Positions 1-64,000 of a DNA stretch of 64,000 nt are shown here, one piece after another. A program made the translations under genes and the position numbers. This DNA comes from Cenococcum geophilum 1.58. Its lineage: Eukaryota > Ascomycota > Dothideomycetes > Gloniales > Gloniaceae. The notes under the pieces were generated by a model. That model did not search any database. It worked only from the letters and a program-made list of their open reading frames with translations, and was not told the DNA's origin. Position 1 is the first letter of the stretch. Each line of letters begins with the position of its first letter. The stretch covers positions 1,984,001 through 2,048,000 of the forward strand of contig KV748193.1 in assembly GCA_001692895.1 (NCBI GenBank). Direction: 5' to 3'.

Positions 1-2900
1 TAGGCCTATTTAATAGCACTAACTTTTAGTCTTAATATAAGTGGTAGGTATAAGGTAGTAGCTATATATATAGCTTCTTATAGAGTTTAATAGCCCTAAG
101 GCTAAATCCGTTAGCTAGTGACTTAAGGGCGGCTTTTACTAAGTATTGGGCTACTTTTATATCTATAATTAATCCTAATTAATCTAGGCTTCCCAATCTC
201 TAATATCCTTTTATTCTTAGCTATAAAGAATAGCTTAATACTAGTAAGCTTCTTACTGCCTACCTTAATTAATTTTAACAGCACCGTAATTACACCGAAT
301 TTTACTACTTAAGATTAAAGAAAGGCTCTACTAGAGTAAAGGAGTGCCGCTTTTATTTTCTACGCTCTTTCTATAATAAGGCCACTGTATTAAAGGATTA
401 AAATCTATATTACTAGATATTTTATCCACAGCGTAATAATAAGCTTCTTAATAGTTATAATGCAGCTATAATATTAGCGTGGATAGCGAATATTAATACG
501 TTACCTGCTACGAGTATATTAGTAATAGTTAACTATATAGGCAAATATTATAGCAAGGAAGAGAAGAAGTTAACTTCTTATTAGGAGTTACTCTAATTAG
601 TACAGCNNTATACNAATAGCCTTTATACCTTTAGTTTGGTCGTGGCTAGGTTTATAAATAAGCTTATTACTAAACGCGATTAGTTAACGTAGGAGGTATA
701 CTATCTACTTTTTAATATTCCCCTTTATAAAGGCTCTAGGAATATAATAACTTTAAACTACTACTAGGAGAATAATTAAAGCGCTACGTATAAGCTTAAT
801 AATAGACAACTAAAAGGGTGCGGACTATTTAACTATAAGAAATATAAGCGCCGCCTAGATAGGGTAGAAGACGTTACTTTCCTTAATTTTTTACTCTATT
901 TTAATTACTCTACTTATAAGCATCGGCTAAGATCAAGGCCTTAAGTTATATTGTACTTTCCGCGATATAATAGCAATCGTTCCTATCTGTAGTATCCTAA
1001 GTTCTACCATATGAAGCTTATTCTTTATTACCCGTAGAGGGAGTATAAGGAAGTAGCTACTTATACTAATAGATTTAGGGCCCCTAATTATGTGGCTTCC
1101 TATTAGGCTTACGTTAACTTTTCTTAGCACCTACCTAACTACTTCTGCAATTAGAAACTAGAGGAAGGCCGCGAAACCGCTAATAATATTAATAAGTTTA
1201 ATAGCGGTTTTGCAGACGACTTAGAGCTATACTAATCCTTTAAGGCCCTATATGCCCGCGTTTAAAATACTAATAGAGTTAAAATTAAGGATTTTAATAG
1301 GCTTAGTAATAGGGAGCTTAATTATAACTATAACTAAAGTATATATTAGGGTACGTACCCGCAGCTTAATAAGAGGACTTATTGGTAGGAAGTATGGCTA
1401 TAGCCTCTACTATAGAGCCGCCTATTCTAAATAGTAACTCCGTCCTCCTTATAACTAGGTCAGCGTTATATCTATAATATTATAGTTAATTACTATAGGC
1501 AGATCTAAGCGGGCCTTAGCCCCCCCCACTGCGGATTAATATTAATAGAGAGGTAGGAACCGGCAAATTATATCTTATTGCTGTTCTCTCTACTACGCTC
1601 TATAATATAGTAAGGGCTAATAGTAAGCTAATGCCATTAGCTTAAGCGGCCCCTACTAGGGTAGCTGCCTTTAATATTAACGGCAGAACTATATACGATC
1701 TATTAAGGTTGCTAGTAAATCGCCCGTTTAAGGAATTACCTACTACTAGTCTTACCCCTCTATAGCAAGCTTTTAAGGATATTTACTATTTTATCTTTAA
1801 CGAGAAATCTATAATTAGGTAAGTATATCTAGCCTAGATCGATCGCTGCCTCTATTAGATCTACCCTATATATAATAACGACTACTTTAGAGGCTTAAAC
1901 ATCTTGCTAGTAGGCGATTTCCATTAGCTTCCCCCTATAGGTTAGGCGGCCTTATATAGCAATCTACCCGCTAGGCCATTAGAGCTCACTAGCTATAAAA
2001 AGGGAGCCTATAAGGCGATTAACTAAATAGCTGTCCTAGATTAAGTTATGCGGTAGGGCGGTAATAACGCTAAGAGCTTTATATTTAGGACAGCCCTTAT
2101 AAAGCTATATAGTAATTCTATAAGTGATTTAACCTAGAAGCTTCTTTTAACTAGGTATAAGTAGGGCCTATCTACTAATAAGGTTGCGAGCTTTAATAAC
2201 GTAATTCGGCTATATAGCACGCGCGCTGCTATAGGTAAGTATAATACTATTTAGCTTTGCGACCTTTTACAGCTAGTAGTGGTTATTAAGTTAGTTAACA
2301 CTAGTATAGGTACGCGGAAAGTTACTCCTAATTAGTGCGATACTATAGAGAATTTAGCCCTATATATTAGCGCGAAAGTAATGCTAATATAGAATATCTG
2401 GGTTAAACTAGGCTTAGTAAACGGTACTACTAGTATAGTTAAAGATATTATATAGAAGGGACACGCGGATATTAAAAAGGATTAGCCTTAGTTACTACTA
2501 ATTACGGTAGATAGGTATAACGGACCTACCCTATTTACTCGGTAGGATAGTAAAAAAGTTATCCCTATATTTTCTATACTTTATAAGTAGGAGGGTATAA
2601 GAGGCTCTTACTTACAGCGTTAATTTTTAATTACTTTAACTTTTACTCTTACCGTATATAAAAGCTAGGGCTTAATACTTAACTAGGTAGTTCTAGATAT
2701 TAAGGAAAAGAATAAGACAGCCGGGCTAACCTATATAGCAATCTTATAAGTTAAGAAGCTTTTAGGGCTTATATTTAAATATAGGTTTAATATAGAATAA
2801 TTTTAGTTATCTATAAGTAAGACTAAAAATGTATAATAAGAAGATTTTGTATAAAGGCAGCAGTAACTACTTATAAACGACTTTTTCTAAATAGGAAATT
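1..2900 (+). mobile_element. Helitron remnant, ends not found
   Basis: A rolling-circle (Helitron) transposon body read on the plus strand and heavily hit by RIP. It is open at the window start, so the 5' terminus is outside. The Rep-type N-terminal part and PIF1-like helicase part follow each other in the usual Helitron order. No clear 3' hairpin plus CTRR terminus could be fixed; similarity to helicase stops near 2860 and the next 280 bases are AT-rich without a recognised frame. Three ambiguous bases lie at 607-614. Confidence 0.85.
130..2860 (+). pseudogene. Helitron Rep-PIF1 helicase, RIP-degraded
   Basis: In the family this protein nicks and transfers single-stranded DNA (HUH/Y2 Rep domain) and unwinds it (SF1 helicase). 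What is visible: a Rep-domain tail at about 517-562 reading NYIGKYYSKEEKK, which carries the paired-tyrosine region; Walker A as VGTGKL at 1553-1570 (expected Ser now Leu); Walker B region YFIFNEKS near 1784-1815 with Asp changed to Asn; GDFH*LPP at about 1914-1937, diagnostic of PIF1 helicases, with Gln turned into a stop; and the C-terminal LTVYKS*GLTL region near 2640-2685 and GLTYIAI near 2723. Many in-frame TAG/TAA codons sit at Gln/Trp positions. It is dead. Frames shift in places, so no single ORF exists. Confidence 0.85.
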
Positions 2901-3179
2901 ATATACTAGCTTAAAGGTAAGTAGAGAATATAGTATTTGTCTTAGTTTTCTAATTTTTAAATAGCTTAACCGCGAAATCTAATTTTCTAAATTTTAACCC
3001 CCCTATCCGTCCTACCTTTTTACCGCTTTTAGAGCTGTTAAATATACATATAATTATATATAGGGAGAATTAGCGCTGCTATCTATAGCGTTAATCAATT
3101 TTTGGAATTTTTTAAGTTTTTTTAAAGGGCGGAAATGTCGCTTATATAAGGAGTTACGTGGCCTCCGAGAATATATGCT
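2901..3179. other. AT-rich spacer, possible LTR left part
   Basis: No gene is seen. It holds a run of plain AT-rich sequence and a TATA-like stretch (cttatataagg, about 3141-3151). Because the transposon at 3188-4279 carries a target duplication, this stretch was once joined to 4288-4500, which looks like the end of an LTR and a leader before a Copia gag. It may therefore be the upstream part of that LTR, but its start was not found. Confidence 0.35.
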
Positions 3180-3187
3180 ACTTAGGA

Positions 3188-4279
3188 TTATCTCATAAAT
3201 CAGACCCCCGGGGAGAAATTGCGCCACGGCGTGGTGCTTAGGGCTAGCGCTACGCTTGTGGACCTTACCCTAGTCCTGTGGACTCCTGGACCAATTAGAT
3301 CACACCGAGAGGAATTTCTCCCCGAGGGTCTGAGAGCTTATGGGCCCCCTTTGTATGCGAAATTAATGTTTCTTATTAGGCGACAACTTTCCATTACAAC
3401 ACTGTATCTTAACCCTTTTATAACGTCTAGTTATTATAAAAATACTCTAAGGTAGGAGCTCTTTAATTTCTCTATCTATTGCATTAAATAATGACGTTGT
3501 AGCCATATTAGTTGGTCGTATTTTCGTTAGTTGTATTTTTATTGGTCGCAAAACTCGTTGGTCGTAAAACTCGTTAATTTTACCTCACTGCCATACCTTA
3601 TATACTTCTCTACGTCTAATTATCTCTAAAATACTACAAGCTAAAAGCTCTTTTTCTTCCCTATTGCCTCTATATTATAGCAATATTATAGCTCTATTCT
3701 ACGAGAAGTTAGATATAGGTAGTCGGTCAGTTTTTATTGCAATCTTGCCTTACTGCTAAAACTTACATACTTCTCTAGGTCTAATTATCTCTAAAATACT
3801 ACGAGGTAAAAGCTCTTTATCTTCTCTATCGCCTCCACATTGTGGCGATATTATAGCTCTATTATATAAAAAGTTGGATATAGGTAGTCGGTCGAGTTTT
3901 AGTGAAGATTCCGTTGAGAATCTAACTTACGTTTTGCGACGATGTATCTCGCCCCTTAGTATTCTAGATATAGGGTTATAGTATATATTTATAAAGATAT
4001 AGTTACCTAAAGAATCCATTACATCAAATATATATATTATAACTCTCGTGGTCAGGACGTCGCTCGTAGAAATACACAAAATTTAATTTTTAAAATATTT
4101 ATTTCGCACCAAAGCAAGGCCCATAAGCTCTCAGACGCTCCGCAGAAGATTTTGTCAGGTGACAGGGGTGCGCAGGGGGCTGAAATTAGTGCGTTGTTCT
4201 AATTGGTCCAGGAGTTAGTCCATGCGTTATCCCGTGTCACGGAATAAATCTTCTGTAGAGCGTCTGATTTATGAGATAA
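3188..4279. mobile_element. Non-autonomous hAT-like transposon (1,092 bp)
   Basis: Flanked on both sides by the identical 8-mer ACTTAGGA (3180-3187 and 4280-4287), the duplication size of hAT transposons. The termini are an 18-bp perfect inverted repeat (TTATCTCATAAATCAGAC at 3188-3205 and its complement at 4262-4279). Each end continues into a subterminal hairpin: 3190-3345 (aaatt...aattt arms around a GC-rich loop) and 4109-4278. The two hairpins are themselves inverted copies at their inner ends (gagcttatggg near 3335, cccataagctc near 4110). No transposase frame is present. RIP is lighter in the hairpins than around them. The class call rests on TSD length; the TIR does not begin with the usual hAT CAG. 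Confidence 0.75.
3601..3895. repeat. 165-bp tandem duplication inside the hAT-like element
   Basis: Two copies offset by exactly 165 bases (3601-3730 matches 3766-3895), both running from atacttctc to gtagtcggtc. They differ mostly by C/T and G/A changes, and the second copy keeps more CG. It forms the core of the non-autonomous element. Confidence 0.8.
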
Positions 4280-4289
4280 ACTTAGGACC

Positions 4290-4506
4290 GTATATTAGCA
4301 GCCACGACTTCTCTACCCTATAGTTAAGATTTTATATATACCACACCTAGAGCTGCTTATAATAACTATTACCTATAAATCTGCCGATTTATAAATTAAA
4401 AATTAGATATAGTTAGAGCTGTTAGTAGGGGTTATTAATCACGCTCCCCGTGACAAAATTTTAGATTTTGGTGATCTAAACTAATAAATCAAATTAAAAG
4501 TTTAGA
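4290..4506 (+). mobile_element. Copia LTR end and leader, first copy
   Basis: The block 4340-4450 (gagctgcttataata ... aggggttattaatcacgctcc) recurs in diverged form at 5945-6060. In this copy it is followed directly by a Copia gag start, which is where an LTR end, primer-binding region and leader would lie. The exact LTR end and primer site could not be fixed. Confidence 0.45.
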
Positions 4507-5035
4507 ATGTCTAAATAAGGTTCTGCTAAGACGCTAGCTAAACCCTAACCTAGACCCTTCCTAACCTATTAAATTCTAAAAATAACAACCCCTACTAAAT
4601 TAAAAATTAACCTTATCCTTAACAAGCTATCTGATTAGATTTAATAGTTCTTTATTATTTAAGACACGGCTAAAACTAATAAGGTATAGTAGTATATCGA
4701 CCTATTTAAGAAGAAAGACAATCTTCTAAATCTTTTAAAGCTAGAATTACTAAGTCGGCCTACACCAAGGGATATACTACCTACGGCTATATTAATAGCA
4801 AAGCTAGACCTAAACTAGCTTACTGCCTATAATTAGCTCTACGCTAAATATAAGGACGATTTACGCGTATACTAGAAGCAAAAACAGGCTATAAACGATA
4901 TTAATAACTATATTATTTGCACTATATCGGTAGCCTACCTTCCACTTATTAATAGCCTTAGTAGTTAGTTATATTAAATATTTAAGGCGTCTCTACTACT
5001 ATAGTAGCCACTACAGTAACAGAGATACCCTATAT
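4507..5035 (+). pseudogene. Copia gag N-terminal fragment
   Basis: Reading begins MSK at 4507 and continues with a Copia-type gag N-terminus: FFII*DTAKTNKV near 4648, PTPRDILPTA near 4766, then a stretch (AKYKDDLRVY*K*K*AI) typical of gag linkers. Stops replace Gln/Trp codons. The frame ends near 5035, so only about 175 codons remain of a polyprotein of well over 1,000. Protease, integrase and RT are missing here; the body was lost or replaced by the tandem repeats that follow. Start chosen because ATG is retained and similarity begins there. Confidence 0.7.
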
Positions 5036-5110
5036 TTTGGTAAGTAATTAAGCCCATCTTATATAAGAATTTTATGCTATTAGTACTTACCAAATTACGT
5101 ACTCGTAGGG

Positions 5111-5850
5111 CCTCCTCCTATCTATAAATACTCCCTCCTTTACACTTTCCTCTTCTTCTTTCTTCTTCCTTATAAGAGCTAGAGGTGCTCTAATACCCCT
5201 CCCTAATCCCCACTAAGGGATCTATTAGTTAACGTGGCAATATAGATAGCATCGGATAATAAGATGAGCGAGAGAGGATAGAAAGGACGGAGGAGCCTCC
5301 AGTATATGTTAGTCGAGCAATATTACTAGCTATATTATAGCTACCTAATCTCCTATACTTACAGGCCTCCTCCCGTCTATAAATACTCCCTCCTTTATAC
5401 CTTTCTCTTTTCTTTTCTTCTTCCTTATAAGAGCTAGAGGTGCTCTAATACTCCTTTTTAGTCCCTACTAAGGGATCTATTGGTTAATATGGCGATATAA
5501 ATAGCATCTAATAAGGAGACGGGTAAAAGAGGAGACAGGAAGGACGGAGGGGCGTCTGGTAGGTATTAGTTAAGCAATGTTAATATCTATATTATAGCTG
5601 CCTAATCTCCCGTTTATAGGCCTCCTCCTATTTATAAATACTCCCTTCTCTATACCTTCCTCTCTTCTTCTTTCTTCTTCCTTATAAGAGCTAAAGGTAC
5701 TCTAATACCCCTCCCTAGTCTCCACTAAGGAATCTATTAGTTAATATAGTAATATAGATAGTATCGGATGAGGAGATAAGTAAAAGAGGAGACAGGAAGG
5801 ATGGAGGAACCTTTAGTAGGTATTAGTTAAGCAACGTTAACGGCGGTTTT
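5111..5850 (+). repeat. Three 255-bp tandem repeats with TATA-like boxes
   Basis: Copies begin at 5111, 5366 and 5621, a spacing of exactly 255 bases each; the third fades near 5850. Every unit has the same order: cctcctcc, a TATA-like tataaatactcc, a long pyrimidine run (cttcctcttcttctttcttcttcc), ataagagcta, and a purine-rich tail (gagacaggaaggacgga). A TATA box followed by a pyrimidine tract is the layout of a fungal promoter or LTR U3, so these may be reiterated LTR promoter units. No frame is seen. The small inverted repeat tttggtaagta/tacttaccaaa (5037-5096) lies just before. Confidence 0.85.
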
Positions 5851-5879
5851 TATTACCCAAAAATTGCGTTATATAACGA

Positions 5880-6060
5880 TATTTGGGAACGTAAATATAT
5901 ACCCCCGTCCTATACTTATACTACTACTAAATATTCTAGATTTTGCACTTGGAGCTGCTTATAATAGGCATTCCTAAAAAATCTACCGGTTTAAAGCTCT
6001 ATAATTAAACGTTGTTAACGTTTTATATAGGGGTTATTAATTAAGCTCCTGGGACATAAT
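5880..6060 (+). mobile_element. Copia LTR end and leader, second copy
   Basis: A second, diverged copy of the block at 4340-4450 (shared gagctgcttataata and aggggttattaat). Unlike the first it is not followed by a gag frame I can recognise. Together with the tandem repeats it suggests the LTR region of a broken Copia-like element. Confidence 0.4.
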
Positions 6061-7848
6061 TTTTAAAGTTTAACACTATACTAATATTACGACCTTCTTG
6101 CAGTGGCCGAGCTACCCCTAATCTCCTTCCCCTTCTCCCCCCTCCTATTACTCGGCGCCGAGCTATTATATTATTGCTAAGCCATCGCGTTTTAAACTAG
6201 GTGGGCAATAGCGTGGTTACTTAATTATATTAGACGTCTCTGTATATAGTTATATCTCTTCCTATACGCGTATTTAATTAAGTTAGGGTAGTAGACTTAC
6301 TTTAATTCCAGCTATACGGCGATTTAGTTATTAGGTATTAAAAATATTTAGTATATAAAGCTTTAAATTAGAATTATAATCTACTATATTAGATCCTATA
6401 TAGAGGGCTCTGTATTAAAGCTCTATAGTCTAAATATATACTAGATTCGTAACTAATATAATCCTTAAGCCCAGCTTAAGTAGGGCGCCTTAGTTACTGT
6501 AGTAGATCCTTACCTAGTAGTAACTAAGGCGCCTTAATCTTACTACTACTTCTAAATTAAGCAAAAGCTCTATATAGGGGGGTCCCAGGGGGTCTTCCCC
6601 TGGAAAACCTTATCTCTATATATATTAATTAAAGTCTATATAATAAAGCTCTAAAATTGATTGGCTTATAAACTTGGGTTAAAATTTACGTTAGGGGATT
6701 AACGTTCCGCATGTTAAGCTAGGGCCACCCTTAGAGAAATTTTTCTATTGGGAAAAGGGGGTAAAACGATAAATAAATCCACCTCTAGCTCGCTAGGCAG
6801 TAGGAATTAGGTCTTGAAAGTTAGAAAATCGATTGTTTTTAATGGTAAGATGGGTATGCGTAAGTTTTAGAGTGTGGCGCTACCTTTTAGTAAGGTTGCA
6901 TGTGTGGTAAAGGTTTGTTTAATAATCTACTATCGTTGTAAAGGAATAGTAACTTAGATAAGGTATTCTAATATAGAGTATAAGAGAGATATACAGTTAA
7001 CGCTTAATAATTTCGTTCTAAAATTTATAGGCAGCTATACTATAGCAGGTAAGAATTAATACGGATTTATTTTACTACTAAACTAATCCCACCATAGATA
7101 ACCTATCCCTTTTAGCCCTGCTATAAAGCTATACTAGGACTGATTTCGAGTTTTCTAACATATATAGCGCGTTTTCGGCGACGTAAATATATATAAAGAG
7201 CAAGTAGTATAACAATAAATATAATAATGCTAATTACTATGCCCGCAACTCGCCTACCGCTTAGAGCCCCAAAAGGACGCTATTTAAAGAATTTTTGTCC
7301 TCTTTTAAGAATATTATATCTACTTTTTTATTAGTATGCACTTCTATATTATAGGACTTAACTTACTCTAAGATCTAGAATATAGCTTTATATATTTAAA
7401 TGCTTTAAGAGGCTAAAATATCCCCTAAGTAAGCTTGTAAAGATAGGGCTAAGACTAAAGAGACTGGTTAAATAATAATATATTATATCTTGCTACGCTA
7501 TCCTTATCTCTTAATACCTAAAAATAGGGGATTAGAAACTAGTCCCACTAGTTTAAAAATCTATATTTAGTAATACCTAAATTTAACCCGATTTTGGCCT
7601 TCTATATCTTTACAGCCTATAATATCTAGTATCTGTGCTTACTATTAGGTATAGGAACTATAGTTTAAGCCTTTAATAATCCCTTTTTTGGGACTACTTA
7701 ATTTTAGAACGAGAAACTAAGCCCTATTTATTAAATTAGCTCTAAATTCTATATAAGTAAAAGAGACCTAAATAACAAACTATCTCTAATTTATATTATA
7801 ATTATTCTAGTATATCCTATACGCTTAAAGTGCATTTAGTATACCAGT
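6061..7848. other. Unrecognised degenerate sequence left of G1
   Basis: Before G1 inserted, this was continuous with 22048 onward (TTCCC duplication). Long frames free of all but RIP-type stops can be read on both strands, e.g. minus strand 7220-7700 (reading through KSYNIEVHTNKKVDIIF near 7330), but I recognise no domain and cannot tell coding from shadow. A conspicuous inverted repeat lies at 6484-6533 and a GC-rich patch (ggggggtcccagggggtcttcccc) at 6573-6596. Bases 6650-6910 are less RIP-affected than their surroundings. Confidence 0.4.
6484..6533. repeat. Perfect 15-bp inverted repeat
   Basis: ggcgccttagttact at 6484-6498 faces its exact complement agtaactaaggcgcc at 6519-6533 with a 20-base loop. 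Its survival in a RIP-mutated area, where the two arms would be hit differently, is unusual. There is no poly-T tail, so it is not a simple terminator. Confidence 0.75.
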
Positions 7849-7853
7849 TTCCC

Positions 7854-8040
7854 TATTATAGTGCTGCAATGAAGTAGACTAAATAACTATATTATGGTAT
7901 AAAGAGGGGAAGAAGGTGGAAAGGGGGTATTATATATAAATAGTAGGGCCGGCCGCTAAGTCACTAGTAGTGGGCTAGCTAATAGTAGGAAATAGTACAA
8001 GACAGTATAAAACAGTATGCGTTAGGTCAGTGCCGTAATA
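7854..8040 (-). repeat. G1 3' LTR (left)
   Basis: 187 bp, pairs with 21856-22042. The plus-strand start is TATTATAG against TGTTATAG in the other copy (RIP change of the terminal TG), and its end is TAATA against TGACA. It contains a GGCCGGCC block and a segment (ccgctaagtcactagtagtgggctagctaatag) also related to the 3'-UTR of Copia C1. Confidence 0.92.
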
Positions 8041-8149
8041 GTACTCCTCTCCCCTAGATAGTTTGGTCCCTAAACTAAATAAATAACTTAAAAATAGGCA
8101 GTATATAGGGTTGCCTATTTTTTACCGCAAAGATATTAGTTCCGCTTAC

Positions 8150-8330
8150 CGCTTTTAACTAAGCTAATAGTGATTTTCTATGCCGGGCATGGAAAATCCT
8201 AATTAGTTAGTTTAGTGAGTAAGGTTAGCAGAACTCTATACCGCCACCTAAATCAATCCATGTGGCGTTTCTTGGTAAGAATTTGGCTAATTAGATAACT
8301 TTAACCGCTGGTTAAAGTTCTATAACATCT
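8150..8330 (-). repeat. Dyad-rich 3'-UTR cassette in G1
   Basis: Two dyads lie in the same order and spacing class as in C1 (11145-11330) and C2 (50465-50640): gattttctatgcc/ggcatggaaaatc at about 8171-8197 and aactttaaccgctggttaaagtt near 8297-8319. All three copies sit 0.1-0.3 kb inside the 3' LTR. Function unknown; sharing between a Gypsy and two Copia elements suggests recombination or a captured structural element. Confidence 0.75.
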
Positions 8331-8529
8331 TAACCACTACAAATTTTAATATAGTGGTCGGCCATAACTTTTCCTTATCTTGTGCCTAGTCTAGGGGTCC
8401 TAGCTTCTTATAAAAGCGCTATATAGCTTATTTGTAACCCTTTAGGTCTTTTTTTAGCTACTAGGTTATGTCCTTATAATATTTCTATTTAATCTTATAA
8501 GTTAGGCCCTGGGGGTCTTTATTGTGTAT

Positions 8530-10787
8530 ATTAAGGATTTTCTTAAACTCCTATTTGTCTTCTATGTTGCTATTATTATTTCTCTTTACTACTCGTCCTT
8601 TTATATTATGGCGCTCTACGGTATTAATATTTGCTTAGCTAGGAATCCCTTTAGTAGCCTAGAGGCGGACCTTAAATATATAAAAGAATTTATTTACTTA
8701 GATATGGTTTAGAAGGTTTACTATAACTGCCCCTTAGTATACTGTAAGTACGGGGTATAGGCCGTCCTATTTATTATTCCATTTTTTCTTAAGTCTATTT
8801 ATCTTTATATTTTCTAAGCTAACTATAACTATATCGCCTTTATAGAATAACGCGCTCTTATCCCTATAGGTATTAGTATTATCTTTATAGCGTTACTATA
8901 AAATTTAGGCTAGGGCCTTAAGCTATATTAATATCCGCTTAAAGCGGTTGGCTATAAAGTCTACGCAGAAAAACTCCTTTTTTACTTATACTAATAGTAT
9001 TAGTAAGTAGGGGCTAGCAGGCTTAATTCCGAGGTAAGGGTTAAAGCTATAGTTTGCAAAAAACGGGGAGATGCCTATACTTTTATTAACTTAGTTATTT
9101 ATAGCAAACTTAGTAAGCTATAGATAGTTAACCTAGTCGTTCTATATAAAGCTAATAAAAGCATAAAGGTATTTGTTTACGGCAGCGTTAATAATTTTAG
9201 TTTGGCTGTCCGTTTTTAGGTGTTAGGCTAAGCTTAATTATAAGGTTGTCTTAAGGCGTTTACTTAGTTATTACTAGAAGTTGCTAATAAATTATATACC
9301 ATAATTAGAGATAATTGTGCTTAGTATACTATGGAGCTTATATATATTATTAATAAAGCCATTAACTAGCTCCTTTATTAAGAGTTCTATTACTAAAACA
9401 AGGTATTATATTTTAGTTAGGCGGTCTATAATAATAAGGATATATTTATATACCTTTCCGTAGCGTTAGTATACCGGTAGCGTTATAATATAGTTAATTA
9501 AGATATTAGTCTATAGGTAGGTAGGTAATTCTAATAGCTTTAAAAAACCGGGCAGGGTAGAATAGGGGGTCTTAGTGCGAAAGTATAGGGTATAGTCTTT
9601 AATAAAGGTAGTTATAAACTAGAAGATTTCTAGCCACTAGTATATTTAGTTTAAGAAGTTAAAAGTTTTAACCTAGCTAGGGTAATTAGCGGGGCCGCTA
9701 TTATAAGAGCGATAAGTAACTTCTAGGCAGAGGTCTAAGGCATTAGGGATAAAGAGATATTAGCGGAAGTAGATCTGTTTGTTAATAATACTATATTTTA
9801 ACTTATTGCAATAAAGTAATTTTCTAATCTTCTTTAGCTAATAGCGAGCTTTCTAATTATATAGGGCCGCTACTATATCTCTTACGAGTTTATTCTCCTA
9901 GTATTTTAGCTAGATTAACTTATCTAGTAACTTTTCGGCTATTTTAGGGTCTAGAGCGGCTATAAATTTTATATTATTATAATTATGGGACTTATATAGT
10001 AATTCTTCTAAGATTATAAGATTAACTTTCTAGGGCGGTATAATAACTTAGGCTTAGTAGCGGAGGCGTTTATTATTAGCGTCCTTAAGCCTTATTTCTA
10101 GTAGCCGGCTTAGGGCGTTAGGGAGTATAGCTTTACTATTAGGTCTATATATAATTATAAAGTTAAACTATAAAAGGAACTCTGCCTACTAGACTTGGCG
10201 CTAATTTAGCTACTTAGTAGTTATAAACGTCTATAGGTTTTTATAGTTGGTAATAATTTTAAATAGTTCCTTAGTCTCTTATAGCTTAGGACGCTATTTT
10301 TTTTAAAGCCTTAATAACAGCTAAGAGTTCTTTATTATAGATCTTGTAGTTATACTCTAGCGTAGAGTACTTTATAGAGAAGAATATAACCAGTTTTAAT
10401 TTTCCGTTATTATTATACTGGGAAAGGACTCCGCTAGAAGCCTAATTTAATACATCTGTCTCTACTACTGTTTTCTTTATATAGTTATAGTATGCTAATA
10501 CTGGTGCTGAGGTAAAGGCTCCCTTAAGGGCCTTAAATAATTTGGCTTATTCTAGTCCCTATAGCCATCTAATGTCCTTCTTTAGGAGTTTTATTATAGG
10601 TGTAGCAATAGCAAAGTAGCCTTAGATAAATCGCCAGTAGAAGTTCGTAAAGCTAAGAAATTATTATAGTTCTTTAATTAATGTTAGGTCCTTCTATTCC
10701 TATAAGGCCTATATTTTCTTAGAGTCTATAGTTATACTATTAGTTAAGATAATTAAGCCAAGGTATTTTATTTTAGTAGAGTAGAAC
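8530..10787 (-). pseudogene. G1 pol, C-terminal half: RT end, RNase H, integrase
   Basis: Minus-strand Ty3/Gypsy pol. RNase H is clear at 10318-10375 ([15 protein letters not shown]). The integrase core lies at about 8900-9480: IIIDRLTK near 9440, then IISNYG where the family has ISDRG (catalytic Asp to Asn), TDSQTKIINA near 9225, and the FAINNQVNKS helix near 9140. The C-terminal tail runs to about 8530. Stops at Gln/Trp sites throughout. The N-terminal half continues at 17054 because C1 entered within the RT. Confidence 0.88.
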
Positions 10788-10973
10788 TGTTGGAAACATA
10801 GGGTGACTTACTAATAACAACTACTCGAGTAGGGTTACAGTGATGTTGGTTAATTCTTATTGATAGGAATAAGAAAAGGGGTGAGGAACTTAAGGTTCCT
10901 TACCACGCTAGGGCCATATTAATACGTGACGGCAATATGCTTTATATAACGGCAACTTACCTTATTCCCAATA
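10788..10973 (-). repeat. C1 3' LTR (left)
   Basis: 186 bp, TGTTGGAAAC ... TATTCCCAATA on the plus strand. It matches 16863-17048; differences are mostly C/T and G/A, including loss of the terminal CA. Confidence 0.94.
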
Positions 10974-11144
10974 CTGGCAACTCTTCTTTTTATGGTTGCT
11001 ATATATATATATACAAACAGATAGTATATAATAATACTAAACAATATATAACAAAACTAGATAATATATAATAAAACCAGACGATATACAATAATGCGGT
11101 AGTTAGTAGAATTTGGTAGATAACGCAAAGACGGGTAGGCCGCT

Positions 11145-11330
11145 AAGACGCTAGTAGTAAGTAAGCTAATAGCGATTTTCTATACCGGGTATAGAAAATC
11201 CTAATTAGTTAGTAGAAGTCCACACCGCCACCTAAATTAATTAGGCGCGGCGCTCTTAGTAAGGATCTAACTAATTAGATAACTTTAACCGGCGGTTAAA
11301 GTTCTATAAGATCTTAACTTCTCTAAATTT
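11145..11330 (-). repeat. Dyad-rich 3'-UTR cassette in C1
   Basis: It contains gattttctatacc/ggtatagaaaatc (about 11171-11197) and the perfect dyad aactttaaccggcggttaaagtt (11281-11303). It is homologous to the cassettes in G1 and C2 and lies between the RNase H end and the 3' LTR. Confidence 0.8.
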
Positions 11331-11339
11331 CCCTCTTAA

Positions 11340-14300
11340 CCTAACCTTTAACTTATATATATAGAGTATTTATATTAACAAACGTCTCTAGTGCCTTATT
11401 TAGGTTTACCTTCGTTATCGCATCTACTGGGTTATCTTAGCTATTAATCTATTAGATCTTAAAGAGTTTTTAACGCTTATAGGACTGCTAAAGTGCCATA
11501 ATATTAATTATAAGACGCTTCTCCTTTATAGTACTAAGCTTAACTAAACACTTATAGAGGAAATATAAGTCGGTATATATAATTATAGGGATAGTAGGAA
11601 GTTTAAGCCGGTCTATAATTATCTTAAGGGTAGTTCCAATTATAATTGCTATATTAACTCCGCCAACTATTCTATATATCTCTAACACTAGAACGCTTTA
11701 AATAACGCGCTTACTCTTAGTTAAGCTCTAATAGATAAGGTTGCCGTAGATTATAAAGTTATTCTCTTCGGTAGATTTATTTATAATAATAATCTTATAT
11801 CCTAGCTAGGAGCTAAAATCTTTATTATTTATAAACAATCTATTAATAAATACGAAGAGCTTAATAGTAGGAAGGTTAATAGGTACGTAGAGTAGTCCCC
11901 TGTTAAGATAGTTTATTTACTAAGAAAGACGCTTATTTAGGGCAAGAACGTTATCCTTAATTGGTTTCTAGTATTAAGCGGCAACAGAGAGATTAATGGA
12001 AGCCTTGGGTTAATAAATAGAAGCTACATAAGCTTCGCGAGCGCGTTACTCCACGTATCCTTACTTTAGAGAATTAACGTTAATAATATTAATCTTCTTA
12101 CCTTAACCCTTCTGGCGTAGAGCAATGGAGCCCTTATTTAGGGAGAGGATACATCTATTAAAGAGTAATGGTATTACTAAGTTAAGTCTTTCCTTTGGCT
12201 TTACTATAAGGTTTACCTTTACTAGCTTATCTTCTTTAAGAGCTAAGAATTAGTTATCTCCTAAGATAATTATATCGTCTGTTTATATGCCAACAATTCT
12301 AAATAGAGTTTCTATAATTATAATAAGGAAGTAGGGATTAAATATAGAAGTAGTTATTAAAAGCTTCTCCTTATGGTGCTTGTTATAGGTAGCCCACTAA
12401 TAAGTTCCTACCTCTGCAATTCTATATAATGGCTTAAGTATAACTATAATTATATTCTCGGGATATTAGTAGCAAATTTACTCTAAAAGGTATACTAGTA
12501 TTAAGCGCTAAAAGCGCGTCTCTAATTAGGTGTAGGCCTAAGTAATATCTTACAGGTAAACCGCCATCCTATTCTTTATTAAGGAGGGAGCTAGCGTAAT
12601 AATAACTTGTTAACTAGCTTATTAAATTATAAAGGATTATATAAGGATTACTTCCTTACCGTTATTATTATAACCTTAAATAACTAGCCTTAACTTCTTA
12701 AATAGGGTATTAGTAGCTTTACCTTTAATCTTATTAACNATNCTTAACNTAAATATNNNNACNCTATTNAACTTAGTAGGGTTATANTTCTTAAANTTAA
12801 AGACTCCTCTTATAATAAGACCGTTAATCTCCTACTTATTAGATGCTTAAAAAGGAGCTCCTAGAGTTATAATATGGCCTTTCTTTTAAAGCTATTTTAT
12901 AAGTTTAAAGTCAGTCTTCTCTTTAGCTGTTATAAAGGCTATTAATAGTTTATCTTTATTCTTAATAGCGGTAACAAATTGCTCTTTAAAATTAATAAGA
13001 TATTAGCAATTTCGTAATCCCTTTAGGCGACCTCTACCGCGTCATAGTTGCGGTACGTCTACTATAATTATATTAGAATCGCCTTCGCCTTCTAGAGCAT
13101 ATTAATCGTAGTTCTCCTCTAGGGTATCCTCTAGGGTATCCTATAAAGGCTTAGAGCTATTATCCCTATAGTAGGGCTTAATAATAGTTGAGCGGAATTA
13201 AGTAGGTCCATAGGGCATCTAAAAAGTATAAGTTTAACTATTAATTATAATAAGTTTATATAGGCCTAACTATCCTCCCTTTTTACGCCATACGCGTACC
13301 TCCGATTGGAGTAGCAGATTAAGTATAATTAAGGTATTTAGGCCATTTCTTATTTCTAGTACGTTATTAACCTAGCGTATAGCGTAGAGACATTATACCT
13401 CCTTTATTGCCTTATAAATAGCCTTAACTTATTACATAATAAAGGGAAATAGTAGAGAATCGTTAGTTATTTAAGGGTAGGCGCTAAAGACTAGCAATAT
13501 AGGTATAAGCCTATTTAGGCTAGCGGTATCGTTAATAGCCTTAATAGCCATTTATAGAATAAGCTCTTTACTAGCACCCTCTAGTTCTAAAGAAATAATC
13601 TTATATACGCGGCGTAATAGCGTATAATATCGTTCTACTTTTTTAATATTATTATATGCCTTAACAGGGACTTCCTTAACCTTAATTATTATTGCCTTTG
13701 CCTGTTATTAAAACTCTATAGATAAGAAGTTCTTTCCTATATTATAAATAATTTAATTAAGGGGTCCTAGGTAGACATTAATTTAGTATAATTAAAGAGT
13801 ATCCTATGCGTTCCTAGCTAATATATCTTTTAAAAAGCGTGCGGCTTAGAAGGAGGTTAAGAAGTTAATAACTTAGAGTACTGGCTTACCGCTAAGATAT
13901 ATAACATCTATAATAATATAGAAGTTAAAGTTGTAGTTATTTTTAAGAGTAAACTTAAATCGGCCAGGGGACTTCTGGTTTATTTAGCAGTAATAGTAGT
14001 ACTTTATAAGATGTTTAATTACCTTAACCTTAACTTTATAACCTACTCGCTAAAAAACCCTAAGTAATTAGTAAATAGATAGGTGGCTAAAACAACAGTG
14101 TAGTTAACGTAACTCTAATTTAGTTAGGTGGCTCTAAGTAACGCTCCTTTCTAGCTGTTAAAGAAGTAACTAAGGGTAACCCCACTTACGTACAACGGGC
14201 ACCCGACTATCTCCCTAGATAAGCATATTCTTAAGGTTATTAAGCTTAATACTTAATTTATTTATATCTTGGATGCAGAATAGGAATGGGGTGTTTGTAA

Positions 14301-16377
14301 GGATAATATAGAAAGTAATATATCCTAACGGGGTTTGGACCTTAATTGTGCTAAGAGAAATTGTAGTACCCTTACTAAAGCGAATTGTATATTGGCCTAC
14401 TGTTAATTAGTTAATTTAAATAGAGCTATTAAGCTACTAAAGAGCTTAAACTTAAGGCTCTTCTGCTGTAGATACTCCTGCGGCTTTAGTATCTAGTATA
14501 ATGCCATAGAAGACGTTTACTAAGTATCTATTATTAAAAAAGAACGCGGAACTTTCCTTTAGCTTATTAAAGATATCTAACTTTATAATAGAATAGAGCG
14601 TAGATTAGTTATTAAGGATAGCAATAGTTTGTGTGCCATTTACCTTACTATACTTAGTAAAGTATTAGTTAGGAGAGTAGTCCTTAATTTCTATATCCAT
14701 AAGGAGCTGTTTGGCCTTGTTAACCTTACCCTTAAGATCTTCTTCGCCTTTATATTAAACCAGGAAGTTTTAAAAGTAGGCCGTAGTAACCTCTTGGTTT
14801 TTAACGTTTTATGCGCTTTAGCGAAACCTATTATATGCCTCCTTTTGTCTATTAAGAGGGTGTCTAGTTAACTAGTAATTTGGCTTCTTATAAACGTAGC
14901 ACTTCTTCTAATAATTGCTCCAAAGTGAACCTCTATAAAGACCTCTATAATTACCTTATAGTTAACATTAATTATACCCTTTACCGTATCCCCTACTACG
15001 TCCACTATATATTTAATTAGTCCAGTTATAATTATATTAGTTAGCTGGGTCGATTAAGGTAGGTTAGAGTTAGGCGTTAAATTGCTATACTTTTTAAGAG
15101 CGTAAAGCGGTACTAATAGAGGATCTTAATTAAGTATATACTCCTTTGTAAGTACTTATAGGGTTAAAGAAAGCGAGATTGTATTCTTTAATACCTTGGT
15201 ATATACTAATAACTTAATTGCGTAGGCTAAGGTCCTTTTAATATAATTTAGATAAACCATACTAAATTATCTAAAGTTAATTAAAGAGCTTTTGAAGATA
15301 ATTAAGCCGAGAGACACCTAGGTTCGTAGCAATAATTCTTAAAAAGGTAGTCTCTCTCTACTCCGATATATATTGCTGCTTATTCTCTTTTATTTTAAAG
15401 TGGCATCTTATCTTATATATTATTTGGTTAAAATTATATCCTTTTTCTACTAAACGATTATAATAGAAGGTATTGGCGCGGCCCTTAAGTATAACGGAAT
15501 AGGTGTTATAATATTGGTTAGGTTCTAGTCTAACCTTTTAGTAATAGTTATAGAAGATACGCAGCTTTAAATTAAGGATGTTATACAGTTCCCCGCTAAA
15601 CTTCTTCTTCTGGTCCGTATAGAGCTTTATAAGCTCTATAAGTATTTTTAAGGTGCCTCTAAGTGGTATTAGACCACGTTAAAATTGCATTAGAGATTAA
15701 GGTAGGGATTACTTTATAGGCTATAGTGGAGATATAGGGCTTAGTAGAACACGGCGTAGTACCTAATCTTCCTATAGTAGAGTTTAAAGGTTATTAAATT
15801 ACGAAGTAAGGGGATCTTGCGCTTGCTCTTAAGGGGTAGTGGTTAATATTGCTAGTTAAATTGGTAGATCCTAGGGAGCTAGAGATAGAGGTGGAAGTAA
15901 TAGATATAGAACGTAAGAACTTGTGCCTAGAGTAATGGAATTAGAGCGTGTCTCTATTGGCGTATTATTTGGATTCTATTATAAGTTAAGCTTCCTCTTA
16001 GTGCGTAGTTGGTGCTTAACCTCTTATAGAGTCTATTCGTGCTCTTCTTTTACGTTAATAACTTGCTCCTAGATATTATCTCTAATAGTACCCCCATCTA
16101 TAGGGATAAATACTCTATTCTCCCGAAGGAAGTTACGGAAGTCTTATATAACGTCCTTTTTTATAAGAGCCTATATTTCCTTTATCTATCTAATAAAGTC
16201 CTCCTTTATATAACACTATAGCTTAGTATTATTGTATTTGCTGTCTATATAGTATACTATACGGTATACTAAGAATCCGTTTAGGTCCTGTTCCTTAATA
16301 TTTATAGGGTTAATATCTATGTCCCACGTCTCCGGGTTAATGCTTTTCTCGTACTTCTTTGGGTAGGTTGACGCCAT
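11340..16377 (-). pseudogene. C1 Copia gag-pol polyprotein, RIP-degraded
   Basis: The start ATG is kept at 16377-16375 (MASTYPKKYEK). Gag runs to about 14550. Protease near 14480-14500 reads DTKAAG where DTGAAG is expected. Integrase contains SPGRFKFTLKNNYNFNF near 13925-13980. The RT active site at about 12260-12290 keeps TDDIII, so the metal-binding Asp pair survived. RNase H is at 11380-11800, including a 66-codon open stretch (11488-11688, EIYRIVGGVNIAI) that is a piece of the RNase H and not a separate gene. About 13 ambiguous bases cluster at 12739-12796. Length fits a 1,500-1,700-codon Copia polyprotein. It is dead through many TAG/TAA codons. Confidence 0.9.
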
Positions 16378-16490
16378 AGTAGGTATAAAATTGACGGGGT
16401 ATTGTACGTCGAAGGTAGGTAGGGTTTTTGGCTTTGTAGAATCTCGTAGGTTTACTGTTAAAAGGTAGGCAATTAAGATATTGTCGACGT

Positions 16491-16672
16491 GTTTCGGACG
16501 TTAACTTTAGGACCGTAGGTTTAGTAACACTTCTAACCTAAAGTACTTGACTAAATCTTTGTATGTGTAGTTGTTTAACGCGTTTCGGACGTTGATTTTG
16601 GGACTATAGGTTTAGTAATACTTCTAACCTAAAGTACTTGACCAAATCTTCATAAATGTGGTTGTTCTGTAT
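16491..16672 (-). repeat. 91-bp tandem repeat in C1 leader
   Basis: Two copies starting gtttcggacg at 16491 and 16582, 91 bases apart, each ending in aaagtacttgac(t/c)aaatctt... and a gtggttgtt-type tail. They lie in the 5' leader between the 5' LTR and the gag start. Tandem leader repeats also occur in C2, with different units. Confidence 0.82.
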
Positions 16673-16862
16673 AATAGACGTAACTTAGTATCTCCTAGTA
16701 CTTAGTAATACTTTTATTACTAGTTTTCCGTAAGTTTAAGGTAGTATAGTATCGCCAGGATCCATTCCATATAAGCGTATATAGCACCCCTATACAAGAC
16801 TGTCTCTTCTATTTAAAAACCTAGCTGCTCTGTAGTTGACTATGTATTTAACCACTAATCAG

Positions 16863-17048
16863 TGTTGGAAACATAGGGTAACTTACCAATAACAACTACT
16901 TGAGTAGGGTTATAGTGATGTTGGTTAATTCTTATTAATAGGAATAAGGAAAGGGGTAAGGAACTTAAGGTTTCTTACCACGCTAGGGCCACGTTAACAC
17001 GTGACGGCAATATGCTTCATACGACGGCAACTTGCCTCATTCCCGACA
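16863..17048 (-). repeat. C1 5' LTR (right)
   Basis: 186 bp, TGTTGG ... CCCGACA in plus-strand reading, better preserved than the left copy. Just inside (16850-16862) is aaccactaatca, matching the leader start of C2 (tgattagtggtt at 45179-45190), the expected place of the primer-binding site. Confidence 0.94.
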
Positions 17049-17053
17049 AGAAC

Positions 17054-19198
17054 TTAGACTTATTAATATTAATCTAAAGTCTAGTATTACCGAGTTTTTA
17101 GATAACTTTATTTATATACTTAATATACTTAGCGCGTATTTTAGAAAAGATAAGGACGTTATTAAGATAGGCAGTGTAGTAGTTATTAAGGGCGTTATAT
17201 AAAATATGGTTAATATAGTTTTAGAATATAGCAGGTGCGTTATAGAGGCTAAATAGTATAACTAGTATCTTATAGAGTCCGAACCGGGTAATAAATGCTA
17301 TAAGCTACTTATAGCCTTTTATAATCCGGATCTAGTTAAACGTAATAATTATATTAAGTTTAGTAAAGTACTTAGCACTATAAAGTGCGTTAAGTGTCTT
17401 ATAGATTAGTAGCAGTAGGTACTAATTCTTAATAGTAACTATATTTAGGCCTTAGTAGTTATAGCAGATTTATATACCGCCGCTAGGTTTAGTAGCGAGG
17501 AGAAGTGGTACAGTAGCTAGTAAGGTTAATTCGCGGATAAAACCCTTATTTAGCATCTTATTAATCCACTTCTTTATATACCTAAGTTTAGTAAGTAAGA
17601 GTGGTCTGTTTTTATAGTACAGGGCCTAGTTTCTAGGGATGATCTTAATTTTATAGTCCTATAGTTAGTAAGGGGGCAGCTTATCTATATTTTTAGGGAG
17701 GAAGTGCTTAATATGTTTATATAACTCCTTTAATAGGCGTTATAGAATGTCTTTATAGGTTAATCCTAGTTTGCCTTTTAGGAAATTTTTAATATTAGTG
17801 TTAACTATCTTCCAACGTAAAAGCTTGGGTTTAGTTTTTAGATTTGTTTTAAGGAAGTTATAGAAATAGGGGGGGAGCACTTTATAGGCTTCCTTTATTA
17901 TATAGTCGCCTTCTACTAGCTAGCGGAAGGACTTTTTTAATAGGTTTAGTACTTCTATTAGGCCTATAGGCAGCTCTCTAAGCAGCTATTAGTGCTTATC
18001 TTATTTAACTAGTTCTACTAGCTCCGCTATATAGATCCTTATTACCTTTATATCTTTTTATTTATAAAACTAGGTGAAATTAATAGTATAAGTGTATTTA
18101 ATATTGTCTAGGTTAGGGCGTATTTAGTTCTCTAGTACTATAGCTAGGCTAGTATAGCTTAGTTGGCCTAGGGGGGCGGAAATAAGGCGGCGGCCTTATA
18201 TAGTACGCGCGGAAGATAGGTATAAGGTTAGGCGTTACGGTAGCGCGGTTTCTATTATCTGGGTCTTAGTAGTTCTATAGCTAGTCCTTACTATAACGTA
18301 AGCTATAGTGTGCGTATATAGTATATAGCTTAGTTCTAGGTATTAGGCTAGGCGGCTAGGGTTTAAATAGTGCCTAGGTTAGGGTTAAATTCTTAGTAGT
18401 AGCGGCGCGGAGCGGACCTTCTTCCTTAGTCTCGGTAGGGCTAGCTAGCCTATTATTTTGGTTTTAAGTACTAGGGTAGTCTAGTCTTCCACTATCTCGT
18501 TTCTTTGCAGCTATATAGGCTCCCCTTTATTAAAAACGTCTTCTATTATTAGGGCTTTGTATATAGTCCTAGGCACTAGGCTTAGTAGTGCTGAGTATCT
18601 ATATAGGGCGTCCCTACTACCGTTGGTTATCCCCTACAAGAGGTAGTGCCTAGAGTAGTAGTCTAAGTTAAAGCGGATTTTAAGTTTCCTAAAGCTAGGA
18701 CAGGGCTTATGCTTCTGAAGCTAGGGCATACCTAGGATAATTAGGGTAGTAGGTGAGAGTTTAGTAATAAAAAAGAGTATAGCTTTAGTATAAAGGCCAA
18801 TTAACATTTAGGTGGTGAAGTAGTCCGTAATAAATAAAGATAGAATGCTATCTATAAGGCGCAGTGGCCTAGGTGCTAGTAGCTTTTTAGTTATAATATT
18901 ATACTTTCCTATAATAAACTCTATATTAGTAAATGCTATTATAGTACTACTGGAGTCCACTAGGCTTACTATATTAATATAAACTTAGGGGTATAGGTTA
19001 TATAATAAGGAGAGTTAGGTTTAAATAAGGATTAATTTCTTATTACTATTTGCTGATTTAAGATTAAGTAGTAGCTTACTAATAGAAAGCATTAATTAAT
19101 TTAGTAATAGGAACCTAATCTTCTTATCTTCCTCCTTATATAGTCTAGACCCTTAAACGCGACTTAGTCTAAGGATCTGCTTTTTAACGACTAGGGTA
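17054..19198 (-). pseudogene. G1 pol, N-terminal half: protease and RT
   Basis: Continues the G1 polyprotein right of C1. The RT motif near 17150-17175 reads AYLNNVLIFSK, with both catalytic Asp turned to Asn, so the enzyme could not work. The protease near 18945-18965 reads LVDSSSTTII (DSG to DSS). Upstream sequence to 19198 is the gag-pol linker, cut by S1. Confidence 0.85.
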
Positions 19199-20215
19199 AT
19201 AATAATAATAATTCTTCTTTAATTAACGTCTAATACGGATACTATCTAGCCCCACACAGACTACTCCGTATATAAGGGAAAAGTAATATTAACGGGAAAA
19301 AACCCTTGCTGCTAGGGGGGAGGAAAAACCCTATAAGCCACCTTAGTAGGATAAAAAACCCCGTTTGCTATATCCGCATATAGCAGCGGCCCTGCGGGCC
19401 TACAGCTATGTCCTGTCCTCCTTAGATATTCGAACTCCTTAGGAACTACTGCTTCCTTCTCTAGCTTATCTAAGCTAGGGTTTACTACGTCCCAGCTAGG
19501 CCTTACCACTTAATTGCTGTGTCTTACTATTGTCTCCTATATCTTAGCCATCCCCTATATACTATCTCTTATTTAACCATTGCTATATACGCCATGCCTN
19601 CCCCCCCTAGGGCCTATTAAAGGCGTAAGGGGAATTCATCCGTTCTAACTACTGTAATACTAATAAGCGAGCGGGATATTATATATTTGGGTATCTTTTG
19701 TGCCTAGGCCCTAGCTAGGCCCTTTCTAAGGGTTACTACTCCGTTAAAAGAAGACAGGGAAAACCGTGGGTCGCAATCCAGGCTGCTAGGTAGTATTTAG
19801 TAGAAAAAACGGCGAGTGACCGCATGCTCCGCGGGCGATCGCCCTAGGGGTTAGGAGGGGCCGTATATTTGCTCGTCGCTCGTTTATTCGCGATCGCTCG
19901 TTCATTAATATAAGAGGTCGTCGATGCTTTCTATTAGGGGTTAGGGGATGCTATCAAATGCCGTTTATCCACGTTAGATCGTATAGGTGCCTTAATAGGA
20001 GAATAGCGTAGCTAAATTGTAGAGGGCCATAGTAGTAGTTTTCAAGATCTCACTATCTAAAAAATTTTTACCACCACCTATAACGCTCACAACTACGACC
20101 ACCAGGTCCTATCGCACGCTATACAACGTCTCTGCGTTGGCTCTGAGTCTAAACTTCGAAGACCTAGGTTCGTAGCCGTCACCACGTACAGGTGCAGAGT
20201 CCGTTTTTGACGGCC
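19199..20215 (-). mobile_element. Short LINE-derived element S1 in G1
   Basis: A 1.0-kb insert flanked by the 14-mer TAACGACTAGGGTA at 19185-19198 and 20216-20229. Its left edge is (TAA)n, i.e. a TTA-type tail of a minus-strand LINE. The first 90 bases after the tail match the 3' end of L1 (shared gactactcc...tat...aggga-aaa). A minus-strand frame at 19312-19509 carries AVVPKE, also present at the C-terminus of L1, so it keeps the end of ORF2. The remaining right part (19560-20215) is GC-richer, weakly RIP-mutated, and does not match L1. Long direct repeats and the tail are Tad-LINE traits. It is either an internally deleted LINE or a SINE-like passenger. One ambiguous base at 19600. Confidence 0.78.
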
Positions 20216-20229
20216 TAACGACTAGGGTA

Positions 20230-21835
20230 TAAAGCTATCTTAGTAGGGTGGTCTAGTATCTATCTAGCTAGCAGTGTCGGTCTTAGTCTTAGTTAGGGTA
20301 TAGGAAGACAATACCTTACTAATAATGTGGCTGTGTTCGTATTTGCTAGCGCGGAGTTACTAATACTAGGCGTTATTAACGGGTTGGGCTCCTATATAGG
20401 GTATAGTTTAAAGTAACTAAGCCATAGGGTTAAAGGGGGGAGTTGTCCACTACGGCTATAATAGGCTCCACGGTCGCCGCGTCTATAATAAACTCTACAG
20501 TTACCGCGTCTATAGTTATTAGTTTATATCATTTAATGGGGTGGCATTAGGACTGGGTTTACTATCTTAGTGGGGTTATATATGTCCTTTTAGTGGCTAG
20601 GTAGGCCATAGGTAAGGTATAATCTATTATTAATATAGCGCTTATACTCCGTGTCTAAGATTCTATTAAGGTTTATAGGTTTTTTAGTTATTACTAGGGT
20701 CGGGGTTAATATAGGGGTAGGGGCTTAGGTAGGTAGGCGGTGGTTAGTATTCTTTTTAAGGTTAGCTTGGTATGCATAGTTTATAAGGTTCTTAGTAAAC
20801 ATATCCATCTACTTACTCTAACCTATATAGTCGCTGTCGTTAATTTTATAGGCAAGTTTAAGTACTAGCTCTTCCATCTTCGGAGAGATAAACTTTTAGA
20901 ATAGGTCCACCTTCTATTCATCTATCTTCTTAACGCGGATTATTAGCTTATTAAGCTCTCCCTTTTAGGACTAGTAATTACGCTCGCCCTAGGGGAAATA
21001 GTTAAGCTTATTCTTTGCGACCTAGGTCGTATTAAGGACCTTATAATAGGTAGTAAGGTCTTTAAGTATATCTTCCTTAGTAGGCTATTTCCACGTAGAT
21101 ATATTATTTGGGTTCTCGTGCATAAGCTCTAGGCCCTACTTAATAAACTTATAGGCCTTATTCTCTAGTATATCTGAGATATAAAGGATTTGGGACTAAA
21201 CTGTATTAAAGTAGTCCTAGTCCCAGTTAAAGACTCCCTTAATCTTAATATGCTAGGTCTTAAAATTAGCTTATTATTCTAGTAGGGTGCCTTTTCCACT
21301 AAATATTTGCGGGTCTTTAGATCTCCGTTTTTTCTACTAGGTTACTACCGTTATTATAGGGGTTAATTGTTTTAGAACGGCGATAGTCTTTGCCTAGGAG
21401 TTAATAGTTCCTATCTAAAAAGCAATAAGGGTACTAAGGTTTTTGTTAGCTTTTTTATTGGCAATATTTGTGTTATATATACACTATAGTCCTACTTTAA
21501 TGTTATTAAGGAACTTATTAGTATAGTTAATAAGGGTAAGGTAAGCTTTGCTGGGCTTAAAGGTTTTAGAGTATAGTGGGAAGCGGCGGATTATCTACGC
21601 GATATTGGGGTATATCTCTATAAAGAGGTCTACGAAAACGTTACATGGGTTCTAGGTTTCGGCTATTTTAGTATTATTAGTGTCGCCTATCTAGGCGCTA
21701 GGTAAAAACTAAGGATTATTCTAAAACTGTGCTGGGGACGTGTTAGTTTTAGCAGAGGCGCGCGTAGGTCGCGATTGCTCTGGGGTAGAGGTTAATTGGC
21801 TAGGGTATAAGGAATTAGTAATCGCGATAGGGCGT
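20230..21835 (-). pseudogene. G1 gag, RIP-degraded
   Basis: Minus-strand reading from about 21835 leftwards: Ser/Thr/Pro-rich N-terminus (PTRASAKTNTSPAQF near 21750), a helical region, then the Ty3-gag marker KDPQIFSGKGTLLE near 21280-21330 and a capsid-like segment to about 20770. The part 20230-20770 is the gag C-terminus, joined to 19184 before S1 arrived. No intact start codon was fixed. Confidence 0.75.
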
Positions 21836-21855
21836 AAATTAAAGATACTATAAAC

Positions 21856-22042
21856 TGTTATAGTGCTATAATAAAGTAGACTAAATAACTATGTTGTGGT
21901 ATAAAGAGGGGAAGAAGGTGGAAAGGGGGTATTATATACAAATAGTAGGGCCGGCCGCTAAGTCACTAGTGGTGGGCCAGCCAACAGTAGGAAATAGTAC
22001 GAGATAGTATGAAACAGTATGCGTTAGGTCAGTGCCGTGACA
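21856..22042 (-). repeat. G1 5' LTR (right)
   Basis: 187 bp with preserved TG...CA ends (TGTTATAG ... CGTGACA), followed by the duplication TTCCC at 22043-22047. Confidence 0.93.
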
Positions 22043-22319
22043 TTCCCATTTCTTATAAAATGTATTACTTTTTAAATATGCTTATAAGAGCGCTGCTTAA
22101 AGTAATAATAAAAAAGGATAAAATGAATTATAGCGTGGAGACGTCTTGCTAGCAACTAGCTGGAATTAAAGTTGCATTTAGGAGCCAAATAGAGTCATAG
22201 TAGAGGGTTAGAACTTAATTATTAAGTTAGAGTATTTTTTATAGTATGTAAACTATATAGATAAGGAGTATATATACTATATATATTGCTAAATCCATTA
22301 ATTAGATTAGCGGAAGCTA

Positions 22320-22850
22320 ATTTTACCTACTTTTTATAGACGCCAAGCTCCTGCTTATAAAGAAGCATTAACTATTATAAAAGACTAAATCTACCTTTAT
22401 AATCTGCGTTGTATCTAGCAGATCCGAGAATACTATACTAGAGGAGGCTTAGCCACATGTAGGAAAAGCACGTTAACGCGTAGATTTAGCCTTGGGAGTG
22501 TCGTCCTCTATCTTTACTATAATTTGCTAGCCTACTAGCGAGTTAATTAGAGGAATTTTATTATTTCCTTACAGAAGAAAAATAAATAACTTTAAGTCTA
22601 CTTTTCTAGTATAGATTTAAACGAACCCGCGAGCTTTGCCCTTAAATTAAATTAATTATAACTCTATTATTAGAATTTGGCTTATCCTTTAATATATTGC
22701 TTAATTGCACTAAAACACATCCATAGCATAAATGCGTCTTAATTAATAGCTTCGCTATTTAAAAAAATTTCTAAGAGGGAGTTATCTTTTATAAGACGTG
22801 GCTAAATAAGCTTTAATATTGCCTAGAGGGGCTTTTTAGAAATCTTATAT
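22320..22850 (-). pseudogene. Unrecognised minus-strand coding remnant
   Basis: A frame of about 175 codons whose only stops are TAG/TAA at likely Gln/Trp sites. It reads basic and helical at its start (LPLRNFFK*RSY near 22760) and contains GQQIIVKIEDDTPKAK-like sequence near 22500-22545, then a Cys near 22460. The composition (Lys/Arg/Asp, few Trp) looks coding rather than shadow, but no domain is recognised. It could belong to an old retroelement gag or ORF1. Confidence 0.35.
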
Positions 22851-24595
22851 TTACTATAAGTGGATATAATAAATGCTATTTTAGCAATATTTAACTAGGT
22901 GGAGCCTAGCGGAGAGCGGTTATGATTCTTAACTGGCTCCTTATTATTTAATATAATTAGAATACCTAGAGTATTACCTACTAATATATTGGAAGATAAG
23001 GAGGAGTTAGGTACCTACTCCCGCGCTTACGCTTACGTTTGCCTCTAGCGCTTACCTTCTTCTCCCCCCCCCCCTTCCTTATCTCCTTCTTTTTTATACG
23101 CTGCTAGAGCTTTCTATACTTATTATTTAACTACCTAGTCGTTATAATCTATAAAGTGTCCGCTAGCAGCTTCTCCCTACTATACTCTTTCTTATTATAG
23201 CCTATAGTTGCCAGTATCTTTAGCTCCTTATCCGTAGTATAGTTGACGTTAGTAATAAGAAGAAAAATATAGCCGTCTTTAGATTAGGGATATTGAGATA
23301 TTTAATAAAGAGGGTTAAGCTTTGCTCTAGGCTAGTACGCTATAACTTTAAGGGTTTTAATAGAGTGGGTTATAAGGAGTTATGCCTAAGAAATCCTCTT
23401 AACTTTATAAAGGCTAGCACCATCTAATAATACCTAGATGCTCTCCGCTTCGTAAAATCCTACCCTACTTACTAAGTTTAAGGAGTACTACTACTATATA
23501 ATCTAGCCAGATTCCTGTAGTTTTATCTAGTATACTTATATAAAGTTGCCTAAGTAGATAAACTTCTAGAGACTAGAGCTATCTAATCCTATATTAACGT
23601 TTATAATTAAAACCACGTTTATATAAGCCAGCCCCACTCGGTTAAACCTATGTAAGGATATTACTAAGCTATTCCCCTAGGCTTTACGCTAGTAGTTTAG
23701 CCTAAAAGTACTATAATTTGTTAAATTTAACCCCGGCGTTATCCGCTATTAGTACTTATATAAATTTACCCTATTTAATTAACTTCTAGATATTAGACTT
23801 ATTTAATTTAGTCCACTTATAAACGCTTATACTATTTAATCCAGCCCCTTATTCTATATTAAGCCGTCTTTATATAATACTACTCCCCTTACTATAGCTC
23901 TTTACGCTTCTTAAAGCTATACCTACCTTAGATCTACGCCACTCTACTAACTAGTTAACGTTAGTACTATCTTATCTATATTGGCTATGCCTACCCTACT
24001 TACTTAGATAGTAGAGGCCTACTAATATAACCCCTCTGCTTTTAATTAGGCCGTATCCATATAATAATTTAAATAACTTAGGCTAAACCTAGCTAACACT
24101 ATCTAATTTAGTTTGCTCTTTACTAAGCTATACCCCTATAAGCCCGCGCCACACAGTCTAACCTATTTAATTTACTCCCTTATTTCCTAATTAGGCTATA
24201 TCTATATAAATCTCCTCTTTTAGGTTAGCTTATAAAGGCCTATACTATTTAATCTAGGCCCCTTATACTATATTAAGAAGTATTAATATAAAGTCTAGGT
24301 TGCCATCTAAGGAGTATTTAAGTTTATACTAGGTAAAGTGGGTTTATTAGATCTCCTCTTTAACCTATATTCTAGTCCGCTTTTAAAGCATTAAAAGGCG
24401 CTACCTAATATTATTATTCTAGCTATTAGTATTATAGGGTTTATTTAAAAGTACGTGTAAATCCTTTAGACGATTACCTAAAGGGGAAAACTATATAGTT
24501 ATTAGCTGGAAGTTAATACGGAAATGCTACTAAAATATTTAAAAGAATAAAGCGATAGTTAATAAGGAGCATTTTGTACCATATAGCTATTTTAA

Positions 24596-24619
24596 ATAAT
24601 AATAATAATAATAATAATT
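24596..24619. repeat. (AAT)n microsatellite
   Basis: Eight AAT units. Similar trinucleotide runs end the LINE-type inserts S1 and L1, so this may be the tail of another minus-strand LINE, but no flanking duplication was found. Confidence 0.85.
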
Positions 24620-24955
24620 GCGGTATAACCCGAAATCTAAGGCTGGGTATAAGTTAAGCTAAGGTCATTAGTGTAGTTATAATGAGGGGTAAGTATAAAT
24701 ACGTTAGTAATAGTTTTAAGGATTAAAGGAGGTGGCTAAGTCTAAGGCAGTAGTTTTGGCCGAAACTTTGCTTCAAGGCGATGTTGGGCATCTTTAGCCA
24801 ATTCCTAAATTTAGGCCCCGAGGGTCCAGAACTAGACCCCTCCTTGCGTACTTAGGGCGTGCTTAGGGCGTGCTTAGGGCTGCTCACCCTCGGCTTAGGT
24901 TAAAGCGGCGGCTACTTAGGTCTAAAGACGGAAAGGGATCTTAGTAAAGGGAGTT

Positions 24956-25897
24956 TTCGTTAAAGACTAGATTGGTATTTATTCTTATAACATATACAGA
25001 ACTTAGTCTTTCTTAATAATATTAAGCCTTCTATATTAGGTTTTAGTTAATCGTCCTTTAATAGCTTTTTACTAAGTAGGATATTGTAATAGAGGTAGCT
25101 AGCTAAGTATAACTGTCGGGAATAAGGCAAGCGGTCGTTACGTGTTGCCGCGGCACTAGCGTAGTAAGGAGTTTTAAGCTCCTCGTCCTTCCTTATTCTA
25201 ATAACAAGCTTTTTAACCAACATCACTATAACCTACTTAAGTAGTCGTTATTGGTGAGTCACCCTATGTGACTAATAATAACTTTTATCTATAAGGTCGC
25301 TTACTAGCTCCTCTATTATAATTAAGTTGTCCTCTCTTATAACTTTTCTAGCTACCTCTTAATAATTAGCTATTTAAATAGGAAACTCCTTCTCTATTGC
25401 GTAAAGCAATTAGGCATACGCCTGCTTCCTTAATATTGGCATTAACGCTATACTTAATTTCCTTATACTTAAGATAAAAGCTTCTATATAGGCTTTAAGC
25501 GAGGTATAGTCTTTATAATTAAGATTAAGCTATTAGTTCTATATTTGGTAGTTATAAATAAGATCTTAAGTAGTATATAGTAATTAAATTAAATCTAGTA
25601 ATTCTTAATAGAGTTGCGTAGCTTACCTAATATAGTATATTAATTACGAATTAATTCTAATACTATGCCCTTAATTATCGTAAGTCCTATTATCTATTTA
25701 TAACGTCATTCTCTATACTTATCCGTATTTAAAAGTGGCTCTATAGCCGTACCTTATATTAGTAATAGGAGGTCTTAAAGCTCAAATCGTCGCATAATTC
25801 GATAATACTATTCTTCGTAATTACTCTCCCCTTTTAATTCAGGAACAGCCTTAAAAGAGCTATAGTATTTTTTCTTTTTTTATACCGTGTCCGCTAT
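24956..25897 (-). pseudogene. Copia-like gag, minus strand, split by solo LTR and G2
   Basis: Read from 25897 leftwards: NYEE*YYRIMRRFEL*DLL near 25740-25820, then GTAIEPLLNTDKYRE near 25740, the central helices of UBN2/Copia-type gag, and after the solo LTR a zinc-knuckle remnant near 25005-25045 (C-x2-C/Y-x4-Y-x4, family C-x2-C-x4-H-x4-C). The leader and start lie at 35407-35653, beyond G2. No protease, integrase or RT that clearly belongs to it was found to the left. It is the oldest recognisable host of the nest with LTR X, which lies in the right place to be its 5' LTR. Confidence 0.65.
25114..25277 (+). mobile_element. Solo Copia LTR
   Basis: A 164-bp LTR starting TGTCGGGAATAAGG, related to those of C1 (complement) and C2, with no internal region. 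Flanked by ATAAC at 25109-25113 and 25278-25282. The right terminus has decayed to CTAATA. It arose by LTR-LTR recombination of a Copia inserted in the gag. Confidence 0.85.
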
Positions 25898-26046
25898 TAG
25901 CAACTTAGTCAATTAAGGTATAAGCATGGCAAAAGGGTCGCATAAGCCTATACGATTGGATTGTCTATAAACGAGGATCTAAAGCTAAAGAAAGGAAAGG
26001 AGATAAAGGGTGGCGCCGCTTAATATTATATACAATCCTCTAATTA
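25898..26046 (-). repeat. G2 3' LTR, left part
   Basis: Outer 149 bp of the left LTR (tagcaacttagtcaattaagg ...), interrupted by L1. Matches 35050-35198. Confidence 0.9.
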
Positions 26047-26179
26047 ATAATAATTCATTGCTTAACGTCCGATTTGGATCCCTATTGGGCCCACGCGGAC
26101 TACTCCTTATTTACATATAGGGAGAAAACTTAACTTAAGAAAGACTTAACTTGAGAAAACCCCGTGATCCATCTCCCTG

Positions 26180-28400
26180 CCTCTTAAAACTCGCCTATAA
26201 GGCGCCTGCAAGGCGCCTACAAGTCATCTATAGTGCTCCTACTACCTTACTTTTTAACCTCCTTGGGAACCACTGCTGCCGTAACTAGCCTACGGATGCG
26301 CTAGTATTGTATACTTTACTCTGCTACTATAGAGTTATTAGGGGGCGCTCGTTACTCACCCCCCCCCGCCCTCTATTATTATTTCCTTTACAACCCAGAA
26401 CTAGTTTAGTACATTTTGGCTAATAAGCTACTAGGTAACCGCCTTAAGGCCTTTTTATATTAAGAGCAGTGTCTTATAGTTCTCTATGCCAGCTACTAAA
26501 AGCATTACTTCTTAGTTAGTACGTAAGGGGCATAACAGTATTACGTGTTTTGGTGTCTGTCTTAGCCAGCTATATTTACATCTTAGGCTACCTACTAGGA
26601 CACCCACCTAGTAGAGCCAGTCTTTTAGTCCTATTATTTCTGTTCTTAAGAGCGTTACTATTATATTTTCTGCCTTTATTAGGCCTTCTTAGAGCCCTAA
26701 GGTATCTACCCCCTATAGCGTTAACTATACTACGACTTAGGTTCCTCTTGCCTTAGTTAGCCTCTATACCTTTAACTCTTATATACCTCTCTAGCATTGG
26801 TCCAGCCAGTATTACATTACGGTAGATGGTTTCCCGGTGTTCTTTTATACTCTACTTTAGCTCCTTTCTCTCTCTTACTATTATCTTTACTAGCCTCTTA
26901 CGCGTCTCCCTTCCTCCTCTATATAGGCCTGGGCCCTAAAGCAGCACTATTCTTCTTCTACTTTCTTCACCTATTTCTCTAATATATCTTCCCTGCTTTA
27001 GGGTTATTAGTTTGTTCTCCTATAAGGCGCCCTAGGGTCCCTTTATAGTTTATTTAGGCGTGTCTTAATATACTTTATAACATTAGAGTTGCGTTCCTTT
27101 TACGCCCTTTATATTGTAGCGGCTTTAATATATAGTTATAGGGGGGGAATATTAGCTTCCTTCTTAAGCAGAGCTGTGGCCGTTTGCTTATATCCGCCTA
27201 TTATACTCTAAAGGTAGGCTGTTTAGACCTTTTGGAGTAGTTTAAGGAGCGATTTAGGGGGGCCTTTCTTAGATTCTCCAATGGCTTAGATACTAGACCT
27301 ATATGTTATAGTTGGCCGGACAACTGCTATATATAGTAGGCGTAACCTCTAGAAGTATAGACCCTATATAGAATTAAAGAATCCTAGATAATGTAATATA
27401 CTATACTCGGCCCTTATAGGCCGCTTACGCCGTATATACGCTTTACTAGAGCTTACTGTCTACCTATACTCCTAATACTCTTAGGCCCTAAACTAGTTAA
27501 CCCCTAAAGCCTTAAATGCGATAGGTGGTTATATAATAGAGTTTAACGTACCCGCTTATCTAGGCCTCTACCCTAGTTTTTTAGTATTTATCCCAAACCT
27601 AGGCCTAAAGGCCTAGGGGCTTTCTATAAGTAGTTGGCTGCCACTACCTTAATAGGGGGTTTCACTAGTTCTTTTAGATATCTTATAATAGGTTAGCCTA
27701 AGTACTAATCTACCCCCCCGCAGTCTATATAAGAGTCTCCTCCTAGAGTTAGTACGCTTTCGCACGGCTTAGGAACCTTCTATAGCCTCTAGTTTTACAC
27801 CTTTTCTATTATTTCCGCCGGTATAGGCATAAGCTGCCTTTCCTAGGGGTCACAACTCCCGTCTTACGTGCCTATTGGCGTAATCCTATAAAGGTATTAT
27901 AGCTACATCCTGCAATATAGAAGCCTTAGGTACCTTTTACAGTTAAGGCCCAGACTAAAAAAGCCTCCCCTACCTAAGTAACTCCTGTTTACTCCTTAAG
28001 CGTATCTTACCGGCGTACCGCCCTAGAGGCAAACGGTTCTGTCTATTAATATACTAATACGCGCATCCGTTCTCTTAAGCTATATAGTAGTCTCTCCGGC
28101 TAGGGCGTAATCCTACTTACCTACTAGGTGCACTAGGGGTTAGAGCCTAGCTAAGGGGTAAGGTCCCTAGAGCCAGCAGTGGCTACTATATACTACGCCC
28201 TATAGGAGGCTAGTAGAAGTATAGGGGCGCAATACCCTATACTACTGCCAGTTCCTATTTCGCGTTGCCTATAGGAGTTTCCTTATAATAGGCCGACCGT
28301 GTCTTATAGGAGGGGGGCTGTAAAGATACTAGGTCCCGCACCAGGCGACCTACTCCCCCCCCTCCTACTAACTAAGCTTATGTCCCCTTTTTTTATAAGA
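26180..28400 (-). pseudogene. LINE ORF2 C-terminal remnant
   Basis: The best block, near 27140-27320 on the minus strand, reads LLYIAVVRPTITY, then LLKLL*KV*TAYL*SIIGGYK, then TATALLKKEANIPPL. This is the thumb/C-terminal region of Tad-type LINE reverse transcriptase. A basic Gln-rich linker follows, then a C-terminal AVVPKE near 26270. Upstream (27400-28400) a frame with only RIP-type stops continues, but I could not find the FxDD catalytic motif. Endonuclease and ORF1 are not seen. Open plus-strand stretches here (26550-26756, 26797-26982) are shadows. Confidence 0.7.
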
Positions 28401-28470
28401 TATACCTATATCTCTAACTATTAAGTCCTCGTCTAACTGGCCTATGTTTCCCCTATAGCCTCCCCTATAT

Positions 28471-28960
28471 ATATATATTAGGTCGCGTGCACCACGCCTA
28501 TTAAGACCCTTCTATAAGTCGCCTTATATATATACGCATTAGGTTGCGTACACTACGCCTATTAAGACCCTCCTGTAAGTCGCCTACGAGTCAACTATAA
28601 GCCAACTGTGAGTCGACTGAGTCGTACGCCATAGGGCCGTCGAGGCTGGCCTGTGTTTCCGCTGCCTAGAGCTTTGCCCGTGTTTCCACCTCGTTAAGCC
28701 ATCTGGTCGCCGTCGCGTTGCCGTCGCGTCGCCGTTACGTCGCTGTCGCTGTACCAGGTCGCGCGCACTACGCCTATTAAGACCCTCTTCTAAGTCACCT
28801 GGGTGTAACCGGATACCAAATAGACCCTCGTAAAGGGGCCTTAATAAGTTCTCTAGGCAGGGCCTTAATAAGTTCTTCGCGATAGCCTTAGGGCCTTAAT
28901 AAGTTTTATATAAAGTATCTGCGATATATTAACCTTAATAAGTTCTTATAAAAAGAGGAT
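28471..28960 (-). repeat. Direct repeats in the L1 5' region
   Basis: Three copies of a ~45-bp unit (ggtcgcgtgcaccacgcc ... aagaccct...taagtc) at 28481, 28542 and 28757; the first two are 61 bp apart. Then a GC-rich (gccgtcgcgtt)n patch at 28690-28755. Finally four copies of ggccttaataagttct at 28836, 28861, 28891 and 28931. Repeated 5' units of this kind are common promoters of LINEs, which is an inference here. Confidence 0.75.
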
Positions 28961-29389
28961 CCCTACGCCCTTATTGCGTATACTTTACGATCTTAGAGCT
29001 AGTGCAAGCCTAAGGGTGTCCTATTATACGCCTAGGACGCGTCTATATTAACTAGCTAGATAAAGCCAGTTTTAGGCCTAGCTGTAAGCCAAGTAGTCGT
29101 ATATCGGGCGGTTTTTGTATCCCAGTTTCCCTTAATGGGCCTCCCTAGATAGTAGAACAGGAGCTCTAAGCGGAGGCAGTAAGGCTCCTGGTGTTATTAA
29201 GGGCGATGCTTTGCACGCGTCGCGGGCTCATTACCACAGAGTCAAACAATAGCGCTGCACACGCTACGACGGCTCTCTACCATCGCCTCTGCACTTGGCC
29301 ATCAAGAGGAATAGGATTCTAGATGATGTTTCCACCCGCGGCGACGTGGACGCGTGCAGTAGGGCTTCGCGGGCACAATCCTCTAATTA

Positions 29390-29589
29390 TATAACGGTAA
29401 TTGTTTAAAACTATATAAAACTATCTATAACTATCCGCTATAATCTACTAATATCTATTAGCAATAATCTACCAGTTTTTACTAGTGATGGTAATTGTTT
29501 AAGACTATATAAAACTGTCTGCGACTATCCGCTATAATCTACCAATATCTATTAGCCACAATTTACCAGTTTCTACTAGCGCCGTAATA
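29390..29589 (-). repeat. G2 3' LTR, right part
   Basis: Inner 200 bp of the left LTR, with a two-fold internal repeat (ggtaattgtttaa...ctatataaaact...tattagc) also seen in the right LTR. It ends TAATA against TAACA in the right copy. Confidence 0.9.
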
Positions 29590-29639
29590 TTACCCCCCCT
29601 TCCCCCCCCCTCTAAAAAAGCCTGCCCTTAGGCTTTATA

Positions 29640-32600
29640 CGTCCGTATTATATCTATAGGGTATTCTTATCTTTATACTTAATAGGCAGCTTATTATCTT
29701 CGCTATTCTAGCATTTTATCTACTTATTAAGGTACTTTAGGGGTCTAGGTTTATTAGGGTAACGGCTATAAAACTCCTAAAGCTTATAAGGACTACCTAT
29801 AAAGTTCTATATAAGGTACTGAGTAGGGTTTAAGTTGTACCCTTTCTAACTAATATAATATTTTAACGTTCCCCTTACAAGCTTATAGGCTAGTATTTCT
29901 TTAATTTCCTATTTATTATTACTATTAACTTAGACCGATAGGGGAGGTTTATTCTTTTATCTAGGTAATAGGTTGTTTATAGCTTTCCGTAGTTTATTTA
30001 GAGAGAAAATAGGGTAAACCTTAATTAAATCTGGGAGCTTTACTTTATATAAGTTGCCTATCTTCTTAAGAACCCTATACGGTCCTACTATTTAATAGTC
30101 TAGCTTATGGCTAGGTCGTTCCATTTTTTAGTTTTTTGTTATAACCTAAACTATATCTTCTATAGTAGGGTCAGGCTCTTGCCTATACTTATTCGTCTAC
30201 TATTATATTAATTTCTAAGCCTTTTCTAGATTTGTATGGGCTACCGTCTAGGCTTCTTCTAAGTACTTAGTGTACTACCATGCTTTCTTATAAGATAGTT
30301 TTTTGCGTACAGTTTGGGGTTCTTTTAGTCTTTTCTAGTTAAAGCTTATATAGGGTAAGTAGCCTATTTCTAGTTAAATAGGGGCAAATCCTGTGGAGTT
30401 GTAGGGTAGGGTTGCTTAGGTATAGTTTATTAGGGGTAGTAGTTTAGCCTAGTTATTTTAAAAGTAGTTAATAAATGGCCGAAGTCTCTAATCTAAGTAT
30501 TAATTTATAATTTCTATCGAATTATCTATCTAGGGGTAGTATACTATAAAAAGCTTTAGCTTAATACCTAAGATTTAGGTAAACTTATTCTAGAAAGCTA
30601 ATATAAATTACGGCCTATAATTAGATATAATAGTATCTAGTAGCCCGTAGATTTGGTAGACGTAGTAAATACATAGTTAGGCCGCTTTTTTAGTATTAAT
30701 ATTTTTATAATATAGGACTAAGAACAGGCGCTTACTAAAGCGGTTAACTAGAATTATAACTATATTGTATTTATTATGGTCTATAGGTAGCTTATAAAAG
30801 TTTATAAAGATATACTACTAGGGGCGTTCTAGTTTTAGGAGTAGTTTTAATAGTCCTAAGGTCCTATCTTGTAGGATTATAGATTTATAATAGCTGTCGC
30901 AGTTTTGTATATAACGATTAATATCTATAACTATTCTGGGCTAGTAGTAGCGGTTATTAATAATTTTATAGATTTTTTTTGGGTAGATTATAAAGACCTA
31001 GGTATAAGCTTTAGTAATAAGCTAGGTTTATAAGTTCTGTTCCTTAGCTACTACTAGCCGTTTTTAGTACTTAAGTAGTCCGTTTTTAAGGGACTATAGA
31101 CTAATAATATTCTTTGCCTTTTTGCGGTACTCTTATAGAGAGGGGGTTATTTAGTTAGCCTATAGTAGTTTATTAATAAGGTTAAGTTTAAAGGAGTTAA
31201 TAGGATATATCTTAGCGCCTAAGAAGTCTGTACTTAGTTTAGTCCATATCTAGAGGTTAAGGTGTTTTAGTTATAATAGTATCTAGGTCTGTAATAAGAT
31301 CTTTACAGCCATCTAGTTATTTAGGTCTTATTTACATCTTATAAGAGTGTTCGTATAGTTTATAGCACCTAGTCTATATATAATTAAGAAGTTAAACTAA
31401 AATAGAGTATTTGCCTATTGTGCCTACTAGGCTATAAGGGCCTTAATTGTTATAAAGTATTCTAGGGCCTTATAATCTAAAACTACCTTAATTGGCTTAG
31501 GGGTCCCCTCTAGCTATATACGCTAGTGCTAAAAGCTAGAGATAATAGCCAGCATTTCTTTATTATAGATGTGGTAGTTTAGCTTAACATCTATTATAGT
31601 CTTTAAATAGTATATAATAGGGTACTATTCTCCATCCGGTTACTTCTAAAAAAAATCTTAGCTATTACGCCGTTTAAGGCATTTGTTTCTAGTATTAAAG
31701 GCCGTTTTTAGTTAAAATAGGTAAGTATGGGGGCCGATATTAGCCGTTTTTTAAGCTTATTAAAGTCCTGCCTATATATAGCGTTAAAGTAAAAGGGCTA
31801 GTCTTTTTTGGTAAGACGGTTAAGAGGCTAGGTAATTCTACTATAGTTCTTAATAAAGCGTTAGTAGAAGTTGTAAAAACCTAAAAATAATTATACCCCC
31901 TTTATGGTCCGTAGGGGTGCCTACTAATTAATTACGGCCGTTTTCTCTAGGTTAGTTTTAATTCTATTTATACTAATAATAAAACCTAGGTACTTTATAC
32001 GCTTAATACTAAACTCTAGCTTCTTAATATTAACCTAGAGGCTAGCCTTATGGAGCTATTATAGGACTTTATAGACGTACTTCTTATATTTTAGCTTATT
32101 CTTAAAGTAGATTATAATATTATCTAAATAGGCTATATAGAAGTCGTTAAGGTAGTTAAAGAGTATATTGTTTATGTACCGCTAGTATATAGCTAGTCCG
32201 TTAGTTAGTCTAAGAAGGAGTATTTTATATTTATACGTTCTGTAATAGGTCTAAAATATAATAAGATTTTTAGACCTGGGGTTTATCCTAATTTAGTAAA
32301 AGGCTTAATAGATAGTAAGCTTTATAAAGACTTAGCTCTACTTATTAGGCTAGAGTCTTATTAAGTAGGGGTAGCGGATAGTAGTCCTTACGGGTTATAT
32401 TATTTAGCTTATAGTCGTTAATATAGAAGCGGAGTCCTCTATTTAGCTTTTTAATAAAAAAAATAGGTAAGGTAAAAGGGGTCTAGCTAGGCTTAATAAA
32501 GCCCTTATTTAGGTTATTAATAAGATACTACTTTATAGCCTATAATTTAGTAATAGTCTATTTAAGGAGAGGGCTAAAGCTAAGGGTGTTTTCTTTACCC

Positions 32601-33500
32601 TGCTTAATCTTAATCTTATAGTTATAGGGTTAGTAAGGTAAAAGTATATTAAACGCTACTTTAGAGAATATATTCTTAAATTTTTGGTATTAATAGGGCA
32701 GCTTTTATTCTACTAGTTCCTTATCTATAAGCTCGCTTTTTTATCCACTAAGCTTATCTTCCTTTTTCTTAATTATTTAATTAATTTTATATAAGCTAGT
32801 TATAAAAGTAACGGTATTAGGCTAAACTAAGTTCTAATAGAATCCTACGGCACTAATATAGTAGATATTAACTAGTGGGAGGTCTGCTAGTCTCTTTACG
32901 GATGTCCGGTTGGTTATATTTTATAGTATAGGGTTTATAGTCTTCCTTAGCTTACGTTCTATTTTCTATAAGTTATCTTTCCTATTTATTAATTTAGTAT
33001 AGCGTCTAATATTTCTAGCTTTCCTTTATAGCTATCTAGGGCCTAAGTCCTCTATAGCTAACTTAGCTAGATTACTATTAGCTTTCTAAGTCTCTAATAT
33101 AGGTGGCGTAGTATAGCTAGTCTAGAGGCGGCGTAATATACGGATCCGTTGTGGGTTAAGCTGTATATCTTTCTTAAAGGCCTAGTCCCTATATATAGCA
33201 TCTGCCTAGTAAATAGTATTAATCTAGGGCTGTATAAGGTTTTCTATTATAATGCTAATTTCTTTTATAAAAAAAGGGGTTAGGGGTAGGGTTTTAGGCT
33301 AGATAAGCCGCCTACTTTATATATTAAGCTATAAGCCTAAATAGGCTAGCTATTTTCTTTTTAAGATTATATTATAGCTTCCCAGGTCTATAATAAGAAA
33401 GGGGATATTATACTACTTTTATCCGTTAACACGGAGGTAAATCTATAAAATAGTTGTAATAGGTAGCCCTATTTGCCCATTATACCCATAAATAGGAATT
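29640..33500 (-). pseudogene. G2 pol: RT, RNase H, integrase, chromodomain-like tail
   Basis: From right to left: a protease-to-RT region near 33350-33420 with IIDLGSYNIILG; the RT catalytic box near 32105-32140 reads IAYLDNIIIY (one Asp lost); RNase H near 31545-31620 reads LNYHIYNKEMLA; integrase near 30200-30950, with ERP**YIFINFYKLPIDHNKY at 30750-30840 and VNRFSKR; a chromodomain-like tail at 29640-29940 (Y.I..KGY.L.P). The protein type resembles the Pyret-like fungal Gypsy group by memory only. Stops at Gln/Trp sites throughout. Confidence 0.85.
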
Positions 33501-35040
33501 AGTTTAGGTAGTTCTTTTATAGGTATATTTTTAAAAAAAATCAGCTAGCTTTACAGTATATTAGGTATTTATTAAGGCAAAGGTATTTACTCTAGAGTTA
33601 GCTAAAGCAAAGGTTAAAACTTAATATTTATTACAGAATAAAGTATAAGGGATAGTATAGCTTCTTTTACTAACTGGCCGACCTAGATTAATATATAATA
33701 TATTAATCCCTTTTAACCCTAAAGAGGAGTCTTCCTTTAGAGTTCCTTTTTTTCTAACTCTATGCTATTCTTCTAGATTAATAGGACCTCGTCTACTTTT
33801 ATATTTATTAGGTAATCCTTTATATAGTAGCCTTTCTAACTATAAGAGAAGTAAGCTCCTTAATTACTAAGGGCCTATATATAGGGGTTGCTATATATAG
33901 GCTAAGAATTTGCTAGACCTATAGTAGGACTAGCGGCATAGCTAGCTACTAAATTAGCGGCGGGCTGTATAGGTAGTAATATAGGGGTTGCTAATTATTC
34001 TAGAACATTGCGGGCCGTTCTTATATTACTTATAGTCTGATTTAAAGGGTTTCTAGCCTTATACCGTTTAGCGCGTACCTTAATTTGGCGGAGGCATAAG
34101 TTAATAGCTAAGCACTAGTTTATAAGTTTCTTTAGTATCTATATAGTAGTAAAAACTAGTAGTACGGCTCGCTGCAGGTTTAGGGTAAGCTTATTAAATA
34201 GGTTTAGTATTAAATCTTTTTAGGGAATTTAAGCCTAGCCGGCTAAGTATAGAAAGTGGGTCTAAACAGTTAAGAAGGTCTCTATTATTTTTATATTTAG
34301 GCTTTTATAATTAAGTTGGGCGTTCTATACTTTAAAGGGGTCCTTATAAATAGAAGATAGGTAAATAATTATCTCTTTTCTAGAGAGGAAGAGATCTGCT
34401 AAGTCCTATACGTATTGCGGACGTAGGTATATCTATATACCCCTACTAGTACGGCTAAAGATATAGGCCATTTTAGCCTAAATAGTAGGGAAGTAGTCCG
34501 TATTAACTTTAAGCTTATTCTATAATTAAAGCTTCTAATTATTAAATATAGGGTTAGTTCCGTTTGTAAGTAATAGGGGGTTTATAACCTTCGCGGATTG
34601 TAATAATGCTAATACTATATATTAGGCTAGGGTCTTAAGGACTATAGTAAGTCTCTAGGTGTCTAATAACTCTTTACTAGGTATATAGGGTTCTCTAGCT
34701 TTAAGCAGCTCTTAAAGTTATTTAATTTTAGCATTATCTGCGGTAAGATCCTCCTAGGAGCTTAAGTTAGTTACTATTTTACTATTAGAGGTATTTAAGA
34801 GTTCTATAGCTACTTTGCCGGCTACTATATTTCTTAGTATAATAGTATAGTTATTAGGGTAACTTTTAATAGGATTCTACAGGGGTTCTAGTCTATACTT
34901 ATTCTATAGATCTTATTATTCTTTTCTATTCTTTAAGTTTTAGTAAAAGTCTTTAGGTCTACTTCTATATTCTATTCTTATTTATAGTCCTATAGATATA
35001 TTTAAGTTCCTTTTTAGGAAGAAAGGGTAGTTTAAGCTTT
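33501..35040 (-). pseudogene. G2 gag region
   Basis: Minus-strand sequence between the pol N-terminus and the right LTR. A degenerate frame with Asn/Lys-rich helices is readable between about 33900 and 34950, in the gag position. No zinc knuckle was clearly recognised, so the assignment rests on position within G2. Confidence 0.5.
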
Positions 35041-35049
35041 AGATAATAT

Positions 35050-35398
35050 TGGCGACTTAGTTAATTAAGGTACGAGCATAGCAAAAGGGTCGCGTAAGCC
35101 TATATAATTGGATTATTTATAAACGAGAATCTAAAGCTAGAGAAAGAAAAGGAGACGGAGGGTGGCGCCGCTTAACGTTATATATAATCCTTTAGTTATA
35201 TAACGGTAATTATTTAAAACTGTATAAAGCTGTCTATAACTATCTGCTATAATCTACTAATATCTATTAGCTATAATCTACTAGTTTCTACTAGTAACGG
35301 TAATTGTCTAAGATTATATATAACTATCTACGACTATCTGCCATAATCTACTAATATCTATTAGCTATAATCTATTAGTTTTTACTAGCGCTATAACA
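35050..35398 (-). repeat. G2 5' LTR (right)
   Basis: 349 bp, TGGCGACTTAG ... GCGCTATAACA, TG...CA kept. It has an internal two-fold repeat like the left LTR. Followed by TCCGCTAT. Confidence 0.92.
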
Positions 35399-35406
35399 TC
35401 CGCTAT

Positions 35407-35653
35407 AATATATAATTAATTGGTTTAACTATATCATGCGTAGCGTTAATCTATATTAGTTTATTATAAATGTATATCGCACTATACCTAACTCTAAATT
35501 TAAGGATTTATAGCTTTAATTAAAGCTATAAGAAGGCCTATAACCTATTAGGCTACTAAGTAGGCTGGTGGAAATAATATATATAATACTCTATAAGGAA
35601 GAATCTAAGGGGCTTAGTAACCCAAGAAGGTAACTACACAATAGCCCGCTCGC
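35407..35653 (-). other. Leader of the split Copia-like gag
   Basis: Lies between LTR X (35654) and the G2 insertion. On the minus strand it is the stretch between an LTR and a gag start. No clear primer-binding site: the first bases after the LTR are gcgagcgggctattg. Confidence 0.5.
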
Positions 35654-35687
35654 TGTTACGTAACTTATTACATAATACGCTGCTAAG
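35654..35687 (-). repeat. LTR X, left 34 bp
   Basis: Begins TGTTACG. The rest of this LTR is 27.6 kb away at 63298-63512, which ends CGTAACA, the perfect inverse. G3 inserted into it with duplication of CTAAG. It is likely the 5' LTR of the minus-strand Copia-like gag element; its partner LTR was not found in the window. Confidence 0.78.
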
Positions 35688-36108
35688 TGTTACGGACCTT
35701 ATATTAGCAGTAGTAGAACTACTAAGGAGAGATATAAACGAACTAGTGGTAAAAGCACGGAAGGTGCTAAAGCTAGTTAAACTATAAGACGGGGGGTAGC
35801 TAAGTTACGTGGTTAGTTACGTTATAAGTTTAGAATATAGAAACGTAGGAATATAGGAACGCGATATACCGACGTACTAACATACTAACGTACTTAGTAT
35901 ATTTCTTAGGCGTAATATTATATACTTAAAGGACCACAGTCCCTACCTAGATAGTTCTCTTCTTTATAGTAAATCTTAGAATATAATTAGAGTTAATCTA
36001 TTAGGTAACTACTCTACTAGTTATTATTATATTATTAACTTCTTATTTACCTATATACCTGGCCTATTAATAAGCCTACCGTAATATTTCCTACAAGGCT
36101 TTGTTATA
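35688..36108 (+). repeat. G3 5' LTR
   Basis: 421 bp, TGTTACGGACC ... GGCTTTGTTATA. Contains tandem gacgtactaac units (about 35860-35900) and TATA-like attatatactt near 35928. Matches 62872-63292. Confidence 0.95.
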
Positions 36109-36119
36109 TATTTAATACT

Positions 36120-37300
36120 AAGGTTATAGTATTAATAAAGTTAAATAATATACTACTAAAAGCAGCAGCCACGACGCCGTTAACGGTAGCAACTATATTG
36201 GGATTAGGTAACGATACTAGTATAGCAAACACTAACTTATAACTAGTTACCGTTAGACAGCTATAGGAAATAGTTAATTAATTAATAGACAATAATAGGA
36301 TACTTAAAAAAAGGTTTAATAGGATAGAAGTAGCAAAGGTTAAGTTACCCTTAATTAAACGATTCTTAGGGGAGAAGTTAAAGCTTAAAGGATTCCTTAT
36401 ATAAATGCACTTTAAGGTTATATAAGAAGGAGTAAAGCTAGGAACGCCTATAGATTAAGTCGCTTACGCAGAATTGTTCTTAACGGGAAGGGCACTTAAG
36501 TAGTTTAAGCCTTACTTAATAGAGGTATAGGAATACGGTATAACAACTACTAACTAGGAGGTATAATATATATTCTTAAGTTAGAATGGGTTTGTAGAAT
36601 AATTAACGTAAATATTTAGAAACCTAGAGGCGACTATAATTGTAAAAAGAAAGCTTTAAAACCTAATATAGAGGACTTTAGTAATTAAGTATACGATATA
36701 GTTTTAAATATTGGTAATATAGGTTGAATAAAATAATAAAGCGCTTATAGCACAGTATAAGTAAGGACTTAAAGTAAAAGTTTAGGACGCGATTATCTTA
36801 ATAGAAGATGCGGACACCCTTAGAGAACTAATTAACTAGGTAATTAAGATTAATAATAGGATCTACCAGAGGGAATAGACTAAGAGAGGTTAGGATAGAG
36901 TTTTATAGTTATATAAGGTGCAGAGCACGCAGTAATAAAGTTAAAGTTAGAAACTATAGTATAGCGTAGAACTTATAGACCTAAGTAGTACTAAAGAAGC
37001 CTAAAAGAGATAGATAAAACGACTATAGAAACCTAGAGGATAAAGATTAAGTAATTAAAGATCTAAGAAGCAGAGGCTAAACTAGGGATCTTAATAGCAG
37101 AAGATGTTTAGGCGGACTCTATAGCAGGAAAAATAGTTTAAAAACAGAGCTTATATAAATTATAGAAAATAGGGTTACTTTACTAGAAACTATAAGGATA
37201 GTTAAAGTCACTATATAGTAAAGGAAACCAGACTAGCAGAAGATATATATATATATAAAGGGATAATAGTATACTACAAGGAACAAAAGAGTGTTTAATT
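36120..37300 (+). pseudogene. G3 gag, RIP-degraded
   Basis: Capsid/nucleocapsid precursor. A readable frame runs from near 36150, where the start ATG has probably become ATA. Visible: T(V)RQL*EIVN*L near 36250, SIKRFLGEKLKLKGF near 36350-36400, and long helices typical of retrotransposon gag. The zinc knuckle at 37150-37195 reads AYINYRK*GYFTRNYK, so all Cys and His ligands (C-x2-C-x4-H-x4-C) became Tyr, the exact RIP outcome of TGC/CAC to TAC. Confidence 0.88.
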
Positions 37301-38799
37301 AAGAGTTTTACGTTTTATTACAATAACACATGCTAAATTTATAAAGACGCTAAGTATAGCGTAAGCTATTAGCCACAGAAGCTAAAATTATTAGAGTTTA
37401 AAGGAACTAACAGACTATTACGTAAATTAGATATTAAGGACAATAAATTTAATATAGGTAAAACATTTATAGATAATAAGGTAATAAAGGCAGCTTACTA
37501 AAAGTATATAGACCTTAAAACAGTTATATTAAAAGTAAAAACTAAAACTTTTATAAAACAAGGATTAGTAATAGAAATTATAACACTATTAGATACGGTA
37601 TCCATCGCTTTATAAGATAAAAGGAGAAATATTTAATAAAAAGGATTAAGTAAGCAGATAACTGCTAGTACTAGCTTACTACTTAATAAAGGCAAAAGGC
37701 CACAGGCTTAAAATTCTTAAGACGAGATAAAAGATAATTAAGATTCTTAAGACAAGATAAGATACGCTTAAAGACCTATAACGGACAAAAACTAATAGAG
37801 CAGAGTAGTAGCTTAGTTTAGTAATATACGAATAAGCTTAGGATAGAGTTTCTCACAGGTATAAGATTTTTAAAGTAAGATAAGTGAGATTTAAGACTCT
37901 TAAGATAAGATAAGAACACCGTAAAAGCCTAATTAGACTAAGGCTAGAGTACGGCTTAAGAAAGAAGTAAGCTTAGGATTAAGAATCTTATAGGACTAAG
38001 ATTTTAGCAACAGAATAAGGACTATTAAAGAAATTGTAAGTAAAACTCAGCAATAAGATCGAAAAATTAATACTAAGATTAAGAAGCAAGAAGACTTCAA
38101 GGATTTACTTATAAGGTGAGCAAATAAAGAAACTATAGAAGAATTTAGATAAAGAATTATTATATAGCAAGAACAGAAACTAGATAAGAGATCTAGTATA
38201 ATAGGTCGTATAAGAGACAAAGTACCTATATAAAGAATTACTAATAAGCTAAGGGCAGAGACACTAAGAGTAAAATGGTTAGATAAACTGGAATAAGAAG
38301 AAGACTTAGGAATTCTAACTAGATTTAAAAAACAATATATAAAGGGCTATTATAATATAGTAATAAGAAGATACTTCCTTACGGAAAAGCCGTACACACT
38401 TTAATAGCTATATTAAAAGTGGCACAGACAACGATATAACGATAAGTAGGAAGATTTCTATATATAGCTAGATAAATAAGTTATTTAAGACCACCTAATT
38501 ATAGAAAAGGCTATAACTTATATTAAAGGAGCCTTAATTATAATATTAAAAGATCTAGAGAAATAATTAGAGAACTAGAGAAGCAAGAGGCGTATCTTAT
38601 GTAGTACCTATAAATAAAGTTATAACGTTTAGATTAATAAGACAAAGGTTTAAACTTAAGAATAAAAACGAGTTTAGAGTTAACCTAAAGCACCTAGCGT
38701 ATTATACATTAGTGTAGATTATATATGTGGATAATATATATAAAATGCATAGGAATATAGGGGAGAGGGATTAAAAGTGCCCTATAGGGGTGTATTAGG
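37301..38799 (+). pseudogene. G3 gag-pol linker region
   Basis: Plus-strand frame downstream of the zinc knuckle, with RIP-type stops only. It has short reiterated segments coding ILKTR-like units around 37700-37910, also present in G5 (60330-60540). No catalytic domain seen. Interrupted at 38804 by G4; the protease follows at 44433. Confidence 0.55.
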
Positions 38800-38804
38800 C
38801 GCTA

Positions 38805-39340
38805 TATTACGGAGTAAGTATAAGCGGCGATAATATATAGCGAGGTAGATATTATTAAGCTATATATATAAACTGTATAAGAAGTCAAGACGTTATATAA
38901 GGAGAGAAGGTAGGAAACGGAAAGAAAGGGTATATATTGTTAACTTAGTTGCTTAGTTAATATATATATAGGGCAGAATATGGTTTAAGTCATGATCCTG
39001 GTAGAACTTAGCAGAATATAGCAGAATGCCGTAAATTACCGTTAGATTGCCATTAGATTGCTATTTCGCGGTTAGTCTTTAATTGCTAAGTTAGTAGAAA
39101 TAGGTAGATGTGTAACCAACTACGGGTGCTGCCGAGACAGCCTTAACGCCACCCTATATATTGATTGCAGATTAATATTTCTTGCAGATCACTGTTCCCA
39201 TTTGGTCCCGTTACCTACACCATTTCATATATATATTCCACTTAATACCTATAGATTTACAATTAAGTTGCTCGTTTAATTCCTACATACTATAAAGCTT
39301 ATAAAATGTGTTTAAGGTGTTACGAGGGTATCCCGTGATA
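38805..39340 (-). repeat. G4 3' LTR (left), with insert
   Basis: Pairs with 44059-44427 but is 167 bp longer: it lost about 31 bp in a minisatellite (39001-39068) and gained 198 bp from an insertion. The terminal TG has become TA and the CA end has become ATA. Confidence 0.9.
39115..39305. mobile_element. 191-bp unmutated insert in G4 LTR
   Basis: Absent from the right LTR. Bordered by ATGTGTA (39108-39114) and ATGTGTT (39306-39312), a 7-bp near-duplication of the target. Unlike all surrounding sequence it is rich in CA and TG, so it escaped RIP, probably because it is short or young. No terminal inverted repeat, poly-A or pol III boxes seen. Family unknown. Confidence 0.6.
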
Positions 39341-39344
39341 GTAC

Positions 39345-42300
39345 CCCCGCTTTAAACTTAAGCTTCTACGAGATAGGGCTGTGGTAGTTCTAGGTAGAGT
39401 TTGTAAAAGTCTTCTGCGGCTTATATAAGTCCTATAGAGTTAACGGGTTTCTATAAGGACTTAGTAAAGCCTCTCCATTTTATAAGATATATATATTAGT
39501 ATTTCCGTTTATTATACTTAATATTATTAATTCTTTTAATAAAGTACTTATTCTTACTATCTACTTTAACTAGTGGGGGAAGATCCTATATCTATTTAGG
39601 CAGGGCGTTTAATATAGGGGCAGTAGGATGGAGGACTGACGTATAGAATATGGGGTGGATTTTAACCGTATTAGGGAGCTTTAATTAGTAGGAGTAAGAG
39701 GAGACGACCTTCTTAACCTTATAAGGGCTAGCGTTCTTCTAATTAAGTTTTTTAGTAGGTCGTTTTATATTTAGATTTTTTATATCTAGCTAGACAAAAT
39801 TACTAATTTAATAGGCCGGTGCTAGGGTTTATTTCTTATTTGCTGCGGCTTTATAGATAAATTAAGCCCATATTATCTCATTAGTAAGAAACTGTTATAG
39901 TTCCTCTATCTTTTCTATAAATTTATTTGCTTCTACGACTTATAAGGCGTAATAAGCAGGGTAAGGAATATTACTAAAGGGTTTAAAACCCATTTATAGG
40001 TGCTAGCCGTAATTAGCTAGGAATGGGGAGACTTTTATAGTTTCTAAAACGGAATTATTTATAGTAAACTTGGTAAATATAATCCAGTTAATCTAGTTAT
40101 CCTATAAATACGACGTGTATATCCGAATCTATTGTTCTATTATAGCATTTATATATTCTATTTAACTATCCGTTTCTAGGTAATATAAGGTAGATAATAG
40201 TACTTTAATATAGAGTTAAGTAGTTAGTTTTTTCTAGAATGCTAAGATAAACTAGCTACCTCTATCGGAGATAATCGTTTTATGGAGTCTATAGAGTTTC
40301 TATACGTAATCTAGAAATAGTTAGGCAACGGTAGGCGTTAATATATTAGGGCAGGCGATTAAGTGCCTTATCTTAGATAGTTGGTTTATAACTACTATAA
40401 TGTTTATACAGCCTTTACTCTTAGGGAGGTTAATAATAAAGTTAATTTAGATATCCTTTTATCTTCAGTCTGGAATAGGCAGTGGCTTTAAAAGGCCGTT
40501 ATACGTCTTATACGAGGCTTTAGCTCGTTAGTAGGTATAGTAGCTAGAGATATACCTTTATGTTATATTATGCATATTTAGCTAGTAATACTCCCATTAA
40601 AGTAATTCTAAGGTCTTTTCTCAGCCTAGGTGGCTGGCGATAGGTAGATTATATACATATTTAAGGAGCTTAAGTTTAAGCTTGTTATAATTAGGGATAA
40701 CTAAACGGTTTTGGCAATATAAGCGGTTTCCATAGGCTTCGTATTTACTTAGAGAAATCTTTTTAGAGCGTCTGATACTATCTTGCATTAGCTTAAGCAT
40801 CTCTTAGATAAACTTATTATTTAGGTATTTATTAACTATAATCTATTTAATTAATTAATTAGTTATTTTAAGGACGTATACTATAAGATCTTTAGTAGGG
40901 GGGTTAAATAGTTTAGGGCGAAGTAGGGTCTAGTTTTAATAAGAGTGCGCTTCTTTTAGGGCTAACGCGTCTTATAAGCGTTAGGTTAGGGTATTAAGCT
41001 TCTAACTTTAGACGCCTAGGTAGTATATAATTAAGAATTAGAAGCGTAATAGATATTCTAACTAGCGGGCCTAATAATGACTTAGCTGTTTTGTGGTTGT
41101 GAAGTACTATAGGTTCTTATAGTCGCTAAGGACCTTAATTGGAAATCCGGCGCCTTCTAGTTCGGGTTACTATTGCTTAAAGCATCTAATAATAGCTAGC
41201 AATTCTTTATTATAGATCTCGTAATTATATTTAATAGGGCTTAGTTACTTTAAGAAGTATGCTACGGAGTGTAATACTCCTTCTTTATTATATTAAAACA
41301 GAATGCCTCTAGTAACGTAATTAGATAAGTCGGCTTCTATAACACTTATTTATTCTAAGTTAAAGTATTAGAGTATAGGTGCAGTAGTAAATATAACCTT
41401 TAGATAAGTAAAGGCCTTCTTATATTCCTTATTAAAGATAAAAGCTTTATCCTTTTAGGTTAGAGTAATAAGGGGTAAAACTAGGGCAGAGAAGTTATTA
41501 ATAAACCGTTAGTAGAAATTAGTATATCCTATAAAGGCTTTTATATCCTTAACGTTCTCGGGTTCTTACTAGTTTATAATTACTTTAACTTTCTTTAGGT
41601 TTATTTATATACTATTTATAGAAATAAGGAGTCTAAGGTATAAGACTTCCGTTTTATAGAACTTATACTTATCTATATCTAATTATAGACTAGCTCCGTG
41701 TAGGGCTTATAGAATAAGGTTAACGTATTTCTAATATTTAGTTAGGTTATTACTATATATTAAGATGTTATTAATATAAGTAGTACAGAAGATGTCTAGG
41801 TAGGGACGTAGGGTATTATTTACGTAATATTAAAACGAGCTCGGAGTATTTGCGAGGCCGAATGGCGTTACTAAGTATTTAAATAACCTATACCGAGTAC
41901 GAAATGCAGTAAGCTATTTATCTCCTTTTGCTATATAGAGGCGGTTAAATACAGAGATAATATTAGGCTTTATATAGTAGCGAGCCTTACTTAGTCGGTT
42001 TAGTGTCTCCTATATTAACGGGATTGGATATTAGTTCTTAATGGTAACGGCGTTAAGAGCTTAGTAGTTTATATAAAAGCGTAGACCGCTGCTAGGTTTT
42101 TTGACGAAGATTACTAGTGTGGCTATAGGCGACAAGCTTGCTCTAATAAATTCTTTACTTAGGTTCTTATCTAAATACTTTTATAGTACTTAGAGTTTGT
42201 TTTAGAATATCCTATATAGGGGTTTAAATTTAGGCTGCTTTCCTTCTTTAAGTATAATCTTATGGTTGTATAATTAGTGTTCCGGTAACTTATCGGCTTC

Positions 42301-42900
42301 CTTTTATAAGAATACCTTTAGGCGGTTATAGTACTCTACTAGTACCTTTATAGTAAGGTTAGTGTGCTTCTTTAGTACTAAGGCCTTCTTAATATTAGCT
42401 ATAGTGACGGCAAAGATTGTATATTTAGGTTTTTTAGTAAGTCGCGCTAGCGGGGTAGCTTTAATTATACGGATATCTAGGGTGCTAAGCTCGCTTAGAT
42501 TGTCTATAGTTTCTTATTTAGGTTTAGGTTCAGTATTAGGTATAAAGTTAGTATTAGGTTTAGGTTTAGGTTCTTTAATTTAGCCTAAGACCGTGCGTTT
42601 GCTATTAAATCTAAATACGTTAATATGCCAGTTAAGGGGGGTTGGGGTAAAACCATTATCTTATATAAAGATCTTATTAATAAATCCTATGCTGCTAGCT
42701 CCTATATTAATTAGGATTTAAGCATTAGCCTATTAACTATTCTGCTAAAGACAGCAGTTAATAATTATGCTATAGTCCTAAGAGTCAGAGTTTGTAACAT
42801 TAAATGCGTTTAATAAGATCCTATAGCAGAGCCGTTTTAGAGAGCGACTTAGCTTTAGGACCTTCCTTTTAGAGGTAATTAGGGTGGGATTCTTATGGGA
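39345..42900 (-). pseudogene. G4 pol: protease, RT, RNase H, integrase, chromodomain
   Basis: From right to left: the protease at 42696-42718 reads ILINIGASS for ILIDTGASS (catalytic Asp lost); RT core 41500-42300 with the active site TTYINNILIYS near 41755-41790 (YIDD to YINN); RNase H near 41190-41240 ([15 protein letters not shown]); integrase 39900-40560 with IISDRGSQF near 40255-40285 kept intact; chromodomain near 39430-39530 (Y.YLIKWRGF). The polyprotein ends just before the polypurine stretch and 3' LTR at 39340. The open plus-strand stretch 42362-42583 is a shadow. Confidence 0.9.
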
Positions 42901-44050
42901 CGTTAGTTAAAGCTTCGTCCTTATAAATAGTGCTTACTAAATAAAGGGGTGGAACTAGATAAGAAGGGCCGTAATTAATAGCTTAAGGTTGGGCGTAATA
43001 AATAGTTGCCGATATTAGCTATTTGTAAATTATTTTAGGGCGTAGGTAAGGGGACGAGATAGTATTTTAAGATATAGTCCTTACTTTTATACTTAAAGCA
43101 AAGGCCTAGCTTAATGCGTCTTTTTTATTTAGGGGACCCTAGTAAGGCGTACTCTAGGGTTCTAGTGTTAATATCTATAGCATTGGGGTACTTAGGCTAA
43201 GATAATAACTTAATAGACGTTTATGGGGTTGCTATATTATATTAGGGCGGGCTTCGGTATTAGGCGTAGTATATCATTATACCGTTTATTAATAACGTTT
43301 GCGTAGGCATTAAGGGCTCCTAGTAGGTCTACGCCTATTAGGGAGGTTTTCAGTTTAGGGCTTAGAGATTTAATAAGGATATTAATTAGTGCGGAGTCGT
43401 TCCAGCCTATTTCCCTTACGTAATAGTTAAATTTAGAGAAGTATACTAGGAAGCTATTTGTTTTTTAAGCTATATAGTTTATTTTCCTCTAAGTAGTAGC
43501 TTAGCGGTTTGGGTTACTATATATAGCTTTAAGAAGTATAACTAGGCTTTATACTAAGTTTAGTTAAAGAGGTTTAATAAGGTTAGCTACCTTTCCTTCT
43601 AGTTAACTTAGGGCGTAATAGAGTTGGTTAGCTTATTTTTAAGCTAGCTTAGGAATAATTAGAGTTCTTATTATTTACTAGTAAATACTAGGGGATTTAG
43701 TAGTCGTTCGGATCGTTTTAGTATAGTAGTTAGTTTAAGGTAGATAGCTATTATAAGTTTAGGGCTTATATTCCGCGTATTTATCTTTAGAGATAGTATT
43801 TGGTCTTAAGGCCCTAATATAGGCATCTTAAGTATGCGGATTTCTTTTTAGAGGTTTTTAATTAATCGCTAGTATTGTACTTCTTATTCAGCTTATTATT
43901 AATTTAAAGTAGCTTAGTTTTATATAAGGGCGTCTATAAAAGACTTTTATATTTCTACTAGTTATTCTTAGAGTGCGGATATGGTATTAATGGCCGTTAT
44001 AGGGGCTTTAGGGTTGTTCTATATTTCGGAGGTAGTATATAAAGTTAACG
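42901..44050 (-). pseudogene. G4 gag region
   Basis: Minus-strand degenerate frame between the 5' LTR and the protease, in gag position. Identity is by position in the element; no zinc knuckle was confirmed. Confidence 0.55.
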
Positions 44051-44058
44051 CAATGTAG

Positions 44059-44427
44059 TGTTACGGAGTAAGTATAAGCGGCGATAATATATAGCAAGGT
44101 AGATATTATTAAGCTATATATATAAACTGTATAAGAAGTTAAGACATTATATAAGGAGAGAAGGTAGGAAACAGGAAGAAAGGGTATATATTATTGACTT
44201 AGTTGCTTAGTTAATACGTATATAGGGCAGAATAGGGTTTAGGTCGTGGTCCTAGCAAAACTTAGTAGAATTTAGTAGAACTTAGTAGAATATGGCAGAA
44301 TGCTATAGATTGCCGTTAGATTGCCGTTAGATTGCCATTAGATTGCCATTTTACGGTTAGTCTCTAATTACTAAGTTAGTGGAAATAGGTGGATGTGTAT
44401 AAGGTGTTACGGGGGTATCCCATAACA
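44059..44427 (-). repeat. G4 5' LTR (right)
   Basis: 369 bp, TGTTACGGAG ... CCCATAACA. It carries a minisatellite at 44261-44352: cttagtagaa-type 10-mers, then gattgccgtta-type 11-mers, with more copies than the left LTR. Confidence 0.93.
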
Positions 44428-44432
44428 CGCTA

Positions 44433-44956
44433 GGGGAGCAATAGTGTAGGAATGCTAAGTATATATATAAATAGCATCTAATAGAAGTTTAGGAGTTAGG
44501 AGACTTAATACTTTAACTAGGAAGATTCCTTACGGAAAAGTGCTTAGATAAATAATAGTGGTAAGAGTACCTAAAGAATACGTATTTATAGTATATAGAG
44601 GATAAAAAGCAAGCTAGATATTGGCTAAAGAGCGAGCTAAGTATAATAGGATTAAGTAGCTAATAGTTAGGAAAAGTAGAGGCCTATAAAACTAGAGGGA
44701 GCTAGTAGTAAAGCCTTAGACCCTTAAAGGAGTTTAAAAACAATACCTAAATTTATAAGTTAATTAGTAAGATTAACAGTTTAAAGCACTAATAAATAGT
44801 AGAGCAATAAGAAATTATATATTACTAATAAAAAAAATAGAATTACCTTATAAATAGAAGAAGCAACCTTACTTATTAGTTACGATTTTAGGAGATCCAA
44901 TAACCTATAGAGGAGGCATTATTAACCTTAAAACAGGACTAATTTAGGTAACTATT
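44433..44956 (+). pseudogene. G3 protease (continues beyond C2)
   Basis: Aspartic protease of G3. Reads FKALINSRAIRNYI near 44775-44820, where the family has LVDSGA (Asp to Asn, Gly to Arg), then LVTILGDPITYRGGIINL near 44875-44935. The fold continues right of C2 at 51042 (ISFNILLLGRDKAVLEML), which places C2 inside the protease domain. Confidence 0.88.
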
Positions 44957-45177
44957 TGTTGGGAATAAAGGCAAATGGTCACCATATAAGGCATATTGCC
45001 GTCACGTATAGCAAGTTGCCGTTACGTACGGCAAGTTGCTATCACGTGCCGCCGCGGCACTAGCGTGGTGAGGAACCTTAAGTTCCTTACCCCTTTCTTT
45101 AAGAAGAAAACAGAAAAGAACAACCATCATACTATCTACGAACCGTAGCTACGTGATATCCCCTTGTGAGTCCAACA
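44957..45177 (+). repeat. C2 5' LTR
   Basis: 221 bp, TGTTGGGAATAAAGG ... GTCCAACA. Contains three near-copies of gccgtcacgta-gcaagtt (44993-45040). Followed by ctgattagtggttaac, the presumed primer-binding region. Confidence 0.95.
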
Positions 45178-45284
45178 CTGATTAGTGGTTAACTTTACTG
45201 TTATACCACAGAACAGCTAGGTTTTCACTAAGAAGAGATAAGCCACTATACCAGTGCTACTCGTGCTAAGGGAAGCTGTCTTTT

Positions 45285-45545
45285 AAGGTTAGAACTGGTC
45301 CTAAACCTTAAATAGAACTCTTCTATAAATCCAAGGATCTAAAGGCCAGAACTGGTCTTAAGCCTTCCCTAGATTATAGATTCTTGCGTCTATCACGCAG
45401 AATAATACGCTTTACGAGTCTTCGCGATTTAAGGCCAGAACTGGTCCTAAGCCCCATAACCGCAAATATACGTCATAAACGCGTATTAAACGACAAACGC
45501 GTACTAAACGACAAATATATATCACAAACGCGTACTAAACGACAA
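45285..45545 (+). repeat. Short repeats in the C2 leader
   Basis: Three copies of aaggccagaactggtcctaagcc at 45285, 45342 and 45431, then three copies of the aaacgcgtactaaacgacaa unit at about 45477-45545. They lie in the untranslated leader before gag and can fold; a role in packaging or translation is only a guess. The short open stretch at 45384-45584 spans them and is not a gene. Confidence 0.8.
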
Positions 45546-45586
45546 TCCCTACACTACCAATATTCCCTTCCTCCGAAGATATAACT

Positions 45587-48500
45587 ATGGCCACTCTAAA
45601 CAACTGGAGAGACTCCTTACCACTAGGGGTAGCTATATACGCGAAACTCATTAATAAAGATTAGGACGTATTTACCTTTAATATAACAACCTATACCGCA
45701 AAATAAGTTAATGGCTTTCTCCTACACTATATTCTATTCTACCGAGATAGCTATTACGCCGATTTATAGTTATGGGAATACTTTAAGGAGGATTTTATAG
45801 AACGGACTGTTGACACCTAGGCACTTAGCAATGTTAATATTATTTAAGATTTTTAAGACTCCCTCTAAAGGAATAGGGTGTATATTGCTAAGGATAGTAA
45901 CCTAATTACTAGTAATATTTACGCCATTCTTACTAGTATAGAAAAACTAGTATAGACGAAAGCTAAGATTATATGTTAACTACGGAAACCTAAAACTAAC
46001 CTATATTCTTTAAAAGGTAACTTTAATTCGGAATAAAACCCCTAGAACGCTACTCTTTTACCTAAAGGTGCTCTTCCACCTAGAGGTGCTCTTCCTCTAC
46101 CTTTACTACCTCTAACTCCTCTATCCTAGCCAACCGATAAGCCTCTATCTTAAGAAGTTATAAATCTAATAAAGGTATATTTGGACGAAGAGACGAAGTT
46201 TAGAGGAGAATTATACGACATGCTTAGAGTAAAACTATAGGTATTTTATAACTGCTGTAATAAGGTCGGAATTTAACGCCACTAGTTCTATTATGCTTTC
46301 TCTATTATATTAAAGGGACAGGCAGTAATATTCTATTATGACCATATTATGGGTAAAAACTATAGCTTTAATATAATGCTTTAGCTTACTAGAGCCTACT
46401 TTAAGACTAATAAAAATCGCCAACTTTATATATCCGAATGGCGAGAGACTATATTTTAGAGAGTTATTGCTTCTAACCTAATAAAGACTTATTTAGAGTG
46501 CCTTTAACTACTCTTTAATAAACTCTAGAAAATCTAATATGGCCTTACTAAAACTTACTAAAATAAGAACAGCCTAAGGGACTAGGTTATCTTAGCATGC
46601 TATAGCGTTCCTAAGTGCAACTTAGCGCTATATAAACCTGCAGATACGTTTAAAGGAGTATATACTAAGCTACGCTCTACTGTAGGTACTATAATATAAA
46701 CATAAGAATCTTAACAGTTCTATACCGAAAATCCTACCTAACTAAGTATTCCTGACTAATATAATTATAACTGGACTAATTAAATATATAGTGGCCGCGG
46801 TAGGGAATACGGAAGAGGGTATAATTAACGTTAACTATAAGGTAATTATAGAGGTCCTTATAGAGGTTTATTTTGAAGTAATTACTAAAAGAAATGCTAC
46901 GTTTATAAGAAGCCAAATTGCTAGTTAACTAGACACTCCCTTAATAAGCGAAAAGAGGTATATAATAAGTTCCGTTAGAGTATAAGAAATGTTGGAAATT
47001 ATAAGGTTATTATGGCCTACTTCTAAAGCTTCCTAGTTTAATATAAAGGCGTAGAAGACCTTAAGGGTGAGGTTAATAAGACTAAATAGCTCCTTATGGA
47101 TATAGAAATTAAGGACTACTTACCTAACCAATACTTTACTAAGTATAGTAAGGTAAATGGCATATAAACCGTTGCTGTCCTTAATAACTAATCTACGCTC
47201 TATTCTATTACGAAGTTAAATATCTTTAACGAGCTAAAGGAGAGCTCCGCGTTTTCCTTTAATAATAGATACTTGGCGAACGTCTTCTATAGTATTATAC
47301 CGGATACTGGAGCCGCAGGAGTATTTACAGCAAAAGAACTTTAAGTTTAAGCCCTTTAGTAGCTTAATAGCTCTGTTTAGATTAACTATTTAACGGCAGG
47401 CCAGTATACGATTCGTTTTAGCAAAGGTACTATAATTTCTCTTAGTACAATTAGGGTTTAAACCCCCTTAGGGTATATTAGTTTTCACGTTGTTCCCACA
47501 AATACCCCGTTTCTATTTTGTATTAAAGATATAGATAAATTAGGCGTTAAGCTTAATAACCTTAAGAATGTACTTATCTAAGGAGATAATTGGGTGCCCG
47601 TTATGCGTAAGTAGGGTTACCCCTAGTTACTCCTTTAATAACCAGAAAAGAGTATTGCTTAGAGCCATTTAACTAAGTTAGAGTTACGCCAACTACACCG
47701 TCGTTTTAGTCACCTATTAGTTTACCAATTGCTTAGGGTTCTTTAGCGAGCAGGCTATAAAGTTAAGGTTAAGGCAATTAAGCATCTTATAAAATACTGC
47801 TACTACTACTAAATAAACCAGAGGTCCCCTGGCCGATTTAAGTTCACCCTTAAAGATAACTATAACTTTAACTTCTGTATTATTGTCGACGTTATATACT
47901 TTAGCGGCAAGCCAGTACTCTAAGTTGTTAACTTCTTAACCTTTTTTTAAGCTGTACGATTTTTAAAGGATATATTAGCTAGGAACGTATAGGATACCCT
48001 TTAGTTATACTAGATTAATATCTACCTAGGACCCCCTAATTAAATCGTCTATAATATAGGAAAGAACTTCTTATCTATAGAGTTCCGATAATAAATAAAG
48101 GCAATAGCAATTAAGGTTAAGGAAGTCCCTATTAAGGCATATAATAGTATTAAAAAAGTGGAGCGATATTACGCCGCGTATATAAGATTATCTCTTTAGA
48201 ACTAAAGGACGCTAGCGAAGAACTTACCTTATAAATAGCTGTTAAAGCTATTAATAATTCCGCTGGCCCGGATAGACTCGTACCTATATTGCTAGTCTTT
48301 AGCGCCTACCCACGAATAACTAATAATTCTCTACTATCTCCCTCTGTTATATAATAAGCTAAGGCAATTCGCAAGGTAATAAAGAAGGTATAACGCCTCT
48401 ATGCTACACGCTAGGTTAATAACGCACTAGGAATAAGAAATGGCCCAAACACCTTAACTGCGCTTAATCTGCCACTCTAGTCTAAAGTACGCGTATGGCG

Positions 48501-50480
48501 TAAAAGGGGAGGATGGTTAGGCCTACATTAACTTATTATAATTAATGGTTAAACTTATACTATTTAGATGCCTTACGGACCCACCTAATTCCGTTTAACT
48601 GTTATTAAGCCTTACTATAAAGATAATAATTCTAAGCCTTTATAGGATGCCCTAGAAGATGCCTTAGAAGAGAACCACGATTAATATGCTTTAGAAGGCG
48701 ACTATAATCCCGATATAATTATAGTAGATACGCTACAACTACGACGCGGTAGAGGTCGCCTAAAGGGATTACGAAATCGCCAACACCTTATTAATTTTAA
48801 AGAATAATTTGTTGCCGCTATTAAGAATAAAGTTAAGTTATTAATGGCCTTTATAATAGCCAAAGAGAAGGCTGACTTTAAGCTCGCAAAACAGCTTTAA
48901 AAGGAAGGTCATATTATAACCCTAAGAGCTCCTTTCCAAGCATCTAATAAGCAGGAGATTGACGGTCTTATCGCAAGAGGAGTCTTTAAATTTAAGAAAT
49001 ATAACCCTATTAAGTTTGATAGAGTTCGTATCTTTAAGTTAAGAATAGCTAACGAGATTAAGGGCAAAGCTACTAACGCCCTATTTAAGAAATTAAGGCT
49101 TATTATCTAAGGTTATAACAATAATAGCAAAAAGATAATTCTTATATAATCTCCTATAATTTAACGAGCTAGTTAGCAAGTTATTATTGCATTAGCTCCC
49201 TCCTTAATAAAGAATAGAATAGTAGTTTATTTACGAGATATTACTTAAGCCTACACCCAATTAGAGACGCACCTTTAGCGCTTAATATTAGTATACCTTC
49301 CGAAGTAAATTTGCCACTAGTATCCTAAAGATATAATTATAGTTGTGCTTAAGCTATTGTATGGAATTATAAAGGCAGGAACTTACTGGTGGGCTACCTA
49401 TAGCAAGCACCATAAAGAGAAGCTTTTAATAACTACTTCTATATTTAATCCCTGCTTCCTTATTATAACCATAGGAACCCTATTCAGAATCGTTAGTATA
49501 TAAACTGATAATATAATTATCTTAGGAGATAACCAATTCTTAGCTTTTAAAGAGGATAAGCTAATAAAGGTAAATCTTATAGCAAAGCCAAAGGAAAAGC
49601 TTAACTTAATAACACTATTACTCTTTAATAGATACATCCTCTCCCTAAACGAGGATTCTATTGCTTTGCGCCAGAAGGGTTAAGGTAAGAAGATTAACGT
49701 TATTAACGTTAATTTCCTAAAGTAAGGATATGTGGAGCAACGCGCTTATAGAGCTTATATTGCTTCTATCTATTAACCTAAGGCTTTATTTAATCTCTCC
49801 GTTACCACCTAACACTAGGAACCAACTAAGGACGACGTTCTTGCCCTAAATAAACGTCTTTTCTAGCAAATAAACCATCTTAATTGGGGACTACTCTATA
49901 TGCCTATTAATCTTCCTACCGCTAAGCTCTTTGTATTTGTTAATGGATTGTTTATAAATAATAAAGATTTTAGCTCCTAGTTAGGATATAAGATTATTAT
50001 TATAAACGAATTTACTAGAGAGAATAACTTTATAATCTATAGTAATTTTATCTATTAGAGCTTAACTAAGAGCAAGCGCGTTACCTAAAGTGTTTTGGCG
50101 TTAGAGATATATAGAATAGTTGGCGGAGTTAATATAGCAATTACAATTGGAACTACCCTAAAGATAATTATAGATTAACTTAAACTTCCNNTTATCCCTA
50201 TAATNNTNTNNACNNATTTATTTTCCCTCTATAAGTGTTTAGTTAAGCTTAGTACCACAAAGGAGAAGCGCCTTATAATTGATATTATGGCACTTTAGCA
50301 ATCCTATAAGCGTTAAGAACTCTTTAAGATTCGATAGATTAATGGCTAAGATAACCCAGTAGATGCGATGATAAAGGCAAACCTAAATAAGGCACTAGAG
50401 ACGTTTGTTAATATAAATACTCTATATATATAAGTTAAAGGTTGGGTTAAAAGGGAGTCCCTAGAAATTTCTTAGTTACG
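45587..50480 (+). pseudogene. C2 Copia gag-pol polyprotein, RIP-degraded
   Basis: Starts with a retained ATG (MATLNNWRDSLP). Gag to about 46950. The protease at 47295-47320 keeps IPDTGAAG intact. Integrase: zinc region near 47690-47820 (LHRRFSH...KYCYYY, second Cys to Tyr), then FKFTLKDNYNFNFCIIVDV near 47845-47890. The RT active site near 49497-49530 reads TDNIIILGD (TDD to TDN), whereas C1 keeps TDD. RNase H near 50095-50290 (EIYRIVGGVNIAI). 4.9 kb, the normal length. Ambiguous bases cluster at 50191-50216. Open minus-strand stretch 49398-49637 is a shadow. Confidence 0.92.
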
Positions 50481-50640
50481 TAAGGTCTTAAGATGTCCAG
50501 GAACTTCAACCGGCGGTCAAAGTTGTCTAATTAGTTAGATTCTACAGACCCTAACTTAAACTAGCTAATTAGGATTTTCTATCCCCGGGATAGAAAATCG
50601 CTATTGGCTTACTTACCGCTAGCGCCTTAGCGGCCCTACT
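50465..50640 (+). repeat. Dyad-rich 3'-UTR cassette in C2
   Basis: Holds cttcaaccggcggtcaaag at about 50505-50523 and gattttctatcc/gggatagaaaatc at about 50579-50605. Same dyads, order and position relative to the 3' LTR as in C1 and G1. Confidence 0.82.
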
Positions 50641-50815
50641 GATAAGATACCTACCCATAACTTATAAGCAAGAAAGCACCACGTGCTAAGAGGCAAATTT
50701 TAGAATAGCGAGACTTATATTATAATGGCAATAGTAAGTAAGGAGGATTAATTTTTATTCTGCTAGCTAAGCGGTATATATATATAGATAGCAACCACAA
50801 AAAAAGAGTTGCTAG

Positions 50816-51036
50816 TGTTAGGAATAAAGGCAAATGGTTACCATATAAGGTATATTGCCGTCACGTATAGCAAGTTGCCGTTACGTACGGCAAGTTGCCA
50901 TCACGTGCCGCCGCGGCACTAGCGTGGTGAGGAACCTTAAGTTCCTTACCCCTTTCTTTAAGAAGAAAACAGAAAAGAACAACTATTATACTATCTACGA
51001 ACCGTAGCTATGTGATATCCCCTTATAAGTCTAACA
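50816..51036 (+). repeat. C2 3' LTR
   Basis: 221 bp, TGTTAGGAATAAAGG ... GTCTAACA, preceded by a purine run (aaaaaaagag) as a polypurine tract. Confidence 0.95.
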
Positions 51037-51041
51037 CTATT

Positions 51042-54000
51042 AAAGGGAGACAAATTAAGATATCTTTTAATATCCTACTATTAGGACGGGATAAGGCAGT
51101 ATTAGAAATGCTTTAATTACAGGAATATAATCTAAAGATTAATTAGATTACAGGTTAGGTCAATATTAAGGATACTTAATAACACAAAATACGATAATAA
51201 ACTAAGTTAGTATAGTACTAAGTTAAAGCAATATATAACGAAACTAAGAAGGGATTATTATACATACTAAAGAAATACTATAAGTATAGCAAAAAATTAT
51301 AGAGCCTAGAAAGTAAAGAGCTAGCAGATTATATAGTATAGGATTATAAAATAGAGTTAGAACTAGGAACGAGTCTAAGGTTCTTTCTAACCTATAAACT
51401 TACTAAAGAGGAGTTAAGAGCACTTAAAGAGTTTATTTAAGAGAACCTATAAAAAGGATATATTAGACCATTACAGTTATTAGTAGGTTATCTAATACTG
51501 TTTATACTAAAAAAGAACGGAAAGCTTAGATTATATATTAACTATAAATAGTTAAATAGTATTACCAGAAAGAATAGATATTCTTTACCCTTAATTAACG
51601 AAATCTAATATTAGATAGGTAACGCGTAAATCTTTATAAAGATAAATCTAAGATAGGTATACCATTAGATTGGAATTAAGGAAGGCAATAAATAGAAGGC
51701 AGCCTTTAGGTTAAAAGAAGGACTATATAAGCTATTAGTTATATAATTTAGGTTAATAAATATATTAGTAATATTCCAGAAACGAATTAACAGTATATTA
51801 GAAGAACACCTTAATAAGTTTATTATAGCATACCTTAAAAATATTATTATTTACTTAATAACTAAAGAAGAACATGGAGAATACGTTAAATGGGTCTTAA
51901 AGAGAGTATAAGAAGAATAGATGCTAGTAGCAATTAAGAAATACAAGTTCTTCACTAGAAAGACTAATTTTATTAGATTTATTATTAAACTAAGTTATAC
52001 TAGTATAGACCTAAAGAAAATAGAAGCTATAGTAAGTTAGTAGGAACTAAAGAATATAATATAGTTAAGATTATTTTTAGGGTTCTGCAACTACTACAGA
52101 AGGTTTATTACGTAGTAGTTAAAGAATATTAAACCATTTACAAGGCTTATAAAGAAAGAGGAACTATAGGTATAGGGAGACGAATAAAGAAACTTATTTA
52201 GAGAACTTAAGGAGTTATTTACCTAGGAGCTAATCCTTAAAATTTATTAACTAGGACTAAACACGGTTGTAAAAATAGACGTATTAAGCTTTATACTAGG
52301 AGTATATTTATTATAGAAGTATAAGGATACATAGCACCTAGTAGCATACTATAGTTAAAGGATAACACTACTAGAGTTAAACTATAACATCTATAATAAG
52401 GAGTTATTAGGTATAGTTACAGCACTTAAAAAATAGAGAGCATTCTTATAAGGCGCAGAAAAACTATTTATAGTTAAGACAGATTATAAGAACCTAATGG
52501 GGTTTCTAATAATAAAAGAACTTAATTAAAGATAAGTTAGATAGGTAGAGATACTTACGAAATACCATTTTAAGATTTAGTATACTAAAGGCACTAAAAA
52601 TATAAGAGCAGACGTATTAAGCAGAAAGGCTAAACTATAAAATAACGAGAAACTATTAAAAGCAATACTACGCAGAGATAAAGACAGATTAATTAGATAC
52701 AATCACCCTAAAATAGTAGCAACTTAAAAGGATAAGATACTAGAAAGAGTCTATAAAACACTAAAAAGCTTTTAGGTATAAATAATTCTAAAGGCATAGC
52801 TAAAAGATCTATAGGTAGATATATACAAAAATTAAGAAGTAAAGTATATCCTAAGAAGTATAGCAGAATATTTTATAGAAGATTTCTATAAAGGAATAAC
52901 TTAAGGACATAATAGAGTAATAGGCTTAGTATTAAGACTTTAGGAAGAATGTATTATTAATAGAATCTAGGGCATAGCTAGAAAAGTAATAAAGGAGTAT
53001 TTAGATTACTAAAGAAATAAACTAATAAGGTATAAGCTATACGGAGGGCTATAACCTATTAAAATACTAGAGAGACTATAAAAGGTTATATTATAGGACT
53101 TTATTATTAAGTTACTAAAGTTAAAAGATCCTATTACTAGATAGGAGTATAATATAATCCTTATAATAGTGGACAAGTTAACTAAATAGGGCTACTTTAT
53201 AGCATATACAGAAGAAATCTCAGCAGAAGATGTCGCTAAAATCTATATTAAAGAAGTATTTATAAGATATAAAGCACTAAGTAAGATTATATCGGATAGA
53301 GATCTAAAATTTATAGCAGCATTTTAGGAGGTATTTTTAGCAGAACAAGGGGTTCGCGCAGTAACACTAATTATATATTACCTATAAACAGACAGTTAAA
53401 TAGAAAGACTAAATTAGACGCTAGAGCAGTATCTAAAACATTATATTAATTATGCATAAAATAATTGGGTATTGTTATTACTAGTTATATAGTTTATATA
53501 TAATATAATACTATAGAAAGGAATAGGCATATTACTATTTAAGGCAAATTATAGATATAAGCTAAGAATATCGTTATTACTATAATAAGTAAAGAAAATA
53601 AGTAGTATAGCTAAAGAAAGAATAAGGATATTAATAAATCTTTATATAGACCTTATAGAATTAGTAAAAAAAGTATAAGAGAAAATAAAAAAGTACTATA
53701 ATGCTAAGAGATCTAAGGGACCAGATCTTAAGGAGGGAGATAAAGTGTGGCTACTATATAAAATTTTCAAGAGTTAATAACTAAGTAAGAAGTTAGACTA
53801 CGTTAGACTAGAACCTTTTAAAATCACCTAGAAGATTTTACCGGCTATATTTAAGTTAAACCTACTAGCTAGGATAAAGATCTACCCTATATAGTATATT
53901 ATAATGCTAAAACTAGCGTATAAAGATATAGAGCTACTAGTTTATAAAACGGATATATATAAAGGGCAGGAAAAAGACAAATAGTAAGTTTTAAAGATCG

Positions 54001-54136
54001 TTAATTATAAGGATATAGACAATAAAATATAGTATAAGGTTAAGTAAATAGGCTATAATAAGACTACCTAAAAGCCACTATAGAATTTAAAAAACGCTAT
54101 AGGAAAAGTATAGAAGTATTAGAAGAGAATAGGTTA
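51042..54136 (+). pseudogene. G3 pol: RT, RNase H, integrase, chromodomain
   Basis: The longest readable pol in the window. RT from about 51410, with YSLPLINEI near 51585 and active site AYLKNIIIYL at 51828-51857 (Y-x-D-D lost). RNase H with LELNYNIYNKELL at 52373-52412. Integrase zinc region about 52900-53060; catalytic core 53160-53480 with IIVDKLTK, ISDRDLKF near 53290 intact, and DS*IERLN*TLE near 53390. Chromodomain at 53990-54115 (YK.K*IGYNKTT*). Ends at TAA 54134-54136. Gln/Trp stops throughout. Overlaps the antisense frame at 54097-54470 tail to tail. Confidence 0.93.
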
Positions 54137-54470
54137 AGTAATATTAAAAAGGAGCTAAAGATAAAGGAATTAGTTAAAGGTAATAGATAAGCCGGATTAC
54201 CTAAAGGATCTACTACTAGCGTATAAACTATTTCTGCCTCTCTATAATTAGAATCCTTTTTAGCCTCCTTAGCCTTAGGCTTAAAGAGACCTTACTTAAC
54301 AAGACGGAACTCCTTAGAGTATACCTTTTTATAACCTTTTAATAAATAAGATAATTAAGTATAAGTATTAAGTTAAGCCTTTAGAGCCTAAGACGCCTTA
54401 TTAAAATAACGTTAAACTTTAATAAGGGCCTTAGCTAGCTTACTCTTTAGTTTTTTTAGCCACTACTAAT
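54097..54470 (-). pseudogene. Antisense ORF of G3, coiled-coil segment
   Basis: Minus-strand frame converging on pol. Reads WLKKLKSKLAKALIKV from 54462 leftwards, then an amphipathic Lys/Gln-rich stretch with KGYKKVYSKEFRLVK*GL, a Pro/Ser tail, and a stop at 54099-54097. Only RIP-type stops interrupt it. The same segment recurs in G5 (55426-55779, KLNSNLA*ALAKLKR and KKVYKKVYFKK*KLIE*GL). A frame continues upstream through 54593 and, beyond G5, 62604-62871. It resembles, by memory, small coiled-coil proteins often predicted beside fungal LTR elements. Function unknown. Confidence 0.55.
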
Positions 54471-54598
54471 ACGTAAGACCCTAAGACAAATTAAATAAGG
54501 AAGTTAGAGACTTTAGAAAGTAATAAGACGCGTATATTTAGCGTTAGAGATAAATTAAATATTATAGGATAATTGTATATTTGCTTGTATACACTTAG

Positions 54599-55019
54599 TG
54601 TAACGGAGCCTTGTAGTAGGAACTACGGTGAACTCATTAATAGGCTAGGTATATAGGTATTGTAAGTAAGTTAACAACGTAATAACAACTGGTAGAGTAG
54701 TTGCCCAATAGATTAACTCTAATTATATTCTAAGAATTACTATAAGGAAGGAACTATCTAGGTAGGGACTAAGGGTCCTTAAATATATAACCGTACTCCT
54801 ATAAAATCCTTCTTATACGTAAAGTACGCAGTATATATAAGGTACGTAAGTTCCTCCTATTCCTCTCGTTCTTTATATAGCACCTTATATAACCTTAGTT
54901 ACTATTCCTTATTATATAGTTTTATAGGTTTTATCCTAGACCGTGCTTATATTAACTAACTAGCATCTTCTAACTCCTCTCTAAGTAGTTATAACATTGT
55001 ACTTAAAGCGTTTATAACA
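54599..55019 (-). repeat. G5 3' LTR (left)
   Basis: 421 bp, more RIP-mutated than the right copy (e.g. cagtatatataagg against cagtgtatataagg). The plus strand, antisense to G5, carries a TATA-like box at 54828-54838, upstream of the antisense frame. Confidence 0.95.
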
Positions 55020-55779
55020 CCATCTCCCTTCTCTTTATCTTCGTCCTTAAAGATACCTAGCATCTCTAAGTTGTTTACTAGAGGTATAATATCCGTCTAA
55101 TTAATTTGGTTAATATTATTACTTATAATACCTAAAGCCTCTTCTTCTTTATATACGCAACGTCGTGCTCGCACTATTGCTGTAATATTATTAATTAGTA
55201 AAATAATAGCGTCTCCGTGTTCTTATTGCTTAAAAGAGGGGTTAGTTTATATTGCGTTAGTAAGTCCTTTGTCTTAACAACCCTCTTCCTATTTAGAGTG
55301 TACTAAAGCAAACGTTTAATTATCTTGCGATGTTTATTCTACTTCTAACGCTAAATATACGCGTCCTATAACTCTTAATAGTCTCTAAGTTCCCTAAGTA
55401 ATTTGTTATAGGGTCTTATATTTAATCTACCGCTGCGAAGCTTAATAGTAATTTAGCGTAGGCCCTAGCTAAGCTTAAGCGTTCTCGTAATGCGGAACAG
55501 AAGGCCTTAGATACTTAGATTGCTGCCTTTACTCGCTTGCTTTGTCTTAAAAAGGTATATAAGAAGGTTTATTTTAAGAAGTAGAAACTTATAGAATAAG
55601 GTCTATAGGAACTTAGTAATAAAAGAACGGATTCTCTTTTAACAGAGAAGGAAATAACTCCAAGTAGTTCGGCAGTCGCTCTTCCTAGGTCCCCCTTAGG
55701 TAACTCGTTCTTTAGCGATTCCTCTTTATTAATATTGCCTGACCTTTTCTCTTCTAATACTCCTATACCTTTCCTATAG
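55020..55779 (+). pseudogene. Antisense ORF of G5
   Basis: Plus-strand frame directly inside the G5 3' LTR, opposite to pol. First part 55020-55390 reads SPFSLSSSLKIPSISK and later SNAKYTRPITLNSL; after a +1/-1 shift near 55400-55425, which could be an indel or an intron, the second part 55426-55779 reads AKLNSNLA*ALAKLKRSRNAE, then AAFTRLLCLKKVYKKVYFKK, an acidic/Ser tail (TEKEITPSSSA) and a stop at 55777-55779. Stops inside are Gln-type only. Homologous to the antisense frame of G3. It ends tail to tail with the G5 pol, overlapping its last codons. Confidence 0.55.
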
Positions 55780-58700
55780 CGTTCTTTAGGTTCTTTAGTA
55801 GCTCCTAGGTAGTCTTATTATAGCCTATTTACTTTACTTCGTACTATATTTTATTATCTACGTCCTTATAACTAACGATCTTTAAAACTTACTATTTGTC
55901 TTCCTCTTATCCTCTATATATGTCTGCTTTATAAACTAGTAGCTTAACATTCCTATATACTAGCTTTAGCATTACGATATGCTATATAGGGTAGATCTTT
56001 ATCCTAGCTAGTAGGTTTAACTTAAATATAACCGGTGAAATTTTTTATATAATTTTAAAAGGTCCTAGTCTAACGTGGTCTAACTTCTTACTTAGTTATT
56101 AACTCTTGAAATTTTTATATAGTAGCTATACTTTATCTCCCTCCTTAAGATCTAGTCCCTCAGATCTCTTAGCATCGTAGTACTTTTTTATCCTTTACTG
56201 TACTACCTTAGCTATTTCTATAAGGTCTACATAAAGATTATTAAACTCTTTATTTTTTACTTAGCTGTGCTATTTATCTTCTTTACTTAATATGGTAATA
56301 ATAAGGTCCTTAGCTTATATCCGTAATTCGCCTTAAATAGTAACGTGCCTATTTCTTCTTATAGTGTTATATTGTATATAAACTATATAACTAGTAATAG
56401 CGATACCCAATTATTCTATATATAGTTGACATAATGCTTTAGATACTGCTCTAGTGTCTAATTTAATCTTTCTGTTTGCCTATCTGTCTGTAGATAATAT
56501 ATAGTGGAAGTTATTACTTAAACTTCTTGCTCTACTAAGAATACTTCTTAAAATGCTGCTATAAATCTTGGATCTCTATCTAATATAATCTTATTTAGTG
56601 CTCTATATCTTATAAATACTTCTTTAATATAGATTCTAGCGATATCTTCCGCTAATATTTCTTCTGTATATGCTATAAAGTATCCCTACTTTATAAGCTT
56701 GTCTACTATTACTAAGATTATGTTATAATCTTATCTGGTAATAGGATCTCTTAACTTTAGTAACTTAATAATAAAGTTCTATAATATAACCTCCTATAGT
56801 CTCTTCGGTATTTTAATAGGTTGTAGCCCTCTATATAGCTTATACCTTATTAGTTTGTTTCTTTAGCAATCTAGATATTCTTTAGTAATTTTCCGTGCTA
56901 AACCCTAGATTCCATTAATGATATACTCCTCTTAAAGTCTTAATACTAAGCCTGTAGCTCTGTTATGTCCTTAAGTTAGTCCCTTATAAAATGACTTAAT
57001 AAACTCCTTTATAATTAATCTTGGTATATATATTACTTCTTAATTCTTATACTACTCTAAGTCTAGATTCTCTACCTATATATTTTAGATCTTTTATATC
57101 TAATTACTCTCTAGTAAATTATAGATCTGTTCTTCTTATATTGCTGTAATTTTTGGATAATTGTATCTAATTAATCCGTCTATGTCTTTTCGCAATAAAG
57201 CCCCTAATGGCTTTTTATTATTCTATAGTTTAGTCTTTCTACTTAGAGCATCTGCTTGTGCATTTTCTATACCCTTAGTATGCTAAATCTTAAAATAGTA
57301 CTCTGTAAGTATCTCCGCCCATCTAACCTGTTTATAATTAAGTTCTTTTGTTATTAGGAACCCCGTTAGGTTCTTATAATCTATTTTAACTATAAATAGT
57401 TTTTCTATACCTTATAAGAATAATCTTTATTCCTTTAGTGCTGTAACTATACCTAATAACTCTTTGTTATAGATGTTATAGTTTAGTTCCGGTAGTGTTA
57501 TTTTTTAACTATAGTATACCACTAAGTGCTATCTATCTTTATATTTCTATAGAAAGCACGCTCCTAGTATATAGTCTAATATATCCGTTTCGACCACTAT
57601 CTCTAACTATAGTTAATAGATTTTAAGAACTGGCTCCTAGGTAAACAACTATTTGATTTTCTTAAATAGTTCCTTTTATTTCTCTCCCTATGCCTATAGT
57701 TCTTTCTTCTTTATTAATCTTGTAAGTGGCTTAATATCCTTTAACTATTAAGCTATAAACCTTCTATAGTANTNGCAGAANCCTANAAATAACCTTAACT
57801 NTNTTANATTTTCTAGTTCTTNCNAATTTACTATAGCCTTAATCTTCTTTAGATCTATACTAAGTTAGCCTAGTTTAATAATAAATTTAATGAAATCCGT
57901 CTTCCTGGTAAAGAACTTGTATTTCTTAATTACTACTAGTATCTGCTCTTCCTGTAGTCTCTTTAAGACCCATTTAACGTATTCTCTATATTCTTCCTTA
58001 CTTATTAAGTAGATAATAATATTATTAAGACATACTATAATAAATTCATCTAAGTATTCTTTTAGTATATTGTTAATACGCTTTTAAAACGTTGCTAGTG
58101 TGTTTATAAGCCTGAATTGCATAACTAGTGGTTTATATAGTCCTTCCTTTAACCTAAAGGCTGCCTTTTATTTGTCGCCTTTCTTAATCCTAATTTAATA
58201 GTACGCCCATCTTAGATCTATCCTCGTAAAGATTTGCGCATTGCTGATCCTATCTTGGATTTTGCTAATTAAGGGTAAAGAATACCTATCCTTTTTGGTA
58301 ATGCTGTTTAACTATTTATAGTTAATGCATAGCCTAAGTTTTCTATTCTTCTTTGGTACGAATAGTACTAGATATCCTGCTAATAACTATAATAGTCTAA
58401 TATATCCTTTTCGAAGATTTTTCTAGACAAACTCCTTAAGTGCCTATAACTCTTTTTCTATTAACTTATAGGTTGGGTAAAACCTTAGACTTATTCCTAG
58501 TTTTAACTCTATCTTATAGTCCTATGCTATATACTCTAATAGCTTTTTACTTTCTAGTAACTATAACTTTTTGCCATATTTATGGTATTTCTTTAGTATA
58601 TAACTTAATTCTTAATTAGTTTTCTTATATGTCGCTCCGACTTAGTACTATACTAACTTAGTTTATTATTATATCTTATGTTATTATATATCTCTAATAT

Positions 58701-59100
58701 TAACCTAACCTATAACCTAATTAATCTTTAGATTATATTCCTATAACTAAGGCATTCCTAATACTGCCTTATTATTCTCTAATGGTAATATATTAAAAGA
58801 CATCTTAACTTATCTCCCTTTAATAGTTATCTAAATTAGTCCTATTTTAAGATTAATAATGCCTCCTCCGTAGGTTATTGGATCTCCTAAAATTATTACT
58901 AATAGATAAGGGTGCTCTTTTTGCCTATATGGTAGCCCTATTCTTTTAACTGCTACTAGTAAAATATGGTTCCTTATTGCTCCACTATCTACTAATACTT
59001 TAAACTGCTGATCTTGCTATTTAACTCTTAGATTTAGGTGTCGTTTTTAAATTCCTTTAAGGGTCTAAGGCTCTACTACTAGCTCCCTCTGGTCCTATAG
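55700..59100 (-). pseudogene. G5 pol: protease, RT, RNase H, integrase, chromodomain
   Basis: Right to left: protease with FKVLVDSGA at 58978-59005, catalytic Asp kept; RT active site near 58008-58040 reads VCLNNIIIYL (LDD to LNN); RNase H near 57455-57495 (LNYNIYNKELL); integrase 56100-56950 with KIILDRDP near 56565-56590 (ISDRDP family motif); chromodomain 55785-55915 (YEVK*IGYNKTT*). Ambiguous bases cluster at 57771-57823 within RT. Very similar to G3 pol on the other strand. Confidence 0.92.
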
Positions 59101-60680
59101 GCCTCTACTTTTCCTAACTATTAGCTACTTAATCCTATTACACTTAGCTTATTCTTTAGCTAATGCCTAGTTTACTTTTTGTCTTTAATATACCATAGAT
59201 AGGTGTTCTCTAGACATTTCTACTATTATTATCTATCTAAGCATTCTTCCGTAAGGAACCTTTCTAGTTAAAGTATTAAACTTCCTTCCTTTTAGACTTC
59301 TGCTAAATGCCAGCTATATATATACTTAGCATTCCTATACTATTATTCCTCTATTATCTAGTATATCCTTATAGGGTATTTCTAGTTCTTTTCCTTTAGA
59401 TTTTTATGCATCTTATATATATTATCTACGCATGCAATCCATAATAGCGTGTAGTGTGCTAGGTGCTTTAGGTTAACTCTTAACTTATCTTTATCTTTAA
59501 GTTTAAACCTCTATTATACTAATCTAAACGTTATAACTTTATTTATAGGTACTAAGATACGCCTCTCGCTTTTCTAGTCCTCTAATTGTTTCTCTAGATC
59601 CTTTAATATTATAATTAAGGCTCCCTTAATATAATTTATTGCTTTTTCCGTAATTAGGTGGTCTTGGATAACTTTTTCGTCCAACTACATATAGAAATCT
59701 TCCCACTTATTATTATGTCGTTGCCTATACCACTTTTAGTACAGCTGTTAGAGTGTATACAGTCTGTCCGTAAGGAAGTATCTTCTTATTACTGCGTTAT
59801 AATAGCCTTTTATATATCGTTCTTTAAACCTAATAGAAATCCCTAGATCCTCTTCTTATTCCAGTTTAGTAAGCTACTTAGCCCTTAGTGTGCCTATCTT
59901 AGGTCTATTAGTAATTCTTTATATAAGTGCTTTATCCCTTATATATCCTAATATACTAAATCTCTTATCTAGTTTCTGTTCTTGCTATAAGGTAATTCTT
60001 ACTTTAAATTCCTCTATAGTTTCTTTCTTTTTGCGTCTTATAAGTAGATCTTTAAAGTTTTCTTACTTCTTAATCTTAGTATTAAATTCTTAATCTTTAG
60101 TCTAAATATCTTATTTAACTAGTAAGTCCTCTAGGTCTATATATCTATCTCCTAATCTAACTACTGTTTATATTACAGATTCTCTAATTTATAGCAAAGC
60201 CGCTTACTTCTTACTTATAGGTGTCCTTATTTATACTCCAAACTCTTAACCCCTTAGATTTTTTAATCCTAAGCTTGCCTCTTTCTTAAGCTGCGCTCCA
60301 GCCTTAGTCTAACTAGGCTTTACTAGTATTCTTATCTCATCTTAAAAGTCTTAAATCTCACTTATCTTGTCTTAAGAATCTTATGCCGTTAGGAACACTT
60401 ATCCCAAGCTTATTTATATGTTCTTGAACTAAGCTACTGCCCTACTCTATTGGTTTGCGTCTGTTATAGGTCCTTAAGTATACCTTATCTCTTCTTAAGA
60501 ATCTTAGTCGTCTTTTATCTCGTCTTAAGAATCTTAAGCCTTTAGCCTTTTGCCTTTATTAAGTGGTAAGCTAGCACTAGTAGTTATCTGCTTGCTTAAT
60601 TATCTTTAAATATTGCTCCTTTTGTCTTATAAAGCAATGGATGCTATATCTAATGGTATTATAATGCCTATTACTAAACC
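59101..60680 (-). pseudogene. G5 gag-pol linker region
   Basis: Counterpart of 37301-38799 plus 44433-44760 of G3, on the minus strand. Reiterated short segments (cgtcttaagaatctta and related) at 60330-60540. Open plus-strand stretches at 59658-59846 and 59890-60093 are shadows. Confidence 0.55.
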
Positions 60681-62135
60681 TTGCTCTATAGCGGTCTTAG
60701 TCTCTACTTCTATTACGTTATTAAGGTTTAGATACCCCTAGTTAGTTCCTTTACTATCCTTATCGCTATTAATTAATAAGTACTCCGACTCTATTATTAT
60801 TACTAATTATTATCCGCATATTACTATAATATCTTAATCTAGCTTATAGAGTCGATCTTATTCTTTATCTAACTCTTTAGTTCCTTTAAGTCCTTTTAAC
60901 TCTAGCTCTTATAGCTAATAGCTTACACCGTACTTAGCGTCTTTATAAATCTGGTATATATTGTTATAATAAAACGCAAAACTTCTAATTAAACACTCTT
61001 TTGTTCCTTATAGTACACTATTATCCCTCTATATATATATATTATATACTATTAGTCTAATTCCCTTTACTACGTAATAACTCTAACTACTTCTATAGTC
61101 TTTAATAAAATAACCCTGTTTTCCATAATTTATATAAGCTCTATTTTTAAACTATTGCTTTTACTATAGAGTCCGCTTAAACGTCTTCCGCTATTAAGAT
61201 CCTTGGTTTAGCCTATGTTCCTTAGTCCTATAATTACTTAATCTTTAACTTCTAGGTTTCTATAGTTGCTTTCCCTATCTCTTATAGGTTTCTCTAGTAC
61301 TACTTAGGTCTATTAGCTCTACGCCATACCATAGTTTCTAATTTAGCTTTAGTTGTTACGTACTCTACGTCTTATATAACTATAGAACTCTATCCTAACC
61401 TCTCTTAGCCTATTCCCTTTAGAAGATCCTATTATTAATCTTAATTGCTTAATCTATTAATTCCCTTAGGGTATCCGCATCTTCTATTAGAATAATTACG
61501 TCCTAGACTTTAGCCTTAAGTCCCTATTTATACTATGCTATAAGCGCCTTATTATTCTATTTAACCTATATAGCAAGTATTTAAAACTATGTCGTGTACT
61601 TAATTACTAAAGTTCGCTGTGTTAGGTCCTAAAGCTTTCTCTTTACTATAGTTGTTGCTTCTAGGTCCCCAAATATCTGTGTTAATTATTCCGTGAATTT
61701 TGCCTAGCTAGAAAACACAAATTATACCTCTTAATTAGTAGTAGTTATTCCGTTAGTCTATATTTCTATTAAGTAGGGTTTAAACTATTTAAGTGCCTAA
61801 CCTATTAGGAATAGTCCTACGTAGGCTATCTAATCCATTATTGTGGCTAACTTAGCCCCTTCTTATATAACTTTAAATGTATTTACGTTAGGAATCCTTT
61901 AAGCTTTAATCTCTCCCCTAAGAATTATTTAATTAAAGGTAACTTAACCTTTACTACTCTAATCCTATTAAGTCTTTCTTTAAGTGTTTAGTTATTCTCG
62001 TTTAACCTATTAATAATTTCCTATAACTGCCCAACCGTAACTAGTTGTGAGTTAGTATCTTATATACTTATATCTCCACTTAACCTTAAAGTAGTTGCTG
62101 CCGTTAACGGCGTTATAGTGGCTGCTTTTAGTGGT
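60681..62135 (-). pseudogene. G5 gag, RIP-degraded
   Basis: Minus-strand homologue of the G3 gag. Near 62080-62130 it reads PLKAATITPLTAAT, then VTVGQL*EIINRLNENN near 62000-62050 and VKLPLIK*FLGERLKLKGF near 61900-61960. The zinc-knuckle region lies near 61110-61145, again Cys/His-depleted. No intact start. Confidence 0.85.
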
Positions 62136-62177
62136 ATATTGTTTGACTTATTAAAACCATAACTATAGTAGTAATTA

Positions 62178-62598
62178 TGTAATGGAGCCTTATAGTAGGA
62201 ACTACGGTGGACTTATTAATAGGCTAGGTATATAGGTATTATAAGTAAGTTAACAATATAATAATAACTAGTGGAGTAGTTGCCTAATAGATTAACTCTA
62301 ATTATATTCTAAGAATTACTATAAGGAAGGAACTATCTAGGTAGGGACTAAGGGTCCTTAAATACATAACCGTACTCCTATAAAATCCTTCTTGTACGTG
62401 AAGTACGCAGTGTATATAAGGTACGTGAGTTCCTCCCGTTCCTCTTGTTCCTTACGTAGCACCTTATGTAACCTCGGTTACCATTCCTCGTCACATAGTT
62501 CCACGGGTTCCATCCTGGACCGTGCTTATATTAACTAACTAGCTTCTTCCGACTCCTCTCCAAGTAGTCATAACATTGTACTTAAAGCGTTCGTAACA
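62178..62598 (-). repeat. G5 5' LTR (right)
   Basis: 421 bp, TGTAATGGAGCC ... GTTCGTAACA on the plus strand. The least mutated LTR of the pair, keeping cacgtgagttcc-type CA and TG. Confidence 0.95.
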
Positions 62599-62603
62599 CT
62601 TAG

Positions 62604-62871
62604 TATAGAAAGAAGATTGGCAACTAGACGGAGATATAATCGTAATATATACTAACTTTTTCTCTATACAATAAGAATAGGATAGTATAACTTTACTAAA
62701 TAAAAGAATAAATGTTACTAGCTAATTATAACGGTTAAACGCAAAGGATTTAATAGGAGGCATTAGGAATAATAAAGGTCATTAAATTAAAGATAGGAAT
62801 GCTATACCTCTAATAGACGACTTAGAGATAAGAGATATCTTTAAGGACAAAGATAAAAAGGAGGGGGATAG
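62604..62871 (-). other. G3 3' region, upstream part of antisense frame
   Basis: Between G5 and the G3 3' LTR. On the minus strand it reads LSPSFLSLSLKISLISKSSIRGI, parallel to SPFSLSSSLKIPSISKLFTRGI in G5, so it carries the N-terminal part of the antisense ORF. The plus strand ends with the polypurine tract aaaaaggagggggatag (62854-62870) just before the LTR. Confidence 0.55.
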
Positions 62872-63292
62872 TATTACGGACCTTATATCGGCAGTAGTGG
62901 AACTACTAAAAAGAGATATAAACGGGCTAGTGGTAGAAATATAGGAGGTACTAGAGCCAGTTAAACTATAGGATAAGGGGTAGCCGAGTTATATAGTTAG
63001 TTATATTATAAGTTCGGAACGTAGAAATATAGGAACGTAGGAACGTAATATACTGACGTACTAACGTACTAACGTACTTAGTACATTTCTTAGGCGCAGT
63101 ATTATATACTTAAAGGACCACAGTCCCTATCTAAATAGTTCTCTTCTTTATAGTAAATCTTAGAATATAATTAGAGTTAATCTATTGGGCAACCACTCTA
63201 CTAGTTGTTATTATATTATTAACTTCTCGTTTACCTATATACCCAGCCTATTAACAAGTCTACCGTAGTATTTCCTATAAGGCTTTGTTATA
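62872..63292 (+). repeat. G3 3' LTR
   Basis: 421 bp. Starts TATTACGG (TG decayed) and ends TTGTTATA, followed by CTAAG. Confidence 0.95.
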
Positions 63293-63297
63293 CTAAG

Positions 63298-63512
63298 CTT
63301 AAAAAGACTGCCTAAGTACCCCTCCTACTAATATAAAACAATAAGGCTTTATTATAGTATAAGGTTATATAAAGTTAGTTATTATTTTTGCCTAATATTG
63401 GCAATACTATATTGCCGATATATTTCCGATAACTAATATTTTATTAGCTCTTATTACTTAGTATTAGTGCTAGGTCTAGGCATAAACAAGCGACTTAGTA
63501 AGTCCCGTAACA
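63298..63512 (-). repeat. LTR X, right 215 bp
   Basis: Right part of the LTR cut by G3; with 35654-35687 it makes a 249-bp LTR bounded by TGTTACG and CGTAACA. Contains a perfect small dyad ggcaatactatattgcc near 63405-63425. AT-rich and RIP-mutated. Confidence 0.75.
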
Positions 63513-64000
63513 CTTCCTATTTATCTCTAGAATATTTGATTTCTTTTTGGCCGCCAAATAATTATACACCCCCTAAATAATACGCGTATACCCCTTCGAT
63601 ACACAGAACTCAAGATTAGGAAGGATAGGGAGCGGTATAATGCCAGGGACACTAGTAGGACCAGGGACCTAAGCGGTTGGGCCTCACTCCTCTAGTAGGC
63701 GAGCCAGTGGGATTGAACGCTGAGGACTAATCTAACTAAGTGCGAAACGTCACGGGGATTTTCATTTATATAGAGTTGGAATTATATTTAAGAATATATT
63801 CTCACTCAAATAGAATCCTCGTAGTTAACTCAAAGTAATACCAAGCACCTGTTAATATTAGTTATTTATACTTATAGACGAGCCTTATTTATCTTACATA
63901 TCAACTATCATCTCAAAGATACTACCAGAGCCAGATAGCCGGGCTTCGTCGATCACTCCTGGGCCATAAGGTGTGAGGGATTAAGTAAAGTATATCATAG
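63513..64000. other. Weakly RIP-mutated flank at window end
   Basis: No gene or frame recognised. CA and TG return here (e.g. cagggacactagtaggaccagggacc), unlike the 63 kb before. It begins right after the end of LTR X, so it should be the flank of the oldest element or a different, low-copy sequence. A tRNA-like B-box word (GTTCAATCC, complement at 63713-63721) is present without a matching A box. Confidence 0.5.

What the first reader, a model, noticed from the sequence alone, without database searches (positions are those of the whole stretch)
54097..55779. Antisense ORF conserved in two related Gypsy elements
G3 (minus strand, 54097-54593 plus 62604-62871) and G5 (plus strand, 55020-55779) both hold a frame opposite to pol, starting just inside the 3' LTR and ending tail to tail with pol. 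Both have a Ser/Lys start, a SNAKYTR segment, then a charged amphipathic helix (KKVYKKVY / KGYKKVYSKE) and a Ser/Pro tail; stops are only of RIP type. An extra antisense gene in fungal chromodomain Gypsy elements could be an accessory or regulatory protein. Frame identity is read directly; that it was once translated is inference, since homologous DNA conserves all frames to a degree.
Basis: partly seen in the sequence, partly recalled or inferred. Interest (0 to 1): 0.75.

Follow-up and report, generated by a model that had tools for sequence, protein, structure and literature searches.

The report
Spliced antisense gene in fungal retrotransposons
Two related, mutation-riddled fungal jumping genes carry a real extra gene on the opposite strand, split by an intron and coding for a small cysteine-cluster and coiled-coil protein, a further case of a known but unexplained kind of accessory gene.

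Summary
The antisense frame is real, but not as described. In G5 it is a gene on the + strand: exon 1 55206-55356, a 55-nt intron 55357-55411, exon 2 55412-55779, tail to tail with pol. SNAKYTR and KKVYKKVY are in different frames because the intron separates them; the "Ser/Lys start" is the complement of the polypurine tract. Sixteen related predicted proteins exist in metagenome sets; six show the exons joined. Against the closest, P0001, 112 of 114 stops aligned in 28 copies are explained by RIP-type changes; against more distant ones fewer are. Transversions, which RIP does not make, concentrate at third codon positions. The protein has six cysteines spaced like a Zn2Cys6 cluster, a long coiled-coil-like helix and an FSSDTPIPF tail; no Pfam family reaches its cut-off. 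Antisense genes between pol and the 3' LTR are a known class (plant Grande, Retand; fungal Boty brtn), so this is a new member of a known kind; homology to BRTN could not be tested. Likeliest role, by inference: a nuclear accessory regulator of the element.

The parts
54599..62598 (-). G5, a chromodomain Ty3/Gypsy element inserted in G3; target duplication CTTAG at 54594-54598 and 62599-62603
   Evidence: chromodomain on a copy of the family
54599..55019 (-). 3' LTR of G5
   Evidence: repeat with 62178-62598: 44 differences in 421, 43 transitions and 1 transversion
62178..62598 (-). 5' LTR of G5
Right boundary approximate
55020..55083 (+). leader exon of the antisense gene (start unknown, probably in the LTR); likely leader-intron donor at 55084
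   Evidence: first residues of P0007 match leaders of genomic copies in another frame, upstream of a GT...AG stretch; inferred for G5
55206..55356 (+). coding exon 1 of the antisense gene: cysteine cluster (start codon mutated to ATA in G5)
   Evidence: tblastn of P0005, P0007, P0009-P0012, P0014
55357..55411 (+). intron 2, 55 nt, donor RIP-mutated to AT, acceptor TAG
   Evidence: same length in 65 of 66 aligned loci
55412..55779 (+). coding exon 2: coiled coil and FSSDTPIPF-like tail, stop at 55777-55779
   Evidence: tblastn of P0001-P0003, P0007, P0015, P0016; phase test
62831..62899 (-). leader of the antisense gene in G3
   Evidence: P0007 residues 2-24 match
62599..62688 (-). G3 exon 1, first part, up to the G5 insertion
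   Evidence: P0007, P0010, P0011
54536..54598 (-). G3 exon 1, second part, after the G5 insertion
   Evidence: P0011, P0012, P0014
54481..54535 (-). G3 intron 2
   Evidence: read from the sequence by homology with G5
54097..54480 (-). G3 exon 2, with a frame change early on
   Evidence: P0002, P0003, P0007, P0013

Best explanation
G3 and G5 are RIP-mutated chromodomain Ty3/Gypsy elements that each carry a real accessory gene between pol and the 3' LTR, on the strand opposite to pol. It was transcribed as its own antisense RNA, probably starting in the 3' LTR, spliced at an intron inside the coding region (and probably one in the leader), and in G5's family coded for about 172 residues: a six-cysteine cluster, a long coiled-coil helix and a short conserved tail. 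Most likely it is a nuclear, dimeric nucleic-acid-binding accessory protein that regulates the element itself, much as HTLV-1 HBZ acts from the antisense strand of its provirus. Shown: gene, exon structure, coding constraint, related open frames. Strongly inferred: transcription and splicing. Inferred only: zinc binding, dimerisation, nuclear role, self-regulation. By part: gene real about 0.93; transcribed and spliced about 0.85; nuclear nucleic-acid-binding regulator about 0.4.
For: 16 related predicted proteins, six with exons joined at the place where genomic copies have a 55-nt stretch in 65 of 66 loci ending in AG in 58 of 66. P0007 runs through both exons to the tail. RIP-explained differences to P0001: 971 of 1152 forward, 51 reverse; stops 112 of 114. 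Transversion columns (>=2 copies) by position mod 3 in family A: exon-2 region 11,1,0, exon-1 region 1,0,6, LTR 4,5,5; family B exon 2 5,11,21. The antisense frame has the most conservative replacements of six frames in 9 of 9 comparisons. Six-cysteine spacing, long confident helix.
Against: No transcript or protein was observed in this organism, and whether the joined-exon sequences come from transcripts is unknown. Some unspliced relatives also sit on short contigs (863, 1212 bases), so contig length does not separate the two kinds. Zn_clus and DUF3716 stay under cut-off and the usual basic residues between the cysteines are missing. Cysteine part modelled only at pLDDT about 50-66. Plain alignment gives no third-position excess in B exon 1 (18,17,24, P 0.48) or in A-B differences of exon 2 (21,14,27 by mod 3, P 0.13). 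The pol control is weak: 11,19,8, P 0.078. The mirrored minus frame has slightly fewer stops in 1 of 9 comparisons.
Confidence: 0.55

Rival explanations
1. The gene is real, but its protein acts in particle assembly, RNA packaging or nuclear import rather than transcription: a cysteine-cluster, coiled-coil helper of Gag or of the pre-integration complex.
For: Same anatomy; accessory roles in nuclear import are discussed for such ORFs in PMC7264820.
Against: Separate antisense transcription suits a regulator better; there is no direct evidence either way.
Confidence: 0.3
2. The antisense RNA itself is the active part (dsRNA, small RNA silencing) and the protein matters little.
For: Tail-to-tail overlap with pol; regulatory antisense transcripts are discussed in PMC7264820.
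Against: Third-position bias and conservative replacements need selection on a protein.
Confidence: 0.1
3. There is no antisense gene: the frame is the complement of a pol extension or of non-coding DNA kept alike by homology.
For: The pol-strand frame also runs on into exon 2, with stops often at sites where some copies have Q or W; the mirrored minus frame has no column stopped in >=90% of copies from 55425 to 55779.
Against: Third positions in exon 2 fit the antisense frame or its mirror, not pol's frame; the antisense frame beats the mirrored one on replacements in 9 of 9 comparisons; relatives unite exon 2 with the cysteine exon.
Confidence: 0.04

Closest known systems
brtn of Boty-like elements, Botrytis cinerea (Zhao et al. 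2011, Virology 417:248; paper not held, seen only through citations and passages in PMC8365987, PMC4227169, PMC5987419, PMC7264820)
   Same: Fungal LTR element with an additional antisense gene; Boty also has a chromodomain pol (passage of PMC4227169)
   Different: BRTN sequence not available here; homology, introns and domains not compared
Antisense aORFs of plant Gypsy elements (Grande gene23, RIRE2, Retand TRP28; PMC7264820, PMC11963269)
   Same: [quoted passage not shown] nuclear or DNA-binding roles proposed
   Different: This one is fungal, has an intron within the coding region, a six-cysteine cluster and a coiled coil; no sequence link was tested
HTLV-1 HBZ
   Same: Antisense accessory gene of an integrated retroelement; an antisense promoter in the 3' LTR is described for HTLV in PMC7264820, nuclear location of HBZ in PMC11963269; splicing and leucine zipper recalled
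   Different: Analogy only: another domain type, no homology claimed
Fungal Zn2Cys6 cluster (PF00172) and DUF3716 (PF12511)
   Same: Cysteine spacing C-x2-C-x6-C-x13-C-x2-C-x8-C in P0005 and P0007
   Different: Best scores 14.5 bits (cut-off 21) and 15.4 bits (cut-off 22); no basic residues between the cysteines

Membership tests
Antisense additional ORF of LTR retrotransposons (aORF-3R) | Lies between pol and the 3' LTR, antisense to pol | tested here: met
   G5 and G3; LTR and pol flank it in 28 of 28 family-A loci, two with pol cut short, and in 8 of 8 further loci
Antisense additional ORF of LTR retrotransposons (aORF-3R) | Present in many copies of a family and conserved as coding | tested here: met
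   tblastn lists 152 and 150 matches, about 150 candidates scored each
Antisense additional ORF of LTR retrotransposons (aORF-3R) | Transcribed in antisense | tested here: inconclusive
   Joined-exon relatives; their source type is unknown
brtn (Boty) | Sequence homology to BRTN | not testable with these tools
   Paper not held; no BRTN sequence at hand
Zn2Cys6 cluster PF00172 | Six-cysteine spacing | tested here: met
   P0005 and P0007
Zn2Cys6 cluster PF00172 | Score above the Pfam cut-off | tested here: not met
   best 14.5 bits, cut-off 21 (P0011)
DUF3716 PF12511 | Score above the Pfam cut-off | tested here: not met
   15.4 bits, cut-off 22 (P0010)
Chromodomain Ty3/Gypsy elements | Chromodomain at the end of pol | tested here: met
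   PF00385 29.2 bits, cut-off 25.1, on the pol-end piece of copy L019; pol phylogeny not tested

The most novel reading that the evidence does not exclude
A fungal retrotransposon lineage carries its own spliced antisense gene for a Zn2Cys6-like, coiled-coil DNA-binding dimer that binds the LTR and sets the element's own transcription: an HBZ-like antisense switch evolved in a fungal chromodomain element from a fungal type of DNA-binding module.
Probability: 0.25. Interest if true: 0.75.

Novelty: new member of a known kind. Interest (0 to 1): 0.5.

Why it matters
What antisense genes do in LTR retrotransposons is an open question (PMC7264820). This case adds natural open relatives, an exon map, a predicted domain layout and a testable hypothesis in a fungal element. 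An intron on the antisense strand should not be removed from the element's sense genomic RNA (inference), which explains how a spliced gene can persist in a retrotransposon and makes joined-exon sequences a marker of antisense mRNA. It also shows a way to test for a gene in RIP-mutated repeats without building a consensus: transversions and natural relatives.

Tried and rejected

Considered and rejected: that the frame is only pol's complement; that the Ser-rich start is protein. The host was not identified; 177 Mb recalls Cenococcum geophilum, from memory only.

Full report
What is there. G5 (54599-62598, minus strand) is a Ty3/Gypsy element inserted in the related G3, which lies in the opposite orientation, with target duplication CTTAG. 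Its LTRs differ at 44 of 421 sites, 43 transitions and 1 transversion, so nearly all the difference looks like RIP. The pol end of a family copy carries a chromodomain above Pfam's cut-off. The genome is 177 Mb and unnamed; DNA searches with the G5 piece and two G3 pieces gave 3092, 2351 and 2716 candidate places, 40 scored each.

Checking the observation. The quoted peptides are there, but SNAKYTR and the KKVY helix are in different frames in both elements. Over the 760 bp no antisense frame is free of stops shared by >=90% of 28 copies. Read naively the finding would fail; the reasons are an intron and stops at sites that nearly all copies share. The known pol frame also has 5 such columns in 720 bases.

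RIP-independent test. RIP makes transitions, so I counted purine/pyrimidine differences only. In 28 family-A copies, columns with at least two minority copies fall by position mod 3 (0,1,2) as 11,1,0 in the exon-2 region, whose third positions are mod 0, and 1,0,6 in the exon-1 region, whose third positions are mod 2; the LTR is flat, 4,5,5. Pol gives 11,19,8 (P 0.078); the frame with fewest stops has its third positions at mod 2 up to about 56260 and at mod 1 in 56500-57219, so this control points the right way but is weak. Family B exon 2 gives 5,11,21 for codon positions 1,2,3 (P 0.005); B exon 1 by plain alignment 18,17,24 (P 0.48), not significant. Guided by the related proteins, position 3 is highest in 12 of 12 within-family tests, P < 0.05 in 7; these tests overlap (two families, three guides per exon). 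Fixed differences between families are weaker: P < 0.05 in 5 of 18 tests, all in exon 2. By plain alignment, A-B differences in exon 1 favour third positions (15 of 26, P 0.024), those in exon 2 do not (P 0.13). Of six frames, the antisense frame has the most conservative replacements at transversion codons in 9 of 9 comparisons and the fewest stops in 8 of 9. Searches are guided by antisense proteins, a bias in their favour; one search is not; only the placing of the loci was.

Relatives. A search with one copy's exon-2 piece (X at stops) gave 2 proteins of 168 candidates; P0002 gave 6 of 93 and P0005 16 of 777, the query included: 16 distinct predicted proteins, all from JGI or ENA, no organism named. 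Not all are intact genes: P0011, P0012 and P0014 look like RIP-mutated exon-1 readings. P0007 (239 residues) runs through both exons to the tail. P0002, P0004, P0005, P0007, P0013 and P0015 have the joined junction (AEWS or SEWS), on contigs of 921-1423 bases. P0003, on a 120,785-base contig, reads through the intron in another frame, and P0009-P0012 and P0014 end in it, on contigs of 863 to 31,825 bases, so contig length alone does not separate the kinds. P0008 has a different short stretch there, unexplained. P0007 begins with residues that in genomic copies lie in another frame upstream of a GT...AG stretch, so a leader intron is likely. An antisense intron should not be spliced from the element's own sense RNA, so joined forms are most simply antisense mRNA (inference). 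Intron 2 is 55 nt in 65 of 66 aligned loci (57 in one), ends in AG in 58 of 66 (AA 7, AT 1), and its donor is AT in 65 and GT in 1, as expected if RIP hit the TG.

RIP explains the breaks. Against P0001, family-A copies show 1152 differing residues, 971 (84%) explained by C>T or G>A away from P0001 and 51 (4%) by the reverse; of 114 stops 112 are explained (on Q 66, R 25, W 21, E 2). The share falls with distance: P0005 108 of 129 stops, P0007 114 of 198, P0002 69 of 163, P0013 25 of 68, which true divergence and misalignment would both produce.

Place and spread. LTR and pol flank the gene in 28 of 28 family-A loci (two with pol cut short) and 8 of 8 further loci. tblastn in the own genome lists 152 matches for P0005 and 150 for P0003, with 150 candidates scored each, lower bounds. 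Between families A and B the pol end has 1 fixed R/Y difference in 282 columns, exon 1 26 in 195 and exon 2 62 in 343 by plain alignment; guided alignment gives 0, 11 or 14 in exon 1 by guide. Between G3 and G5 themselves, transversions run at 8.6-13.1% in the LTR windows, about 10% at the few alignable antisense sites and 0.8-9.7% along pol. The 3' part has diverged faster than the adjacent pol end, by rapid evolution or by exchange of modules.

Protein. C-x2-C-x6-C-x13-C-x2-C-x8-C in P0005 and P0007; Zn_clus at best 14.5 bits (cut-off 21), DUF3716 15.4 (cut-off 22). One helix of 103 (P0007) or 75 (P0005) residues at high confidence, cysteine part at pLDDT about 50-66; hydrophobic period 3.48 in the tested range 3.30-3.88, the heptad value.

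Mechanism. Shown: gene, exons, constraint. Inferred: antisense transcription from the LTR, splicing, zinc binding, dimerisation, regulation of the element. Rivals: packaging or import helper; action of the RNA itself.

Known kinds. [quoted passage not shown] In PMC8365987, PMC4227169, PMC5987419 and PMC11963269 I read passages only. Zhao 2011 is not held. This is a new member of a known kind, perhaps even a distant BRTN, which could not be tested.

Noticed in passing
62401-62598 against 54821-55019: The right half of G5's 5' LTR has GC 0.44, the same part of its 3' LTR 0.31, so RIP hit the two LTRs unequally.
   Followed up: partly
54599-55779 against G3 (62604-63330, 54097-54593): LTR and antisense gene differ much more in transversions between the two families than the adjacent pol end: rapid evolution or swapping of 3' modules.
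   Followed up: partly
L015:290-1071, L032:2632-3392, L054:2452-3233, L057:8-725: A third set of copies 73-78% identical to the G5 antisense region, probably another subfamily.
   Followed up: no
P0008 (database protein, 110 aa): Has SDAECTFHVRS where others have the joined SDAEWSRVQS or the intron: possibly a copy with most of the intron lost.
   Followed up: no
57772-57824: A cluster of single N letters inside G5's pol.
   Followed up: no
60331-60545: A 62-nt direct repeat, 81% identical, 153 bases apart, in G5's internal region.
   Followed up: no
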